Shown here one piece after another: positions 1 to 60,883 of a stretch of 60,883 bases of DNA. Origin of the DNA: Streptomonospora alba. Lineage in GTDB: Bacteria; Actinomycetota; Actinomycetes; Streptosporangiales; Streptosporangiaceae. Location: contig NZ_JROO01000008.1 of assembly GCF_000826685.1 (NCBI RefSeq), positions 1 through 60,883 on the forward strand. Reading direction: 5' to 3'. Position numbers and translations under genes: made by a program. The stretch's first letter is position 1. Every line of letters begins with the position of its first letter. The notes beneath the pieces were generated by a model, which worked only from the letters and a program-made list of their open reading frames with translations, did no database searches and was not told the origin of the DNA.

Positions 1-613
1 GTGGACCGTCCGCCGCCACCGGCCCGCTGCCCCGAGTCGGGACCGAAGGCACGTGGCCGCGGGCAGGAGGCGCCAACACGCAGCAGGGGCGGTCCCCGGA
101 CCGATTTCGCAACAGGCGAGCACGCATAGGAGGGCGTTCCCGGGTGAGGAGGCGGCCAGGGATTCCGGACGGGGGCACACCGTTGTGCGTACCGCCGTCG
201 ATCTGCTCGACGGAGTCGACGAACGCGTCGTCGCACACGTGCGCGCCCGGCTCATCACGCTCGGCCCGTACTCGGGCACGGCCCTCGACGGCGTCTCCGC
301 CGTGGTTCCGGGCCCGCGGTGCGGGCGTACAGCGGCCTGGTCCAGGTCGAGGCGTCAACCGTCGCATCGGCCCGGCGCGTCGAGGCCCGCGCCGACGGCG
401 ACAGCGTCTTCGCCACCGCGGACGGGGGCCGCGACCGGCTGCGTCTGCGCCGGTCCGGCCGCGGGCACACCGAAGGCGGAGCCGCTCGCCCCGGACCTGG
501 GCACTCCGCGCCCGAGTGACGCGACTGGCGGTGGCGGTCGCCGCGTGCGATGGGCCGCACCGCCCCGCGACCCGGCGGACACCGCCGCAGCAGCAGGACG
601 AAGGGACCACACG
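1..613. other. Region upstream of the stress-protein gene; possible decayed coding sequence
   Basis: I see no gene I would defend here. From about 184 one + frame reads plausibly as protein (VRTAVDLLDGVDERVVAHV and onward) until about 310. A neighbouring frame then reads plausibly to a stop at 519. That is the pattern of a short gene with one frameshift, or chance in very high-GC DNA. There is no recognisable domain. The remainder should hold the promoter of the universal stress gene. Confidence 0.25.
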
Positions 614-1606
614 ATGAACGAGACGACGAACGAGGACTACGGCATCGAGGCCGTCGGCGGCTCCGACGAGGGACGTTCCGGGACCGCCGGGATCGTCGTG
701 GGCGTGGACGGCTCGGCCGCGAGCCGGACGGCCCTGGAATGGGCGGCGCGCGCGGCCGCCGACCGCGCGCTGCCGCTGACCGTGCTGCACGCGCTGAGCA
801 TGCCCGTGGTCGCTGCTCCGTTCGGGCACGCGGTGCGGATGACGCCGACGCCCGAGACCGCCGATCACGCCGCGCGCCTGCTGGAGAGCGCCGTCGCCCA
901 CGTCTCCCGGAGCCGCCCCGGGCTCGAAGTGCGCACTGAGGTCTCCTCCCTGGGCCCCGCGCACTCCCTGCTGGCCGCGGCGCGCCGGGCGGCGATGGTG
1001 GTCGTGGGCTCGCGCGGCCTGGGCGGCGTGGCATCGGCGTTTCCGGGGTCGGTGAGCGTCCGCGTCAGCGCGCACGCGCCCTGCCCCGTCGCGGTGATCC
1101 CGGAGCCCCGCACGGAGGCCGGCGGCGAGCAGGAGGGCGATCGCCGGGAGCGCGGCCGTGTGGTGGTGGGGCTGGACGGCTCCGCCGACTCCGAAGCCGC
1201 GCTGCGTTTCGCCCTGGACGAGGCGTCGCGGACGGGCGCCGAACTCGTGGCCGTACACGCCTGGCTGATGTCGGCGCCCATCGACGCCTCAGCCCTCACG
1301 GACCCCTCCTACGTCGCCGAGCACCGGTTCGCCGCCGACCGCGCCGACACGTATGTGCGCACCATGGTGGAAACGGCGCGCAGCGCCGACACCGCCGACG
1401 TGCCGGTCCGGGTGGCCGTGGTAGAGGACCATCCGGCCCACGCCCTGCTGTCCGAGGGTGCCCAAGCCGATCTCATCGTCGTGGGTTCGCGCGGGCGCGG
1501 CGGCTTCGCGGGGCTGCTGCTGGGCTCGGTGAGCCAGACGGTGCTCCACCACGCGCCGGCCCCCGTCGTGGTGACCCGGCCCCGGCCCCAAGAGGAGGGG
1601 CACTGA
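614..1606 (+). CDS. Universal stress protein with two UspA domains
   Basis: This 330-residue cytoplasmic protein has two tandem UspA domains. The first starts near residue 22 (GIVVGVDGSAASRTALEWA) and the second near residue 178 (RVVVGLDGSADSEAALRFA). Each ends in the ATP-binding loop of the family, VVVGSRGLGG with a later GS and IVVGSRGRGG with LLLGS. The presence of these loops suggests the ATP-binding subgroup. Double-domain USPs are common in actinobacteria and are usually induced by hypoxia, stationary phase or redox stress. The ATG at 614 is chosen because the longer upstream frame looks non-coding. The family call is firm; the physiological role is inferred. Confidence 0.9.
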   Translation: MNETTNEDYGIEAVGGSDEGRSGTAGIVVGVDGSAASRTALEWAARAAADRALPLTVLHALSMPVVAAPFGHAVRMTPTPETADHAARLLESAVAHVSRSRPGLEVRTEVSSLGPAHSLLAAARRAAMVVVGSRGLGGVASAFPGSVSVRVSAHAPCPVAVIPEPRTEAGGEQEGDRRERGRVVVGLDGSADSEAALRFALDEASRTGAELVAVHAWLMSAPIDASALTDPSYVAEHRFAADRADTYVRTMVETARSADTADVPVRVAVVEDHPAHALLSEGAQADLIVVGSRGRGGFAGLLLGSVSQTVLHHAPAPVVVTRPRPQEEGH

Positions 1607-1978
1607 CCGGTGTTCCACCGGGAACCGGGTGGAACCGGGGCCTTCGTGACGGCGCCGACCGCGTCTTGGAGCGCGAGGAGGCGCGACCCCCTTCGACAGG
1701 CGGTTTCCCGTCGAGGTCGTCGTTGTCGACGGGGGCGTAACGGCGGCGGCCGTGCTCGGGCGGCACTACGCCGTCGCCCTCGGCCTCCACGGCGACGGAC
1801 TCGCCCCGCCGGGACCGTGTTCCCGGCGTCACTGCCCGCCGCCGTGGCGGGCGCACCTCGGGTGCGGTCCGGCTTCTCCCGTCGAACGTCCTGCGCACCC
1901 GGGGTGTGCGCCCCGGGTTTCGCGTTTGCGGGGTCGAGAATCGCGGGAGGGCTGGTAAGAGCGGGGATGAGGGGGAAC
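1607..1978. other. Gene-poor spacer
   Basis: There is no convincing gene. The open frames on both strands have the composition of random high-GC sequence. It probably carries the terminator of the stress gene and the promoter of the small gene and SDR/photolyase genes downstream; I see no clear promoter boxes. Confidence 0.3.
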
Positions 1979-2098
1979 ATGATGCCGCAGGAGAACCTGC
2001 GCGTGAAGCGCCGGACCCGCAGCGTCCAGCGCGCCGGCAACGGCGTCGGCGGGTACACGGCCCGCCGGCGCCGCCTCGCCCGGCGGGAACGTGCCTAG
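1979..2098 (+). CDS. Possible 39-residue basic protein
   Basis: A short frame begins with two consecutive ATG codons, preceded at 1969-1975 by the purine-rich stretch gaggggg. The product is strongly basic: it begins MMPQENLRVKRRTRSVQRAG and ends in an RRRRLARRERA-type tail. Its TAG stop directly abuts the ATG of the SDR gene at 2099, which would suit translational coupling. I do not recognise the family. It could be a small nucleic-acid-binding protein or only a leader peptide. The support is the ribosome-binding site and the tight junction, so confidence is low to moderate. Confidence 0.4.
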   Translation: MMPQENLRVKRRTRSVQRAGNGVGGYTARRRRLARRERA

Positions 2099-3568
2099 AT
2101 GCGGGTCTTGGTCACCGGCGCGACCGGATACATCGGGGGACGGCTGGTTCCCGAGCTGCTGCGTGCCGGTCACGAGGTGCGCTGCCTTGCCCGTACGCCG
2201 GGGAAGCTGCGCGACTTCCCGTGGCGCGCTCAGGTCACCGTGGTCCAGGGCGACGTGCTCGACACCGCGAGTCTGAGAACCGCACTGGCCGATGTGGACG
2301 GGGCCTATTACCTGGTCCATGCCATGGGAGCCGGACGGGGCTTCGCCCAGCGCGACCGGGAGGCGGCCGAGTGTTTCGCCGCGGCCGCCGAGTGGGCGGG
2401 TGTGGGCCGCATCGTCTATTTGGGCGGGTTGAACCGGCAGGACCGGGACCTCTCCGACCACCTGAGCTCCCGCGCCGAGGTCGGCGACGTCTTCCTGGAG
2501 TCGCGCGTTCCCGCCGCGGTGCTCCGCGCCGCGGTGATCCTGGGTTCCGGGTCGGCCTCGTTCGAGATGCTGCGCCATCTGACCGAGCGCCTACCGGTCA
2601 TGACGACACCGCGCTGGGTCTCCACCCGGGTCCAGCCGATCGCGGTGCGCGACGTGCTCCGTCTGCTCGTCGCCTCGATGCGGCTCTCCGCCGAGACCGA
2701 CCGGACCTTCGACATCGGCGGCCCCGACGTCCTCACGTATGCCCAGATGGTCCAGCGCTTCGCGCGCCTGGCCGGGCTGAGGCCGCGGCTGATCGTCCCG
2801 GTCCCTGTGCTCACTCCCGGGCTGTCGAGCCTGTGGGTGGGGTTGGTGACGCCGGTTCCGGGCGCCGTCGCCCGTCCGCTCATCGAGTCCCTGCGCAACG
2901 AGGCCACCTGCGGCGAGAACGACCTCGCCGACCTGCTCGGCGACTACGACCGGCTCGGGTTCGACCAGGCCGTCGAACTGGCCATCCGGCGGGTGCGCGA
3001 AGCCGAGGTCGACACGCGCTGGTCGTCGGCGGGGTGGCCCGAGGCTCCCTCGGAGCCGCTGCCCACCGACCCGGACTGGTCGGGGGGATCGCTCTACGTC
3101 GACGAACGCGAGCGTGACGTCGCCGCATCGTCCCTTGAGCTATGGCGGGTGATCGAGGGGATCGGGGGAGAGCGCGGCTGGTATTCCTGGCCGCTGGCCT
3201 GGAGCGTCCGCGGACTGCTGGATCGCTTCGTCGGCGGGGTGGGCCTGCGGCGCGGGCGCCGCCATCCGGCGCGCCTGCGTACGGGCGACAGTGTGGACTT
3301 CTGGAGGGTCGAGGAGATCGAACGGGGCGCCTTGCTGCGGCTGCGGGCCGAGATGCGCCTTCCCGGGCGCGCATGGCTGGAGATGCGCGTCCTCGTGCGG
3401 GACGGTGTCGTCAGGTACCGCCAGCGTGCACTGTTCCATCCCCGCGGTCTCCTGGGACACCTGTACTGGTGGAGCGTGCGGCCCTTCCACGGCGTGGTGT
3501 TCGGGAGCATGGCGCGCAACATCGCCGCCGCTGCCGGCAGATCCGCCGGCAGCGGCGAGGTCGAGTGA
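2099..3568 (+). CDS. SDR/NmrA-type NAD(P)-binding protein with C-terminal DUF2867 domain
   Basis: The 489-residue protein starts with a Rossmann fold of the atypical short-chain dehydrogenase type, with the GATGYIGG dinucleotide-binding motif at residues 6-13. The C-terminal part, from about residue 330, matches the layout of DUF2867: SLELWRVIEGIGGERGWYSW, a WSVRGLLDRFVGG-like stretch, and DFWRVEEIERGALLRLRAEM. Such fusions are widespread in actinobacteria and often lie beside photolyase and carotenoid genes. The substrate is unknown. Its TGA overlaps the photolyase ATG by one base (tgatg), so the two are co-translated. Confidence 0.85.
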   Translation: MRVLVTGATGYIGGRLVPELLRAGHEVRCLARTPGKLRDFPWRAQVTVVQGDVLDTASLRTALADVDGAYYLVHAMGAGRGFAQRDREAAECFAAAAEWAGVGRIVYLGGLNRQDRDLSDHLSSRAEVGDVFLESRVPAAVLRAAVILGSGSASFEMLRHLTERLPVMTTPRWVSTRVQPIAVRDVLRLLVASMRLSAETDRTFDIGGPDVLTYAQMVQRFARLAGLRPRLIVPVPVLTPGLSSLWVGLVTPVPGAVARPLIESLRNEATCGENDLADLLGDYDRLGFDQAVELAIRRVREAEVDTRWSSAGWPEAPSEPLPTDPDWSGGSLYVDERERDVAASSLELWRVIEGIGGERGWYSWPLAWSVRGLLDRFVGGVGLRRGRRHPARLRTGDSVDFWRVEEIERGALLRLRAEMRLPGRAWLEMRVLVRDGVVRYRQRALFHPRGLLGHLYWWSVRPFHGVVFGSMARNIAAAAGRSAGSGEVE

Positions 3569-4911
3569 TGCGTGACGGGCGAGGGGCGATGCCGACGACC
3601 GTAGTGCTGTTCACCCGCGACCTGCGGGTCCGCGACCATCCCGCGCTGAGTGCCGCCGCTGCGCGTTCCGACGCGATTCTTCCGCTTTTCGTGCTGGACC
3701 CGGCGGTGCTGGGGCGCAGTGCGCGCAACCGCATCGCCTACCTGCGCCATGCGCTCGCGGACCTGCGCGCCTCGCTTCGGCGTCGCGGTGCGGACCTGGT
3801 CGTGCGCCAAGGCGACACGGTGACCGAGACCCTCCGTGCGGCCGCGGAGGCCCGCGCCGAAGCCGTCTTCCTCAGCGAAGACGTCAGCCTCACGGCCCGG
3901 CAGCGGGTGCGCCGCCTCGAAGGCGCCCGCATCGAGGTGCGTACCTTTCCCGGAGTGACCGTGGTTCCGCCGCTGGAGATCACCCCGAGCGGACGCGCGC
4001 ACTACGCCGTCTTCACCCCCTACTGGCGGGCTTGGGAGCGCCGGGAGTGGCGACCGGCCGTGGAACCGCCGGAGCGTTTCGCCCTGCCCCCGGGAATCGC
4101 GCCGGGACCGCTGCCCGACCAGGACCTGGACCGCTCCGGTACCGGCTCGCTGTCCCCGCACCGCCTCACAGGAGGCGAATCGCATGCGCGGCGACGGCTG
4201 AACACGTGGATCGCCGAGGGCATCGCCGACTACGAGCGCTACCACGACGCGCTCGGCGCCGCAGCGACCTCGCGGCTCAGCGCCGACCTGCGGTTCGGCT
4301 GCCTGTCTCCCCTGGAGGTCGCCAGCGCCGCCGGTGCGTGCGAAGGCGGCGTCCCCTACATACGGCAACTCGCCTGGCGCGACTTCCACCACCAGGTCAC
4401 GGCGGCCTTTCCCGACATCGCCCGGCGCGACTACCGGCCGCGCGACGCTCGATGGAACGACGACGAAGGGGCGCTCGCCGCCTGGCGGGAGGGACGCACC
4501 GGCATCCCGGTCGTCGACGCCGGGATGCGCCAGCTGCTGGAGGAGGGGTTCATGCACAACCGGGCGCGCCTGATCACCGCCGCGTTCCTCACCCGCGAGC
4601 TGCGCATCCACTGGAGGCGCGGGGGCGACCACTTTCACCGCCTGCTGCTCGACGGAGATGTCGCCGACAACTACGGCAACTGGCAGTGGGTGGCCGGAAC
4701 GGGAAACGACACCCGGCCCAACCGGCGGTTCAATCTGCTGCGGCAGGCGCGCCGCTTCGATCCCCAGGGGGATTACGTGCGCCGCCACGTCCCCGAGCTC
4801 GCCCGCCTCGACGCCGCGGACGTGCACACGCCGTGGCGGCTGGAGCGGACGCCTCCGGGTTACCCCGCGCCCCTGGTGGAGATCGAGGGAGGCGTCAGCC
4901 GCCCGCGTTGA
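3568..4911 (+). CDS. phr: Deoxyribodipyrimidine photolyase
   Basis: The 447-residue flavoprotein uses light to split cyclobutane pyrimidine dimers. The N-terminal antenna domain begins TTVVLFTRDLRVRDHPAL. The C-terminal FAD domain has the family blocks LAWRDFHHQV, GIPVVDAGMRQLLEEGFMHN and DGDVADNYGNWQWVAGTGND, including the conserved Asn/Trp region that contacts FAD and the lesion. The start at 3568 overlaps the SDR stop and has agcggcgagg upstream; an internal ATG at 3589 is an alternative. The 3' end overlaps the convergent tspO gene by 17 bases. Linkage to carotenoid genes is typical of light-inducible regulons in actinomycetes. Confidence 0.95.
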   Translation: MRDGRGAMPTTVVLFTRDLRVRDHPALSAAAARSDAILPLFVLDPAVLGRSARNRIAYLRHALADLRASLRRRGADLVVRQGDTVTETLRAAAEARAEAVFLSEDVSLTARQRVRRLEGARIEVRTFPGVTVVPPLEITPSGRAHYAVFTPYWRAWERREWRPAVEPPERFALPPGIAPGPLPDQDLDRSGTGSLSPHRLTGGESHARRRLNTWIAEGIADYERYHDALGAAATSRLSADLRFGCLSPLEVASAAGACEGGVPYIRQLAWRDFHHQVTAAFPDIARRDYRPRDARWNDDEGALAAWREGRTGIPVVDAGMRQLLEEGFMHNRARLITAAFLTRELRIHWRRGGDHFHRLLLDGDVADNYGNWQWVAGTGNDTRPNRRFNLLRQARRFDPQGDYVRRHVPELARLDAADVHTPWRLERTPPGYPAPLVEIEGGVSRPR

Positions 4912-5404
4912 GTTGCCACACCGCGAGGTTCAGCGCGGCCGCGAACGTCGTCCACGCCCAGTAGGGCACCATCAACCATCCCGCGCGAGGTGCCGCGCGG
5001 AAGAACGCGGCGACGGTGCCGGACAGCACGAGCCACAGGACGACGATCTCGGCGAAAGCGAGGCCGCGCAGGTCGGCGGCGAAGAACAACGGCGTCCACG
5101 CGGCGTTGAGCACCAATTGCCCGAAGTAGAGCGTCAGCGCGAGCCGGGAACCGCGCCACCCCAGGCGCCGCCACACGTCCCAGCCCGCCAGCGCGATCGT
5201 CGCATACAGCACGGTCCAGACCGGCCCGAACACCCACGAGGGCGGCGCCCAGGCGGGCTGCCGCAGCCGCGCGTACTCGTCGGCCGTCTCGGCCGCCGAG
5301 AAGACGCCGATCAGCGCAGCGGCGGTGACGGCCAGGACGAAGGCCGCCAGTCCCGCTGCCGACCGTTCGACGGTCAAGGCCCGCCGCGCCCGTGTTCCGG
5401 CCAT
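4895..5404 (-). CDS. TspO/MBR family tryptophan-rich membrane protein
   Basis: The 169-residue integral membrane protein has about five hydrophobic helices. It carries the TspO signatures RQPAWAPPSWVFGPVWTVLY, LNAAWTPLFF and VPYWAWTTFAAALN. TspO proteins bind tetrapyrroles and modulate photo-oxidative or porphyrin-related responses in bacteria. I start at the ATG ending at 5404, which has an aaggaggg ribosome-binding site, rather than at a GTG 18 bases upstream. The gene faces the photolyase and overlaps its 3' end. Position next to photolyase and carotenoid genes fits a light or oxygen stress role, which is inferred. Confidence 0.92.
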   Translation of the reverse strand: MAGTRARRALTVERSAAGLAAFVLAVTAAALIGVFSAAETADEYARLRQPAWAPPSWVFGPVWTVLYATIALAGWDVWRRLGWRGSRLALTLYFGQLVLNAAWTPLFFAADLRGLAFAEIVVLWLVLSGTVAAFFRAAPRAGWLMVPYWAWTTFAAALNLAVWQLNAGG

Positions 5405-5554
5405 GCCCCCTCCTTCGCGCACCGATGCGTCCGTGTTCCCGGCGCCTCTACCCCGCCTGGGCCCGGCCGACCGCGGTGATTCGGCGTCCGGCCGCCGCCC
5501 TCCGCGGGCCCGCCGCCGTCGCCGGCGGAAGGGCTCCGGCCGGGCTCCTGATCG

Positions 5555-6748
5555 TCAGGGCGTACTGCGCTCCGGACGAACGGAGCCGAACGCGCATTCC
5601 AGAGCCGTCACCGACATCGGTACCACGGGGGCGGCCGCTCCCACGAGCAGATCGCGTCCCAACACCGACCGCCCGTCCAAGAAGTCCAGGACGGCGCGCA
5701 TGTCGTTGCGTGCGAAGAGCCGGGCGAAGAACGCCGCGCCGTCCAGGCGCCCGCGGTCCAGGGCGCGCAGCACGACGGAGTCCATGGCCAGGTGCCGCCG
5801 CTTGTGGGGGATCGGCGGTACCGGCACCCGGCCGCGTTCCAGAGAGCGCACCACCGAGGCGACCTGGCGCTGGATACCGCTGAAGGTGTATCCGGTGGAG
5901 GGCCGGGTCGCCCCGCCGGCCGCTCCGATCCGGAAGACGCACCGACCGGCCCGCGTCGGGAAGCTGCCGTCCGTCATGGGGATGACCCCCTGCTCGGCGG
6001 CCGCGACCGTGAAGCGCCCCAAGCCGAGCACCTCTGCGGTGTACCGGCGCAGTGCCGATTCGTAGCCCGCGTCGTCCAGGACCCGGCGGGTGAACTCGGT
6101 GTACTCCACCAGCGCCTCCCGGCAGGAGAGCGGAAGCACGTAGCCGAACGAGACGCCGCGGCGCGGCTGGGCGGTGCGCAGGTCCATCAGCAGCGCGGTG
6201 CCGGGGTCGAAGGCGTCGTGCTCGGTGTGCACGAACCATCCGCGGAAATGCTGCAGCAGCGTCGTGCGCGCGGGGGGCGGCGCGGGCAGCGGACGGGAGT
6301 CGAAGACCCGCCGGGCCGTGAGCGAGACCGGCGAACCGTCGGCCCGCGACGCATGGACCGTCGCGTGGTCGGCCCCGTCCTCGATCGCCGTGACCGTCGC
6401 CGCGTACTGGTGGACGTCGGGCCCGAGCCCCGCGCGGACGTGGTCCTCGAAGTCCCGGGAGCGCAGCATCTTGTAGGACTGGGGGCTGATCGCCTGCTCA
6501 TGCCTGGCGCCCGTGGGGGAGCGGACCGCGAGCGTGTCCCAGCGGGCTGCGAGGACCTCGTCCCAGGGCCCCGCGCCGTGTTCCCAGAAGCACCAGGTGC
6601 GGTCCCCGGGGCGCGGCGCTCCGGCAGGCGGTTCGATCAGGGCGATCCGCGGCGTGCCGGTGCCGGGTAGGACGATCCCCGCGGCCGCGTGGGCCAGGCT
6701 GAGTCCGGCCGCGCCGGCGCCGACGATGAGCAAGTCGAATCCCCGCAT
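5555..6748 (-). CDS. crtY: Lycopene beta-cyclase (CrtY type)
   Basis: The 397-residue FAD/NAD-binding cyclase converts lycopene to beta-carotene. The N-terminal dinucleotide site is LLIVGAGAAGLSLAHAA. The family signature PGDRTWCFWEHGAG follows near residue 50, then the SPQSYKMLRSRDFE block and, further on, GAAGGATRPSTGYTFSGIQRQ. It is divergent from crtT with 52 bases between starts, so both probably share one control region. The ATG ending at 6748 is used; an upstream extension to 6802 would run into crtT. In the known crtEIBV/crtYTU arrangement of Streptomyces griseus, crtY, crtT and crtU are neighbours, as here. Confidence 0.93.
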   Translation of the reverse strand: MRGFDLLIVGAGAAGLSLAHAAAGIVLPGTGTPRIALIEPPAGAPRPGDRTWCFWEHGAGPWDEVLAARWDTLAVRSPTGARHEQAISPQSYKMLRSRDFEDHVRAGLGPDVHQYAATVTAIEDGADHATVHASRADGSPVSLTARRVFDSRPLPAPPPARTTLLQHFRGWFVHTEHDAFDPGTALLMDLRTAQPRRGVSFGYVLPLSCREALVEYTEFTRRVLDDAGYESALRRYTAEVLGLGRFTVAAAEQGVIPMTDGSFPTRAGRCVFRIGAAGGATRPSTGYTFSGIQRQVASVVRSLERGRVPVPPIPHKRRHLAMDSVVLRALDRGRLDGAAFFARLFARNDMRAVLDFLDGRSVLGRDLLVGAAAPVVPMSVTALECAFGSVRPERSTP

Positions 6749-6800
6749 GGCGGTTAGCCTGTCACGGAGACCGGTTCCCTTCGTCGCGACTCGGAGGATC

Positions 6801-7541
6801 ATGGCAAGGACGGTCCGCGGGATGAAGGCCGGTGCGGTCGGTGACGAGTTCGACCGCGCCGCGGCGTCCTACGACCGACTCGTCGCGGCGAACCCGGGAT
6901 ACCACCGGCATCTGCGCGTGTCGGCGCGCAGGCTCGGCCTCCCGCGAGGCGGGGAGGGGCTGCGCATACTCGACCTCGGCTGCGGTACCGGGGCCTCCAC
7001 CGCTGCTTTGGCGCACGCCTACCCCCGCGCCGAGATCATCGGCGTGGACGCCTCCGAAGGCATGCTCGCCCGGGCCCGCGCCAAGGGCTGGGGGCCCGGT
7101 GTCCGCTTCGTGCACGCCCGCGCCGAAGACCTGACCGCGGGCGGTCTGGGCGGCCCCTCGGACGCGGTGTTCGCCGCCTACCTGCTGCGCAACTGCCCCG
7201 ATCCCGACGCCGCTCTGGCCGCGGTGAGCGGTCTGCTCAAGCCCGGGGGCAGAATCGCCCTGCACGAGTACTCCGTCGCCGACTCGGCCGCGGCGCGCGT
7301 GGTGTGGTCGCTGGTCTGCTGGGGCGTCGTCATCCCCCTCGGGCGCGTCGCCACCGGCCGGTCCGCGCTGTACCGCTACCTGTGGCGCAGCGTCCTGGAG
7401 TTCGACGGCGCCGCGCGCCTGCGTCGGCGGATGCGCGAGGCGGGCCTGGAGAACGTCCGCACCCTGGCGCTGACCGGTTGGCAGCGGGGCATCGTGCACA
7501 CCTTCCTCGGCGCCGTTCCCGCCCCTTCCGGCTCACGATGA
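6801..7541 (+). CDS. crtT: SAM-dependent methyltransferase, CrtT-like
   Basis: The 246-residue class I methyltransferase has motif I ILDLGCGTGASTAALAHAYP near residue 55 and the acidic ribose-binding position in EIIGVDASEGML. A cggagg ribosome-binding site lies just before the ATG. The stop overlaps the crtU start as ATGA, indicating coupling. Position between crtY and crtU matches crtT of Streptomyces crtYTU sets. The role of CrtT is not settled: the ring methyl shift itself is attributed to CrtU. The symbol rests on synteny plus family membership. Confidence 0.8.
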   Translation: MARTVRGMKAGAVGDEFDRAAASYDRLVAANPGYHRHLRVSARRLGLPRGGEGLRILDLGCGTGASTAALAHAYPRAEIIGVDASEGMLARARAKGWGPGVRFVHARAEDLTAGGLGGPSDAVFAAYLLRNCPDPDAALAAVSGLLKPGGRIALHEYSVADSAAARVVWSLVCWGVVIPLGRVATGRSALYRYLWRSVLEFDGAARLRRRMREAGLENVRTLALTGWQRGIVHTFLGAVPAPSGSR

Positions 7542-9169
7542 CGTGGGCCCCCTCCGACCCCCGAGCCGAGGAGGTCGCCCCCGCCGCGCCCCGGGCCGCG
7601 CGGCCCGCCGCCGTCCCGCGAACCGCGGTCGTGGGCGGCGGCATCGCCGGACTGGCCGCGGCCACGGCCCTGTCCGAACGCGGCGTGTCGACCACCGTCT
7701 TCGAACGCGAAGCCGGTCTCGGCGGGCGCCTGCGGGGATGGCCGACCGTCCTCCGCGACGGCAGCGACGCCACGATGAGCCGCGGCTTCCACGCCTTCTT
7801 CCGGCAGTACTACAACCTGCGGGCGCTGCTGGCGCGCATCGACCCCGAGCTGGGCATGCTCAGCCCCTTGCCCGACTACCCGCTCGTGCACGCGAACGGC
7901 CTCCGCGACGGTTTCACCGGGCTTCCCGCGTCCCCACCGCTGAACGCCTTCGCGCTGGCAGCGCGCAGCCGGAGCTTTCCCGCCCGCGAACTGGCCCGGG
8001 TCAACATCGCCGCGGCCCTGCAGCTTCTGGACGTCGACGTCCCCGGCATCTACCGGCGACTGGACCACCGGGACGCGCCCGCGCTGCTGGAGGCGGTCCG
8101 CTTTCCGCCGCGTGCCCGGCACTTGGCCTTCGAGGTGTTCTCGCGCAGCTTCTTCGCCGAGCCCGCGCAGCTCTCGGCGGCCGAGCTCGCCGTCATGTTC
8201 CACCTGTACTTCCTGGGTTCCAGCGAGGGCCTGCTGTTCGACGTCGCCAACGCGCCCTTCCCCCGAGCCCTTTGGAACCCCTGGTCGGCCTACCTCGCGC
8301 GCCGCGGGGTGCGGCAGCGGCTTTCGGCGCCCGTTTCCCGGATCACCCCGGGGGAGCGGCGCCGCTTCGCCGTCCACGCGAAGGGCCGGGCCGCCGAGGA
8401 GTTCGACGCCGTCGTCCTCGCCACCGACGTCTCCGGCCTGCGGGGCCTGGCCGCCGGATCTCCCGCCCTGGGCGGGCGGGACTGGCGTCGCCGGGCCCTC
8501 GCCGCGCCCAGCGCACCGCCCTTCCTGGTGAGCCGGCTGTGGCTGGACCGGCCCGTGCGCGCCGAACGCCCGGGGTTCCTCGGGACCGCCGGCTACCCCA
8601 CGCTCGACAACATCAGCGTGCTGGAGCGCTTCGAGGACGAGGCGGCCCAGTGGGCGCGGCGCACGGGCGGTTCGGTCGTGGAACTGCACGCCTACGCGCT
8701 GCCGGAATCCTGCGACGAGCGCATCGAGCGGCGGCGGCTGATCGCTCAACTGCACCGGGTCTTCCCGGAGACCGCGCGGGCGGTCGTGGTGGACCAGCGC
8801 CACGAACTGCGCGCGGACTGCCCCCTCTTCCCGCCGGGCGGCTACGCGGACCGGCCGACCCCTGCCACTCCCGACCCGCGGCTGGTGGTAGCGGGCGACC
8901 ACGTTCGGGTGGACCTCCCGGTCGCCCTCATGGAGCGCGCCGCGACCAGCGGGCTGATGGCCGCCAACGAGCTGCTGGCCGGCTGGGGCCTGCCCGGCCA
9001 CCGGCTGTGGACCGTGCCCCTCCGGGGGCGCTGGGCACCGATGCGGGCCCTGGCCCGCTGGGGGCGCGCGGGTGTCAACCGGGCCACCGACCCGACGTCC
9101 GCAGCGTGTAGCGCCGCTCCGCGTAGGAGAGGTCGTCGCGCCACAGGCGCCGGGCCGCCGCGCGCATGA
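7538..9169 (+). CDS. crtU: Carotene desaturase/methyltransferase (isorenieratene synthase, CrtU type)
   Basis: The 543-residue FAD-dependent amine-oxidase-fold protein has its dinucleotide motif at AVVGGGIAGLAAATALSERG near residue 29, followed by the conserved GLGGRLRGW. The blocks MSRGFHAFFRQYYNLRALL and SRSFFAEPAQLSAAELAVMF are typical of CrtU, which aromatises the beta-ionone rings of beta-carotene with methyl migration. The C-terminal FAD block is LVVAGDHVRVDLPVALMERA. The start overlaps crtT by four bases. The last 95 bases overlap the convergent Rieske gene and encode a low-complexity Arg/Pro/Ala tail, so the tail may be unimportant. Confidence 0.92.
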   Translation: MTWAPSDPRAEEVAPAAPRAARPAAVPRTAVVGGGIAGLAAATALSERGVSTTVFEREAGLGGRLRGWPTVLRDGSDATMSRGFHAFFRQYYNLRALLARIDPELGMLSPLPDYPLVHANGLRDGFTGLPASPPLNAFALAARSRSFPARELARVNIAAALQLLDVDVPGIYRRLDHRDAPALLEAVRFPPRARHLAFEVFSRSFFAEPAQLSAAELAVMFHLYFLGSSEGLLFDVANAPFPRALWNPWSAYLARRGVRQRLSAPVSRITPGERRRFAVHAKGRAAEEFDAVVLATDVSGLRGLAAGSPALGGRDWRRRALAAPSAPPFLVSRLWLDRPVRAERPGFLGTAGYPTLDNISVLERFEDEAAQWARRTGGSVVELHAYALPESCDERIERRRLIAQLHRVFPETARAVVVDQRHELRADCPLFPPGGYADRPTPATPDPRLVVAGDHVRVDLPVALMERAATSGLMAANELLAGWGLPGHRLWTVPLRGRWAPMRALARWGRAGVNRATDPTSAACSAAPRRRGRRATGAGPPRA

Positions 9170-10079
9170 GGGGGCGCACCACCGGCGCGGCGCGTGCGGC
9201 CAGGGCGAACCCGGGCCGCTCGGAGGAGGCGATGGTCGCCTCGACGACCGCTGTGGAGGGGACGCCGTCGCGAACGCCCAGCGGGGTCGCGTGGGTCTCC
9301 ACGACGCTTCCCTCCCCTTCGCCTTCGATGATGTGCATGGCCACGGTGCGCGGCTCCGGGCAGCTGAACGCGGCCCGGACGGGCACCCCCCACCGGCCCG
9401 CGACCTTGAAGGCCACCTCCGCGACCATCCGGTCGGGGTCCGCATCGCTTCCCGACGCCGTCTCGGTGACGCGCAGGCCCACGAAGGAGTAGGGGTGGAA
9501 CCACGAGCCGTGCCAGGGGTCGAGCCTGTTGGCCACCACGTCCTCGGGTTCGCAGCGCCCGGCAAGGCTCTCCACCGCCGTGAGGGTCGTGGCCGACGCG
9601 GGCCGTTCGGGCAGGACGGGGCGGGGGAGCGGTTCCTCGCCGCCGATCCCGTCGAGGCGCACCCACGCCAGCGTCCCGTCGTCGTAGGCGGGATGAGGCC
9701 GCCACCCGGGGAAGCCCTCCGGCCCCAGGTCCAGGCCGTGCCAGCGGCACACCAGCCTCCCCGAGTCGACGGCGCCCCGGCACAGCGGTGCTCCCAAATG
9801 CGGGCAGGCGCCGGGTGCCGCGTGCAGTCGCCCCTCGCCGTCCCGCCAGGCGACGACCTCGGTGCCGGCGACCATCCGTCCGAACGGGCGCCCGGGACGG
9901 ACCTCCGCGCTGGCGGCGAGCACGTACCAGTTGCCGGACGGGCGAGCCAGTGCACGCGTGACAGCGGACCCGATCACGCCGGGGGAGGCCTCGCGCCACG
10001 TAGGGCTCTGTCGGCTCCACCGCGTCGCGGGCAGCCTGCGCAAGGGGAACCGCCTGGGCTCGGAACCGGGCAGGGACAT
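9075..10079 (-). CDS. Rieske [2Fe-2S] protein (DUF5914-like) of the carotenoid cluster
   Basis: The 334-residue protein has a Rieske cluster site with both ligand pairs: CPHLGAPLC near residue 90 and CRWHG near residue 110. A long C-terminal domain of unknown fold follows. Similar Rieske/DUF5914 proteins occur in carotenoid clusters of actinomycetes; the substrate is not known to me. Ring hydroxylation or electron delivery to CrtU-type chemistry are only possibilities. The start at 10079 is preferred over the ATG at 10088 because ggagg lies about nine bases before it. It is downstream of crtB with a gap of about 50 bases, so likely part of the crtE-I-B operon. Confidence 0.8.
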   Translation of the reverse strand: MSLPGSEPRRFPLRRLPATRWSRQSPTWREASPGVIGSAVTRALARPSGNWYVLAASAEVRPGRPFGRMVAGTEVVAWRDGEGRLHAAPGACPHLGAPLCRGAVDSGRLVCRWHGLDLGPEGFPGWRPHPAYDDGTLAWVRLDGIGGEEPLPRPVLPERPASATTLTAVESLAGRCEPEDVVANRLDPWHGSWFHPYSFVGLRVTETASGSDADPDRMVAEVAFKVAGRWGVPVRAAFSCPEPRTVAMHIIEGEGEGSVVETHATPLGVRDGVPSTAVVEATIASSERPGFALAARAAPVVRPLMRAAARRLWRDDLSYAERRYTLRTSGRWPG

Positions 10080-10128
10080 GTTCGACATCCTCCACGTCCT
10101 CAGGGCGGGTACCGGGGCGCCTGTGCGG

Positions 10129-11070
10129 TCATGTGCCGAACGCGCGCGCCATCAGCGCTCGGCCCAGTGCGGGCACCGCGGTACGCGCACGGTGGGAGCG
10201 CGCGACACGGTGGCGGCGCGACCATACGTCGTACTCGGCTTGCTCGATCTCGTCCAGGATGCCCCGGTACAACCGCAGGGCGGTTTCGACACACGGCCGC
10301 GCGACCGCGGAGAGCATCGCGCACCCCGGCTCGGCTTCGCGGTAGACCGCGCGGTTGAAGGCGGCCACCTCCGCCAGGGCCCGGCGCACACGGGTGTCCT
10401 GCAGGCGTGTACGGCGGCAGCGCAGCAGCAGTTCGCGGTCGACACCGTGGTGGGCCAGGACGTCGGCGGGAAGGTAGACCCTGCCCCGGTCGAGGTCTTC
10501 GGCGAGGTCGCGCAGGAAGTTGGTCAGCTGGAAGGCCGTACCCAGCGCCGCCGCGTGCGGCTCCGCCTCGGACCGGGGCACGACGGTCCCCAGGACGGGA
10601 AGGACCTGCAGGCCGATCACAGCGGCCGAGCCGTAGGTGTAGTCGCTGAGTTCCGCGTAGTCGGCATAGCCGGTGACGGTCAGGTCCAAGCGCATCGACC
10701 GCATGAACGCGGTGAAGTACTCCGCGGGGATCGCGTAGCGCCGGGCGGTGTCGGCCAGGGCCCGCACCGGCGGAGCCTGCGCCCGCCCGCCGGACAGGGC
10801 CGCCTCCAGATCCCGCTCGACGCCGTCGAGCAGTGCCGCAGTGTGTTCCGCCGTCTGCCCCGCTTCGGGTTCGTCGACCATGTCGTCCACCCACCGGGCG
10901 AATCCGTACAGGGCGTGGACGGCCGGTCGGCGTCCGGCGGGAAGCACCCGGGTGGCCAGGTAGTACGTGCGCCCGTGGCGGGCGTGCAGCGCGCGGCTGT
11001 GCGCGTAGTCCCGGCGCAGCGCAGCCTCGGTGATGCCCGCCGCGTCGAGCTCGGCGGCCGCTCCCATCAT
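10129..11070 (-). CDS. crtB: Phytoene synthase
   Basis: The 313-residue squalene/phytoene synthase condenses two GGPP molecules head to head into phytoene. Both aspartate-rich Mg-binding motifs are visible: WVDDMVDEP near residue 60 and [20 protein letters not shown] near residue 175. The N-terminal [11 protein letters not shown] is a family mark. The ATG-ATG start overlaps the crtI TGA (ATGA), so translation is coupled within crtE-crtI-crtB. The catalytic residues look intact. Confidence 0.95.
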
Positions 11071-12587
11071 CGTGCCCCCTTCCCCGCGGCGGCCGCGCCC
11101 GTGATCCGGGCGGCCGCCAGTTTCCCGCTCACCAGGGCCGTGGGGAGTCCGACACCCGGGGTGGTGCCGCACCCGGCCAGAACCGCGTTGCTGGTGCCCG
11201 CTACGCGGTTGCGCGGCCGGAACGGGCCTGTCTGGGCCAAGGTGTGCGACGCGGCGAAGGGGGTGCCGTAGGCCATGCCTCTGCGCGACCAGTCCAGCGG
11301 AGTCGTCAGCCGCTCGGCCACGATCGCGGATCCGAACCCCTCCAGACCCCGCTGCTCCAGTGTCCGGACGAGGGCGTCGCGGTAGCCGTCCGCCGCACGT
11401 CGCCAATCGACGCCGCCGGCGCGCAGGTTGGGGCACGGCGCCAGCACGTAGTACAGCTCGCGCCCCGGGGGCGCCAGTGCGGGGTCCGTGGCGGTGGGGC
11501 GGGTGACGAGCAGGGAGGGGTCGCTCATGGTCGTGCCGCGTCGGCAGATCTCCTCGAAGGTCTCCTCCCAAGCGGCGCCGAAGGAGATGGTGTGGTGCGG
11601 CGTCTCGGCCCACGCGCGGTCGACCCCGGCGTGCAGAACCACCGCGGAGGGGGAGAAGCGCAGCGGGACCGGGCGCCACGGAGTTCGCCCGAGCAGGCGG
11701 TAGGCCATGGGCAGATCGGGGGTGAGGACCACCGCGTCGCAACCGAGCCGGAGGCCCTCGGCCGTCTCGACCGCGGTGATCCGGTCTCCGCGGCGCTCCA
11801 GGCGCCGCACGTCCTGGCCGTAGTACAGGGTTCCGCCGGCGTCGGCCACGGCGTCGGCGAGCGCGTCGCTCAGCGCCCGCATGCCGCCCATCGGGAAGTA
11901 CACGCCCGCGACGGTGTCCATGTAGGCGATGACGGCGTAGGCCGCCAGCGCCCGCTGCGGGGCCACGCCGGCGTAGAGGGACTGGAACGAGAAGATCCGG
12001 CGCAGGCGCTCGTCGGAGACGAAGCGCCCGACGGCCGGTGCGAGGCGTCCGAAACCGCCCATGGCGGCCAGCTGTGCGAGTTCCGGGGTGAGCAGCTGCA
12101 GCGGCGAGTCGAAGTTCGCGTCGATGAACGAGCGCATCTGGAGCCGGTAGAGCCGGTTCAGCCAGTCGCGCAGCCGCAGGTAGCCCCGGGCGTCGGCGCC
12201 GCCGGCCTTGCAGGCGATCTCCTCGGCCATGGCATCGGCGTCCGTGTGCACGTCGATGGTGGAGCCGTCGGCGAACCGGGCGCGGTAGGCGGGGTCGAGT
12301 CGGACGAGGTCCAGGCGGCGGCCGAGGGAGTCGCCCACGGCCGACAGGGCCTCGTCGATCAGGTGCGGCATGGTCAGCACCGTCGGTCCCGTGTCCATGC
12401 GGAACCCGTCTGCGTCGTCGCGGCCTGCGCGCCCGCCCGGATGCCCGTCGCGTTCGACGATCGCCACGGACCGCCCGGCCCCCAGCAGGTGCAGCGCGGC
12501 GGCGAGTCCGGACAGGCCGGCGCCGACGACCACGACGCGGTCGGTGCGTCCGGGAACGGTACGCGTCCGGGGTACGCGCGGCTTCAT
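11067..12587 (-). CDS. crtI: Phytoene desaturase
   Basis: The 506-residue FAD-dependent CrtI-type desaturase converts phytoene to lycopene in successive steps. The N-terminal FAD motif is [20 protein letters not shown] with GHPGGRAGR, followed by the [10 protein letters not shown] block. The C-terminal bacterial-type signature ends in [20 protein letters not shown]. Length is normal for the family. It sits between crtE (103 bases upstream) and crtB (overlapping), consistent with one operon read leftward. Confidence 0.95.
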
Positions 12588-12690
12588 GGGCTCTCTTCTC
12601 TGTCGGGCGGGTTGCGGGGCTCGGATCCGGGCCTGGGCCGCGGAGTGCGTTGCCGCCTGCTGCCGGCCGCCTCCGGTACGCCTAGGTTCT

Positions 12691-13848
12691 TCAGCTCGCG
12701 CGTGTGATCACCCCGTGTGCCCGCCGCCGGAGTTCCTCGTAGGCCGCCGGGGTGATGGGCGCATCCGCCAGGGAGCGCGTCCCCGCGTCCACCAGCGCGG
12801 CGAGGCGCTGTTCCACGGCCTGCCGGGCACCCAGGGCCACCAGGAGGTCGGCGACGGTGCGCACGTCGGCGTCGGTGAGCCCGGGGTCGCCGATCGCCGA
12901 GTCCAGCGCCTGCACCGCGTCGCGGTCCCCGCGGGCGCGTGCTCGCCGCAGGCCTACGGCCAGGAGCAGCGTGCGCTTGCCTTCCCGCAGGTCGGCGCCG
13001 ACCGCCTTACCCGTCTGCGCGGGGTCGCCGTACAGGTCGAGCAGATCGTCGCGCAGCTGGTAGGCGGAACCGATCGCCTCCCCGAAGCGGCGCAGGGCCG
13101 AAACGACCTCCTCGCTCGCGTCGGCCAGGGCCGCGCCCAGGTGCAGCGGGCGCTCGGCGCTGTAGGCGGCCGTCTTCAGCCGGTTGATGCGCAGCGGGGT
13201 GGACTCCGCCTCATCGGAGCGCGCCTGGGAGCGCAGGTCCAGGAACTGGCCGACCACCATCTCCGTGTGCATGGCCCGCCAGGGCCTGCGTGCCCGCTCC
13301 CGGGCGGCGGGCATGCGGCTCAGGGCCTCGGTGAACATGTCCTCGGCCCATACCAGGGCGAGATCGGCGGCGAGCAGGGCGGTGTTCTCCCCGTAGCGAT
13401 CGGGGTCGCCGAACCATCCCTGCGTCCGGTGGTCCTCCGCGAACCGCACATGGGCGGCCGGTGTGCCGCGGCGTACAGTGGAGCGGTCCATGACGTCGTC
13501 CTGGATCAGGGCGAACGCCTGGACGAGCTCCAGCGCCGAGCCGGCGCGCAGCGCAGCGGCGGCCTCGGGGCCGTCCTCGGCGCCGCCCGCGGCACGCCAG
13601 CCCCACCATGCGAAGGTCGGCCGGATCCGCTTGCCGCCTTCGAGGACGAACCGGGCCAGCCGGTCGAAGACCTCGTCGGCGAAATCCGCGTCCAGGCCCG
13701 CGACGGCGGACCCCCGCCGGGCCAGGAAGTCCTGGAGGTGCCCAGTGACGGCCGCGCGCAGCGGGTCCTGCCCGTCCGCCGCGGAGCAGGGCGCTTCCTG
13801 CCGCGTCCGCGCGTCTTGGCTCCGTACCCGCGATCCGGGTGTCGTCAT
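12691..13848 (-). CDS. crtE: Geranylgeranyl diphosphate synthase (polyprenyl synthase)
   Basis: The 385-residue isoprenyl diphosphate synthase supplies GGPP to phytoene synthase. The first aspartate-rich motif is QDDVMDRSTVRRG and the second is YQLRDDLLDLYGD, with GGKRIRPTFAWWGW at the substrate-binding lysine/arginine. An aggagg ribosome-binding site lies five bases before the ATG. Longer upstream frames are rejected because they run through a region of different composition. It is the first gene of the leftward crtE-I-B-Rieske operon. Confidence 0.93.
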   Translation of the reverse strand: MTTPGSRVRSQDARTRQEAPCSAADGQDPLRAAVTGHLQDFLARRGSAVAGLDADFADEVFDRLARFVLEGGKRIRPTFAWWGWRAAGGAEDGPEAAAALRAGSALELVQAFALIQDDVMDRSTVRRGTPAAHVRFAEDHRTQGWFGDPDRYGENTALLAADLALVWAEDMFTEALSRMPAARERARRPWRAMHTEMVVGQFLDLRSQARSDEAESTPLRINRLKTAAYSAERPLHLGAALADASEEVVSALRRFGEAIGSAYQLRDDLLDLYGDPAQTGKAVGADLREGKRTLLLAVGLRRARARGDRDAVQALDSAIGDPGLTDADVRTVADLLVALGARQAVEQRLAALVDAGTRSLADAPITPAAYEELRRRAHGVITRAS

Positions 13849-15152
13849 GCCGTCCTCCTGGACCACGTGTCGCGTGCGTCGCTGCCGCCGGGTTCGCTCG
13901 AAAGCGAGAGGCCCCCGTTCTGTGCTGCGCTTGCGGACGTTGTTCGAGAGCGGACGGCCGGTTGCGGTCGGTGCGTAACGCCGGTGGGCTCGCAAGCCCG
14001 GACGGAACGGACGGGGCCGCCGAGCGCGGGCGAGGCGCCGACGGTTCGGTCGTGCGTGCCGGCGACCGCCGCGAGTACGGACGACGCGCGAAGCGGTGCC
14101 GGGCTGCCATGGCCGGTTCTCCGAGGAAGGGTCCGAGAGTATCGCCGACCGGGGCGCCGGGTGTCTGCGGCACGCCGACCGGGGCCGCGATCGCCGCAGG
14201 TGACGACGCCGGACGCGCAGGTGTCGGACGTTCGCGGTGCCCCGTCCGGAGCGCGCGTGCGCTCGCGTTCCTCGGCGGCGTCGCTTGGCCCCGAGGGCGG
14301 TTTCCCGGATCAAGGGGCCGCCGCTTTCCGCAACGGGATGCGAAGGGATTCGATGCGGCAAAGCACCCGGCGTCCGTTTTCCCCGAAGGGCGTGTGAGCC
14401 GCTGCCCTTCGGCGGTGAGAACATTTTTCCGGCGCGCGCCGGTAGGGGAAATTTTTCGCGCCCCTCCCGAAGCGGCGTCCTCGGCGGGCCGGCGAAGCGC
14501 GCCCGGGGATCGGTGCGGGTTCACCTCGCATTATCCGGGAAGAATTGCGTGGTCGGGTGCCGAGTCGAGTCGGACACCTCAACGAAAGGGTGCCGACCGC
14601 TCCGCCGATCCGTCAAGTGTGCATGGTCGGCCGCTCCCCGCCATCCGGAGGCCTCTGTCCCCGCAGCAGGCGCACGGCGTTTTTCCGGCGCCACACAGTC
14701 TACAGTCGACATTTATCCGAGGTCTCCCGGTCCGGCCTCACCCGCCCTCGCCTCGCTCTGACTTCCCTGGCCATGGACGCCGACAGACCTCGCAAGTCTT
14801 CCTAAACCGGATATTCTTCACTGGAAATCTGCGACAGGGTACACCACAAAAAGGGCTCTGTGTCGTTCTGGCCTGCCCTTGTTTAATGTGCCGCAGAACG
14901 TCGAACTCGTTCGACGCGGCGGGCGGGGCCCGCTTTTTTGCACGTGCATTGGGGGGTGCGATCACGTCGAAAGTGCTGGCGGGAACGGTGAATACGCACG
15001 GGGAGTGCCGGAAAAATGATCACCCGCCTCGCAAAAGTTGATCTCGAGTAACCGGGGGCCGATAAAAAAATGCGGGCAAAGGTGTGGACCGCGACTTAAG
15101 CCCTATGTCAGGATCTGAAAAGTCGCTGACCGAGACGACCGAGGGAGTTCGT
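13849..15152. promoter_or_regulatory. Large control region between the carotenoid and lanthipeptide operons
   Basis: About 1.3 kb lacks a credible gene. It separates the divergent crtE and lanKC operons. From about 14380 to 15110 the DNA is clearly richer in A/T than its surroundings, with runs such as tttttt and aaaaaaa, so it should hold the promoters of both operons. An intrinsic terminator lies at 14919-14939 and an exact inverted repeat (cgtcgaac..gttcgacg) at 14899-14916. A 10-bp palindrome tgcacgtgca lies at 14939-14948. I see no MerR/LitR-type regulator gene here. Confidence 0.55.
14919..14939 (+). terminator. Intrinsic terminator inside the lanthipeptide upstream region
   Basis: A perfect stem gcggg c / g cccgc with a ggg loop is followed directly by six T residues. 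This is an unusually clean rho-independent terminator for such GC-rich DNA. No protein gene ends upstream on this strand. It must stop either a small RNA or a leader transcript starting in the A/T-rich region. Confidence 0.6.
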
Positions 15153-17813
15153 GTGATCAAGGGGTACGGTGTGTTCTGCGACGCCGACCGCCATTTCTAT
15201 GACACGCCCCACCGGCTTTGGTCGGGCTCCGGTTCCTCCGGAACGGTCGGCGGACACGACCGCGTATTCGAAACGGCTGAGCGGCCGGTCCCCGAAGGGT
15301 GGCAGAGCCACCGCGCCGGCGATTGGCTGGCACTGCGCCCCGTGGAGCCCCGCCTGCCGGAGCAGGGGTGGAAGATCCACGTCTCCGCCTGCCTGGACAA
15401 CGCGGAATCGATCCTCGCCCGGGTCTGGGACTACTGCGTGGCGCACTACGTCTCGTTCAAGTTCGTTCCCACCCGGTATCTGCTGCACAACCGGAACGCC
15501 AAGTACGCCGACCGCGGGAGCAGCGGGAAGTTCATCACCGTCTACCCGGCCGACGAGGCCGAGTGCGCCTCGGTCGCCGCCGGTCTGGACGCCCTCGTGG
15601 GCGGCGAACCCGGCCCCTACGTGCTCAGCGACGTGCGCTGGAACGCGGGGCCGGTCCACCTGCGCTACGGGAGCTTCACCAGGCGGCACTGCTACGACGA
15701 GCACGGCGAGCCGGTGCCCGCGCTGGAGAACGCCGACGGCGTGCTCGTGCCCGACCGGCGCGGCCCGGTCTTCCAGACGCCGGAGTGGGTGACCGTCCCC
15801 GACTTCCTGCGTCCGCACCTGGAGGCGCGCAGCGCCGTCGACGTCACCGGGCTGCCGTACGACATCGAGCGCGCCCTGCACTTCTCCAACGGAGGCGGGG
15901 TCTACGCCGGGCGGGACCGGCGCACCGACGAGGCCGTGGTGCTCAAGGAGGGCCGGCCGCACGCCGGTCTGGCCGCCGACGGCGCCGACGCGGTGCACCG
16001 CCTGGAGCGCGAGCGCGCAGCCCTGGAGCGGCTCTCCGGCCTGGACTGCACCCCCGAGGTCAAGGACGTCTTCACCCTCGGCGACCACCGCTTCCTGGTG
16101 ATGGAGTACATCCACGGCACGCCGTTGAACTCCTTCTTCGCCCATCGCCATCCGCTGGTCGAGCCCGACCCCGCACCGGAGAAGCTGAGGGAGTACGGCC
16201 GGTGGGCGATGCGCCTGCACGGACTCGTGGAGGAGGCCGTCGAGGCGGTGCACGCGCGCGGCATCGTCTTCAACGACCTGCACCTCTTCAACATCGTGGT
16301 CTCCGAGGACGAGTCCTCCGTGGTGCTGCTGGACTTCGAGGCCGCGCGTAACGCCGAGGAGGACGTCCGCCAGACGGTCGCCAACCCGGGCTTCGTCGCC
16401 CCGCGCGAGCGCCGCGGCTTCGACGTGGACCGGTACGCACTGGCCTGCCTGCGCATCGCCCTCTTCCTGCCCCTGACCAGCCTGTTCGCCGTGGACCGGA
16501 CCAAAGCCGGGCACCTGGCCGAGGAGGCCGCGCGCATCTTCCCCGAGGCCCGGGAGTTCCTGGACCTCGGCGTGGCGGAGATCCTGCGCGATCCGGACGG
16601 CGGACCAGGCGGGGGCGCGCCTTCCCCGGGAGCGCTCGCTGCGGGCGCCGGCGCGCACGACCCCTACCCGCCGGCCGACCCGGGGGACTGGCCGGGCTGC
16701 CGGGACTCGATGGTCCGCGCCGTCCTCGCCTCGGCCACCCCCGACCGCGACGACCGCTACTTTCCCGGCGACATCGTCCAGTTCTCGACGGCGGGCGGCG
16801 GCCTCTCCTTCGGCTACGGCGCGGCCGGGGTGCTCTACGCCCTCGCCGAGAGCGGCGCCCCACGATGCCCCGAGGCAGAGGAATGGCTGCTACGCCACAG
16901 CAAGGAGCCCGAGTCGGGAACCCCCCTGGGATTCTTCTCCGGACTCGCGGGCGTGTCCTGGACTCTCGACCGCCTCGATCACCGGGAGCGCTCCCTGGAG
17001 CTGGCCGGACTGGTCCTCGCGCAGCCCTGGGAGGGCTTGGGCCCCGGACTGCACGACGGGACGGCCGGAATCGGGCTGGCCCTGGACTCCCTGGCGGCCG
17101 ACAGCGGAGAGGCGGAGCTGCGCTCGGGCGCGCTGCGCTGCGCGGAGCTGGCCGCGGACCGCTTCCTCGGCGCCCCGCCCGAGCGGCGCCGCGCCGGCCT
17201 GCTCTACGGGGGCGCGGGCGTGGCCCTGCTCTGCCTGCGCCTGTACGAGCGGGGCGGTGACACCGCGCTGCTCGACCTGGCCCAGCGCGCACTTCGGGCC
17301 GACCTCGACCGCTGCGTCACCGGAGCCTTCGGCACGCTGCAGGTGGACGAGGGATGGCGGACCATGCCTTACCTCGGTGCGGGCAGCGTCGGGGTGGGGA
17401 TGGTGCTCGACGACTACCTGGAGCACCGTTCCGACGAGGCGTTCGAGCGGGCCCGGCCGGAGATCGTCGGTGCCGCGCGGTCCGGCTTCTACGCCCAGCC
17501 CGGCCTCTTCCGCGGCTTGGCGGGCATGGTCCTCTACCTCAGCCGCACGACGGCCCCCGGACCCGGTACCGGCCCCGGGCAGGTGCGCCGCCAGATCGAG
17601 GCCCTGTCCCGGTACGCCATGCGCTACCAGGGCCACCTGGCCTTTCCGGGAGAGCAGCTGATGCGGCTCTCCATGGACCTTTCCACGGGCACCGCGGGAT
17701 GCCTCCTCGCGCTCGCCGCAGCGCAGAGCGGACAACCCGCCGGGCTGCCCTTCCTTCCTCCGCTGCGGCGGACCCAGAACCGGCCAGTGCCATGGTCCGG
17801 AACAAATGAATAA
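15153..17813 (+). CDS. Class III lanthipeptide synthetase LanKC (RamC/AmfT type)
   Basis: The 886-residue trifunctional enzyme phosphorylates Ser/Thr of the precursor, eliminates phosphate and cyclises. The N-terminal lyase region begins IKGYGVFCDADRHFYDTPHR. The kinase domain shows the ATP lysine in VVLKEGRPH near residue 265, the catalytic loop VFNDLHLFNIVV near 375 and the metal motif LLDFEAARN near 394. The LanC-like cyclase domain (GLHDGTAGIGLAL, LLYGGAGVALLCL, FRGLAGMVLYLSR) appears to lack the zinc Cys-Cys-His set, as in class III. I use the GTG at 15153, which has gagggag upstream and matches the usual N-terminus. The precursor gene follows 34 bases later. Confidence 0.93.
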   Translation: MIKGYGVFCDADRHFYDTPHRLWSGSGSSGTVGGHDRVFETAERPVPEGWQSHRAGDWLALRPVEPRLPEQGWKIHVSACLDNAESILARVWDYCVAHYVSFKFVPTRYLLHNRNAKYADRGSSGKFITVYPADEAECASVAAGLDALVGGEPGPYVLSDVRWNAGPVHLRYGSFTRRHCYDEHGEPVPALENADGVLVPDRRGPVFQTPEWVTVPDFLRPHLEARSAVDVTGLPYDIERALHFSNGGGVYAGRDRRTDEAVVLKEGRPHAGLAADGADAVHRLERERAALERLSGLDCTPEVKDVFTLGDHRFLVMEYIHGTPLNSFFAHRHPLVEPDPAPEKLREYGRWAMRLHGLVEEAVEAVHARGIVFNDLHLFNIVVSEDESSVVLLDFEAARNAEEDVRQTVANPGFVAPRERRGFDVDRYALACLRIALFLPLTSLFAVDRTKAGHLAEEAARIFPEAREFLDLGVAEILRDPDGGPGGGAPSPGALAAGAGAHDPYPPADPGDWPGCRDSMVRAVLASATPDRDDRYFPGDIVQFSTAGGGLSFGYGAAGVLYALAESGAPRCPEAEEWLLRHSKEPESGTPLGFFSGLAGVSWTLDRLDHRERSLELAGLVLAQPWEGLGPGLHDGTAGIGLALDSLAADSGEAELRSGALRCAELAADRFLGAPPERRRAGLLYGGAGVALLCLRLYERGGDTALLDLAQRALRADLDRCVTGAFGTLQVDEGWRTMPYLGAGSVGVGMVLDDYLEHRSDEAFERARPEIVGAARSGFYAQPGLFRGLAGMVLYLSRTTAPGPGTGPGQVRRQIEALSRYAMRYQGHLAFPGEQLMRLSMDLSTGTAGCLLALAAAQSGQPAGLPFLPPLRRTQNRPVPWSGTNE

Positions 17814-17847
17814 AGACAGCAGATTATCGAAAGAAAGGATAGCAGCC

Positions 17848-17973
17848 ATGACTCTGCTCGACCTTCAGTCCCTGGAGACCGTCAACGAGGCGCGCGGCGA
17901 GATCGCCCACGGCAGCGAGGCCAGCCTCCTGCTGTGCGGTGACAGCAGCCTGAGCGTCACCACCTGCAACTAG
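17848..17973 (+). CDS. SapB/AmfS-like class III lanthipeptide precursor
   Basis: The 41-residue precursor has a leader with the class III LanKC recognition block LLDLQSLE and then a core of about 21 residues beginning HGSEASLLLC and ending GDSSLSVTTCN. The core contains two S-x2-S-x3-C units (Ser23/Ser26/Cys30 and Ser33/Ser36/Cys40), the pattern cyclised by LanKC enzymes to lanthionine or labionin rings. From memory, SapB of Streptomyces coelicolor differs at only a few core positions. The peptide is therefore expected to be a surfactant aiding aerial growth. A gaaagg ribosome-binding site precedes the ATG. The function is inferred from homology. Confidence 0.93.
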   Translation: MTLLDLQSLETVNEARGEIAHGSEASLLLCGDSSLSVTTCN

Positions 17974-18006
17974 GGGCGCGCCGCGTGTGAGCGCGGCGTG
18001 AGCGAG

Positions 18007-18095
18007 CCGCGGGGCCGGATCGCCGGTCCCGCGGCGTCGGGTCCGGTGCACGGACCCTCCCCTCGGTCCGGCGGCGCCCGCGAGCGCCGCCGGAC
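18007..18095 (+). promoter_or_regulatory. Two strong hairpins between the precursor and exporter genes
   Basis: The first stem pairs 18007-18018 with 18023-18034 (12 bp with one G-U, loop atcg). The second pairs 18066-18077 with 18084-18095 (perfect 12 bp, loop ccgcga). No T tract follows. They probably act as partial terminators or as RNA stabilisers that leave the precursor mRNA in excess over the exporter mRNA. Confidence 0.6.
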
Positions 18096-18126
18096 TCCGC
18101 CACGAGCCCTGCAGGAAGGCGACCGA

Positions 18127-19884
18127 ATGGCGTCCACCCGCCCGCGCAACGGTACGAGCGAAAACGGCGCCGCACGCTCCGCAGACGCTCTGCTCGCCCG
18201 GGTGACCCGGGAGAGTGCCGGACGCACCGCGGGAATCCTGCTGTGCGCCGCCGGGGCGTCGGCCGCCTCGCTCGCCCTGCCCGCCGTGCTCGGCAGCACG
18301 CTCGACCTGCTCCTGGAGGGCCACCCCGACGCCGGACGCGCACTGGCGGCGGCACTGGCCCTGACCGCCGCCGACGTCGCGCTGGACGCGGCCGCCGCCC
18401 TGCTGGCGGGAACGGTCGGCGCCCGGTCCACCGCCTGGCTGCGGCTGCGGGCGATCCGGCGGCTGCTGGCCGCCGCACCCCACCACGTAAGCCCGTTCTC
18501 CCCCGGGGACGTGGCGACCCGGCTCTCGACGAACGCCACCGAGGCCGGGGCCGCCCCCGCCGGTGCGGCCCAGATCGTCGCGGCCGTCATCGCCCCCGTC
18601 GGAGCCCTGGTCGCACTGTTCGTGATCGACCCGTGGACGGGGCTGACCTTCGTGGTCGGACTCCCCGTCCTGGGCCTGCTGCTGCGGTCCTTCGCCCGCC
18701 ACTCCTCCGACAGCGTCTCGCGGTACCAGCGGGTGCAGTCCCTGATCGCGACGCGGCTGACGGACGCCCTCGGCGGCGCGCGGGCCATAGCCGCCGCCGG
18801 GACGGCCGACGAGGAACGCGCCCGCGTCCTGCGCCCCCTGGAGGAGCTCGGTACCGAGGGGCGGCGCATGTGGTCGGTGCACGGCTCGGCGATGGCGCGC
18901 AGCGGAGTGCTCATGCCCATGCTCATCACCGCCGTGCTCGCGGTCGGCGGGCTCGGTCTGGCGGACGGCAGGATCAGCGTCGGCGACCTGCTGGCGGTTT
19001 CCCGCTACGCCGCCCTCGCGGCGGGGCTGGGATCGGTCGCCGGTCCGCTCGCAGCGCTGGTGCGCGGCCGGACGGCGGCGCGCCGCGTGAACGCGCTCTT
19101 CGCGGTCCCCCCGCTGGCTTACGGGCGCGCGGAGCTGCCTCCCGACGGCCCGGGAACGCTTGAGCTGCGCGGTGTGGGGGTGGACCGCGACGGCGTGCGG
19201 GTGCTGCGCGACGTCGACCTGCGCGTGCCCGGCGGTGAGACGGCGGCCATCGTGGGACGCTCCGGTGCCGGCAAGTCGACGCTGGCGGCCGTCGCCGGGC
19301 GGCTCTCCGATCCCGACGAGGGCGAGGTCCGCCTGGACGGGGTGCCGCTGGCCTCCGTGGCCGCCGACGTGCTCCGCACCGAGGTCGGGTACGCGTTCGA
19401 GCGGCCCGCGCTCCAGGGCGCGACCGTCGCGGACGCGATCGCGGCAGGAGCCGAGACCGCTCCGCCCGAACGCGTCCGGTCGGCCGCTCGCGCGGCCGGA
19501 GCCGAGGGCTTCGTCCAGGTTCTTCCCCGGGGATACGCCACGCCGCTGGACGAGGCGCCGCTCTCCGGCGGAGAACTGCAGCGGTTGGGGCTTGCGCGGG
19601 CGTTCGCCCACGCGGGACGGCTGATGATCCTGGACGACGCCACCTCCAGTCTGGACACGGCGACCGAACGGCAGGTGGACCGGGCGCTGGCCCGTGAAGT
19701 CCGCCCCGGCACCCGCGTCGTCATCGCGCACCGCCTTTCCACGGCGGCGCGCGCGGACCTGGTGGTGTGGCTGGACGGCGGCCGCATCCGGGCCGTGCGC
19801 AGCCACGCCGAACTGTGGCGGGACCCCGACTACCGCGCGGTCTTCGGCCACACCGACGACTCCGACGGCCGGGGGGACCGGTGA
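18127..19884 (+). CDS. Half-size ABC exporter of the lanthipeptide operon (RamA/AmfA-like)
   Basis: The 585-residue protein has an N-terminal membrane domain with about six hydrophobic segments and a C-terminal ATPase. Walker A is GRSGAGKST near residue 377, the signature is LSGGELQRLGLARA near 479, and Walker B is LMILDDATSSLD near 500 with an Asp at the catalytic-Glu position. An aggaagg site precedes the ATG. The GTGA overlap with the next transporter shows they form one heterodimeric exporter, expected to secrete the SapB-like peptide. There is no peptidase domain, so leader removal must be done elsewhere. Confidence 0.9.
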   Translation: MASTRPRNGTSENGAARSADALLARVTRESAGRTAGILLCAAGASAASLALPAVLGSTLDLLLEGHPDAGRALAAALALTAADVALDAAAALLAGTVGARSTAWLRLRAIRRLLAAAPHHVSPFSPGDVATRLSTNATEAGAAPAGAAQIVAAVIAPVGALVALFVIDPWTGLTFVVGLPVLGLLLRSFARHSSDSVSRYQRVQSLIATRLTDALGGARAIAAAGTADEERARVLRPLEELGTEGRRMWSVHGSAMARSGVLMPMLITAVLAVGGLGLADGRISVGDLLAVSRYAALAAGLGSVAGPLAALVRGRTAARRVNALFAVPPLAYGRAELPPDGPGTLELRGVGVDRDGVRVLRDVDLRVPGGETAAIVGRSGAGKSTLAAVAGRLSDPDEGEVRLDGVPLASVAADVLRTEVGYAFERPALQGATVADAIAAGAETAPPERVRSAARAAGAEGFVQVLPRGYATPLDEAPLSGGELQRLGLARAFAHAGRLMILDDATSSLDTATERQVDRALAREVRPGTRVVIAHRLSTAARADLVVWLDGGRIRAVRSHAELWRDPDYRAVFGHTDDSDGRGDR

Positions 19885-21764
19885 GGCCCGGCAGGGTTGC
19901 GGAGGAGGCCGGCGGGGTCGGGGCGGACACCCGGCGCCCGCCGGCGTCCCGGCGCACCCGCCCGCAGGACGGCGACGCGAACCCGCGGCGGCCCGGCCGC
20001 CGCCGGGGCATGCTGCGCGGACTGATGCCGCACGTCCGGAGCTTCCTCGGGCGTCACAGGCGGGCGCTGCTGCGCCTGGGCGCATGGTCGCTGATGGAGT
20101 CCGTGCAGACCTTCCTCGTCGGGATCTGCCTGGCGCGCGCTCTGGACCAGGGGTTCCTGGCGGGTCGGCCCCCCGTCGGCCTGGCGTGGCTGGCCGTCGC
20201 CGCGGTCTCGATCCTCCTCGCCGGGCCCGTGCTGCGCGGTGTGTTCGTCCAGCTCGCCGGCCTGGTGGAACCCCTGCGCGACGGGTTGGTGCGGCGCGCG
20301 GTCGAACAGGCTCTGCGCCGGGCGGTGGCCGACCCGGCACAGGCGGCGAGGGCCGAGCGGGCCGCCGTATCGCGGCTCACACAGCAGACCGAGATCGCAC
20401 GGGACAGCTTCGCCGGGCTGGTCCTGACGATGCGGTCCTTCCTGTTCACCGCGGTGGGAGCGCTCGCGGGGATGGCCACCCTCGCCCCCGAGTTGCTCGT
20501 GGTCGTGGTCCCGCCGATGCTGCTCGGCCTGGTGCTCTTCCTTCTCACTCTGGTTCCCATGGCCGCGGCGCAAGGCCGGTTCCTCGACGCCGACGAGGCG
20601 TTCACCGACCGCGCGGGGGCCTTGCGGAGCCAGATGCGCGACCTGGTCGCCTGCGGGACCACCGGCACGGCGGTCGACGGCACCACGGGCCTGATCGGCG
20701 AGGCCGCCGCGTCGACGCGGTCCCTGGCCCGGTGGACGGCCGCGAGGATGCTGGCGCTCGGCGTGGCGGGGCAGCTGCCCGTCGTCCTGCTGCTCGTGGC
20801 CACGCCGTGGCTGCGCGACCAGGGCGTCACCACGGGAGCGCTCATGGGCGCCCTGGCCTATCTCGTGCAGTCCCTGCTGCCTGCCCTTCAGCAGATGATG
20901 ACCGCCGTTGGGGCCGCGGGCAGCCGCCTCGTGGTGGTCCTCGACCGGTTCGTGTCCGAGGAGGCGGACGGAGGCGACGAGGAGGAGCCCCGGGGGACCG
21001 AGGCCGGTGACCGCGGACCGTGCGCCTCCCCCGCGGGGGAGGCGGCGCCGGCGGTGTGGTGCCGCGGGGTGCGGGTGTCCTACGGAGCCGGGACGCGCCC
21101 CCTGGTGGAGGGGTTCGGACTCACGGTCGAGTCCGGCGAGCGCATCGCGGTCGTCGGCCCGAGCGGGATCGGCAAGTCGACGCTGGCACACGTGCTGTGC
21201 GGACTGCACACGCCCGACGAGGGCGCCGTACGGCTGGCCGGTCGGCCCATCGCCGGACGCTCCGCCCGGGAACTCGCCCGTTTGCGGGTCCTTCTGCCCC
21301 AGCAGGGCTACGTCTTCGCCGGATCGGTCCGAGAGAACCTCGCCCAGTTGGAGCCCGGCGCCGGGGACGACCGCATCTCCCGGGCGGTGGCGGCGCTCGA
21401 CCTCGGGCCGCTGGTGGACCGCCTCGGCGGTCTGGGGGCCGACGTGGACCCCGGGACGCTGTCCGCCGGGGAGCGTCAGGCGCTCTGCCTGGGCCGCGCC
21501 TACGTGTCCCCGGCGCCACTGCTCATCCTGGACGAGTCGACCTGCCATCTGGACCCGGCCGCCGAGGCGCACGCGGAGGACGCGTTGGCGAGCCGGCCGG
21601 GCACGACGCTGATCGTCATCGCGCACCGGCTGTCGTCGGCGCTGCGGGCCGACCGGATCCTCGTCCTGGACGGCTCGGGCACCGCCTCCGGCACGCACGA
21701 GTCCCTCCTGCGCGACTCCCCGCTCTACCGGGACCTGGCGGGCCACTGGCACGTGCCCGGATGA
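19881..21764 (+). CDS. Second half-size ABC exporter of the lanthipeptide operon (RamB/AmfB-like)
   Basis: The 627-residue partner exporter has a long charged N-terminal extension of about 45 residues, then a membrane domain and an ATPase. Walker A is GPSGIGKSTLAHVLCG, the signature is LSAGERQALCLGRAYV and Walker B is LLILDESTCHLDP with the catalytic glutamate. The GTG start at 19881 overlaps the previous stop. Compared with its partner it has the canonical Glu, so the pair may have one strong and one weak ATP site. It is the last gene of the operon. No response regulator of the RamR/AmfR type follows. Confidence 0.9.
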   Translation: MRPGRVAEEAGGVGADTRRPPASRRTRPQDGDANPRRPGRRRGMLRGLMPHVRSFLGRHRRALLRLGAWSLMESVQTFLVGICLARALDQGFLAGRPPVGLAWLAVAAVSILLAGPVLRGVFVQLAGLVEPLRDGLVRRAVEQALRRAVADPAQAARAERAAVSRLTQQTEIARDSFAGLVLTMRSFLFTAVGALAGMATLAPELLVVVVPPMLLGLVLFLLTLVPMAAAQGRFLDADEAFTDRAGALRSQMRDLVACGTTGTAVDGTTGLIGEAAASTRSLARWTAARMLALGVAGQLPVVLLLVATPWLRDQGVTTGALMGALAYLVQSLLPALQQMMTAVGAAGSRLVVVLDRFVSEEADGGDEEEPRGTEAGDRGPCASPAGEAAPAVWCRGVRVSYGAGTRPLVEGFGLTVESGERIAVVGPSGIGKSTLAHVLCGLHTPDEGAVRLAGRPIAGRSARELARLRVLLPQQGYVFAGSVRENLAQLEPGAGDDRISRAVAALDLGPLVDRLGGLGADVDPGTLSAGERQALCLGRAYVSPAPLLILDESTCHLDPAAEAHAEDALASRPGTTLIVIAHRLSSALRADRILVLDGSGTASGTHESLLRDSPLYRDLAGHWHVPG

Positions 21765-21858
21765 GTTCACCGGGCCCGGTGGGTTCCGGTTGCCGGCTCA
21801 TCGCGAGAAGTCGGCGACGCCGTCGATGTCGCGGCACGCCGGCAGCGGGACGGTGGTC

Positions 21859-23634
21859 TCATTCGGCACGGTCGCCTCCGGACTCCTGCACGGTCGGGCG
21901 GCCCGGCACCGTCCGGGAGCCGGGATGCGGCCGGGTCGAGGGACGGATTCCCGCCTCGGCCGCGATGGCGGCGACTTTCGGGTGGCCGTCGAAGGCCTCG
22001 GGTCGCAGGGTCGTGTTGTGGGCCAGTTCCACGCCGTCGGGGGCGTCGCCGGGGTCGGCGTCCCACACGTTGCCGGTGAACGCCACATGCTCCAGGGGCG
22101 GCGAGACCTCCAGCACGACCGGTGCGTCGGACCGGTAGACGGCGTTGTTCCGGACGGTGACCCAGGAGGCGCCGTAGTCGGTGTAGAGCCCGAAGTTGTA
22201 CGGCGTGATCGTGTCGCGGACGACATTGCCGCGCACCAGGGCGCCGTCGGCGGGGGAGCCGCCCTGGGGGCCGGAGATGTAGATGCCGCCGCCGTCGGCC
22301 AGGACCTGCATCGTGTCGTGGATGAGGTTGTGCAGTACGCGGGTGCCGCGTCCCTCGTAGACGACGACGCCCGCGTGTGGGACGTTGTCGACCTGGTTGT
22401 GGGCGACGGCGGTGTCGAGGGTTCCGCTGAGCAGGACGGCGGGTGAGCCGCGGTAGTCGCGGCCGATGCGGTGGATGCGGTTGTCCTCGACGCGGTGGCG
22501 GCGTGCGCCTTCGCCGATCACCAGTCCGCCGCCGGCGACCTCGGTGATCTCACTGCCGAGGACCGCGTTGTCGGCGCCTGTACCGCGGAACTCCACCGCG
22601 ACCGCGCCGAGCCGGGTGAACCGGCAGCCTTCCAGCGCTACCCGTGCCGTGTCCTCGAAGACCACGTTTCCGGGGATACTCGCGGAGGCGCCGGGGACCG
22701 TCACCTGGCCTTGCCCCTCGGCGAAGGTGACCGTGTGGAGGCCGCCGCCGTCGTAGTAGGCGTTGCCGTGGTAGTGCAGGAACCCGCTGGGTGTGCCGGG
22801 GTGCAGCCAGGTCGCCTCGGCGAACGTGATCCCGCGGAAAGCAGCGTCGCTGAGACCGCGGGCGTGCAGCAGCGTCTCCAGTACCGGCGCCACCGCGTCG
22901 GTCGGATCCTCGCCGGGCAGCGGGCGGTAGTGGAGGACACCGGCGTGGGTGGCGAAGGTGCCGTCGGTGAGGAAGGCCGGACTGTTCTCGGCGAAGGTCG
23001 GGAAGTCGACGCCGTAGGTCTCGCCCGCGCCGGGACCGTCCCAGGAGATGAGTGCGTGGTAGAGGCGCGTGGCGCGGTCGAACGCCGGGTCCGCCATGGT
23101 GATCTCGGTCGATTTCGCGTCGCCGGCGATGCGCGCGACGGGGCAGCGCGCCTCTGACCATGGGTAGGCGCCGCGGTAGACGAACTCGACATCACCGTGC
23201 CAGGACTGCGGTCCGGTGCCCTCGGCGGTATACCCGCCGGGGGTGCGGACCAGGGGGTGTTCCAGTGCGATCGCGGCCCGTTCGGCCCGGTGCTCGCCGA
23301 CGTAGAGCTGGCGGGGGGCGGGGCCGGGGGCCTGGGCCCGGTGGGTGCCGTCGGCGTCGGCCACCCATTCGGTGACCGGGCGTCCGCCGCTGACCACCAC
23401 CTCCTCTTGCGCGGCGGTGCCGTAGCCGTGGGCCTGGTAGACGACTCCGGAGTGCTCGGCGGTGAGGCGGAAGGTGTCGGTGAGGCGGTAGGTGCCGCCT
23501 CGGAGTGTGACCACGGTTCCCGGCGCGGCCAGGTCGCGGGCGCGGTCCAAGGTGGCGAACGGGTGCTCGAACGTGCCCGGGCCGGTGTCGTCGCCTGAGG
23601 GGGCGACGAAGACCGCCGGTGTCTCATCTCGCAT
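21859..23634 (-). CDS. Right-handed parallel beta-helix protein, possible polysaccharide-active enzyme
   Basis: The 591-residue protein opens with VFVAPSGDDTGPGTFEHPFA, the usual head of secreted beta-helix carbohydrate enzymes, then FATLDRARDLAAPGTVVTLRGGTYRLTD-like strands. Many Asn-rich coils follow (DNRIHRIGR, HNLIHDTMQV, NNAVYRSD). The fold is clear, but the activity (lyase, glycosidase or epimerase) cannot be read. I see no signal peptide, which is unusual for this family and suggests a cytoplasmic or non-classical product. The ATG at 23634 has no clear ribosome-binding site and may be leaderless. It is divergent from a TetR gene that probably controls it. Confidence 0.75.
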   Translation of the reverse strand: MRDETPAVFVAPSGDDTGPGTFEHPFATLDRARDLAAPGTVVTLRGGTYRLTDTFRLTAEHSGVVYQAHGYGTAAQEEVVVSGGRPVTEWVADADGTHRAQAPGPAPRQLYVGEHRAERAAIALEHPLVRTPGGYTAEGTGPQSWHGDVEFVYRGAYPWSEARCPVARIAGDAKSTEITMADPAFDRATRLYHALISWDGPGAGETYGVDFPTFAENSPAFLTDGTFATHAGVLHYRPLPGEDPTDAVAPVLETLLHARGLSDAAFRGITFAEATWLHPGTPSGFLHYHGNAYYDGGGLHTVTFAEGQGQVTVPGASASIPGNVVFEDTARVALEGCRFTRLGAVAVEFRGTGADNAVLGSEITEVAGGGLVIGEGARRHRVEDNRIHRIGRDYRGSPAVLLSGTLDTAVAHNQVDNVPHAGVVVYEGRGTRVLHNLIHDTMQVLADGGGIYISGPQGGSPADGALVRGNVVRDTITPYNFGLYTDYGASWVTVRNNAVYRSDAPVVLEVSPPLEHVAFTGNVWDADPGDAPDGVELAHNTTLRPEAFDGHPKVAAIAAEAGIRPSTRPHPGSRTVPGRPTVQESGGDRAE

Positions 23635-23684
23635 GTCTACACCGTACACTTCGAATGGTCGACGAGCACGACGAAAGGGCGGCG

Positions 23685-24515
23685 ATGGCCGATCCGGAGC
23701 GCAGCACCGAACTGCTGTGGGAAGCGAAGGCGCGACGCGGCCTCAGCCTGGATCGGATCGTGGGCGCCGCGGTCGAACTGGCCGATGCCGAAGGACTGGC
23801 CGCCGTGTCGATGCGGCGCCTGGCCGAGCGGCTCGGATTCACCACGATGGCGCTCTACCGGCACGTTCCGGGCAAAGCCGAACTGGTGGCCCTCATGTGC
23901 GACCAGGTCCACAGCGAGCCCGCGGCCGGCGCCGACGCCGAGCAGCCCCACGGGTGGCGCGGCGCGCTGGCCGCGTGGGCCCGGGACGGGTTGGAGCTGC
24001 ACCGGCGCCATCCCTGGCTGGTGGAATCGGACGATGCCCGGCTCGTCCCCGGGCCGCACACTGTGGCGCGCTTCGACCGGGCACTGGAGATCGTGGCGGG
24101 CGCCGGCCTGTCGCCGGCGCAGGTCGTGGCATCGGTGAACCTCGTCGGCGGTTTCGTCAACAGCACCGCGCGGCAGGCGGCCGCGGCAGAGCGCGCCGAA
24201 CGCCGCACCGGCGTCAGCGACGAGGAGTGGTGGCGCGACCGCGACTCGCTGTTCGCCCACTTGGACCGGTATCCCGCGCTGACCCGCCTGTATCAGGAGG
24301 GTGCTTTCGAAACGCCGGTGGATCCCTTCGAGTTCGGGCTCGAACGGGTGCTCGACGGTGTCGAGGCCCTCGTTCGTGATGAAAAGCGTGACGAAAGTCG
24401 ATGCGCAGTATGCGGCGCGCCCGTCGAGGACGCCCCTCGGGGCCGCCCGCGGGGCTACTGCTCTCGCGCCTGCCAGCAGCGGGCCTACCGCATCCGCAGT
24501 GGTCGACAGCGGTAG
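23685..24515 (+). CDS. TetR-family regulator with C-terminal zinc-ribbon-like tail
   Basis: The 276-residue repressor has an N-terminal HTH (DRIVGAAVELADAEGLAAVS, then RLAERLGFTTMALYRHVPGK) and a TetR C-terminal ligand domain. Its last 40 residues hold a CAVCG...YCSRACQQRAYR motif, a small Cys4 ribbon seen at the tail of some actinobacterial regulators. The ATG at 23685 follows gaaaggg; an ATG at 23655 is an alternative. It is divergent from the beta-helix gene with about 50 bases between starts, so local control is likely. The ligand is unknown. Confidence 0.88.
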   Translation: MADPERSTELLWEAKARRGLSLDRIVGAAVELADAEGLAAVSMRRLAERLGFTTMALYRHVPGKAELVALMCDQVHSEPAAGADAEQPHGWRGALAAWARDGLELHRRHPWLVESDDARLVPGPHTVARFDRALEIVAGAGLSPAQVVASVNLVGGFVNSTARQAAAAERAERRTGVSDEEWWRDRDSLFAHLDRYPALTRLYQEGAFETPVDPFEFGLERVLDGVEALVRDEKRDESRCAVCGAPVEDAPRGRPRGYCSRACQQRAYRIRSGRQR

Positions 24516-24815
24516 CGCGGCCTCTGGCCAACGCCCGCAGCCGCGCCCCCGGCAGCGTCGACGCCGTCTCCGGTCCCGGCTGCCGGCCGCCCCATGCGGC
24601 CGGCCCGCTACGCGCGTTCGACGACGGCCCATGCAGCACGCGCCCCAACGCCCAGGTTGGGGAGCCCAGCTTGGCGCAGACGCATGCCCGCGGGCCGAGA
24701 GGGCAGCGGTTGCTTGGCGAGAAGGGCCGGGAGCCGCCGAGCGGGATCGGGCAGGTCCCGCCCGTCGGGCGGCTCTACTCGGGAGCATCAAGCCGTCAGT
24801 GCCTGGGGAGGGACC
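24516..24815. other. Spacer before the DUF2243 gene
   Basis: There are 300 bases without a credible gene. A short inverted repeat (gcaggtcccgcccgtcgggcgg) lies at about 24750-24772, but no T tract follows. I see nothing else. Confidence 0.3.
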
Positions 24816-25370
24816 ATGGCGAGGAAGCCCCGCTCCGGAGGCGACCGGCCGCGCAGTCTCCTGCTCCCCGGCACCGTGCTGGGCGCGGGGCTGGGAGGAT
24901 TCGTCGACGGAATCCTCCTGCACCAGCTTCTGCAGTGGCACCACATGCTGACCAGCACCGACCAGGACCGTATCGGGCTCGAGTACTACGATCCCGAGAC
25001 CGTCTCCGGCTTGGAGATGAACACGGTCTGGGACGGGGTCTTCCACACGATGTGCTGGCTCTGTGTGCTGGTGGGACTGGCCATCCTCTATTCCCGTGTC
25101 ACGAGGAACCGCCGCCGAGTGTGGGCCTCCCGAGTGCTGTGGGGGTGGGTCCTCGCCGGCTGGGGCGTCTTCAACCTCGCCGAAGGCGTCCTCAACCACC
25201 ACGTCCTCGCCATCCACCACGTTTACGCCGGTCCCGACCGACTCTTGTGGGACCTGGCCTTCCTGCTCTTGGGGGCGATCCTGCTCCTGGGCGGCTACCT
25301 GCTCCAACGCAGCGGCCGGCCCTTCGACCCCGAGGCCCCGGACTCCCGCGAGAAGAGGGAGTCCGCGTGA
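24816..25370 (+). CDS. DUF2243 membrane protein
   Basis: The 184-residue membrane protein has about four hydrophobic helices. It carries the family marks GGFVDGILLHQLLQWHHM near residue 25 and a conserved GVFNLAEGVLNHHVLAIHHV later on. These His-rich helices could bind a metal or heme, but the function is unknown. A ggggaggg site precedes the ATG. Its TGA overlaps the GTG of the CtaG gene, so the two are co-translated, a pairing often seen in actinobacteria. It may assist terminal oxidase assembly. Confidence 0.88.
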   Translation: MARKPRSGGDRPRSLLLPGTVLGAGLGGFVDGILLHQLLQWHHMLTSTDQDRIGLEYYDPETVSGLEMNTVWDGVFHTMCWLCVLVGLAILYSRVTRNRRRVWASRVLWGWVLAGWGVFNLAEGVLNHHVLAIHHVYAGPDRLLWDLAFLLLGAILLLGGYLLQRSGRPFDPEAPDSREKRESA

Positions 25371-26173
25371 CAGCCGGCGGTCGCACCGGCCACGGCCAGG
25401 CGGCGGTGGCCGGGGCGGAGTCGCTGCTCACCGCTGCGGTCCTGATCGCGGTCCTGGGGCTCTACCTCTACCTGGTCGCACAGGCGCGCAGACGCAATCC
25501 GGTGCAGGGGTGGAACCGGTGGCGTACGGGGAGCTTCGCAACGGGAATCGCCCTGCTGGCCGTCGCACTGCTGCCGCCCGTCGCGTCCTTCGCCCACGCC
25601 GACTTCCGCGGCCACATGGTCCAGCACCTGCTCGTAGGCATGTACGCGCCGCTGGCCCTCGTACTCGGGGCACCGATCACCCTGCTGCTTCGCCGACTGC
25701 CCCCGGCCCGCGGGCGACGGTTGTCGGCCGTCCTGCACAGCCGTCCCGCCCGCGTGCCGACCCACCCGCTCGTCGCGCTGCTCCTCTCCACGGGCAGCCT
25801 GGCGGTCCTCTACTTCACCCCGTTGTACGGTCTCCTCACCGGGCAGCCCGGAGGCCACTGGATTCTGCACCTGCACTTCCTGCTTTCGGGCTACCTGTTC
25901 GCCTACGTCATCGCCGGACCGGACCCCGCGCCGGCACGTCCGGCAGTCCCCGTGAGGCTGGTCTACCTCGGCCTCGCGATCGCCGCGCACTCGGTGATCT
26001 CCCAGATGATGTACGGCGGCTTCGGGGTCGACGTCCACGTCCCCGTCACGCAGCTCCGAAGCGGTGCAGAGATCATGTACTACGGAGGAGACGTGGCCGA
26101 ACTCCTCCTGGCAGCCGCTCTCGTGGCCACCTGGCGCCCCGAGCACCGCGCAAGCGAAGGAGCGCCTGCTTGA
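25367..26173 (+). CDS. Cytochrome c oxidase assembly factor, caa3-type CtaG family
   Basis: The 268-residue multi-pass membrane protein has six or seven helices. Diagnostic blocks are FRGHMVQHLLVGMYAPLALV near residue 85, LHLHFLLSGYLFAYVIAGPD near 165 and a histidine-containing helix IAAHSVISQMMYGGF. CtaG-type proteins deliver copper to the CuA or CuB site of cytochrome oxidase. The GTG start overlaps the DUF2243 stop. No oxidase subunit gene is in the window, so the partner must be elsewhere. Confidence 0.88.
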   Translation: MTAGGRTGHGQAAVAGAESLLTAAVLIAVLGLYLYLVAQARRRNPVQGWNRWRTGSFATGIALLAVALLPPVASFAHADFRGHMVQHLLVGMYAPLALVLGAPITLLLRRLPPARGRRLSAVLHSRPARVPTHPLVALLLSTGSLAVLYFTPLYGLLTGQPGGHWILHLHFLLSGYLFAYVIAGPDPAPARPAVPVRLVYLGLAIAAHSVISQMMYGGFGVDVHVPVTQLRSGAEIMYYGGDVAELLLAAALVATWRPEHRASEGAPA

Positions 26174-26636
26174 TCGCGTCTCTTGCAGCTGCGTGGGCGC
26201 ATGCGTGTCGTCGAAGCGCCGAATCTCTTGTAGAGGGCGCAACCGCGGTCGTCTCCGTGGCTCACCGGCTGCATCGTGTGCGGTCTCGTGCCGGGCTTCA
26301 TAGGTGCTCCGGTCTCCCCTCGCCGCGGGGTCACCGCAGGGGCCGGTAGCGCCTCGACGCGGCGCGCCGCCGTGGGTGCCCGGCGCCGTCGCGCCTGCTT
26401 CAAATGAGTACTGTGTGCCGAAGAACATGGTTTTGCGATGAGGCGACCACCGCCCTGCGGGGTAGGGACATCGGCGCACGGGTCGATGTCCCCGAGGGAA
26501 GCCGGGCCGAACGGCCCGTTTCCCGTGCGTGATCGACTCGTCGCCACAGCCCCGCCTGGACGCGTATCTTCGTCGCACCGGGCCGGGGGATCGTCGACGT
26601 TGCACGGGTATCGCGGGGTGCAGGAGAGGGGCCACG
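26174..26636. other. Spacer before the GAF-ANTAR gene
   Basis: There are 463 bases without a firm gene. A frame of 42 codons at 26404-26532 (MSTVCRRTWFCDEATTALRG and onward) is open but has no ribosome-binding site that I can defend. The stretch presumably carries the promoter of the ANTAR gene. Confidence 0.3.
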
Positions 26637-27386
26637 GTGCGGAGACCGTCGCAGGAGGAGTTGGGGCTGGCCACCGCATTGACCGATCTGGCCGGCGCCT
26701 TGCAAGCGCGGCGGGACGTATCGGCCGTGTGCGAAGAGGTGGTGCTGGCCGGGGCGCGGTTCGTTCCCGACGCCGAAGACGCCGTGCTGTCCCTGGCAGA
26801 GCGCAAGGGCATGCGCACCGCCGCGGCGACCGGCGAGTCGGCCCAGCGGATGGGCGCGCTGCAGTACTGGTGCCGCCAAGGACCGTCCATCCAGGCGATC
26901 GACGACGGCACGCCCGTACGTGTGGACTCGCTGCGGCATGAATCGCGCTGGCCGGAGTTCACCCGGCGGGTGATCCAGCGCGAGGGCGGTTCCGTGCTGA
27001 CTTTGCCCTTGACGGTGGAGGGCCGGGCCGTCGGAGCGCTGATGCTGTGGGCGCGAAAGGACGAGGCCTTCGATGCGGTCGACGAGCGTATAGGGACCCT
27101 GATGGCCGCCCACGCGGCCGTTGCGGTGGCCGGGGCTCGCGAGCGGGGGCACCTGCGCGCTGCCTTGGACAGCCGCGACGTCATCGGGCAGGCGACCGGG
27201 ATTCTGATGGAGCGGCGCAGGATCTCCGCGCACGAGGCTTTCGGCCTGCTCAGCGGGGCGTCGCAGCACATGAATCGGAAACTGCGGGAGGTCGCCGAGC
27301 GCTTGGTGTGGAGCGGTGATTTCACCGAGCCGCACAAACGGCGCGGGCAGCGGCCTGCCGGAGGAGCCGCAGCGGGCCCGCACTGA
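26637..27386 (+). CDS. GAF-ANTAR RNA-binding antiterminator-type regulator
   Basis: The 249-residue cytoplasmic protein has an N-terminal GAF sensor domain (residues 20-165, with SVLTLPLTVEGRAVGALMLW). A C-terminal ANTAR domain follows: ALDSRDVIGQATGILMERRR, then AFGLLSGASQHMNRKLREVA. ANTAR proteins bind paired hairpins in nascent RNA and prevent termination. The GTG at 26637 is chosen because caggagagg lies before it; an ATG at 26529 would add a low-quality extension. The GAF ligand is unknown. Similar stand-alone GAF-ANTAR genes are abundant in actinomycetes. Confidence 0.9.
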   Translation: MRRPSQEELGLATALTDLAGALQARRDVSAVCEEVVLAGARFVPDAEDAVLSLAERKGMRTAAATGESAQRMGALQYWCRQGPSIQAIDDGTPVRVDSLRHESRWPEFTRRVIQREGGSVLTLPLTVEGRAVGALMLWARKDEAFDAVDERIGTLMAAHAAVAVAGARERGHLRAALDSRDVIGQATGILMERRRISAHEAFGLLSGASQHMNRKLREVAERLVWSGDFTEPHKRRGQRPAGGAAAGPH

Positions 27387-27509
27387 CGACGCACCGGCCG
27401 CGTCGGGCGGTCGTGGATCTGCGCGGTGCAGGGGAGCGGTGGTGGCCGGTATCCGCCGTACGGAACCGGTGCTTGACTTTGTCGTTGCTGCAAGGCCGAT
27501 CATGACGGC

Positions 27510-28355
27510 ATGTTGTCCATCAGCGAGTTCAGCGAGATGTGCTGTTTGTCGCCTCAGACGCTGCGGTTCTACCACTCCGAGGGATTGCTCGTGCCGGCCG
27601 GTGTGGACGAGCGGACGGGATATCGCTCCTACCTTTTCGGCCAGGTGGAGCAAGCCATGCTCATCACCGTCCTGCGCCGCGCGGGGATGAGCGTCAAGAC
27701 GGTCCGGCGTGCCCTCGAAGAGCCGAACGAGCGGCTCCCCCTGCTGGACCAGCACAGCGAGGAGGTGCAGCGTCGACGTCGGGACCAGGACGAGGCGATC
27801 GACGAGGCACGCCGATTCTTCGACGCGTGGCCGCAGCCGCGCCTGCGCCGTGTTCCCGCGACGACCGTGGCGGCAAAGCCCGTGTCCACCCCGTTGATCG
27901 GGAACGACCAGGACGACTGGGACGAGGTCGGTGCGGCTGTGACCGCCACCGTCGCGGAGTTGGCCGAGACCGCGGAGTCGTGCGGAGCCGTCGTCTCCGG
28001 TACCCCGTGGCGAACCTGGGTCGACGCGACCCCGGAGCTGCGAAGTCTCACCTCCGAGGGCCTGTACTGGTCGGTGGAGGTCCCCGTCGCGGCGGACGGG
28101 CAAGCGATTGCGGCGCTGTCGGACGAGGTCGAGGTGCATGACTTCGCGGCCCGCGACGAACTCTCGATATTCATTCCGGGACGCGATTCGATGGAGAAGT
28201 ACAGCACCGCCCTCGCGCGTCTGGCCGGGCATCCCCTCGACGCCGCCTACATCGACGTCTCCCGCATGCGCTTCGTCCTGCACGACGGCGGGATCGAGAC
28301 GGCCGCGGCGATCCGCAGGCTCGACGGGACCGGTGGGACCTCAGAGGAGTGGTGA
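27510..28355 (+). CDS. MerR-family regulator with GyrI-like effector domain
   Basis: The 281-residue regulator begins with a MerR HTH (MLSISEFSEMCCLSPQTLRFYHSEGLL, seen in two parts) and a dimerising helix. A C-terminal domain with the GyrI/BmrR-like layout (YWSVEVPVAADGQ, ELSIFIPGRDSMEKYSTALA) follows. Such proteins sense hydrophobic drugs and activate efflux genes. It has no cobalamin-binding domain, so it is not LitR/CarH. No obvious target gene is adjacent. The siderophore operon downstream is on the opposite strand. Confidence 0.85.
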   Translation: MLSISEFSEMCCLSPQTLRFYHSEGLLVPAGVDERTGYRSYLFGQVEQAMLITVLRRAGMSVKTVRRALEEPNERLPLLDQHSEEVQRRRRDQDEAIDEARRFFDAWPQPRLRRVPATTVAAKPVSTPLIGNDQDDWDEVGAAVTATVAELAETAESCGAVVSGTPWRTWVDATPELRSLTSEGLYWSVEVPVAADGQAIAALSDEVEVHDFAARDELSIFIPGRDSMEKYSTALARLAGHPLDAAYIDVSRMRFVLHDGGIETAAAIRRLDGTGGTSEEW

Positions 28356-28548
28356 CCGAGCCGACTCGGGAAACCGCGGTCACCGGTCGGCCGATCGCCG
28401 AGGACGTTCGCCGGCATCCGGCTCGGGGCCGGCCAGGTGAAGAGCGGTCCGTTGCGGTCGGCGTGCGGGCTCCTCGGAGCGGTGTGCCGCCGACTCGCGG
28501 TGTTCGTGGACTGCGGCCACCCGAGGAGCAAGCGGGCTTGGGGCGTGC

Positions 28549-29610
28549 TCACAGGCTTGTGCCCGCGCGGCTGGTGCGCACGATCAGATAGACGAGGTAG
28601 GGCGCTCCGAGGACGCCGGTGACGACCCCGACGGGGTAGCGGGTTCCGAATGCGAATTGCCCGCAGAGATCGGCTATCAGCACGAGCAGGGCGCCGACCA
28701 GGGCGGAGGGCACCAGCGGGGAGCCGTTCGGCCCGAGGATGCGGGCCGCGATCGGGCCGGAGAGGAAGGCCACGAACGCGATCGGCCCCGTCGCGGCGAT
28801 CGCGAAGGCGATGAGTCCGACCGCGCCGGTAGTGGCGACGAGCCGTGTGCGGTCGACACGGATGCCCAGGGCCGACGCCGTCTCGTCGCCCAGTCGGAGC
28901 ACGGCCAGGTCGCGCGACTTGTACAGCAGCACGGGGCCGATCGCGGCCAGCGCGGCGATGACCGGGACCGTCTCGTCCCAGCCGGCGCCGTTGAGGCTGC
29001 CGGTCAGCCACCGCATGGCCTCCTGCAGGTCCCATTGGGCCGCCCGGTCGAGGATGTAGGACGTCACGCTGTCGAGCATGGCGGCGATGCCGATGCCGAT
29101 CAGGATGAGCCGGGTCCCGGTGACCCCGCGCTTGAACGACAGTACGTACACGATCAGCGACACCGCCAGGCCGGCGGCGATGGCGAATACCGACACCCCG
29201 GTCCCGTCGAGTGAGAGCACCACGATCGCAAAGGTCGCGGCCGCGCTGGCTCCCGAACTGATTCCGATGATGTCGGGGCTGGCGAGCGGATTGCGCAGCA
29301 TGGTCTGGAACGTTACGCCGGCGAGCCCGAAACACAGGCCGGCCGCCACCGCGAGCACGGCTCGCGGCAGCCGCAGTCGTCCGACGGTGAACGAGGCGCC
29401 CGGCACGTCCTGTCCGAGGATCACCCCCACGACGTCGCCGGGAGGGTAGAACGTCCGCCCGACCATCAGGGTCACGAGGAACACGAGGACGATCAGAGTG
29501 GTGAGAGCGGTGATCACGGTGCGCCGACGGCGCACGCGGCGCCTGCGGACGACGCCGACCGGTCCGGACGTCCGGGCGGACACGCTGCTCTCGGCGGTAG
29601 GGGCGGTCAC
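28549..29610 (-). CDS. Iron-siderophore ABC transporter permease (FecCD family), second subunit
   Basis: The 353-residue integral membrane permease has about ten helices. Family marks are RLPRAVLAVAAGLCFGLAG, QTMLRNPLASPDIIGISSGA and the ATPase-contact region with DETASALGIRVDRTRL. Its ATG overlaps the stop of the upstream permease (ATGA). It pairs with that permease to import an Fe(III)-siderophore. No FecE/FhuC-type ATPase gene follows, so the ATPase must come from another locus. Expression is probably iron-regulated through the box at 31836. Confidence 0.93.
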   Translation of the reverse strand: MTAPTAESSVSARTSGPVGVVRRRRVRRRRTVITALTTLIVLVFLVTLMVGRTFYPPGDVVGVILGQDVPGASFTVGRLRLPRAVLAVAAGLCFGLAGVTFQTMLRNPLASPDIIGISSGASAAATFAIVVLSLDGTGVSVFAIAAGLAVSLIVYVLSFKRGVTGTRLILIGIGIAAMLDSVTSYILDRAAQWDLQEAMRWLTGSLNGAGWDETVPVIAALAAIGPVLLYKSRDLAVLRLGDETASALGIRVDRTRLVATTGAVGLIAFAIAATGPIAFVAFLSGPIAARILGPNGSPLVPSALVGALLVLIADLCGQFAFGTRYPVGVVTGVLGAPYLVYLIVRTSRAGTSL

Positions 29611-30650
29611 AGGTCACGAACCTTCTGACGGCGGACGATGTAGATGAAGAAGGGGCCGCCGATCAACGCGGTCACGATGCCGACGTCGATCTCGCCCGGG
29701 CGCGCCACGATCCGGCCCATCACGTCCGCTGCCGTGAGGAGGGCGGCGCCGCCCAGCGCCGAGAACGGGAGCAGCCACCGGTGGTCGACGCCGACGAGCA
29801 GCCGGCACACGTGCGGGACGACGAGTCCGACGAAGCCGATCGGACCGGTCACCGCGGTGGTCGCGCCGCACAGCACGACCGCGCCGAAGGCGGCCGTCGT
29901 CCGTGTGACGGCGACGCGTTCGCCCAACCCTGCGGCGAGGTCGTCGCCCAAGGCGAGCAGATTGAGTCCTCGCGCCGAAAGCAGGGCGACGGCGAGCCCG
30001 GCCGCGAGGAACGGAAGCACCTGCGTGATGCCGTCGAACGTCGCGCCGCCGACGCCGCCGATCTGCCAGGAGCGGACCCCTTCGGCGATGTCGCCGCGCG
30101 GAAGTACGACGGCGCTGATGGAGGACGCCAGCGCCGCCGAGGTCGCCGCACCGGCTAGCGCGAGCTTGAGCGGCGATGCGCCCCCTCGACCGAGCGAGCC
30201 GATCACGTAGACGAATACCGAGGTGGCGCCGGCACCGGCGATCGCCACCCACACGAAGCCGGTCGCCGAGGCCAGGCCGAAGTAGGCGATGCCCGAGGCG
30301 ACGGCGAGCGAGGCTCCCATGTTCACGCCCAGGATGCCCGGATCGGCCAGTGGGTTTCGGGTCACCCCCTGCATGACGGCGCCCGAAACGGCGAGGGCGG
30401 CGCCCGCGAGAAGGGCGAGCAGGGTGCGGGGGATCCGCTTCGCGACGGCCGCCTGGTCGAAGCCTTCGGCGGAGCCGGTCAGCGCCGCCAGGACGTCGCT
30501 CCACTCGACTTCGCGGGAACCGACGGTGACCGAGGCCGCTGCGATCGCCCCCAGCACGCCGAGCAGCACGAGCAACCAGAGGGACCTGCCCCGTGCCGGA
30601 TGCCTCCGTCGCGCGGCGCCCGGCACGGGGGGTGCGGCGGTCGCAGTCAC
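29607..30650 (-). CDS. Iron-siderophore ABC transporter permease (FecCD family), first subunit
   Basis: The 347-residue permease has the family blocks RIPRTLLALLAGAALAVSGA, QGVTRNPLADPGILGVNMGA and GPIGFVGLVVPHVCRLLVG. The GTG start at 30650 overlaps the stop of the binding-protein gene (GTGA); a longer start at 30701 is rejected. It forms a heterodimer with the following permease. The gene order of binding protein, permease, permease is standard for siderophore uptake in actinobacteria. Confidence 0.93.
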   Translation of the reverse strand: MTATAAPPVPGAARRRHPARGRSLWLLVLLGVLGAIAAASVTVGSREVEWSDVLAALTGSAEGFDQAAVAKRIPRTLLALLAGAALAVSGAVMQGVTRNPLADPGILGVNMGASLAVASGIAYFGLASATGFVWVAIAGAGATSVFVYVIGSLGRGGASPLKLALAGAATSAALASSISAVVLPRGDIAEGVRSWQIGGVGGATFDGITQVLPFLAAGLAVALLSARGLNLLALGDDLAAGLGERVAVTRTTAAFGAVVLCGATTAVTGPIGFVGLVVPHVCRLLVGVDHRWLLPFSALGGAALLTAADVMGRIVARPGEIDVGIVTALIGGPFFIYIVRRQKVRDL

Positions 30651-31669
30651 TGCTTCTCGGCGGCTTCGGCCAGGAGCGACAGGTAGTCGTCGAGGACCCA
30701 CGAGATCGACAGCGGCGTCGGGTTCGCGGCCGTGCCCAGAGGCTCCTCGCCGGGGAGGCTGACGATCGCACTGTTCTCCACCGCCGGCATCTGCGACAGC
30801 AGGGGGTCGCTCTCCAAGGCCTCGACGATCTCGTCACCGCCGTAGGTGACGATGATGTCGACGTCGTCGAACGAGTCGGCCCGCTCGGCGCTTCGGGTCA
30901 GCGAAAACTCCTCGGTATCGGCGGACGCGTTCGCGACGCTCTCCGGGGTCTCCAGGCCGAGGTCCTCGAAGAACCTGGTGCGTGTGTCGTGCGCTGTGTA
31001 GAAGCTGACCTCGCTGAGGTCGGTGGTGTCCACGTGTGTCAGGAACATCGCCGAACTGTTCTCGATGCCCGGGTGCGCCGCGACCGCCTCGTCGATCTCG
31101 CCTTCGAGGTCGGAGACGAGTTTCTCGCCCTCGTCGGCCATGCCGAGGGCCTTGCTGTTCAGTCCGATCATCTCCCGCCACGGGGTCGCCCAGGCGGTTT
31201 CCGGGTACGCGACGACCGGAGCGATCTCGCTCAACGTGTCGTAGTCCTCCTGGGTCAAGCCGGAGTACGCGGCGAGGATCACGTCCGGGCGGGTGTCGGC
31301 GACGGCTTCGAAGTCGATGCCGTCGGTCTCGTCGAACAGCACCGGGGTTTCGGCGTCGAGTTCTTCAAGCCGCTCCTCCACCCACGGGAGCACGCCGTCG
31401 CCGTCGTCGTCGCCGAAGTTGGCGGCGGCCATACCGACCGGCACGACCCCCAGAGCGAGCGGGACCTCGTGGTTGGCCCAGTTGACGGTCGCCACGCGTT
31501 CGGGTTCCGCATCGATGGTCGTGGCGCCGAGCGCGTGCTCGATGGTGACGGTGCTCCAGTCGCCGGGGCCGCTGTCCTCCTCGCTGGAGGAGTTCCCCGC
31601 GCAGGCGGTAAGGCCGAGAGTGAGCAGGGCGGCTGCCGAGAACGCAGCCGGCCGTGGAACGCGTGGCAT
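30647..31669 (-). CDS. Siderophore-binding lipoprotein of the ABC importer
   Basis: The 340-residue type III periplasmic-binding-fold protein has an N-terminal lipoprotein signal (LTLGLTACAGNSSSEE) with the lipobox Cys near residue 24. The mature part shows the typical sequence: STVTIEHALGATTIDAEPER, VATVNWANHEVPLALGVVPV, and RPDVILAAYSGLTQEDYDTL. A ggaagga site precedes the ATG at 31669. It captures an Fe-siderophore outside the membrane and passes it to the FecCD pair. An IdeR/DtxR-like operator lies 167 bases upstream, so repression by iron is expected. Confidence 0.93.
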   Translation of the reverse strand: MPRVPRPAAFSAAALLTLGLTACAGNSSSEEDSGPGDWSTVTIEHALGATTIDAEPERVATVNWANHEVPLALGVVPVGMAAANFGDDDGDGVLPWVEERLEELDAETPVLFDETDGIDFEAVADTRPDVILAAYSGLTQEDYDTLSEIAPVVAYPETAWATPWREMIGLNSKALGMADEGEKLVSDLEGEIDEAVAAHPGIENSSAMFLTHVDTTDLSEVSFYTAHDTRTRFFEDLGLETPESVANASADTEEFSLTRSAERADSFDDVDIIVTYGGDEIVEALESDPLLSQMPAVENSAIVSLPGEEPLGTAANPTPLSISWVLDDYLSLLAEAAEKQ

Positions 31670-31835
31670 GGTTTCCTTCCGGTCGCGGCGGGCCTGGCGG
31701 CCTTGGCCTGGCGACGCCGTAGTTCGGTTCTCCCGCCGCTGTGACACGTGGGGCGGCGTGTGACCGCAGGGGTCGAGTCGCGGCAGCCGCAACGCACCGA
31801 TGCAGCGCGGGCTGCCCCGCCCCCTGCATTGGGGA

Positions 31836-31854
31836 TTAGGTTTGCCTAACCAAA
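31836..31854. promoter_or_regulatory. IdeR/DtxR-like iron box
   Basis: The 19-base sequence ttaggtttgcctaaccaaa matches the DtxR/IdeR consensus (TWAGGTWAGSCTWACCTWA) at 17 of 19 positions by my count. It lies between the binding-lipoprotein gene and the upstream AraC gene, where an operator for the siderophore operon should be. Iron-loaded IdeR would repress transcription here. Confidence 0.8.
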
Positions 31855-31951
31855 ATTAGAGGTGTCGTGGTAGGTACGCAATCGCGCGGAAACGACTCGT
31901 CTTTCGCGAAACGGACACCCTCGTGCGGTGGAGCAGGGCGCCGAGGCGGCG

Positions 31952-32791
31952 TCAGTGCAACAGGAAACGACCCGGGCTTGTCCCCGTGACCCGACGGAAA
32001 GCCGCGCCGAACGAGCTGGCCGAGTGGTACCCGACACACAGGGCGACCTCGTCGAGGCTGTCTCCGCGCGCGAGCATCGCAACCGCGTGCTGCATGCGAG
32101 CGGTGGCCAACCACTGGCTGAACCCGAGGCCGGTCTCGCTTTGGAAGGTCCGGGTGATGGTGCGGGGACTCACGCGGAGCCGCGCCGCCCATGCGACCAG
32201 CGTCGTGGCATCGGCGGGATCGTCGCGCACTGCGGCGCAGATGGGGGCCAGCAGCGGCGATTCCGGCATCTGCAGGCTCAACCGGTGCCGGGCGGGGGCG
32301 AGCACGTCGAGTACCACTGCCTCGGTCCTCGAACGGGCGGCTGGTGCGAGGCGGTCGGACTCGAGCCGATCGAGCAGGAGCTGCAGCAACGGCGTGAGCT
32401 CTACGGTGACGGGTCGGTCGGAGATCGCCGGCACCGAATCGACGGCGAACTGCGCGGCGCGGTGCCGTGTCCCGGCGGGAGTCCAGCCCGAATGGCGGAC
32501 GCCCGCAGGTATCCACAGGCCGACGACCGGGGTGAGCATCCAGACGCGACCGCCGATCCGTGCCGAGGACACGCCCCGCTGATTCCAGAGCAGTTCGTGC
32601 GTGGGATGGGAATGCTCTTCCCAGTACGTTTCGCTGCGGATGAGCTCGGTCCTGCTGGCGACGACGAACGGTACGTCGATCTCGCCGGCGGCATAGAGGG
32701 GGAGACCGCGCCTTTGGACCGAGTCGTGCTGTGGCGGGCCGGCATCTCGCGGACCGGCGATCGGAGTCGACCGGACGTTTCGTATGGCCAC
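31952..32791 (-). CDS. AraC-family regulator, cupin type
   Basis: The 279-residue regulator has an N-terminal cupin-like sensor (YWEEHSHPTHELLWNQRGVS, and WIPAGVRHSGWTPAGT) and two C-terminal HTH motifs (TLVAWAARLRVSPRTITRTF, and DSLDEVALCVGYHSASSFGA). It is upstream of and in the same direction as the siderophore importer. Adjacent AraC regulators in iron loci often sense the ferri-siderophore and activate its uptake genes, which is the likely role here. A half-site ttaggc is visible near its own start at 32800-32810. Confidence 0.87.
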   Translation of the reverse strand: MAIRNVRSTPIAGPRDAGPPQHDSVQRRGLPLYAAGEIDVPFVVASRTELIRSETYWEEHSHPTHELLWNQRGVSSARIGGRVWMLTPVVGLWIPAGVRHSGWTPAGTRHRAAQFAVDSVPAISDRPVTVELTPLLQLLLDRLESDRLAPAARSRTEAVVLDVLAPARHRLSLQMPESPLLAPICAAVRDDPADATTLVAWAARLRVSPRTITRTFQSETGLGFSQWLATARMQHAVAMLARGDSLDEVALCVGYHSASSFGAAFRRVTGTSPGRFLLH

Positions 32792-32902
32792 GTCGTCCAG
32801 GTTAGGCGGCGGTCAGTCGACCGCGGGCAGCCACTCGACGTGTGGCCCGGTTCAGCCCTGCTGCTCGGTTTGCGCCGGGGCCGCTCGGGCTAGGAGTCGC
32901 GC

Positions 32903-34216
32903 ATGAGCGGACAGACACCCTCCGTGCCGATACTGCTGCAGAACGTGCGGATCTTCGACGGAACCGACCCCGAGCTGCGCGAGGGCCACGTCCTCCTCAA
33001 GGACGGCAGGATCGACGCGATCGTCCCGGCAGGCGAGGCGCCGCCCTCGCAAGCCGCCGCCACCGTCGTCGACGGCACTCGCGCTGACGGCACCCTGCGC
33101 GTCCTGATGCCCGGGCTGATCGACGCCCACGCCCACGTCATGCTCGCGGGCAGCACCGAGGTCCAGCTGTTGCAGGGCGGTGCGGGCCTGGCCTACTACA
33201 ACGGCCTGGCCCAAGCCCGTGCAATGCTGATGCGCGGCTTCACCACCGTGCGCGACATGTCCGGCGACACGATCGATCTGAAGCGGGTCCTGGACGCCGG
33301 GCTGTTTCCCGGGCCCCGCATATACCCGTGCCAGGCGGGAATCTCCCAGACGTCGGGCCATGCCGACTTCGGCGCCGCCTACGAACCACCGACCGCCCTG
33401 GGCGGGGCGTCCTCCCGCGCCGAACAGCTGGGGATGTCGCGTGTCGCCGACGGATGCGACCGCGTTCTCGCGGCGGTACGCGAACAACTCAAGAAGGGCG
33501 CCAGCCAGATCAAAGTCATGGCCGGAGGCGGGGCGGCGTCCTCCTACGACCCCCTGGACGTGTGCCAGTACACCACCGACGAGCTGCGCGCCGCTGTCGA
33601 GGCGGCCGAGGACTGGGGCACCTACGTGTCGGTGCACGTCTACGCTCCCGCGGGCATCGAGCGTGCCGTCGCGGCCGGGGTGAGGTCGATCGAGCACGGC
33701 CACCTCGCCGACGAGTCGACCATCGCCTCGCTGGAACACCACGGCGTGTGGCTGAGCACCCAGCCGTTCCTGGAGGAGGACCACGAGTACCGGAATCCGG
33801 ACTCGGCGGAGAAGAACCGGCTCGTGTGCGCGGGGGTCGAACGGACCTACCGCTGGGCGCGCGAGTACGGGGTGAAGACGGCCTTCGGCACCGATCTGCT
33901 GCTCAACCCCGCGCAAAGCCACCTGCAGGCGCACATGCTGCCCCGGCTGACCCGCTTCGGCTACACCGCCGCCGAAGCGCTGGCCATGGCCACCTCCGGC
34001 AACGCCGAGCTGCTCGCCCTCGCCGGCAAGCGCGACCCCTACCGGCTGGAGGACGGCGAGCGGCCTTTGGGGCGCATCGCCGAGGGTGCCCGGGCCGACG
34101 TTCTCCTGGTCGAGGGAGACCCGACGCGGGACGCGGAGCTGCTGGCCTCCCCGGAGGCGAACCTGGCCGTGATCATCAAGGACGGCCAGGTCTACAAGAA
34201 CCTCCTCAGTCCGTGA
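32903..34216 (+). CDS. Metal-dependent amidohydrolase, imidazolonepropionase-like
   Basis: The 437-residue TIM-barrel hydrolase has the metal ligands HxH in LIDAHAHVML near residue 75 and a lysine in SQIKVMAGGGAAS near 205. Histidines in YVSVHVYAPAG and RSIEHGHLADES follow, and the catalytic Asp is in KTAFGTDLLLN near 330. It is related to the broad family of Xaa-Pro or imidazolonepropionase-like amidohydrolases; the substrate cannot be assigned. A taggag site precedes the ATG. It stands alone, divergent from the AraC gene. Confidence 0.9.
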   Translation: MSGQTPSVPILLQNVRIFDGTDPELREGHVLLKDGRIDAIVPAGEAPPSQAAATVVDGTRADGTLRVLMPGLIDAHAHVMLAGSTEVQLLQGGAGLAYYNGLAQARAMLMRGFTTVRDMSGDTIDLKRVLDAGLFPGPRIYPCQAGISQTSGHADFGAAYEPPTALGGASSRAEQLGMSRVADGCDRVLAAVREQLKKGASQIKVMAGGGAASSYDPLDVCQYTTDELRAAVEAAEDWGTYVSVHVYAPAGIERAVAAGVRSIEHGHLADESTIASLEHHGVWLSTQPFLEEDHEYRNPDSAEKNRLVCAGVERTYRWAREYGVKTAFGTDLLLNPAQSHLQAHMLPRLTRFGYTAAEALAMATSGNAELLALAGKRDPYRLEDGERPLGRIAEGARADVLLVEGDPTRDAELLASPEANLAVIIKDGQVYKNLLSP

Positions 34217-34304
34217 ACGGGAAGCCGATCATGCGGGCGGCTCGCGCATGGGAGGCGGCTCGAAGGCCCGATCGGGGGCGTGCGACCACGTCGGCCCCAG
34301 GCTT

Positions 34305-34997
34305 TCAGCGGCCTTCAAGCGCCGTCAGCCGGTCGCCGAAGCCGCCCGGTGTTCGCGGGTCCGCTCGGGCCGAGGTCGCAACGGGCAGGTCGACGGGGCG
34401 GCGGATTCGGTGACCGCGCAGGTGCAGGGCGTCGACCAGGGCGTGGTCCTCGGCGCAGGGAAGAGAGCAGAAGCCGCCCGAGTCGAGATAAGCCGAAGCG
34501 CGCACGCCGAGGTTCGCGCCGTGGACGTGCGGGTGCTCGCGGCCGCGGAAGCGGTAGGCCTCGGCGAACGCGGCCGCCAACCCGGGCGTGCGATCGGACC
34601 AGTCGTCCACGGTGACCGTGCCCGCGACCGCGTCCCAACCGGCATCGGCGTATCGGAGCTGCTCGGCAAGCCACCGCAGTGGAACGGTGCTGTCTGCGTC
34701 GGTGGTGGCCAGCCACACCGCGTGGGCCGGGTGCGTGCGCGTGCGCTCCAGCGCCAGGCGCATCCCGGCGGCCCGCGCCGCTCCCGCGCTGCGGTGGGAG
34801 GTCTCCACCACGAGGGCCCCCGCGCGGCGGGCGATGGAGGCCGTGGCGTCGCTGCACGCGTCGGCGACCACGATCAGGTGCCGGTGCGGCGGGAGCACGC
34901 CGCACGCAGCCAAGGACGCGGCGGCGCCGCGCACACACCGCTCGATCGATGGGGCTTCGTCGTTGGCGGGAACGACCACGGCCGCGGCGCGGATCAC
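34305..34997 (-). CDS. Family 2 glycosyltransferase
   Basis: The 230-residue protein has a GT-A fold with AVVVPANDEAPSIERCVRGA at the N-terminus, VVADACSDATASIARRAGA for nucleotide binding and the metal-binding DAD-like TTDADSTVPLRWLAEQL. It has no membrane anchor. The GTG start overlaps the methyltransferase stop (GTGA). It is the last gene of a four-gene overlapping operon with an acyl-CoA dehydrogenase-like protein, a PIG-L deacetylase and a methyltransferase. This set suggests synthesis of a modified glycoconjugate. Acceptor and donor are unknown. Confidence 0.85.
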   Translation of the reverse strand: MIRAAAVVVPANDEAPSIERCVRGAAASLAACGVLPPHRHLIVVADACSDATASIARRAGALVVETSHRSAGAARAAGMRLALERTRTHPAHAVWLATTDADSTVPLRWLAEQLRYADAGWDAVAGTVTVDDWSDRTPGLAAAFAEAYRFRGREHPHVHGANLGVRASAYLDSGGFCSLPCAEDHALVDALHLRGHRIRRPVDLPVATSARADPRTPGGFGDRLTALEGR

Positions 34998-35602
34998 ACC
35001 AGTCCTTCCCGTTGGGCGACCGAGGTCGGGGGCGCGGAGCCCGCTGAGTGGACGTCGATACGAAAGTCCGCCTCGCTGTGGGAAGCCACGGAGGTGAAGC
35101 CCTCGTGGGCGGCGAGCGCGTCGTGTGCGTCGTCGCCGAGGCGGGCGTGGTCGGCAGCCGGGTGCCGCCAGTGCACGGCGATGACGGTTCCGCCCGGGCG
35201 CAGCGATCCGGCCGTGCGGTCGAGCAGGCTCCGCAGGTCGGTGTCACCGAAGTAGTACAGCAGCTCCGACAGCACGACCAGGTCGAAGCTGCCCTGGGGC
35301 CACTCCCGGGGGACGCTTCCCCGGTGCACCCGCACGTGTGCGAAGCCGGCGAGTTCGTGCTCGGCGCGCTGCGCCGCGGCCGCAACCCGTTCCCAGGCGA
35401 GCAGCGTGTCGCAGCGACCGGCGAGATCCCGTGTCAGCGCGCCGATGGAACAGCCCGGCTCGAACGCCCGCTCGTAGCGCTCATAGGGCAGCGACGCGAT
35501 GGTCAGCGCGCGTTTGCGGCGCTCGTACCAGCGCGTGCCGAAGCCCCACGGGTCCTCCGAGTCGGCATACATCGCGTCGAAGTAGGCGCCGTCGACACTC
35601 AT
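34994..35602 (-). CDS. SAM-dependent methyltransferase, NodS-like
   Basis: The 202-residue class I methyltransferase begins SVDGAYFDAMYADSEDPWGF, a head typical of the NodS/SAM-dependent family. Motif I is AFEPGCSIGALTRDLAGRCD near residue 45, and FDLVVLSELLYYFGDTDLRS is the post-I block. It overlaps both neighbours by four bases. In other genomes PIG-L and such methyltransferases are fused into one bifunctional protein, which supports a joint pathway. NodS methylates a deacetylated amino sugar, and the same logic (deacetylate then N-methylate) is plausible here. Confidence 0.85.
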   Translation of the reverse strand: MSVDGAYFDAMYADSEDPWGFGTRWYERRKRALTIASLPYERYERAFEPGCSIGALTRDLAGRCDTLLAWERVAAAAQRAEHELAGFAHVRVHRGSVPREWPQGSFDLVVLSELLYYFGDTDLRSLLDRTAGSLRPGGTVIAVHWRHPAADHARLGDDAHDALAAHEGFTSVASHSEADFRIDVHSAGSAPPTSVAQREGLV

Positions 35603-36363
35603 CCGAACACCAGTTCGTGGTCGCGGCCGAAGTGCGCGAGCATCGGCGGCTTCACGACGGCGGCATCGGCGGCGTCCGTGCTCAGCGGCGCGATCTGGGT
35701 CGCGAAGCAGTCCAGGGCCGCGGCCTTGCGCCGCCGCGCCCATGAGGGCAGGTCGATGCGGCGCGCGGACTCCCAAGGCACGTCGGGATGGTCGGGGTAG
35801 GCCCAGTGCCACATCCACACGGGATAGAGCAGCGGCCGCATGCCGTTCGCCGCTGCGGCCGCGAGGGCGGCCGCGCCCGCCGCCTCGTGATCAGGGTGCT
35901 GGTCGCCCGGCCACGGCGCCGCACACACGTCGAACCCCGAGCTCAGCTCGCGCAGGCGCTCGGCAAGTCCGTCCCGGGCGCGGGCGACCGCGCCGTCGGG
36001 CAGGCCCAGCCGCACCACCTCCGCACCTTCGGCCCCCAGGCGTCTCAGCGCCTGTGTCCGCTCGCGTCGGCGGCGTCGGGCCAGCGGAGCGGGCGGCAGC
36101 GTCGGACTGCCAGGGTGGGAGCCCTCGCCGTCGGTGACGGCGATGATGCGCAGTCGGGCCCCCTGGCCGGCGAGCAGGGCCAGCGCGCCGCCGAAGCCGA
36201 GGACCTCGTCGTCGGGGTGCGGCGCGACGACCGCGGCGCTGCCGACTGCATCCAGGCCGAACGGCGCGGCGTGGCGGAGGCGGGGCCACGCCTGCCAGTT
36301 CTCCTCGGTGGTTCCCTCGGCGTCGATGGGGTGGGTGGCGGCGGCGTCACGTCGTTCGGCCAT
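35599..36363 (-). CDS. PIG-L family N-deacetylase
   Basis: The 254-residue zinc hydrolase of the LmbE/PIG-L family has the metal motif VVAPHPDDEVLGFGGALALL near residue 46 and the third ligand in PGDQHPDHEAAGAA near 155. Members remove N-acetyl from GlcNAc conjugates. Its start overlaps the end of the acyl-CoA dehydrogenase gene by 17 bases and its end overlaps the methyltransferase ATG. Placement suggests that it frees an amine on a sugar that the methyltransferase then modifies. Confidence 0.9.
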   Translation of the reverse strand: MAERRDAAATHPIDAEGTTEENWQAWPRLRHAAPFGLDAVGSAAVVAPHPDDEVLGFGGALALLAGQGARLRIIAVTDGEGSHPGSPTLPPAPLARRRRRERTQALRRLGAEGAEVVRLGLPDGAVARARDGLAERLRELSSGFDVCAAPWPGDQHPDHEAAGAAALAAAAANGMRPLLYPVWMWHWAYPDHPDVPWESARRIDLPSWARRRKAAALDCFATQIAPLSTDAADAAVVKPPMLAHFGRDHELVFG

Positions 36364-37417
36364 GGCCGTCCTCGACGTGGTGGGCCGCGCTGGTCCCGAG
36401 TTCGGCCAGGTCGCGGTCGCCGTGGTGCTGGTGGATGTAGGCGGCCAGGTCCTCGCTCGCGCGCGAGTAGCCGGTGTCGGAGGCGAGCGGTCCGGCGCCG
36501 AGTGCTTCGCGTGTGCTACGCAGCACGTTCGCGCAGGCCGCGGCGACGGTGGCGCGCGCCCGCATCGCTCGCAGGCGGGCACCGCCGAGCCGGTCGCGCG
36601 GGTCGGCGTCGATCTCGCGGGCCGCAGCCGCGAGCACCGCCTCTGCGGCGTGCAGGTCCCTGTCGACACCGCCGAAGTAGGCCCGCGCGTGCGCATCCGC
36701 CCGGTCGGCGGCCACCCGCGCGGCCAAGGGCGCTGCGACGGCGAGCGCGCCGCCGTACCAGCAGGCGGCGACGCCGATGCCGCCGTGGTGGAACCCCGGG
36801 CGTGCGGTGTAGGCGCCGACGGGTCCCACGGGGGAGGCAGCAACGTCGTCGAAGGTGAGGGTCAGGGTGTCGCTGGCCGCCATCCCGGCCGCGGCCCAAC
36901 TGCCATGATCGGCCTCAGCGACGTCGGTGCCGACCGCGAACAGTCGCCGTCGGCCGTCGTCGAGGAGCGCGCTGACCAGACCGTGCGTGCATATGCGGGC
37001 GCCCGAGCAGAACCGCTTGGTGCCGCTGAGCCGCCACTCGGCGCCGCCGGCCGCCGGGCGCGCGTGCAGGTCGGGGCCAGGCGGGTGTGCGGCCCAGACA
37101 CCCCACACGCTGCCGGGATCGGGGGCGGGACGGCCGAGTTCGGCCAAGATGGCCACGGCGTCGCAGTGTCCCTCGGCAAGCCGTGCCAACGCCAGGTCGC
37201 GGCGCGCCAGATCCCGCAGCTTCGCCCAGCGCCGCCACGTGTCACCGCCTCCGGGCAGCGGAAGGTCCAGGCCCCCCTCGTCGATCTCGCGCATCAACTC
37301 GGCGGCGACGTCGAGCCGGTGTTCGGTTGCCTCGTTCGGCTCCTCGGCCCATGTGTGAGGCGCCGGAGACTCCCCCGAGGAGGCGACCGCCGCGCCCCTG
37401 TTACCTCCGTTTTCCAC
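36347..37417 (-). CDS. Acyl-CoA dehydrogenase-like flavoprotein
   Basis: The 356-residue protein has acyl-CoA dehydrogenase features: GVWAAHPPGPDLHARPAAGG and LSGTKRFCSGARICTHGLVS in the middle domain, a beta region ending in LTLTFDDVAAS, and a C-terminal helical bundle. Several positions of the FAD/CoA signature are atypical, so it may act on a non-CoA substrate. I choose the GTG at 37417 because upstream sequence looks non-coding; no strong ribosome-binding site is seen. It heads the overlapping operon with PIG-L, methyltransferase and glycosyltransferase. The reaction is unknown. Confidence 0.78.
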   Translation of the reverse strand: MENGGNRGAAVASSGESPAPHTWAEEPNEATEHRLDVAAELMREIDEGGLDLPLPGGGDTWRRWAKLRDLARRDLALARLAEGHCDAVAILAELGRPAPDPGSVWGVWAAHPPGPDLHARPAAGGAEWRLSGTKRFCSGARICTHGLVSALLDDGRRRLFAVGTDVAEADHGSWAAAGMAASDTLTLTFDDVAASPVGPVGAYTARPGFHHGGIGVAACWYGGALAVAAPLAARVAADRADAHARAYFGGVDRDLHAAEAVLAAAAREIDADPRDRLGGARLRAMRARATVAAACANVLRSTREALGAGPLASDTGYSRASEDLAAYIHQHHGDRDLAELGTSAAHHVEDGHGRTT

Positions 37418-37654
37418 CCGGCGCCTGCTACCCGCCGCTCCCGAGGGGAAACACCGCCGTGCGCGGCTGCCCGCCGAAGCCCCTGGGCCGTGCCTTGATG
37501 CCGCGGCCTGCCGTCGAATGCCGCCTTCCAAGGCGGCGCCACCACGGTCGGCCTCCCCGGCCTCGCCTGGCCCATGATCGGAGCGACGGCGCTGTTCCTG
37601 TTCGCGAGCGCCACGGACCGGTCCCTGCACCGCGTCGCCCGCGATTCGTGAGCA

Positions 37655-37850
37655 TCGCCGCGCCCTTCATCGCGGTAACGACGACCGTCCGCGGCCCGGT
37701 GCGCTCGACAAGTCCGTCCTGCTTGATACGCCGGATCGCCTCGCGCGCGGAAGCGGGCCGACCGTCAGCCGTGCGCCGAGTCCGCGCTCGGTGACCTTCT
37801 TGCCGGGCTGAACCCTCCAACGTGTGCAGCCGACCGCGGTCCACGCCATC
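37655..37850 (-). pseudogene. Decayed GntR regulator (copy of the gene at 44389-45123)
   Basis: On the minus strand two frames carry pieces that match the intact GntR protein at 44389-45123. VQPGKKVTERGLGARLTVGP corresponds to its LRPGQKVTERGLAERLSVSP, and AREAIRRIKQDGLVERTGPR to its VREAIRRLEQDGFLERTGPR. A frameshift joins the two segments and the effector domain is absent. It is divergent from the intact MFS gene, across an operator like the one beside the intact GntR gene. It cannot make a regulator. Confidence 0.8.
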
Positions 37851-37887
37851 GAGGTGATTCTTCCACCGCATAAAGCAAAAATAGCCT

Positions 37888-37916
37888 TTGACAGTTTTGC
37901 TATAGCAAATTAGCGT
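37888..37916 (+). promoter_or_regulatory. Promoter with embedded GntR operator, left copy
   Basis: A -35-like ttgaca at 37888-37893 is followed by a perfect 14-bp palindrome tttgctatagcaaa at 37896-37909, lying where the spacer of a promoter would be. A -10-like tagcgt at 37911-37916 gives a 17-base spacer. The same geometry recurs at 45164-45193. A repressor bound at the palindrome would block RNA polymerase, so this is the likely control site of the MFS catabolic operon. Confidence 0.7.
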
Positions 37917-37966
37917 GCCCGTGAGCGGCGTCACACGGAGGCGGCCGCAGGTGGAGGAGGTCGCCG

Positions 37967-39244
37967 ATGACGGCAGTGGATACCGACGCCGGCCGGGCGT
38001 CGGGTCGCAAGATCACCTTCTTCGTCGTCCTCGCGGTCTTCGCGCAGGAGTCGACGTGGAACTTCTACGACGCGCAGGTGCCGCCGCTGCTGCGCGAGTA
38101 CGTGACCAGCGCCGCGCTCATCGGCGCGCTGATGGGCATGGATAACCTGCTGGGCATCTTCATCCAGCCATGGCTCGGCAACCGCTCGGACAACACGCGC
38201 ACCCGCTGGGGCCGGCGCATCCCCTACCTGGCCGTCGGCATGCCCGTCGCCGCAGTGCTGTTCGCCCTGATCCCGCTGGCGCCGTCGCTGCCCGCGCTTG
38301 TGGCCTTCATGTTCGCCTACGCCCTGGTGTGCAACAGCTTCAAACCGATCGCGGAAGCGCTGCTGCCGGACTTCATCCGCCCCGAGCGGCGCAGCAGGGC
38401 CAACGCCGCCGTGAAGGCGGCCTCCAGCCTGACCATCGTCGTCTCGGCGCTCATCAGCCTCTTCCTGGTCGACTCCTATCCGGTGCTGGCGTTCTCCGTG
38501 CCCGCCCTGCTGATGCTCGTCTCGGCCGCCGTGCTCGTGCTGAAGGTGCGCGACAGCGCCTCGCCCGCCTACCAGGCCGCCGTGGCCGAGGACACGGCCG
38601 CGGACCGGGGCGAAGCCGAACCACCCAAGCGCATGGGCGAGCTGCTCGCCGACATCGTCCGCGATCCCCACCGGGAACGGCTGCTCGTCATCGTGGCCAT
38701 CCTGCTGTTCGGCTGCGCGTGGGCGGCATCACGGTCGCTGATGACCCCGTATGGCATGGAGGCGCTGGGGCTGTCACGCGGAACCGCCGGCGGGCTCACT
38801 CTGCCCAGCGGAGTGGTGTTCATCCTGGCCACGTTCCCCGTGGCCCTGCTGTCCGAGCGCATCGGCCGGCTGCGTGTGATGGCGATGGGCATGGGGCTGT
38901 TCGCCCTCGCACTCACCAGCGCCGCGCTGATCAACACCCCGACCGCGGCCGTGATCGCCTTGTGTGTGGGCGTGGTAGGCGCCGCAGGCTTCCTCGTCAA
39001 CGGAGCGGTGATCCTGTGGAACCTGGCCCCGTCGGCCAGCGCGTTCGGCACCTACACCGGCCTCTACACGGTCGGCTGGATGACCGGCGGCTTCCTCGGC
39101 CCGGCACTGGTCGGATCCATGGTGGATATCACCGGATGGCGCTTCATGCCGGCCGACGCCGCGCTGCTCGCCGTGCTTGCGGTCGCCGTGGTGCTGCGCG
39201 TGCTTGCGCTGCGCCGCCGGGCTACCACGACCCAGGCGTTGTGA
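37967..39244 (+). CDS. MFS transporter, GPH/SUC2-like sugar or organic acid carrier
   Basis: The 425-residue carrier has about 12 helices. It has the N-terminal LAVFAQESTWNFYDAQVPPL and the loop WLGNRSDNTRTRWGRRIPYL, matching the GPH-type D-R-T-R-x-G-R-R pattern between helices 2 and 3. A ggaggagg site precedes the ATG. It heads a rightward set of catabolic genes. The substrate is unknown; the downstream hydroxy-acid-type enzymes suggest an organic acid or glycoside. Control is probably by the intact GntR at 44389 acting on the palindrome 60 bases upstream. Confidence 0.88.
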   Translation: MTAVDTDAGRASGRKITFFVVLAVFAQESTWNFYDAQVPPLLREYVTSAALIGALMGMDNLLGIFIQPWLGNRSDNTRTRWGRRIPYLAVGMPVAAVLFALIPLAPSLPALVAFMFAYALVCNSFKPIAEALLPDFIRPERRSRANAAVKAASSLTIVVSALISLFLVDSYPVLAFSVPALLMLVSAAVLVLKVRDSASPAYQAAVAEDTAADRGEAEPPKRMGELLADIVRDPHRERLLVIVAILLFGCAWAASRSLMTPYGMEALGLSRGTAGGLTLPSGVVFILATFPVALLSERIGRLRVMAMGMGLFALALTSAALINTPTAAVIALCVGVVGAAGFLVNGAVILWNLAPSASAFGTYTGLYTVGWMTGGFLGPALVGSMVDITGWRFMPADAALLAVLAVAVVLRVLALRRRATTTQAL

Positions 39245-39411
39245 GGAAAAGAAATCGAGAGCCGAGTCGGCCGATGCCGAGCCCACCGGCCCAGTCACCT
39301 ACTCCGAAAAGGAACAACACGCATGATGATCGATCGGTCCCCATCGGCTCACCGCCGTCAGAACAAACGCCACCCCCGCCGCTGTGCTGGCGTGCCCAAG
39401 GCGGTGACCCG

Positions 39412-41061
39412 GTGAACGCCGATGCCATCGTCGTCGGCGCCGGTCTCGCCGGACTGGTCGCCACAGCCGAACTCGTCGACGCCGGACGCTCGGTGATCCT
39501 GCTCGACCAGGAGTCCGAGCGGAATCTCGGGGGCCAGGCGTACTGGTCCCTGGGCGGGCTGTTCCTCGTCGACTCGCCGGAGCAGCGGCGGATGGGCGTC
39601 AAGGACTCCTCGGACCTGGCACTGCAGGACTGGATGGGCACCGCAGGGTTCGACCGGCCCGAAGACGAATGGCCGCGGCGCTGGGCCGAGGCCTACGTCG
39701 AATTCGCCGCCGGGGAGAAGCGTGCGTGGCTGCGGGAGCGCGGCATCGGTTTCTTCCCCGTGGTCGGTTGGGCGGAACGCGGCGGCCACCACGCTTCAGG
39801 CCCGGGCAACTCGGTTCCTCGCTTCCACATCACCTGGGGGACCGGTCCCGGCGTGGTGGAGCCCTTCGCCCGCCGCGTGCGCGAGGCGGCCGAGCGCGGC
39901 CGCGTGACTCTGGCGTTCCGGCACCGCGTCGACGAGCTGACCGTGGCTGCCGGAACGGTGACCGGCGTGCGCGGCGCCGTGCTGGCCGAGGACGACTCCC
40001 CTCGCGGAGTCGCCACGAACCGCACCCTGACCGGCGAATTCGCGATGAGCGCCCAGGCCGTGATCGTCGCCTCCGGGGGCATCGGCGGAAACCGCGCGCA
40101 GGTGCACAAGCACTGGCCGCAGCGCCTGGGCGAACCGCCCCGGGAGATGGTCACCGGGGTGCCCGCCCACGTCGATGGACGGATGCTCGGCATCGCCGAG
40201 ACCGCCGGAGGCCGCCTGGTCAACCAGGACCGGATGTGGCACTACGTCGAAGGCATAAAGAACTGGAACCCGGTGTGGCCCGGCCACGGCATCCGCATCC
40301 TTCCGGGGCCCTCCTCGCTGTGGTTCGACGCGCTCGGACGCCGGCTGCCCACCCCGCTGTATCCGGGATCCGACACCCTCGGCACCCTCGCCCATCTGCG
40401 TTCCAGCGGCCACGACCACAGCTGGTTCGTGCTCACGGAGAAGATCATCGGCAAGGAGTTCGCGCTCTCCGGATCCGAGCAGAACCCCGACCTCACCGAA
40501 AAGAGCGTCCGGAAAGTGCTCAACCGCGCGCTGTCCGGCGTCCCGGGCCCGGTCGCGGCCTTCCAGCGCCACGGCGCGGACTTCGTCGTCGCCGACACCC
40601 TCGACGAACTGGTGCGCGGCATGAACAAGCTCACCGACACACCGCTGCTCGACCCTGCGGACATCCTCCGCGAGGTCGAGGCCCGCGACCGCGAGATGCG
40701 CAACCCCTTCACCAAGGACCACCAGGTCGCCGCGATCCACAACGCCCGCCGGTACCGCGGGGACCGGCTGACACGCGTCGCCGCTCCCCACCGGCTGCTC
40801 GACCCGAAGGCCGGCCCCCTCATCGCGGTCCGGCTGAACATCCTCACGCGCAAGACCCTGGGCGGCCTGCTGACCGACCTCGACGCGCGGGTGCTCACCC
40901 CCGAGGGCACGCCGTTGCCGGGCCTGTACGCGGCCGGGGAAGCCGCCGGCTTCGGCGGAGGTGGCTTCCACGGCTACCGCTCCCTGGAAGGGACGTTCCT
41001 CGGCGGATGCCTCTTTTCCGGACGGGCCGCAGGGCGGGCCGCGGCGGCGGCGACCGCATGA
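39412..41061 (+). CDS. FAD-binding dehydrogenase, fumarate reductase/ketosteroid dehydrogenase-like
   Basis: The 549-residue flavoprotein begins NADAIVVGAGLAGLVATAEL with LDQESERNLGGQAYWSLGGL. It has the FAD-binding C-terminal LPGLYAAGEAAGFGGGGFHG and GTFLGGCLFSGRAAG blocks. It belongs to the FAD-dependent dehydrogenases related to fumarate reductase and 3-ketosteroid dehydrogenase; the substrate cannot be inferred. I use the GTG at 39412 with aaggcgg upstream; an earlier in-frame extension has no support. It lies between the MFS and DUF1446 genes in one apparent operon. Confidence 0.87.
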   Translation: MNADAIVVGAGLAGLVATAELVDAGRSVILLDQESERNLGGQAYWSLGGLFLVDSPEQRRMGVKDSSDLALQDWMGTAGFDRPEDEWPRRWAEAYVEFAAGEKRAWLRERGIGFFPVVGWAERGGHHASGPGNSVPRFHITWGTGPGVVEPFARRVREAAERGRVTLAFRHRVDELTVAAGTVTGVRGAVLAEDDSPRGVATNRTLTGEFAMSAQAVIVASGGIGGNRAQVHKHWPQRLGEPPREMVTGVPAHVDGRMLGIAETAGGRLVNQDRMWHYVEGIKNWNPVWPGHGIRILPGPSSLWFDALGRRLPTPLYPGSDTLGTLAHLRSSGHDHSWFVLTEKIIGKEFALSGSEQNPDLTEKSVRKVLNRALSGVPGPVAAFQRHGADFVVADTLDELVRGMNKLTDTPLLDPADILREVEARDREMRNPFTKDHQVAAIHNARRYRGDRLTRVAAPHRLLDPKAGPLIAVRLNILTRKTLGGLLTDLDARVLTPEGTPLPGLYAAGEAAGFGGGGFHGYRSLEGTFLGGCLFSGRAAGRAAAAATA

Positions 41062-41092
41062 GTTCGCAGGACCCACGACAAGGAGCTACCAC

Positions 41093-42469
41093 GTGAACGA
41101 CAACGCAATACGCATCCTCGTGCCGGCAGGCATGCTGGGAGGCGGATTCCCGCCCGAGACGATCGAGCGCGGGCTCGTGCGCGGCGCCGACGTCATCGCG
41201 ATCGACGGCGGCTCCACCGACTCGGGGCCGTTCTACCTCGGAGCCGCCACGCCCAAGACGACGCGGGCGCAGGTCGAATGGGACCTGCGCATCCTGCTGA
41301 AAGCGGCGGCCGACGCCCGCATCCCCCTCATCGTCGGTTCCTGCGGAACCGGCGGGACCGACGCCGGCGTCGACTGGATCGCCGGCATCACCGAGGAGAT
41401 CCTCGCGGCGGAAGGGCTGGCCCTGACCGTCGCCGCGATCTACAGCGAGCAGAAGGCCTCCGCGCTCGTCGAGCACCTCGCGGCCGGAGCGATCCACCCG
41501 CTGCCGCCGCACGGCGACCTCGAAGCTACAACCCTGGAAAGCTGCACCCGCATCGTCGGAATGATGGGCCACGAGCCCATCGAAGCCGCCCTGCGCGGCG
41601 GAGCCCAGGTCGTGCTGGCCGGGCGCGCCACCGACACCGCCGTGGCCGCCGCCTACCCGCTGATGCGCGACATGCCGGCCGGTCCGACGTGGCACGCCGC
41701 GAAGATCGTCGAATGCGGGGGCCAGTGCACCACCGACCCGCGTGCCGGCGGTGTGCTGGCCACCATCGATTCGGACGGATTCACCATCGAGCCGCTCGAC
41801 CCGGCCGCGTCCTGCACACCCGCCTCGGTGGCCGCGCACATGCTCTACGAAACCGCCGACCCGTTCCGGATGCGCGAGCCGGCGGGCACGATCGACGTCA
41901 CCGGGGCGACCTACCGCGCCGTCGACGAGCGCACCGTCCGTGTGGAGGGCTCCGCGTTCGATCCCGCACCGCAGCACACGATCAAGCTTGAGGGAGCGCG
42001 GATCAGCGGGTACGAGACGATGTCGTTCACCGCGATCCGCGACCCCCACATCCTGGCGAACATCGAGGAGTGGGCCGCTCTCCTGCGTCAGGTGCTGGGC
42101 GAGTGGGTCACCAGGACGCTGTACCTGGAACCGGACGCATACGCGCTCGACATCCGGCTCTATGGCCATAACGCCGTCCTCGGAGAACACGACCCGGCCA
42201 CTGGACCGGCGCGCGAGGTCGCGGTGATGCTGCTGGTACACGCGTCTGATCAAGCCACGGCCACGGCGATCGCGACGGTCGCCAACCCGCTCATGCTGCA
42301 CCTGCCCACGGCCGACATGGCCTACCTGCCGAGCACGGCCTTTCCTTTTTCGCCGGCCGAGACCGAACGCGGCCCGGCCTACGAGTTCGTCCTCAACCAC
42401 GTCGTGGACGTCGAGGGCCCCACCGACCTGTTCCGCACCGAATACCGAAAGGCCGTCGCCGATGCCTGA
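41093..42469 (+). CDS. DUF1446/AtuA-like protein
   Basis: The 458-residue protein begins with IRILVPAGMLGGGFPPETIE and has ADVIAIDGGSTDSGPFYLGA near residue 40 and IPLIVGSCGTGGTDAGVDWI near 80. These are features of the DUF1446 family, which includes AtuA of acyclic terpene utilisation. The family works in degradation pathways, but its reaction is not established to my knowledge. aaggag lies before the GTG start. The last eight bases overlap the DUF4387 gene, its usual partner. Confidence 0.87.
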   Translation: MNDNAIRILVPAGMLGGGFPPETIERGLVRGADVIAIDGGSTDSGPFYLGAATPKTTRAQVEWDLRILLKAAADARIPLIVGSCGTGGTDAGVDWIAGITEEILAAEGLALTVAAIYSEQKASALVEHLAAGAIHPLPPHGDLEATTLESCTRIVGMMGHEPIEAALRGGAQVVLAGRATDTAVAAAYPLMRDMPAGPTWHAAKIVECGGQCTTDPRAGGVLATIDSDGFTIEPLDPAASCTPASVAAHMLYETADPFRMREPAGTIDVTGATYRAVDERTVRVEGSAFDPAPQHTIKLEGARISGYETMSFTAIRDPHILANIEEWAALLRQVLGEWVTRTLYLEPDAYALDIRLYGHNAVLGEHDPATGPAREVAVMLLVHASDQATATAIATVANPLMLHLPTADMAYLPSTAFPFSPAETERGPAYEFVLNHVVDVEGPTDLFRTEYRKAVADA

Positions 42470-42806
42470 GACCTTGGGCGACCTCGCGTTGGAGGTCCGC
42501 TCGAAGAACGCCGGGCCGTTCTGGACCACCATGGAGCTGTTCATGCGCGACGAGGTCGGGTACGCGGCGGCCGCCGACGAGGACTTCCTCAACGAAGAGG
42601 TGATCGCCCGGCTGTACGGCACCCCCGCGGAGCAGGTACGGATCTTCCGCATCCCCGCGCTCAACGTCGTGAAGATCTCCTTCCCCCGCCCCGTCCCGCA
42701 AGGCGGATTCCGAGACCGCGACGTCCACTCGGGCCAGCACCACGTCCCCTTGGCGCTGCTGATCCCGCCCGCCGCCGGCGCACGGCGGAGCGGAGACGCC
42801 GACTGA
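42462..42806 (+). CDS. DUF4387 protein, partner of DUF1446
   Basis: The 114-residue protein begins PETLGDLALEVRSKNAGPFW and continues with TMELFMRDEVGYAAAADEDF and ALNVVKISFPRPVPQGGFRD, all family marks of DUF4387. DUF1446 and DUF4387 are found as neighbouring genes or fusions, which suggests two subunits of one enzyme. Its ATG overlaps the DUF1446 end. There is no catalytic motif that I can name. Confidence 0.87.
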   Translation: MPETLGDLALEVRSKNAGPFWTTMELFMRDEVGYAAAADEDFLNEEVIARLYGTPAEQVRIFRIPALNVVKISFPRPVPQGGFRDRDVHSGQHHVPLALLIPPAAGARRSGDAD

Positions 42807-42901
42807 TGCCGGCGCGGGGCGCGGCGAACCGCTCGTGGTCTCCCGCGCTCTCGTCACCGGACCGAATGTGCACGTGTACGACGACGTCAGAGGAGTGTGC
42901 A

Positions 42902-44023
42902 ATGTCCCGTCGTTACCGAATCGCGGTTGTTCCGGGCGATGGCATCGGCCGTGAGGTCGCGCCGGTAGGGGTGAGATGCCTGCAGGCCGCCGCCCGCATC
43001 CACGGGTTCGAGCTCGAGATCGCCGAGTTCGGCTTCGCCTGTGCCGACTACTGGCAGCGGTACGGCCGGATGCTGCCGTCGGATTGGCGGGAGGTCCTCG
43101 GCGAGTTCGACGCGATCTACTTCGGGGCGGTCGGGTGGCCGGAGGCGGTGCCCGACCACGTGTCGCTGTGGGGCAGCCTCCTGCAGTTCCGCCGCGGGTT
43201 CGACCAGTACGTCAATCTGCGGCCCGTGCGGCTGCTCCGGGGAATGCGCAGTCCTCTGCGCGACCGCCGGCCGGGCGACATCGACTTCCTCGTCGTCCGC
43301 GAGAACACCGAGGGCGAGTACTCCAGCATCGGCGGCCGGATCTTCGAGGGCACCGACCGCGAGACCGTGCTGCAGGAGACCGTGATGACCCGGACCGGAG
43401 TCGACCGGGTCCTGCGCTACGCGTTCGACCTCGCCGCCGCTCGTCCGCGCAAGCACCTGACCTGGGCGACCAAGAGCAACGGCATCTCCATCTCGATGCC
43501 GTACTGGGACGAGCGCGCGACGGCGATGGCCGAGCGGTACCCGGACGTCGTCGCGGACAAGGACCACATCGACATCCTCACGGCCAAGTTCGTCCTGCGG
43601 CCCGAGCAGTACGACGTCGTCGTCGCAAGCAACCTCTTCGGCGACATCCTCTCCGACCTCGGCCCGGCGTGCGCCGGGACGATCGGGATCGCCCCCAGCG
43701 CCAACATCAACCCCGATCGCACCTGGCCGAGCCTGTTCGAGCCGGTCCACGGCTCGGCCCCCGACATCGCCGGGCGCGGTGTCGCCAACCCGGTCGGGCA
43801 GATCTGGAGCGGCGCCATGATGCTCGACCACCTGGGGGAGTCGGCCGCCGCGGCACAGCTCGTTGCCGCGATCGAGAACGTGCTCGACGAGCGGCCGGAG
43901 GTACTCACACCAGATCTCGGAGGCTCCGGGACGACCGAGGGCCTCGGTACAGCGATCGTCGCCGAGATCGCCGCCCAGGCTTCCGGGCGGGACGACACGG
44001 CCCCGGAGGGCACCACAGCATGA
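42902..44023 (+). CDS. Tartrate/D-malate-type (isopropylmalate-family) dehydrogenase
   Basis: The 373-residue beta-hydroxyacid oxidative decarboxylase starts RIAVVPGDGIGREVAPVGVR and has the substrate Arg region LRPVRLLRGMRSPLRD. The metal-binding Asp residues are in VVASNLFGDILSDLGPACAG, and the NAD loop is FEPVHGSAPDIAGRGVANPV. The VGWPEAVPDHVSLWGSLLQF block is characteristic of tartrate/D-malate dehydrogenases rather than LeuB. A gaggag site precedes the ATG. It is expected to decarboxylate a hydroxy-dicarboxylate made by the preceding enzymes. Its stop overlaps the start of a broken hydantoinase-B gene. Confidence 0.9.
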   Translation: MSRRYRIAVVPGDGIGREVAPVGVRCLQAAARIHGFELEIAEFGFACADYWQRYGRMLPSDWREVLGEFDAIYFGAVGWPEAVPDHVSLWGSLLQFRRGFDQYVNLRPVRLLRGMRSPLRDRRPGDIDFLVVRENTEGEYSSIGGRIFEGTDRETVLQETVMTRTGVDRVLRYAFDLAAARPRKHLTWATKSNGISISMPYWDERATAMAERYPDVVADKDHIDILTAKFVLRPEQYDVVVASNLFGDILSDLGPACAGTIGIAPSANINPDRTWPSLFEPVHGSAPDIAGRGVANPVGQIWSGAMMLDHLGESAAAAQLVAAIENVLDERPEVLTPDLGGSGTTEGLGTAIVAEIAAQASGRDDTAPEGTTA

Positions 44024-44400
44024 CGACATCATCCGTCTCCGACCCCATCGGCCTGGAGGTCCGCTGGGACCGGCTCGCGGCCACGACCGACGAGGCCGCC
44101 TCGATCACGCTGCGCACGGCGTTCTCGACCGTCGTCCGCCATCCGCGAATCCAACGACTACACGGTCGTGCTCCTGGACCGACACGGGCGCACCATCGCG
44201 GAGTCGCGGGCCGGAAGCCCCGGCTTCGCGGCGCTGATGAGTTCGCTGACCGCCTAGTCCTACCGGTTCCCGGCCGAGGAATGGCAGGACGGCGACTGCC
44301 TTATCACCGACGACCCGTGGATCGCGACCGGTCACCCGCCCGACATCACCATGATCACGCCGGTCTTCCAGCGGGGCATGCTCGTCGGCTATGCGACGGA
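44020..44400 (+). pseudogene. Broken hydantoinase B/oxoprolinase-type gene
   Basis: The frame starts MTTSSVSDPIGLEVRWDRLA and AATTDEAASITLRTAFSTVV, the head of HyuB-type subunits. A frameshift near 44140-44150 moves the reading into another frame, SNDYTVVLLDRHGRTIAESR, and this carries a TAG at 44255-44257. The following SYRFPAEEWQDGDCLITDDP and HPPDITMITPVFQRGMLVGY are also family sequence. Homology ends abruptly at about 44400, where the convergent GntR gene begins. Normal length is over 500 residues, so three lesions disable it. Confidence 0.85.
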
Positions 44401-45123
44401 ATCCGCCGGGGTCGTGGGGGCGGCGAGCAGGTCTCCGAGTCCGCCGCGGGCGTCCTCGATCACGAGGGCCTCGGCCGCCGCCGAGTCACCCGCCCTCAGC
44501 GCCCGGACGAGCGCGCGGTGGCTGCCGTAGCGGTCCAGGCCGAACTTGTGGTTTCGGCTGATCTCTTCGATCAGTCTGGCGCGCCGCTCCGGCCGAGAGA
44601 ACACCCGGGTCTGGTCGAGTAGGCGCACGAGGACGGGATTGTTGGCGCACGCCTCGACGACCTCGTTGAATCGCTGCATGGCATCGAGTAGCCGACCCAG
44701 GTGGCGTGACACGTCCTCTCCCGCCTCCTGGCGTCGCTGGATAAGGATCAGCAGATCGTCGGTCTCGTCGAGAATGGCGTCGAGATGGTCCAGTTGCGCC
44801 GGTGACGCGTGCCGCGCGCCGAAACGGGCCACCATCCCGCGAAGGGCCACCTCGACCTCGGCCAGATCCTGCCTAGCGACGTCCTCGAACGCCACCACCT
44901 GCACTGTGCGCGGACCGGTCCGTTCGAGGAAGCCGTCCTGCTCGAGGCGCCGGATGGCCTCACGCACCGGCGTCGGGCTGACCGACAACCGCTCGGCGAG
45001 CCCGCGTTCGGTGACCTTCTGACCCGGGCGCAGTTCGCCGGTCGTGACCGCATCGCGGATGGCGCGGTATGCGCGGTCGGCCAGCGTCTCGGACGTCAGG
45101 CCCTTCAACGTTTCATTCGCCAC
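44389..45123 (-). CDS. GntR-family regulator, FadR/FCD subgroup
   Basis: The 244-residue regulator has a winged HTH (LADRAYRAIRDAVTTGELRP and LSVSPTPVREAIRRLEQDG) and a helical FCD effector domain (ARFGARHASPAQLDHLDAIL, RFNEVVEACANNPVLVRLLD). The GTG at 45123 is used. Its last codons (DSVA and stop) lie inside the hydantoinase-B remnant, so its C-terminus was reshaped by a deletion. The palindrome ttgctatagcaa 50 bases upstream is its probable operator, and a second copy lies before the MFS gene. It therefore likely controls the catabolic operon at a distance, and itself. Confidence 0.88.
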   Translation of the reverse strand: MANETLKGLTSETLADRAYRAIRDAVTTGELRPGQKVTERGLAERLSVSPTPVREAIRRLEQDGFLERTGPRTVQVVAFEDVARQDLAEVEVALRGMVARFGARHASPAQLDHLDAILDETDDLLILIQRRQEAGEDVSRHLGRLLDAMQRFNEVVEACANNPVLVRLLDQTRVFSRPERRARLIEEISRNHKFGLDRYGSHRALVRALRAGDSAAAEALVIEDARGGLGDLLAAPTTPADSVA

Positions 45124-45163
45124 GGGACCACCATATACGCCACAGCAAGAATGTTTGTAACTC

Positions 45164-45193
45164 TTGACCATCTTGCTATAGCAAAAGTACCGT
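45164..45193 (+). promoter_or_regulatory. Promoter with embedded GntR operator, right copy
   Basis: A ttgacc at 45164-45169, the palindrome ttgctatagcaa at 45173-45184 and taccgt at 45188-45193 repeat the arrangement at 37888-37916. The distance from -35 to palindrome (nine bases from start to start) is identical. On the plus strand it now drives only a dead MFS stub. On the minus strand it lies directly upstream of the intact GntR gene. Confidence 0.65.
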
Positions 45194-45206
45194 GGCGGCT
45201 GCCGCA

Positions 45207-45345
45207 GTGACGGCAGTGCAGAGAAGGCCGCCCGCGACGGAGTCGAGTGCGCAGCACGCTCGAACAGGGCGGATCGGGCCTGGCGGTCTTCGCGTAGGAG
45301 TCGACGTGGAACCTCTCCGATCCGCAGTGCAGGTTCCGGGCGCTC
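45207..45345 (+). pseudogene. Stub of an MFS transporter gene (copy of 37967-39244)
   Basis: Downstream of the right operator the sequence gtgacggcagtg resembles the start of the intact MFS gene, and 45280-45330 reads LAVFA, stop, ESTWNLSDPQ. The intact protein reads LAVFAQESTWNFYDAQ at the same place, so the CAG codon has become TAG at 45295-45297. Homology then fades. It is the counterpart of the decayed GntR at 37655. Confidence 0.8.
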
Positions 45346-45531
45346 ACCACGCCGCACGGTAGGAAGCACTCTCCTGCCCGCGGCGAGGCGGGCTGATCCC
45401 GTCCGGTCCCGTGGCCTTGATCAGGGCAGGCGCCAACGCCTTGCAGCGGCGGCACCTGCCCGGTCGCGGGCTTGTGGCACCCCCCGTCGGATCGCGCCGC
45501 ACCGAGTCCCAACGTCCAGGAAGAGAAGACT

Positions 45532-46503
45532 GTGCCTCGTGTTCTGATCACCACGGACTACCTCCGCCCCGGCGACGAAGTCGACCGGTTCTTGAGGCAG
45601 TCGGGACTGGAGACTGCACACCTGCCCATGGCCGGTCGGCGCGACCCCGAGCAGCTTGTGTCGGCGCTCGGCGAGAGCGACGCCGCGCTGGTGGCCAACG
45701 AACCGTTGACGGCCGACGTCCTTGCCCGCGCTCCGAGGCTGCGCGTCATCGTGCGGACAGGCGTGGGCTACGACTCGATCGACATCGGCGCCGCGGCCCG
45801 CCAGGGAATCACCGTGAGCAACCTGCCTGGCATCAACGCCAATGCCGTCGCCGAATACACCATCGGCCTGTTGCTCGCGGGAGCCCGGCGCCTCGTGCAG
45901 TCCGCGCAGGGCGTGGCGCGAGGCGCCTGGCCGCGTGAGAACGGGCACGAACTGCGCGGCTCAACCCTCGGGCTCATCGGGTACGGGGCTTCGGCGCGTG
46001 CGGTGGCGCCGTTGGCTCGCGCTTTCGGGATGGCTGTCGTGTGTACGACCCACGTGCCGGCACGGCTGCGCCGTGACCCCGCCGTGCGGTTCGTCGATCT
46101 GCCCGAGCTGCTGGCCGATTCCGACTACGTCTCGGTTCACACCTCGCTTACGGAGCGGACCCGGGGGCTACTGGACGGGTCGGCCTTCAGGCAGATGAAA
46201 CCGACGGCGCTGCTGGTCAACACGTCCCGGGGGCCCATAGTCGACGAGGATGTGCTTGTCGCGGCGGTGCGGGAGGGAGAGATCGCCGGCGCCGCCCTGG
46301 ACGTCGCGAGCGAGGAGCCGCTTCCGTCCGACAGTCCGCTGCGCAGTGTGGACGAAATCGTCGTCTACTCCCACATGGCGGGCCAGACCGCCGAAGCGCG
46401 GGCCGCTGCGGGCCGCCGAGGGGCCGAGGAACTTGTGGCAGCGCTCGCAGGCCGAGCGCAGTTCGCCGTGAACGACATGCAGCGTGACACGCGACTTCGT
46501 TGA
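45532..46503 (+). CDS. D-2-hydroxyacid dehydrogenase
   Basis: The 323-residue NAD-dependent oxidoreductase of the D-isomer 2-hydroxyacid family begins PRVLITTDYLRPGDEVDRFL. It has LRVIVRTGVGYDSIDIGAAA near residue 70 and the cofactor motif LGLIGYGASARAVAPLARAF near 143. The catalytic Arg is in ALLVNTSRGPIVDEDVLVAA near 230, the Glu in VASEEPLPSDSPL and the His in VYSHMAGQTAEARA near 281. aggaagag lies before the GTG. It may belong to the same hydroxy-acid catabolism but is separated from it by the recombination junction. Confidence 0.9.
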   Translation: MPRVLITTDYLRPGDEVDRFLRQSGLETAHLPMAGRRDPEQLVSALGESDAALVANEPLTADVLARAPRLRVIVRTGVGYDSIDIGAAARQGITVSNLPGINANAVAEYTIGLLLAGARRLVQSAQGVARGAWPRENGHELRGSTLGLIGYGASARAVAPLARAFGMAVVCTTHVPARLRRDPAVRFVDLPELLADSDYVSVHTSLTERTRGLLDGSAFRQMKPTALLVNTSRGPIVDEDVLVAAVREGEIAGAALDVASEEPLPSDSPLRSVDEIVVYSHMAGQTAEARAAAGRRGAEELVAALAGRAQFAVNDMQRDTRLR

Positions 46504-46504
46504 G

Positions 46505-46641
46505 AACCGGCAGTCGCCTGGCACAGCCAGCCGCACATGTGCCGCGGGGACGTCTTCGAGGCGGATGTAGGGAGGGTTGCCTACGACGTAGTCGACGCCG
46601 CCGCCCCCGTGCTGATCAAGGATGGAGTCGCCCGGGCGGAG
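46505..46641 (-). pseudogene. Fragment of an adenine-specific DNA methyltransferase
   Basis: On the minus strand about 45 codons read LRPGDSILDQ, then GGVDYVVGNPPYIRLEDVPA. This contains the NPPY catalytic motif in the context typical of Eco57I-like N6-adenine methyltransferases of restriction systems. Nothing else of the enzyme is present. It is a relic of a restriction-modification or defence gene lost by recombination. Confidence 0.7.
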
Positions 46642-46689
46642 CCTGCCTTAGCACGGCAATGGACCTCGGCGGTGCCCTGCCCGTGGGTG

Positions 46690-46806
46690 GAGAGCTCCTG
46701 ACGCACCATGGCACAGCTGCCCGGGGTGGCCGACTGCATGATGATCGGCGTCGAGCACGACGATAGCCGCTACTGGATGCCGCTGTTCGTGAAGCTGGCC
46801 GACGGC
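46690..46806 (+). pseudogene. Fragment of an acyl-CoA ligase (acetoacetyl-CoA synthetase-like C-terminus)
   Basis: The plus strand reads MAQLPGVADCMMIGVEHDDS followed by RYWMPLFVKLADGAEL. The pattern LPGVADxxxIGVE...YWMPLFV matches the C-terminal subdomain of acetoacetyl-CoA synthetase-type ligases. Both ends are missing. The antisense strand now encodes the last residues of the flavin monooxygenase. Confidence 0.6.
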
Positions 46807-48362
46807 GCCGAACTCACGGCTGTGGCTGTTCCGAACCAGCATGTGAGCGCGGATCGAAGGGTGTCGGAGTCGGTGCCGGACCATGCGACGTAGCCGTCGG
46901 GGCGGATCAGCATGGCGGGAGCAGGGGGGTCCTCCGCCCGGCCCGCGACACGGACGACGCGGTCGTTCCAAGGGGCGATCGCTGCGGCCAGTTCGTCGCC
47001 TCCGGTGAGATCGAGGAGCACCGGCTGCGCATCACGAAGCAGCTCTGCGAGGCGCATAGGGCACCCATCGTGAGTCGCGAAGTCGAGGGAGGGCGCAAAC
47101 CGCCCTGTCGGCGCGGACAGCCCGTCATCGCCCATGTCGTAGCGGACGTCGGCGCCGGCCATGAGATCGGCGATGCGTTGAACGTTCTCTCGGTCAGTGA
47201 GGAACTCGCTGAAGAGCTCTCGGAGGGCGGTGACGTCGCCTCCGGGCGCCATAAGCGCGGTTTGAGCCTGAGTCTGCATGAAGACCCGTCGGCCCAACGC
47301 ATGGCGTTCGGTCCCGTAGGTGTCGAGAAGGTGGTTCGGGGCCCAGGCGTGCAGGTCGGCGGCGAGTTTCCACGCGAGGTTCGCGGCGTCCTGCAACCCG
47401 AGGTTGAGTCCTGGTCCGCCTGATGCGGCGTGGACGTGAGCCGCGTCGCCGGCGAGGAACACGCGCCTGTCACGGTATCGCTCGGCAACGCGCGTGTTTC
47501 TGCCGCAGACGCGGCGTAACAATGTGGGGGCGCCGTCCGGAGGCGGCGTGAGAGTCACGGGGGCTCCGAGGATCCGCTCGATGCTCGCCTCCATTTCGGT
47601 CAACGTCATCCGCTCGCCGGGGCCCGGGAAGTCCCCGGCCGGATGGTCCTCCCACTCGACGGTGTGGACCAGGGGGTGTTCCGGGTCGAGTAGTCCGATG
47701 GTCACGACGCCGTGTTCCGTCCGGTGGAAGTTGGCGGGAATGTCACCGAAACCACGGACGTGCACACGGCCGCCCGGTGCGGGCCGGAATTGCTCCGACG
47801 GCGCGATGAGAGCCGTCCGGTCCACGATCTGCGCGTCGGTGTATCCGGGAAAGCCGATGCCCGACTGCTTCCGGACGAGGCTGCGCGCTCCGTCGCAGCC
47901 CACGAGAAAGCGAGTAGTGAGCGTCGTCTCCTTGCCCTCGGCCCCGTCCGATACGAGTACGTCCACGCGGTCGTCGGACTGCGTGAACGAGCGCAGCTCG
48001 CATCCGCGGCGGACATCGATGCCAAGGTCTGCGGCGCGCTCGTTCAAAAGGCGTTCGAGGTCGCGCTGGTTGATCGGCAGAAGGTACATGGGGTTGTCCG
48101 TGCCGAGGACGTGCAACGGCAGCGGTAGCGCGCCGAAAAAGAAAGCGGGGGCGGGCGTCGGCACCGAGGACCGGCTGCAGCGCTGGAACAGGCCTCGGTG
48201 GTCGAGCAGCCGGACGACTTGTCCGGTGAGCCCGTGCGCCTTGTCCTCCTGGTTGATGCCGGGCAGAGACTCCAGCACGACGGGGTCCGCGCCGGCGAGT
48301 TTGAGCTCGCAGGCGAGAAACATTCCGGTGGGGCCGCCTCCGGCGACGATGGCATCGAACAT
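46770..48362 (-). CDS. FAD-dependent aromatic monooxygenase
   Basis: The 530-residue group A flavin monooxygenase has FDAIVAGGGPTGMFLACELK at the N-terminus, the DG motif FLVGCDGARSLVRKQSG near residue 155 and the GD motif DRRVFLAGDAAHVHAASGGP near 275. The C-terminal thioredoxin-like domain is expected to end at about SALTCWFGTA. The last 16 residues are read antisense through the ligase fragment, so the native stop seems lost. The enzymes hydroxylate aromatic compounds or polyketides, including antibiotics. It is read with the TetR gene 16 bases upstream, so its inducer is likely its substrate. Confidence 0.9.
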   Translation of the reverse strand: MFDAIVAGGGPTGMFLACELKLAGADPVVLESLPGINQEDKAHGLTGQVVRLLDHRGLFQRCSRSSVPTPAPAFFFGALPLPLHVLGTDNPMYLLPINQRDLERLLNERAADLGIDVRRGCELRSFTQSDDRVDVLVSDGAEGKETTLTTRFLVGCDGARSLVRKQSGIGFPGYTDAQIVDRTALIAPSEQFRPAPGGRVHVRGFGDIPANFHRTEHGVVTIGLLDPEHPLVHTVEWEDHPAGDFPGPGERMTLTEMEASIERILGAPVTLTPPPDGAPTLLRRVCGRNTRVAERYRDRRVFLAGDAAHVHAASGGPGLNLGLQDAANLAWKLAADLHAWAPNHLLDTYGTERHALGRRVFMQTQAQTALMAPGGDVTALRELFSEFLTDRENVQRIADLMAGADVRYDMGDDGLSAPTGRFAPSLDFATHDGCPMRLAELLRDAQPVLLDLTGGDELAAAIAPWNDRVVRVAGRAEDPPAPAMLIRPDGYVAWSGTDSDTLRSALTCWFGTATAVSSAPSASFTNSGIQ

Positions 48363-48378
48363 TCGAGTTGTTTGCCTT

Positions 48379-49011
48379 TCAGAGGGGGGTGAAGTCGGGT
48401 GCTTCCTCGATGTGTTCGAATCCGGTCCCGAGGCGGCCGAACGCCTCCCGTAGTAGCGGGAGGAGTTCGCATGGGGGGTCGGTGCGAAGCCAGAATTCGA
48501 GGGTAAGGAGCTGCGTGGAAAGCGCGGCATTGGCGATCAGAAGTGGCCGGACATCCGCTGCGAGGTCTGTGCCGAGCCGTTCCGCGATCGCGGCGGCAAA
48601 CACCGCGGTCGCTTCACGCGCTCCTCGGCTGACTGCTGACTGCATTTCCGGCTCGCTCAGCACCGCGATCAGACTGTCCTGATCTTCCTTGGGCTGCGCG
48701 GTCCTCGCGCCGGTCCACGCCTGATATTGGGTGACGATGACTGTGGTCACTGCGGCCCAAAGCGGCTCATCCGCCGGTCGCGCCAAGAGGGCCTCCGCTG
48801 CAGCGCCCGTTCGCTGCACATGACGATCGGCGATGGCGTCTTCTTTGCTCGCAAAGTAGTTGCTGAACGTACGGCGCGACACGCCCACCCGGTCGACGAT
48901 GTCGTCCACGCGGACGTTGGCCAGCCCCCGTTCCTTGGCCAGGCGCACGGTCGTGGCACTCAACTCGTTGCGCAGTGCCTGCTTCTTCTGCTCACGAAGC
49001 CCATCCACCAT
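48379..49011 (-). CDS. TetR-family regulator of the monooxygenase
   Basis: The 210-residue repressor begins MVDGLREQKKQALRNELSAT and has the HTH helices ANVRVDDIVDRVGVSRRTFS and NYFASKEDAIADRHV. The C-terminal ligand domain is typical in length. The ATG at 49011 is chosen because the upstream codons lie in the operator region. It is followed after 16 bases by the flavin monooxygenase, forming an autoregulated two-gene operon controlled through tandem operators at 49034-49065. Confidence 0.9.
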   Translation of the reverse strand: MVDGLREQKKQALRNELSATTVRLAKERGLANVRVDDIVDRVGVSRRTFSNYFASKEDAIADRHVQRTGAAAEALLARPADEPLWAAVTTVIVTQYQAWTGARTAQPKEDQDSLIAVLSEPEMQSAVSRGAREATAVFAAAIAERLGTDLAADVRPLLIANAALSTQLLTLEFWLRTDPPCELLPLLREAFGRLGTGFEHIEEAPDFTPL

Positions 49012-49033
49012 GGACGCACGATAGCAGATAAAT

Positions 49034-49065
49034 TTGCTCAATGGGAAAATTTGCCCAATGGGCAA
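49034..49065. promoter_or_regulatory. Tandem TetR operators
   Basis: A palindrome ttgcccaatgggcaa lies at 49051-49065 (perfect around a central base). A degenerate copy ttgctcaatgggaaa lies at 49034-49048, with centres 17 bases apart. They lie 23 bases upstream of the TetR start codon. Two TetR dimers could bind side by side. Confidence 0.75.
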
Positions 49066-49616
49066 TCATCATGGATGTGCTCTCACCGGGGTCGCTTGAG
49101 GCCGGTGCTCTCAGCCTGCCCGTTGCGGGCGTCGTGCTACGGGTGGTGGGGGTGCTTTTGTGACATACCGCAACGGTGGGTACCTCGCTTAGGAGCGATG
49201 ACGGTCGCGGGGCTACCGCGTGGCCGACCGCAGGAAGCACCGGCGATGTATCCGGGACGACCGCGACTTGACGGCGAGTAACCGCTACCCGTCGGTCGTA
49301 CGAGGGCCTGCCGACCGGCCCGAGCGGGCGAGTTCCCGTGCAGGGCGGTTCGGACCGGGGAGCGTTCCCGGGTCGCGACGGCCGCCCCCTGCTGCGCGTC
49401 CTGGGGGCGGCTCCCGACGAGGGCTGAGTGCCGCCCAGTAATCCGTTCGAATCTTCCGAGGCGCCGGATGACGCTCGATCCCACGGCCGAATGACGGTCG
49501 AACAACCAGGATCCCGACCACTAACTCCAGTGATCGGGATCCTGACCTGCACTAACGTGTCGGGAAGGCGCGATTTGAACCCACCCCCTTCCCCTGGATT
49601 GAAGCCCCTATCCCCG
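49066..49616. other. Gene-free region with hairpin and tRNA-like relic
   Basis: No gene is credible. At 49508-49543 a 15-bp stem with one mismatch and loop aactcc could be a terminator without a T tract. At 49558-49588 the minus strand resembles the T-arm and acceptor end of a tRNA (gggttcaaatc, then cttcccgaca), but the T-stem has a mismatch and the 5' half is missing. It could be a proline tRNA relic or an attachment-site scar. Confidence 0.4.
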
Positions 49617-49793
49617 ATGGCCAGGGATAACGCTGTGATCTGGGAACAGGCCTGGACTGGGGAGACACAAGCGGACCCGGCTGGACGCCAGTGGACCCGA
49701 TCCGGCTACCTGGGCGGGTGCGTGGCCGCAGCCGTCGTGGCGGCCGGTCTGGTTACCGGGCTGGTGCGGGTGCTGCGCGCCGTCATCCTTTGA
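49617..49793 (+). CDS. Possible 58-residue single-span membrane protein
   Basis: The frame begins MARDNAVIWEQAWTGETQAD and ends in a hydrophobic segment GGCVAAAVVAAGLVTGLVRV. One transmembrane helix is plausible. There is no good ribosome-binding site, and the end overlaps the convergent DUF4352 gene by 11 bases. It may be real, or the open frame may be accidental. Confidence 0.3.
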   Translation: MARDNAVIWEQAWTGETQADPAGRQWTRSGYLGGCVAAAVVAAGLVTGLVRVLRAVIL

Positions 49794-50427
49794 GGTCGAC
49801 CCGTACCCCGTCGGCGAAGGACCCCTCACCGTTGACGAGGATGTGATCCAGCCCGAAGTCCGTCGGGACGTCGAAGACGATGTTCCCGGTCGCCTCGGTG
49901 CCGGGGTTGATCTTCTCCAGCCAGTCGAGTCCGCTGGACGCCGGGATGTCGTACTCGTACATGGCGCCGTCGGCGTCCATGAGTACCTGGTCGCGGGCCT
50001 CGAAGTAGGCGGCCTCGGAGCCGGTGTTGACGACCGTCAGCTCCATCACGACGTACTGTCCGCGGGGCTCCTCGGTCAGCCCGAACTCGTCCTCGACCGA
50101 TCCGACACCCTGCTCCACCGAGGTGACGGTGATGTCCCAGGACCCGTGGGAGACCGTGTCGCCCACCACGTAGGACTCCTCGGCCGGCGCCTCCGCCGAC
50201 CCTTCGCCGCCTCCGTCGTCGGCGTCGGCTGCCGGGGCGGGAGCCCCCGGGTCGGTGTCCGCGGTGTCGGGGGCGGCCAGGATCAGAACGGCGCATCCGC
50301 CCATCATCAAAATGAAGCCCGTCACGGTGGCGATGCCGCAGCCGATGCCGACCTTGGCGCCGGTAGACATGCCGCGCTGCGGCGGCTGGCCGGAGATCGG
50401 CGGCGGGGGCGGGGGGTAGTAGGCCAT
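49783..50427 (-). CDS. Membrane-anchored DUF4352 protein
   Basis: The 214-residue protein has a proline-rich cytoplasmic head (YYPPPPPPISGQPPQRG) and one membrane span (GIGCGIATVTGFILMMGGCA). After an acidic linker comes an extracellular immunoglobulin-like DUF4352 domain (DTVSHGSWDITVTSVEQGVG, QYVVMELTVVNTGSEAAYFE, and TGNIVFDVPTDF). A gaggag site precedes the ATG. Such proteins are common in actinobacteria; the ligand is unknown. It lies next to IS remnants and may have been carried with them. Confidence 0.85.
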   Translation of the reverse strand: MAYYPPPPPPISGQPPQRGMSTGAKVGIGCGIATVTGFILMMGGCAVLILAAPDTADTDPGAPAPAADADDGGGEGSAEAPAEESYVVGDTVSHGSWDITVTSVEQGVGSVEDEFGLTEEPRGQYVVMELTVVNTGSEAAYFEARDQVLMDADGAMYEYDIPASSGLDWLEKINPGTEATGNIVFDVPTDFGLDHILVNGEGSFADGVRVDLKG

Positions 50428-50574
50428 CGCCAACTCCTCGAGCATGGGGGACGGGGGTGTACGCACCGTATCCACAACCACGGACACGACGTGGGCGAAT
50501 CCGCGTCTTCAGGGGTGGCCCGTCCCGGCCGCCCCCGCTCGGCAACGAACACCGGCGCGGTTATGTCTGGCCGG

Positions 50575-51066
50575 CGAGTGCGGACATAGGTGATGTCGGC
50601 GACCCACAGCCGGTTGGGAGCGTGGGCGGTGAAAGAGCGCTCGACCAGGTCGTGGACCCCGCTCGTCGGCCCGTCGGCCGGCGTCGTCCGCGGTCGCCTC
50701 CCATGCTGCAGGCCCTTGAGGCCCATGGCGCGCATGAGCCGCTCGACGGTGCACCGCGCCACCCGGGTCCCCTCGCGGTTGAGCCGGGCATGGATCTTTC
50801 TGGCCCCATAGGCCCCGTAATTCTCGTCGAATACCCGTGTGATCTGCTCCTTCAATTTTTTGTCCCGAATCCTGCGCGCCGAGGGTGCGCGCTTCTTCGA
50901 TGCGTAATAGGTCCTCGGAGCGATGTGCACCCCTGCTTGGTTCAGGACGGCGCAGATCGGCTCGACTCCGAGCCTTTTCCCCTCGACGACGCGGTCCCGG
51001 TGGCCGTCGATGTAGTCGATGACCACCGAGACCGGAACCTCGCGCCTGCGGCCCGAGGCCGCGGGT
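50575..51066 (-). pseudogene. IS3 orfB transposase, truncated
   Basis: The frame shows the HTH_21 part (AVLNQAGVHIAPRTYYASKK, FDENYGAYGARKIHARLNRE, and VERLMRAMGLKGLQHGRR). It then reaches the first integrase block NRLWVADITYVRT with the first catalytic Asp. Directly after this the homology stops, so the remaining DDE residues are absent. Expression would have needed a -1 frameshift from orfA. Confidence 0.85.
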
Positions 51067-51067
51067 G

Positions 51068-51388
51068 TTACTGGGTCTTGCGGTCGAGCTCCGCTTGCGC
51101 GAAAAACGCGGCGGATGTTTTGAGGATCTCGTTGGCCCGCCGCAGTTCCCGGTTCTCGCGTTCGAGTTCGGCGATTCGCTCGGTGACCTCACTGGTCTGG
51201 CCGGGTGCCCGGCCGGCGTCGATCTCGGCCCGCTTGACCCACGACCGCAGCGCCTCGGGGTGGAGGTCCAGTTGCCGGGCGATCCGGCGGATCGGTCCCA
51301 TCCTCTGGCCCTTGGCCGCGATCGCCTCCACCGCCATCCGCGTGGCCCGCTCACGAAGCTCGTCGCTGTACTTCCTCGGTGGTGCCAT
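51068..51388 (-). CDS. IS3 orfA transposase (HTH protein)
   Basis: The 106-residue protein begins APPRKYSDELRERATRMAVE and has the HTH IARQLDLHPEALRSWVKRAE. A leucine-zipper-like ERIAELERENRELRRANEIL stretch ends in KTSAAFFAQAELDRK, the canonical IS3 orfA end. An alternative ATG lies nine bases upstream. It is intact, but its orfB partner is truncated, so the element is dead. Confidence 0.88.
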   Translation of the reverse strand: MAPPRKYSDELRERATRMAVEAIAAKGQRMGPIRRIARQLDLHPEALRSWVKRAEIDAGRAPGQTSEVTERIAELERENRELRRANEILKTSAAFFAQAELDRKTQ

Positions 51389-51439
51389 GCTCTGCATCCT
51401 TCCTGGGATCAGAGTCTGCACAGAACCCGGGGCACAACA

Positions 51440-51618
51440 CTGGTGGCCGCGGCGGTGGATCTGGCCCGCACCGGTCTGTCGACGCCACTTCCCCGGGGGC
51501 GGATCGAGGAGGTCGCCGAGCTTTCCTCGGCCTGCTGCTGAAGTAGAACGGACGGGTCGAGGAAGCCGAAGAGTGGTTGCGGCGGGCGCGAGGCGGGGGA
51601 GGAGTAGTGTCGCCCTCG
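51440..51618 (+). pseudogene. Fragment of a TPR-type protein interrupted by the IS
   Basis: Directly beside the IS end the plus strand reads LVAAAVDLARTGLSTPLPRG and RIEEVAELSSACC, then a stop at 51541. This resembles a segment of large actinobacterial NTPase/TPR proteins. A second frame at 51547 reads NGRVEEAEEWLRRARGGG, a TPR-like helix. The order fits a TPR gene cut by the IS and then frameshifted. Confidence 0.5.
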
Positions 51619-51831
51619 GGACTGTCGTTCCAGCGGCGCCTTTTGACCGCCGATATCCGGACATAACCGGCGTCGTCTGAGGGGTGCGGTATCACCGGAG
51701 CATGACCGCCCCCGAGCCCGCGGAGGAACCGGCCGACGAGGTGTCCGTCCTCTCCCACGCCCGGCCCGCCGCAGCGAGATCCCCCTCGTCTGGTCCGGCT
51801 CTACCGCGAGGAACTGGTCGAGGCCGCACGC

Positions 51832-52428
51832 ATGGTCGAAGACGAGTGCGGCAACGTCGAGATCGACTTCCACGACGACCGCGACACCACCGGCACCGCC
51901 CCCGAGGCCCTTGCCGCCTACGCCGCGGCCGGCGGGCCCGAGCGCCTGCAGCGCCTAAGCATCACCGGACGCCGCGGCCCCACCGCCCCGCAGCTACTCA
52001 TCACCCCGACCGAGGCGCAGCTGGTCGTCGACGAGCCCGACAACGGCGCCCGCGGAGCCGCCCAGCGGCTCGTGGAAGTAGTCGGATCGCAGCCCGTGCC
52101 GACCACCCACACGCTGCGACGCCTCCTCATCGCGCTGCTGGGCAGCACCGGGGCGCTTCTGCCCGTCGTGATCGTGTGGTGGGACCTGGATCCCGACGAC
52201 GCCGAAGGCGCGCTCATGATGAGCGCGCTCGCGCTTGCCATCGCCGCCGGTGTCGGCAGGGCCCTCTGGCGATCTCCCCCGCCGTTGAAGACGGTGCTGA
52301 TCAACGGTCCCCGTGCCGAGCGGCCCACGTGGTGGCAGCGCCACCGCAAGGACATCTTCCTAGTGCTCATCAGTGGTGTGGTCGGCAGTGTCATCGGCTA
52401 CTTCGTCAACCAGCTCCCGCCGCTGTAG
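51832..52428 (+). CDS. Hypothetical membrane protein, possibly frameshifted at its start
   Basis: The 198-residue frame begins MVEDECGNVEIDFHDDRDTT. It has a soluble N-terminal half, then two hydrophobic pairs (LLIALLGSTGALLPVVIVWW and MSALALAIAAGVGRAL) and a C-terminal span (IFLVLISGVVGSVIGYFV). Coding sense continues upstream in the same frame (RLVRLYREELVEAARMVEDE) but lacks a start codon. Another frame starts at the ATG at 51701 (MTAPEPAEEPADEVSVLSHA). A one-base indel near 51780 would join them. The soluble-plus-membrane layout resembles effector-associated actinobacterial proteins, but I do not recognise it. Confidence 0.6.
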   Translation: MVEDECGNVEIDFHDDRDTTGTAPEALAAYAAAGGPERLQRLSITGRRGPTAPQLLITPTEAQLVVDEPDNGARGAAQRLVEVVGSQPVPTTHTLRRLLIALLGSTGALLPVVIVWWDLDPDDAEGALMMSALALAIAAGVGRALWRSPPPLKTVLINGPRAERPTWWQRHRKDIFLVLISGVVGSVIGYFVNQLPPL

Positions 52429-52574
52429 CGCAACGACAGCTGATGCTGTCGTTGCCGACTCGGGTGCAGTCGTCCGCTCACTGTCTGCCCGGTTCTGCGC
52501 GGACGGCCCTGTTCTCGAAGGTGAGGAACGTGCTTAGAGCGGGGCCGGGAGGGGCGGGGCTATCCGCAGTTGCC

Positions 52575-53045
52575 TCACGTGCTCCGGCCGCCCTCGGCCT
52601 TGGTCCCGCCGCTACTGCCCTGTCCGCTGCGGATGATGCCGCGGTACTTTACGCACACGCCCCCGGTGGCCGCGGAGGCGGCGGCGTAGTGAGAGAAGTT
52701 CGACCGGTTCCAGGAGGACCCGCCGTCCTGTCTGTAGAGCGTGGCGTCGGTCCAGGTCGAAGTCCCGTGCAGCGAGCCGGTTTTGCGCGTGACGACGCAG
52801 TTCTGGCGGTAGGTGTTGCTCCACAGCAGATAGACGGTTCCGTACCTGGTCCCCGAGGAGGTCTCCACCGCGTCGGAGTCCAGTTGGCTGTAGCCGCCGC
52901 TGAGCCAGGCACAGCCCGCGGGGGCGCGGACCGCCTGATTGAGCGTGTGGGCTGAGGCAGGGCTCGCCGAGACCAGCACGCCAGCGGCGATCACGGACAC
53001 GATCAGAGCGACGCGCCCGTAGGCGCGCCGGGACCGGCTGAACAT
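52575..53045 (-). CDS. Secreted protein, spore-associated protein A-like
   Basis: The 156-residue protein has a Sec signal peptide (YGRVALIVSVIAAGVLVSAS, cleavage after ASA near residue 32). A mature part follows with WLSGGYSQLDSDAVETSSGT, YLLWSNTYRQNCVVTRKTGS and GGVCVKYRGII. Layout, size and the CVxT...CVKY cysteine pair recall spore-associated protein A (SapA) and related small secreted actinomycete proteins. The last 15 residues are low complexity. Function is unknown even in the family. The gene stands alone. Confidence 0.65.
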   Translation of the reverse strand: MFSRSRRAYGRVALIVSVIAAGVLVSASPASAHTLNQAVRAPAGCAWLSGGYSQLDSDAVETSSGTRYGTVYLLWSNTYRQNCVVTRKTGSLHGTSTWTDATLYRQDGGSSWNRSNFSHYAAASAATGGVCVKYRGIIRSGQGSSGGTKAEGGRST

Positions 53046-53440
53046 CGTTTCCTCCGATCTGTGCGCCCCGGTTCCGGGGATCGCACCGTTGTGGATGCCG
53101 AGGTCGTAACACTACGTCCGCAGATGCGGACCGACCGTGCATCGGCCGCTACCGGTCACCGGCGCCGGGGAGGACGGAAGTGCTTTCCTTTCCCATGGCG
53201 ACCACTGGCCTCTCGCGCACCGGGTGGAGTGTCGGCGCGCAAGGGCTCCGGTGCACGTCCGGGGCGGTGCGCCGGGGCCGGGGATGGGGGCGCGACGGTC
53301 GGCGGACGCCTCCTGTCGACGGGCGGCGCAGCGGTGATATGCGGGGGCAGACCAAGTACGGGTCCCGCCGTGTCACCAGCCGCAAACCCGGGGGGCGAGG
53401 AGGATTACTGCAGGATTTGGCGGTAGGGCCGTGACTCCAC
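53046..53440. other. Gene-free stretch beside recombinase fragments
   Basis: Open frames on both strands lack coding character. I see no repeat or site that I can name. It separates the secreted protein gene from recombinase debris. Confidence 0.3.
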
Positions 53441-53630
53441 CTACTGGCCAGGGTGCTCCTGCGATTCGGTGCTGTTCTTGACGGCCGTGACCTCGCCGTG
53501 CACCACGGCCAGGCTCACCCCGACCCCGCGGGCGATCGCGCGCAAGGACTGACCCTCGGCGCGGCGGGCCAGGATCGCGCGGCGCTTGTCGTCGTCGACC
53601 ACGCGAGGGCGCCATCTATGTCCGGGAGAG
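53441..53630 (-). pseudogene. C-terminal fragment of a serine recombinase/resolvase
   Basis: The minus strand reads RPRVVDDDKRRAILARRAEG, then QSLRAIARGVGVSLAVVHGE and a stop at 53441. This is the HTH tail of a resolvase (G-R-P-x-V-x-D-D-x-K...GxSxRxIAxxxGVS). The catalytic domain is missing upstream, and no start codon fits. Confidence 0.75.
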
Positions 53631-53689
53631 CACTGCTATCAGAAACCCGGAGCGATTCTCCGAAGGTCCCACGCTCCTTACCAACACCC

Positions 53690-54547
53690 TTAACGGTGAG
53701 GCTCGTCGGCGAGGGCTTCGGCGAGCATCCGATGACCCTGCTGCTCGAACGGTTCGTCGCCGACGTGATAGGCCCAGATCGCGGTGCCGATCGCCTCGCG
53801 GATCCGGTTGCGGTGCCACGCCGCCTGCTCCCGCGGATCTGGCCCGTAGCCTTCGAAGAAGGCTGCCTCGAGCGAGGCGTCGGAACGGAACTGCTGCGCG
53901 GTCAGCCGCGCCAGATCAGTAAAGGCCGGACGAAGGTCGCAACGACCGAAGTCGATCACGCTTACCGTTTCCTCATGTATGAGCCAGTTGCGGGGCTGCC
54001 AGTCGCCATGGGTCGGCACCAGCCTGCTCGGCGGGGTCGGCCACGACTCCACCATGCAGCGCAGTCGCGTGACCACGTTGGGGTCGATTCGGTGTGGTTT
54101 GTCCAGCCACCGCAGCGTCTTTTCCTGCTCCCGTGCCTCGAACTCGGCGTCGCCGACGCTGGCTTGCTCGTGCAGGTCGGCAAGTAGTTCGCCGGCCTGC
54201 CGATAGGTGTGTGGCTCGTGCTCAGCATCGGTTCCCTCGACCAACCTGCCGGGCAGGTACCGGGTGACGACGAGTTTTGCGTCATGATCAGCATTCACGA
54301 GCTCGGGTGCCCGACCGATCGAGGTCCAGGGCCGCAGCCACCTGTGGTGGGCCTGAATCTCCCGGGCAAGGTGGTGGTCGTTCTCATCGCCGGCTTTGAC
54401 GATGTAGCGCTCTGCTTCGTGCCGCAGCTCGAGCACCGTGGTACCGACGAGTCCCCAGCTGTGGTCGACGACCACCTCGGCAGTGGGCAGCCATGCTCGG
54501 ACGAGCTGCTGCTGGCGATTGGAGAGCCCGTCGATCCGATCCTTCAC
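53690..54547 (-). CDS. Aminoglycoside phosphotransferase-family protein
   Basis: The 285-residue protein has a kinase-like APH fold: an N-lobe lysine in EAERYIVKAGDENDHHLARE, the catalytic loop VPTHGDWQPRNWLI (His-Gly-Asp with downstream Asn) near residue 180 and the metal motif VSVIDFGRCDLRPAFTDLAR near 200. The catalytic residues look intact. It is flanked by fragments of two serine recombinases, so it was probably acquired as mobile cargo. It could modify an aminoglycoside or another hydroxylated metabolite; the substrate cannot be told from sequence. Confidence 0.85.
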   Translation of the reverse strand: MKDRIDGLSNRQQQLVRAWLPTAEVVVDHSWGLVGTTVLELRHEAERYIVKAGDENDHHLAREIQAHHRWLRPWTSIGRAPELVNADHDAKLVVTRYLPGRLVEGTDAEHEPHTYRQAGELLADLHEQASVGDAEFEAREQEKTLRWLDKPHRIDPNVVTRLRCMVESWPTPPSRLVPTHGDWQPRNWLIHEETVSVIDFGRCDLRPAFTDLARLTAQQFRSDASLEAAFFEGYGPDPREQAAWHRNRIREAIGTAIWAYHVGDEPFEQQGHRMLAEALADEPHR

Positions 54548-54633
54548 GGATTCAGGTTAAGGCGCTACCGAATCTTCAACGGATCACTCGACACCGCTCA
54601 TCCGCCCCTTTTGGCCCCAGGGATCCACCGCCG

Positions 54634-55045
54634 GCGTGCCCTCGCTGGACCGCTACGGCCGCTCCCTGGCCGATTTGGTGACCATGGTCGCCGAACTGCG
54701 CCGCCAAGGCGTCGGGTTCACTTCGCTGCACGAGCGCCTGGACACCACCACGCCCGGCGGGCGGCTGGTCTTCCACGTCTTCGCCGCGCTGGCCGAGTTC
54801 ATCCGCGAGCTGATCGTGGCCGGCACCCGCGAGGGCCTGGCCGCGTGGGCGGGCGGCCCAGCGTGGTCAACGACGACCTGATCCGTGCGGCCCGCGACAT
54901 GTTGCCGCGCCCGGAGTACTCGGTGGCCTCCATCGCCAAGCTGCTGGGGGGCAGCCCCGGCACGCTCTACAACCACATCCCCGACCTCGCCGAGCTGCGC
55001 GCCGGGCGGGCGCATCCGGCGCTGGAGCCGAGTCAGGACAGCTGA
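54634..55045 (+). pseudogene. Tn3-type resolvase, 5'-truncated and frameshifted
   Basis: The frame reads PSLDRYGRSLADLVTMVAEL, then RLDTTTPGGRLVFHVFAALA and EFIRELIVAGTREGLAA, the second half of a serine resolvase catalytic domain. Near 54850 the frame changes and the HTH tail continues as VGGRPSVVNDDLIRAARDML and SVASIAKLLGGSPGTLYNHI. The N-terminal half with the catalytic serine is absent. It belongs to a decayed Tn3-family element. Confidence 0.85.
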
Positions 55046-55106
55046 CCCTCCTACGTGGCCGCTCGCCGTAGCAACAGGAGTCGCGGACCGACAGGAAGGC
55101 GCTGCC

Positions 55107-55658
55107 GTGGACGACCAGCAACCCATCGCAGACCTCCTACAGCAGGCTCGCGACCACCTCTACGACCAGAACCGGCAGGACACCGCTGGTGTGCTGCGCA
55201 CGGCCTGGGACGCCTTCTGCGTCGCCGGAGCCGTCACCCACGTCCTGACGATCTGCGCCGACCCCGACGGCTACGGGCCGCTGTGGGAGACCGCGAGTCC
55301 CGTGCTGTCCACCGCGATCACCGAACTCCGCCGTGCGCTGTCCCTACCCGAGGGCCTACCCACGCAGCTGAACCCGGCCGGCGGCCCCGACGACCGCATT
55401 GACGACCAGACCGCCAGCCGGGTTCAGCGCGGCCTTCACGCTCTGGCCGTCGAGCTGAACGCGGCGCTCTCCGAAGCCGCAGGGCACGCCCGCCTCACGG
55501 GTGACCGGCACGCGTTGCAGCAGGCGACCATGCTGGCCTCCGAACTGGCCGACTGCTACGAGGGGCGGCTGCGGTCCTACCTCAACCCCTGGCGAGAACA
55601 CTTCGGACCGGGCAGCTTCGTGGTCAAAGGACGCGGAGACGCCCACCGCCGCCGCTGA
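55107..55658 (+). CDS. Hypothetical protein
   Basis: The 183-residue soluble, mostly helical protein begins DDQQPIADLLQQARDHLYDQ with NRQDTAGVLRTAWDAFCVAG. There is no signal peptide, membrane span or catalytic motif that I recognise. aggaagg lies eight bases before the GTG. It follows the resolvase remnant by about 60 bases and may be cargo of the decayed transposon. Confidence 0.65.
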   Translation: MDDQQPIADLLQQARDHLYDQNRQDTAGVLRTAWDAFCVAGAVTHVLTICADPDGYGPLWETASPVLSTAITELRRALSLPEGLPTQLNPAGGPDDRIDDQTASRVQRGLHALAVELNAALSEAAGHARLTGDRHALQQATMLASELADCYEGRLRSYLNPWREHFGPGSFVVKGRGDAHRRR

Positions 55659-55836
55659 CAACCCGCTCAGCCTCGATATGACCGACCTGGATCACTGAGG
55701 GGTTCGTGTTCGCGCGACTGACTGGTTCATGCGCGTTCCGCTGATATCCCCATGGTCGCTGACCAGCTACCTGCCGGTTACTTTGCCCCTCGCCGGAGCT
55801 TCGGGAGCACCGGGCCTACTCGTAGCTTCTGGGGGC

Positions 55837-56031
55837 ATGCCGGTTGAGTTCCTCACTGATGAGCAGGTGGCCCGCTAGGACCGCATCAAGGACGCGGAGT
55901 ACTGGTTCCGCAAAGCGGCCGGGGCCGGAGAGCCCGAGGCGATGGCGCGCCTGGCCGACCTACTGGAGGCGACCGGCCGCCTCGAACAGGCCGCGGAGTG
56001 GCGGCACCGGGCCAACAAGCGCCGACCGTAG
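55837..56031 (+). pseudogene. Tn3 transposase head fused out of place to a TPR-like fragment
   Basis: The frame begins MPVEFLTDEQVAR, matching the DUF4158 N-terminus of Tn3-family transposases. A TAG at 55876-55878 interrupts it. In the same frame a Sel1/TPR-like piece continues (DRIKDAEYWFRKAAGAGEPE, then MARLADLLEATGRLEQAAEW) to a stop at 56031. The rest of the transposase is missing. Confidence 0.65.
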
Positions 56032-56465
56032 CGCAGCCGCCGCTGCCGCCCACCACCGCTGACTGACCCGAGACACGAGTGCGGCCCCCTGCCTGGCGTG
56101 GCAGGGCGCCGACCTATGTGTGAGCGCCGATCCGGGGCGAGGACCGCCGCGGGCGGCCGGTCACCGCCACCAGCATCCTCGCCGACCGGCGGGCGGCGCC
56201 AGGCCGACTTCGGAGCTGTGGACAACCCCGTACTTCGGGCTGTGGCTACTCAAGCCACCCGTAGTTCAGTCGGCACCTGGTGACACGCTCCTTACCGGTA
56301 CCCCTTATCGCGAGAACTTCGGGGCGTGCATCTCATCGGTCGCGGCGAGACCAGCCCGTCAATGCTATTTCTGTATTTGTCCGAATTCGGACAGTGAAGT
56401 TTTCGTGGGGGATGCGCGGCAAGGCCGGGGCGTGACTCAATCCCCCTCAACCCCTCGAGGTCTCC
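56032..56465. other. Spacer with control elements of the cysteine-rich protein gene
   Basis: There is no credible gene. From about 56360 the composition becomes more A/T rich. It contains a perfect 16-bp palindrome (listed separately) and a gaggtctcc ribosome-binding region before the ATG at 56466. Confidence 0.4.
56378..56393. promoter_or_regulatory. Perfect 16-bp palindrome, probable operator
   Basis: The sequence tgtccgaattcggaca is a perfect palindrome 72 bases before the start of the Tat/cysteine-rich gene, in a local A/T-rich stretch. The position suits an operator. I cannot match it to a known regulator. Confidence 0.6.
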
Positions 56466-57398
56466 ATGAGCTACACGCTGCTGTACGCGTCCCACTGCGC
56501 AAGCTGCTCGCACGTCGCCGATTCCGTAGCCTCCCTCAACGTCCCCGGTCTGGATGTCGCACCGCTCCATGCCCCTCACATTCGAGAGCTTTTCACCCAA
56601 GCCGGGCGGACGGTTCCGGACGGGCCTGCGCTGATCCACTGGGACGGGGCTCGGCTGGCTGTATGGATGGGCTTGCCCATGAGGATCCGTTTGGTGCGGC
56701 TCCTCGGGTTCTCGCGCGCCTCGTCGATCATCGGGCTATTGGGGCAGGAAGCCCGGGCGCGAGCGGAGCGTCGTGGCCAACAGGGCGGCCTCAACCGGCG
56801 CACTCTGTTCACCGGGGGTGCGGTGGCCGGTATCGGCGCCGTGGTTTTCGGCGCCGGCGCCGCACCGGCCCAGGCCCAAGGACAAAAGCAGCCCCCGGTG
56901 TTTGCCCTGTCGGATGAGCAACGCCATGAACTGTTGGACAGCGAACCTATGCGTGCGGGGATCCGTCGATGGGGCGGTGCTCAGGAGTCCGAGATCTTCG
57001 GCATCCGGGATAGCAAGGATCAGGTGATCGGCTGTGTCCCGCACGAAGGCAGTCGGGCGACCACCCTCGCCACTATCGGCGTGAGCGCCCCCTACGGGAT
57101 CACCCTTCTTCCCGATGCTGAGCGGGAGGTTCTCGGGTTCCACCAGCCCACGGGCGAGGCGGTGGGCGAACTGTATCGGGACGGAGAACGCACGCAGGCG
57201 CGCGAACCGGCGGATACCGCCGTCACCAAGGCCGCCGATCCTGGATTCCGCGCCTGTTTCCTGGCCTGCATCGGCGCCAACGTGAACGGGGACTGCGTCG
57301 GCACATGCATGTATTGCGCGACGAATACTGTTTCCTGTTTTATGTGCACCGCCTGCGCCGGCGCACTGGGGATCGACTGCGCTGCTCAATGCCTCTGA
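56466..57398 (+). CDS. Bacteriocin-like fusion: thioredoxin-like CxxC head, internal Tat signal, ten-cysteine tail
   Basis: The 310-residue protein has three parts. Residues 1-100 form a DCC/thioredoxin-like head (YTLLYASHCASCSHVADSVA, CxxC at 11-14). Residues 105-138 form a Tat-type signal, NRRTLFTGGAVAGIGAVVFG with twin Arg at 111-112 and APAQAQ cleavage, placed internally. The export part ends in a tail with ten cysteines at 264, 268, 277, 281, 284, 291, 294, 297, 305 and 309 (FRACFLACIGANVNGDCVGT and later CFMCTACAG). This layout recalls proteins annotated as fulvocin C-related, and halocin C8 with its Tat signal and ten-Cys toxin. A bacteriocin is plausible but not proven. A hydrolase-like gene follows. 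Confidence 0.8.
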   Translation: MSYTLLYASHCASCSHVADSVASLNVPGLDVAPLHAPHIRELFTQAGRTVPDGPALIHWDGARLAVWMGLPMRIRLVRLLGFSRASSIIGLLGQEARARAERRGQQGGLNRRTLFTGGAVAGIGAVVFGAGAAPAQAQGQKQPPVFALSDEQRHELLDSEPMRAGIRRWGGAQESEIFGIRDSKDQVIGCVPHEGSRATTLATIGVSAPYGITLLPDAEREVLGFHQPTGEAVGELYRDGERTQAREPADTAVTKAADPGFRACFLACIGANVNGDCVGTCMYCATNTVSCFMCTACAGALGIDCAAQCL

Positions 57399-57486
57399 CG
57401 ATCACGGGACCATGACCACGCGTGTGGAACAAGGCCGGTGCGGGCACGCATGATCCGTGCCCGCACCCCCTCCGGAGGAGGCCGAC

Positions 57487-58305
57487 ATGCCTGAAGCCCG
57501 AACCGCCCCCCTCGTCTGCTTCCTCCATCCGCTCGGGAACGAGAAGGTCTGGTGGCGTCTCAGGGAGGCGCTGCCGAGCCGGGTCCGCACCCTCGCGGTG
57601 GAACAGCCGCCCAGTGGCCGCATCACTCCGCCCGACCTGACCCAGGACATCGCGGAGGCGGCGCGCACCGTTCTGCCCGAGACGGGCGCCGATCTGGTGG
57701 TGGCCCCCGACCTCGCCGCCAGCGCGGGCGCCGAACTCGTCGCCGACCGCAGCGCCGCGCACGGCCTGCTGATCAATCCCGACACCGCTGCGCTGATCGG
57801 CCACCCCGGCTTCCAGACCGGCACGCTCGGCTCCGACACCGGGCACTTCCTGAAGGCCATCGCCCCCTACTCCGAACAGCTGCGCGAGCACGGGACCGTC
57901 CCCCCAGAGGGGGTCGAGATCATGGTGGAGCACTCGATCGGCAGTTGCGCGCCTCTGGACGAACAGGACCGGCGCCTGCTCCGCGACATCGCCACCGACC
58001 ACATGACCCGGTCGATGCCTCTCGATCTCCCCGCGGCCGGCGTTGCCCCGGTGCCGCCGGAGCACAACTGGTTCGCCCGTCTGAGCGCGGAGCCCGAGCG
58101 TTTCACCGTCTACTCCGGAGAACTCGGCCACTTGAGCGAACAGGTCCGCACCGTGGTGCCCCGCAACGTCCCCGGGGCGCGCGTGGTGCGGGCGGCCCCC
58201 AGCACCGGGTTCCCCTGGCTGGAGGAGCCGGCAGCGCTGGCCGCACTCGTCGCCGACCTGGTGGAGACGGGGGCGCCGACATCGGGGGACCTCACGCACG
58301 GGTGA
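57487..58305 (+). CDS. Alpha/beta-hydrolase-fold protein lacking the usual catalytic triad
   Basis: The 272-residue protein has the alpha/beta-hydrolase layout: an oxyanion-type turn LVCFLHPLGNEKVWWRLREA near residue 10 and a C-terminal FPWLEEPAALAALVADLV block. The nucleophile elbow, normally G-x-S-x-G, reads APDLA with Asp75. The catalytic His, normally in HFPWLEEP, is replaced in STGFPWLEEP. It is therefore diverged or non-catalytic. A ggaggag site precedes the ATG, 88 bases after the cysteine-rich gene. It may be a partner, binding or immunity protein of that product. No other assignment is possible. Confidence 0.75.
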   Translation: MPEARTAPLVCFLHPLGNEKVWWRLREALPSRVRTLAVEQPPSGRITPPDLTQDIAEAARTVLPETGADLVVAPDLAASAGAELVADRSAAHGLLINPDTAALIGHPGFQTGTLGSDTGHFLKAIAPYSEQLREHGTVPPEGVEIMVEHSIGSCAPLDEQDRRLLRDIATDHMTRSMPLDLPAAGVAPVPPEHNWFARLSAEPERFTVYSGELGHLSEQVRTVVPRNVPGARVVRAAPSTGFPWLEEPAALAALVADLVETGAPTSGDLTHG

Positions 58306-58619
58306 ACGAATGGGGCGGACGCAGGCATAGCCCCAGGCCTTCCCGCCCGGGACGGGACCGGTTGTCACCTGGATGACCTGGCGTGCCACCGACGGGCGGG
58401 GGATCCACTCTGAAGTGGACCTCCCGCTGGAAGGGCTGCGTGCCGCTGTTGCCCGGTAAGGGCGGGCGCCATCATGTGCGAGTGGGCAACAGCGGACCCG
58501 ACCCCGAGCACGACCTCTTCGGCGATGCGGTGTCGCCGCCAGCGGCGGATGGACCGGTGCGCAGCCGCCGCGGCGCGGTCGGCCTCGACGACTGGCGCGT
58601 GTGACTGGCCGATCCGGCG
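58306..58619. other. Short gap with a doubtful small frame
   Basis: A frame at 58383-58604 ends GAVGLDDWRV with a stop one base before the in-frame extension of the HNH gene. Its second half (GPDPEHDLFGDAVSPPAADG) looks coding, but I see no good start or ribosome-binding site. It may be a small gene upstream of the HNH gene, or a relic. Confidence 0.3.
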
Positions 58620-59072
58620 GTGCGGGAGCGCTATTGGGCGCGGGTGTGCTGGCGCGGCGCCGACCGGTGCGCACCGTGGCTGGGGACGCTCTCCTCGACC
58701 GGGCACGTCAAGGTCCGCGTGGGTTCGCGGGCGGACGGGACGCGGCGCATGGTCAGCGCCCACGTGCTGGGATACCAGCTGGCCCGCGGCCTGATCACCG
58801 AGGAGGCCGACCTCGTGCTCGCCCACAGCTGCGACGAGCCCGCCTGCCAGCAGCCCGACCACCTCTCCCTCGTGCCGCGCCGGCGCAACGGCGAGGAGTG
58901 CCAGGCCCGGCAGTGGAGCGGACCGCTGCTGGACGCGCGCGGTCCGCGCGGGCGTGCCGCGGCAGTACGCGAGGCGATCCTCGCCGCCCGCGAGAGGGGC
59001 GAGGACGTCGAGGCAGCCATCGCCGCAGCCCGATCCGCCGGCATGCCCACACCGGGCGAGCGGCTCTTCTGA
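58620..59072 (+). CDS. HNH endonuclease-like protein
   Basis: The 150-residue protein has an HNH_3-like core: RERYWARVCWRGADRCAPWL, AHVLGYQLARGLI with the first His, then LAHSCDEPACQQPDHLSLVP with paired Cys and the second His. Such small nucleases occur in mobile elements and phages. The C-terminal helix AAAVREAILAARERGEDVEA may bind DNA. The GTG at 58620 is the first usable start. No clear ribosome-binding site is seen. The role may be in a mobile element or in defence. Confidence 0.75.
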   Translation: MRERYWARVCWRGADRCAPWLGTLSSTGHVKVRVGSRADGTRRMVSAHVLGYQLARGLITEEADLVLAHSCDEPACQQPDHLSLVPRRRNGEECQARQWSGPLLDARGPRGRAAAVREAILAARERGEDVEAAIAAARSAGMPTPGERLF

Positions 59073-59120
59073 ACCGCCCGCGCAGGCGTCCAGCCCTGCC
59101 CGACCGGGGATTACCCCACA

Positions 59121-59150
59121 TGCCCTCGCATGCCCTCGCATGCCCCCGCA
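59121..59150. repeat. 10-bp tandem repeat, three units
   Basis: The units tgccctcgca, tgccctcgca and tgcccccgca follow one another directly after the HNH gene. It is too short to be a CRISPR or minisatellite of known role. Confidence 0.6.
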
Positions 59151-59343
59151 GTACCGCGCATGTCCCTCCATGGATTACCGCGCAGCACCTTCTTTGTCCC
59201 CGCGTTTCCGCTGTACGTGCACTAGCCGATATATAGTGCGAGTGCGTGAGAGACCTTTGACGCAGCCCTATCCGGGGTTGCCCACGCACGACGAAGGGCC
59301 CGCGCCACCATGCACGGACGCGCGAGCCCCTCGCCTTCGGGTT

Positions 59344-59382
59344 AGGTCCTGGCTAGCGGTTGTAATCCGTTGGCCAGGACCT
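59344..59382. terminator. Strong hairpin terminator
   Basis: A stem of 16 base pairs with two G-U pairs (aggtcctggctagcgg with ccgttggccaggacct) closes a loop ttgtaat. On the plus strand it runs into tttct, a moderate T tract, so it can end transcripts from the HNH side. On the minus strand it starts two bases after the stop of the 42-residue membrane protein. It may serve both. Confidence 0.7.
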
Positions 59383-59384
59383 TT

Positions 59385-59513
59385 CTACTGCCGGGACCAA
59401 CCCAGCAGGAATCGGACGATCGCCAGAAGCGTGAGGATCACGCCGACCGCGATCTGCCATGCTCCGCCCGGCTGGCGGCCGCGCGGGCACTTCCCGTGCT
59501 CGGTCTCCTTCAT
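59385..59513 (-). CDS. Small membrane protein, 42 residues
   Basis: The frame begins MKETEHGKCPRGRQPGGAWQ and ends with a hydrophobic helix IAVGVILTLLAIVRFLLGW and a short basic tail. A ggagg site lies nine bases before the ATG. The hairpin at 59344 directly follows the stop. I do not recognise the family. The size, helix and good signals suggest a real gene; a membrane-active peptide or regulator is possible. Confidence 0.6.
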   Translation of the reverse strand: MKETEHGKCPRGRQPGGAWQIAVGVILTLLAIVRFLLGWSRQ

Positions 59514-60268
59514 TGCAGTACGCCTCCGTCCAGGGCGACCGAAGCCGGCGGCGCCGGCCTGAGGCGGTCGACCCCCGGGGTGCCGACCCGACGCCCAGAC
59601 GGTGGACACGACTTTACTGGCGGCCTCCGCCCCCGCAGACACCAACGAGTCCGGATTGCGGCGATATGCGCAGTTCGTGGAAGGGCCGCCCGAGACACCG
59701 CAAGAACAGCATGGCCACGTCCAGTGGGTACGCCGCGTCCGTGTACGCCGTGGGACATCTGCACGTTCTCGTGGACCGCGGGCAGGTCAGGAGAGCTTCG
59801 GTGTTACGCGTCGAAGTCGAAGTGCAGGCCGATCTTCTTCCCGATCCAACGACTCAGGACCGCATGAGCCACGTTGTGCAGGTTGTGCGACACGTTGGTG
59901 ACCTCGCGGCACAGGTTCCGGTGCATGAGTTCCTGCTTTCTTGCAGGAGCGGTCTGGTGTGGAGCGAGAAGCCGTTGCGCCCGTTCTCAGCGGACTGAGC
60001 ACGGTAAGGCCGGGGAAAACTAGAATGACTCGGCGGACCGCCCAGTAGGACGTCGAAGCCGCCCTCACCGCGGCCAGCATCCGCGGCATCTGACGCCCGG
60101 AGGATCGAGGTACCAGGACGGCGTCCGGCCGTTCTCGCGATCCCTCTCCATCCACCTCTCAGTGGGGACCTGAGACCAGCCGGTACAGGTCCATGGCTGA
60201 GGTCAGCACACGACCCTGAGGCCCTGTTGAGCGCAGCGGGAATGTCAGCGGTCGGCGCAGTGGAGATG
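59514..60268. other. Gene-poor region
   Basis: There are about 750 bases without a gene I would defend. Open frames on both strands have no recognisable domains or ribosome-binding sites. A short repeated phrase atgtcagcg occurs at 60242 and 60266. It may contain promoters for the small membrane protein gene. Confidence 0.3.
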
Positions 60269-60883
60269 TCAGCGATCAGAGGCCTCTGGGGCTTCTTGTT
60301 CATCGTTTTGGCCGTCGGGCGGCCGCCACGGGGCGGGCAAGACCACTACCTCTGGCTCTCCGCGCTCGATGGCGGCCAGTAGCCCGATGGGGCACGTACC
60401 CTCGGCCTCGTTGAAGTCCACCTGCCCGCCGGTGAAGTGGGCCCCGTTGAAGTCCACCTTCCCATCGGTGAAGCGGGCCCCGTTGAAGTGCACCGTCGCA
60501 CCGGTGAAGTGGGCCTCGGTGAAGTTCACCGTCGCGCCGGTGAAGCGGGCACTGGTGAGATCACCGCCGTCGAAGACGGCGCCGGTGAAGTCGTAGTTCT
60601 TGCCCCGCCAGCGGGTGGGCTCGCGCAGGCGGTCGCCGATGACACGGAGGACGGTGTGCCGCACTTCGCGGAAGGAGGCGAACTCCAGCTCGCGGTCGCG
60701 GTGCTCGGCCCTCTCTTCTTCGGTGGCCTCCTCGGGCAGCGGGTCGGGGGCGGGGGTGTAGGGCATGCGCAGGTAGGCGCACAGCACGTCGATGACCATC
60801 TGCACCAGGTCGTCCCGGCCCGGCGGGGCGTCGTCGGCCAGGTGGGCCAGGGCGTGCACACCGGCCAGCCGCACGGCGGCGTG
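60269..60883 (-). CDS. Pentapeptide-repeat protein, 5' end outside the window
   Basis: At least 204 codons are read to the right edge and the frame continues beyond it. The visible part begins VRLAGVHALAHLADDAPPGR and LVQMVIDVLCAYLRMPYTPA, a known actinobacterial head before pentapeptide repeats. The repeats follow (YDFTGAVFDGGDLTSARFTG, then several FTGATVNFTEAHF-like units). They form a right-handed quadrilateral beta helix. Such proteins are cytosolic scaffolds or act in signalling complexes; the role here is unknown. An internal ATG at 60874 is not taken as the start because homology continues upstream. Confidence 0.85.
   Translation of the reverse strand, partial: HAAVRLAGVHALAHLADDAPPGRDDLVQMVIDVLCAYLRMPYTPAPDPLPEEATEEERAEHRDRELEFASFREVRHTVLRVIGDRLREPTRWRGKNYDFTGAVFDGGDLTSARFTGATVNFTEAHFTGATVHFNGARFTDGKVDFNGAHFTGGQVDFNEAEGTCPIGLLAAIERGEPEVVVLPAPWRPPDGQNDEQEAPEASDR

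Follow-up and report, generated by a model that had tools for sequence, protein, structure and literature searches.

The window, by which we mean the whole stretch of 60,883 nucleotides analysed here, encodes a protein of 310 residues (56466-57398) in which a predicted thioredoxin-type head, an internal export signal and a Cys-rich tail follow one another in a single chain, and this architecture is confirmed. Our favoured reading, held tentatively and a little below an even chance, sees in the protein the precursor of a small peptide that is secreted, rich in disulfides and probably antimicrobial, and a member of a modular family of Actinobacteria whose head and signal are constant and whose middle and tail are exchangeable cargos. 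The features of the region are collected in Table 1.

Table 1. Positions in the window of the precursor-like protein, its parts and the gene that follows it.
Feature	Position	Strand	Basis
Precursor-like protein, 310 aa (coordinates with the stop codon)	56466..57398	+	ATG-start ORF; head homologs
Thioredoxin-type head (predicted), residues 1-105	56466..56780	+	AF2, PDB profile, Foldseek
CxxC, C11-A-S-C14	56496..56507	+	49/49 non-redundant members, with C..C in the first 45 residues as entry condition
Pro54, place of the thioredoxin cis-Pro	56625..56627	+	49/49; cis geometry presumed from the fold
Internal export signal N-RRTLF-hydrophobic-AQA, residues 110-137	56793..56876	+	Sequence; R111 44/49, R112 15/49
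Middle region, residues 140-255	56883..57230	+	No family match; decayed partial relative in G151
Ten-Cys tail, residues 264-309	57255..57392	+	Cys count; last 20 residues related in G151
12-bp hairpin, leader of the partner gene	57437..57467	+	Fold z -2.0; 90% of cells paired, 7 aligned copies
Partner gene, 272 aa, apparently derived from an alpha/beta hydrolase, without the usual Ser and His	57487..58305	+	Adjoins precursor remnant in G151; 8 copies aligned

The order of the parts can be read directly from the sequence. The CxxC head is followed by N-R111-R112-T-L-F at residues 110-115 and by AQA at residues 135-137, and the tail lies after this signal, as the first-pass annotation had described. 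The ten Cys that it had counted in 46 residues are also present; the middle region holds one more (VIGC). Of the 530 stop-to-stop ORFs of at least 60 aa in the window none has more than these ten, yet in this GC-rich DNA 9 Cys in 46 residues occur in two further ORFs. Cys density is thus weak evidence by itself, and we rejected it as proof; we count the observation as real because of homology. Profile searches returned little for the protein: no Pfam match at E values up to 10, a single weak TAT-type match in NCBIfam that lies over the signal (E 0.16), and one weak match in PHROGs (E 0.09), where the product of the downstream gene had none.

The head is predicted to have a thioredoxin-type fold, which bears out what had been proposed from its sequence. 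A profile of ten heads matched thioredoxins in the PDB (best E 0.002). AF2 was run on alignment A4, whose 27 members came from a scan seeded with fulvocin-type heads, and gave residues 1-100 in blocks of pLDDT 83-96 (mean around 92), no usable structure beyond residue 172, and none for the middle or the tail. Nearly all of the 50 Foldseek matches listed were of thioredoxin type (thioredoxin, PDI, glutaredoxin, KaiB), with a best E of 1.8e-3, none at 1e-3 or better, and TM-scores by target length under 0.5. These weak scores may be explained by the disordered rest of the model and by a missing first strand and helix. The model has the CxxC at the first helix, the order beta-alpha-beta-alpha-beta-beta-alpha and a Pro opposite, as in thioredoxins. 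The Pfam gathering scores of PF00085 and PF04134 were not reached by any of the ten heads (best E 0.012 and 0.1), and the head of the protein itself matched neither family. We met no account of this head in a literature collection that covers subscription journals thinly.

Relatives of the protein were found in various Actinobacteria. Matches were found in at least 34 of the 341 genomes of the same GTDB family, 33 to the head and one, in genome G151, to the middle only, and heads were matched in at least 17 of the 394 genomes of the class; both counts include the genome of the window and are lower bounds, as only part of the candidates per genome were scored. Five genomes of the same genus yielded no relative. 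A pattern scan seeded with fulvocin-type heads led to 28 named loci, among them loci of Planobispora, Planomonospora, Nonomuraea, Streptosporangium, Actinokineospora, Kribbella, Nocardia, Streptomyces, Nocardiopsis and Brachybacterium. A pattern scan of named genomes based on the single protein gave 81 matches with no relative among them, viral contigs gave 5 pattern matches, again with no relative, and tblastn against plasmids and phages gave no match. In most relatives the head is followed by an Arg-led hydrophobic segment and then by a Cys-rich end.

We collected 71 sequences, removed 10 fragments or broken copies and merged 12 near-duplicates, which left 49 including the query. C11, C14 and P54 are invariant in this set, for which a C..C in the first 45 residues was required for entry, and G69 is found in 48 members. 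The genome of the window contains a second gene of the family on contig C76 (around positions 1423-2523 of locus L051), with an in-frame stop in the head; its first active-site Cys was not found, a Cys-rich tail and an RR signal are present, and it is followed by a small membrane protein, as in genome G026. In the window, at 51832-52428, lies a protein without Pfam match whose relative (47% over 212 columns) adjoins the broken head-family copy on C76.

The export signal varies more than the head. The first Arg is kept in 44 of the 49 members, and the residue pairs at this place are RR (15), RA (9), RK (8), RS (5), RP, RH and RG (2 each) and RL (1), with no Arg in the remaining 5. The A-x-A site is not universal either (A135 in 34/49, A137 in 43/49). 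As judged from this alignment, the feature of the family is an Arg-led internal segment and not twin Arg, so the internal twin-arginine signal of the first-pass annotation holds for this protein and does not extend to its relatives. In the protein itself R-R-x-hydrophobic-hydrophobic, an h-region and A-x-A can be read by eye, and TatC is encoded in the genome, which is permissive only. Export by Tat is plausible here; it would not be general in the family, since the second Arg varies.

The layout had been said to be known from proteins annotated as related to fulvocin C, and this proved right: 23 of the 27 members of A4 have the same head and signal and match NF033852, the NCBIfam model of bacteriocins related to fulvocin C (cut-off 35 bits). 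The query is among the four that do not. Its head and signal match genome G010 at E 2.7e-13, and the G010 protein (L002) matches NF033852. In L002 the model spans residues 174-326 only; it starts behind the signal and so does not include the head. An HMM search against the fulvocin C-related and halocin C8 families, suggested earlier as a check, placed the protein in neither. We rejected membership in NF033852, as the model did not match the protein at E values up to 10, nor as member 1 of A4, and likewise in TIGR04449 (halocin_C8_dom, cut-off 24 bits), which gave no match to the protein. Across the genome of the window NF033852 gave no match, in a search whose controls gave none either, and TIGR04449 gave none, with a match in 1 of 14 control genomes.

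We compared the cargo with that of five relatives by pairwise alignments and 300 shuffles. Some tails are alike (L003 and L046, z 14.8; L008 and L004, z 4.0). For the query tail the one near match is the tail of L003 (z 3.4, 2 of 300 shuffles); the query middle is near none of the five. The whole cargo was equalled by 2 to 6 of 300 shuffles against the four relatives that are not of fulvocin type, and showed no such likeness to L002; this may reflect common descent from very far back or a similar composition. An even number of Cys is found in the tail of 41 of the 46 members with a recognised site, a count that depends on a crude site finder and on related sequences.

A search of the 394 genomes of the class found no intact relative of middle or tail, with weak matches in 8 genomes other than that of the window (E 0.004-0.010). 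The one relative found is a decayed copy in G151, a Nocardiopsis-type genome of genus g73. Part of the middle is recognisable there (E 1.7e-9). In another frame the final 20 residues of the tail are 55% identical (E 0.003); both E values come from a small database. Lack of conservation of the tail Cys had been named as grounds for abandoning the idea, and it is half the case: tails vary by class, and the query tail has one decayed relative. The differing tails fit a swappable cargo, as far as the sequences allow; this tail itself is unproven.

The gene that follows the precursor-like protein, hereafter the partner, is also the next gene after the remnant in G151 (E 1.4e-94), and nucleotide similarity between window and G151 is continuous from the end of the tail through the partner. 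It was found in 7 of 338 genomes of the family, the genome of the window included and having two copies. No precursor lies within 3 kb upstream of 6 of the 8 partner copies. The second copy in the genome of the window (contig C58, 9743-10555) is solitary, 90% identical and preceded by the leader; apart from a 25-base match, the similarity between C58 and the window does not extend beyond partner and leader. Of a third copy, a C-terminal scrap lies at positions 177321-177422 of contig C2. The partner seems, from these comparisons, to move by itself. Its pairwise dN/dS values (0.28-0.87) could reflect conflict or decay.

The partner is apparently descended from an alpha/beta hydrolase, judging by motif order. 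Residues 6-90 of its profile align with an ORF of the genome of the window (E 0.005) and with one of the same-genus genome G005 (E 0.001); by eye, both carry HG and GHSLG, the latter not kept in the partner. This descent is not established, since the profile gives a similar score to a different sort of ORF in G002 (E 0.004). GxSxG at the aligned place is absent in all 8 copies, as is a His immediately before FPWLE/YPWLE, which we take to be the expected place of the catalytic His. A profile search of the partner against the PDB returned noise only (E 0.64), the copy of the window had no Pfam match, and AF2 run without an alignment gave a pLDDT of 36. A GTGTGGAA-like box and the 12-bp hairpin stand just before the ribosome site of the partner and recur at 7 aligned copies. 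We rejected the hairpin as a conserved RNA, its covariation being not above that of shuffles. Rfam gave two matches, both far below gathering scores, and scans for promoters and terminators found nothing.

Other neighbours were analysed at further loci. Of the 4 loci of the L004 kind, 3 have an Fe-ADH gene next (L058, L060 and L061, not L057), where L060 and L061 come from one genome and the Pfam assignment of Fe-ADH was made on the L060 copy only. In the L008 kind a small membrane protein follows in 2 of 2 loci (54% identity over 79 residues). The L004/L008 tail group is therefore followed by an Fe-ADH gene, by a small membrane protein or, at one locus, by neither. These tails are related and yet have different neighbours, so the choice of neighbour does not simply follow the tail. 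At the 28 named loci, mostly of fulvocin type, a crude gene caller showed no neighbour common to more than 4, so there a gene dedicated to immunity is not usual. Very large proteins of a single family were seen near fulvocin-type genes in 4 of these loci, namely on both sides in Planobispora (L094, 1731-5636 and 7818-11729) and in L095, L096 and L107.

The setting of the gene suggests that it lies in an accessory stretch, given a truncated serine resolvase at 54636-54881 (PF00239 positions 70-138), a sub-threshold HNH match in the ORF at 58620-59072 (E 0.002) and a lower GC content, 0.66-0.70 between 44 and 58 kb compared with 0.69-0.77 in the first 30 kb. By eye, the resolvase likely continues at its C-terminus in another frame. 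A stretch of 159 bases at 53455-53613 is also found, 89% identical, about 1.1 kb beyond the partner in G151.

These observations can be arranged into the following course, parts of which we infer. The head, whose fold is predicted, would fold in the cytoplasm, and its CxxC would exchange disulfides with the tail in cis, such that the ten Cys are kept reduced or correctly paired until export. The segment from NRRTLF to AQA, a motif seen in the sequence, would carry the C-terminal part across the membrane, probably by Tat in this protein, in an N-in/C-out topology that leaves the head behind. Cleavage near AQA and again before the tail would give the free peptide, and the downstream hydrolase-like gene, which lacks the usual nucleophile and His, may protect the producer. 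This last role is suggested by the linkage in two genera, the solitary copies and the fast evolution of the partner. The precursor reading draws on the fold of the head, the invariance of Pro54 and the retention of the first Arg, on the NF033852 domain carried by relatives with an equal head and signal, on cargos that differ under one head, on the mostly even Cys counts of the tails, on the encoded TatC, and on the presence of the same gene after the precursor and after its remnant. Against it stand the lack of an intact relative of middle or tail among the genomes searched, the varying second Arg, a head that is constrained even where the signal is worn, neighbours that do not track the tail, the mostly solitary partner copies, a partner dN/dS that could also signal decay, a cargo whose separate origin from the other tail classes is uncertain, and the want of an AF2 structure for middle and tail. 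A bolder version is doubtful: the constant thioredoxin head would act in cis as a foldase built into the chain, serving disulfide-rich toxin tails that are interchangeable throughout Actinobacteria, and exchangeable neighbouring genes (the dead hydrolase, the Fe-ADH-like protein, the small membrane protein) would confer immunity, in a polymorphic bacteriocin system with an internal signal, whose head is missed by models cut after the signal. The different neighbours of the related L004 and L008 tails lower the odds of both.

The precursor reading is complicated by nine Nocardiopsis-type proteins that have lost RR at the aligned place and whose linker and hydrophobic stretch are worn (median dN/dS 0.68), while the head (0.27), the middle (0.26) and the tail (0.28) are constrained. 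In addition, the heads of L114, L007 and L048 lack a Cys tail or are tail-poor. Even where export is lost, then, the head is of use; this favours a redox or immunity function that belongs to the head itself and leaves us less confident in a pure export helper. Head and middle might be the conserved working part, a protein for self-immunity or thiol redox at the cytoplasmic face of the membrane, with the tail as an optional cargo or redox substrate, and loss of export and of part of the tail would leave an orphan protector. The purifying selection on head and middle in the lineage without RR, the tail-less or tail-poor heads, and the want of a neighbour common to more than 4 of the named loci all speak for this, yet we consider it rather improbable: a head conferring specific immunity should vary with the tail, whereas tails of several classes share a single kind of head, and the Nocardiopsis-type tail is under selection as well.

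The varying signal allows another view, in which the segment after the head is an uncleaved signal anchor (Sec/YidC or Tat) and the protein a membrane-tethered thiol sensor or reductant with a Cys-rich domain outside, and not a bacteriocin. In 14 of the 49 members Ala or Ser takes the place of the second Arg, the A-x-A site is incomplete in some and a tail product was not seen. This is the least likely of the alternatives, as the protein itself has RR, and the exchange of tails and the naming of NF033852 after fulvocin C fit cargo better than a sensor. A separate question, compatible with any of these readings, is whether the partner is a mere neighbour of a precursor that acts alone. The 6 of 8 copies without precursor nearby, and a leader common to the copies as if the partner had moved as a unit, make this a substantial possibility that nevertheless stays short of probable; the same gene order in two genera and the nucleotide similarity that runs from the end of the tail through the partner point the other way.

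If the precursor reading is true, there are bacteriocin precursors whose chain includes a helper for disulfide formation, across the membrane from the product. It would then be testable whether a cytoplasmic CxxC in cis decides the pairing of a Cys-rich peptide before or during export. The conserved head also offers a handle for tails that present models miss. Through its NCBIfam relatives the family would link fulvocin C of Myxococcus fulvus to a wide set of Actinobacteria.

The closest comparisons differ for each part of the protein. With thioredoxin and DCC1-like oxidoreductases the head shares the CxxC, the order of secondary structure and the position of the Pro; unlike them it is N-terminally shortened and fused to an export signal and a cargo, and the Pfam scores of the heads stay under the curated cut-offs. 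The signal of ProC8, the precursor of halocin C8, is presumably N-terminal, whereas that of our protein starts at residue 110, and we take the Cys content of the C-terminal peptide of halocin C8 to be a point of likeness. For a Tat signal inside a chain there is a precedent in the Streptomyces Rieske protein, in which an internal Tat signal exports the C-terminal domain according to the available text of PMC13186574; that protein is a polytopic membrane protein, and we claim no relation in sequence. ProC8 is likewise exported by Tat, and it has a middle part and a C-terminal peptide, maturing after export into HalI and the peptide, in the available text of PMC11509114. That text mentions no domain before the signal, and the halocin domain model does not match our protein. 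The first-pass annotation had likened a possible immunity role of the head to the N-terminal part of halocin C8; the analogy is misplaced, because ProC8 is exported first and matures afterwards, so that the counterpart of HalI would be the middle region after the signal (same text of PMC11509114). For fulvocin C, which is a bacteriocin from Myxococcus fulvus, the available text of PMC8708641 cites a published primary structure. The NF033852 proteins resemble ours in having a thioredoxin-type head, an internal Arg-led signal and a Cys-rich C-terminus in one chain of mostly 300-340 aa. The layout is the known one of the fulvocin C-related proteins, and what differs here, by sequence comparison, is the middle and the ten-Cys tail, which fall outside NF033852.
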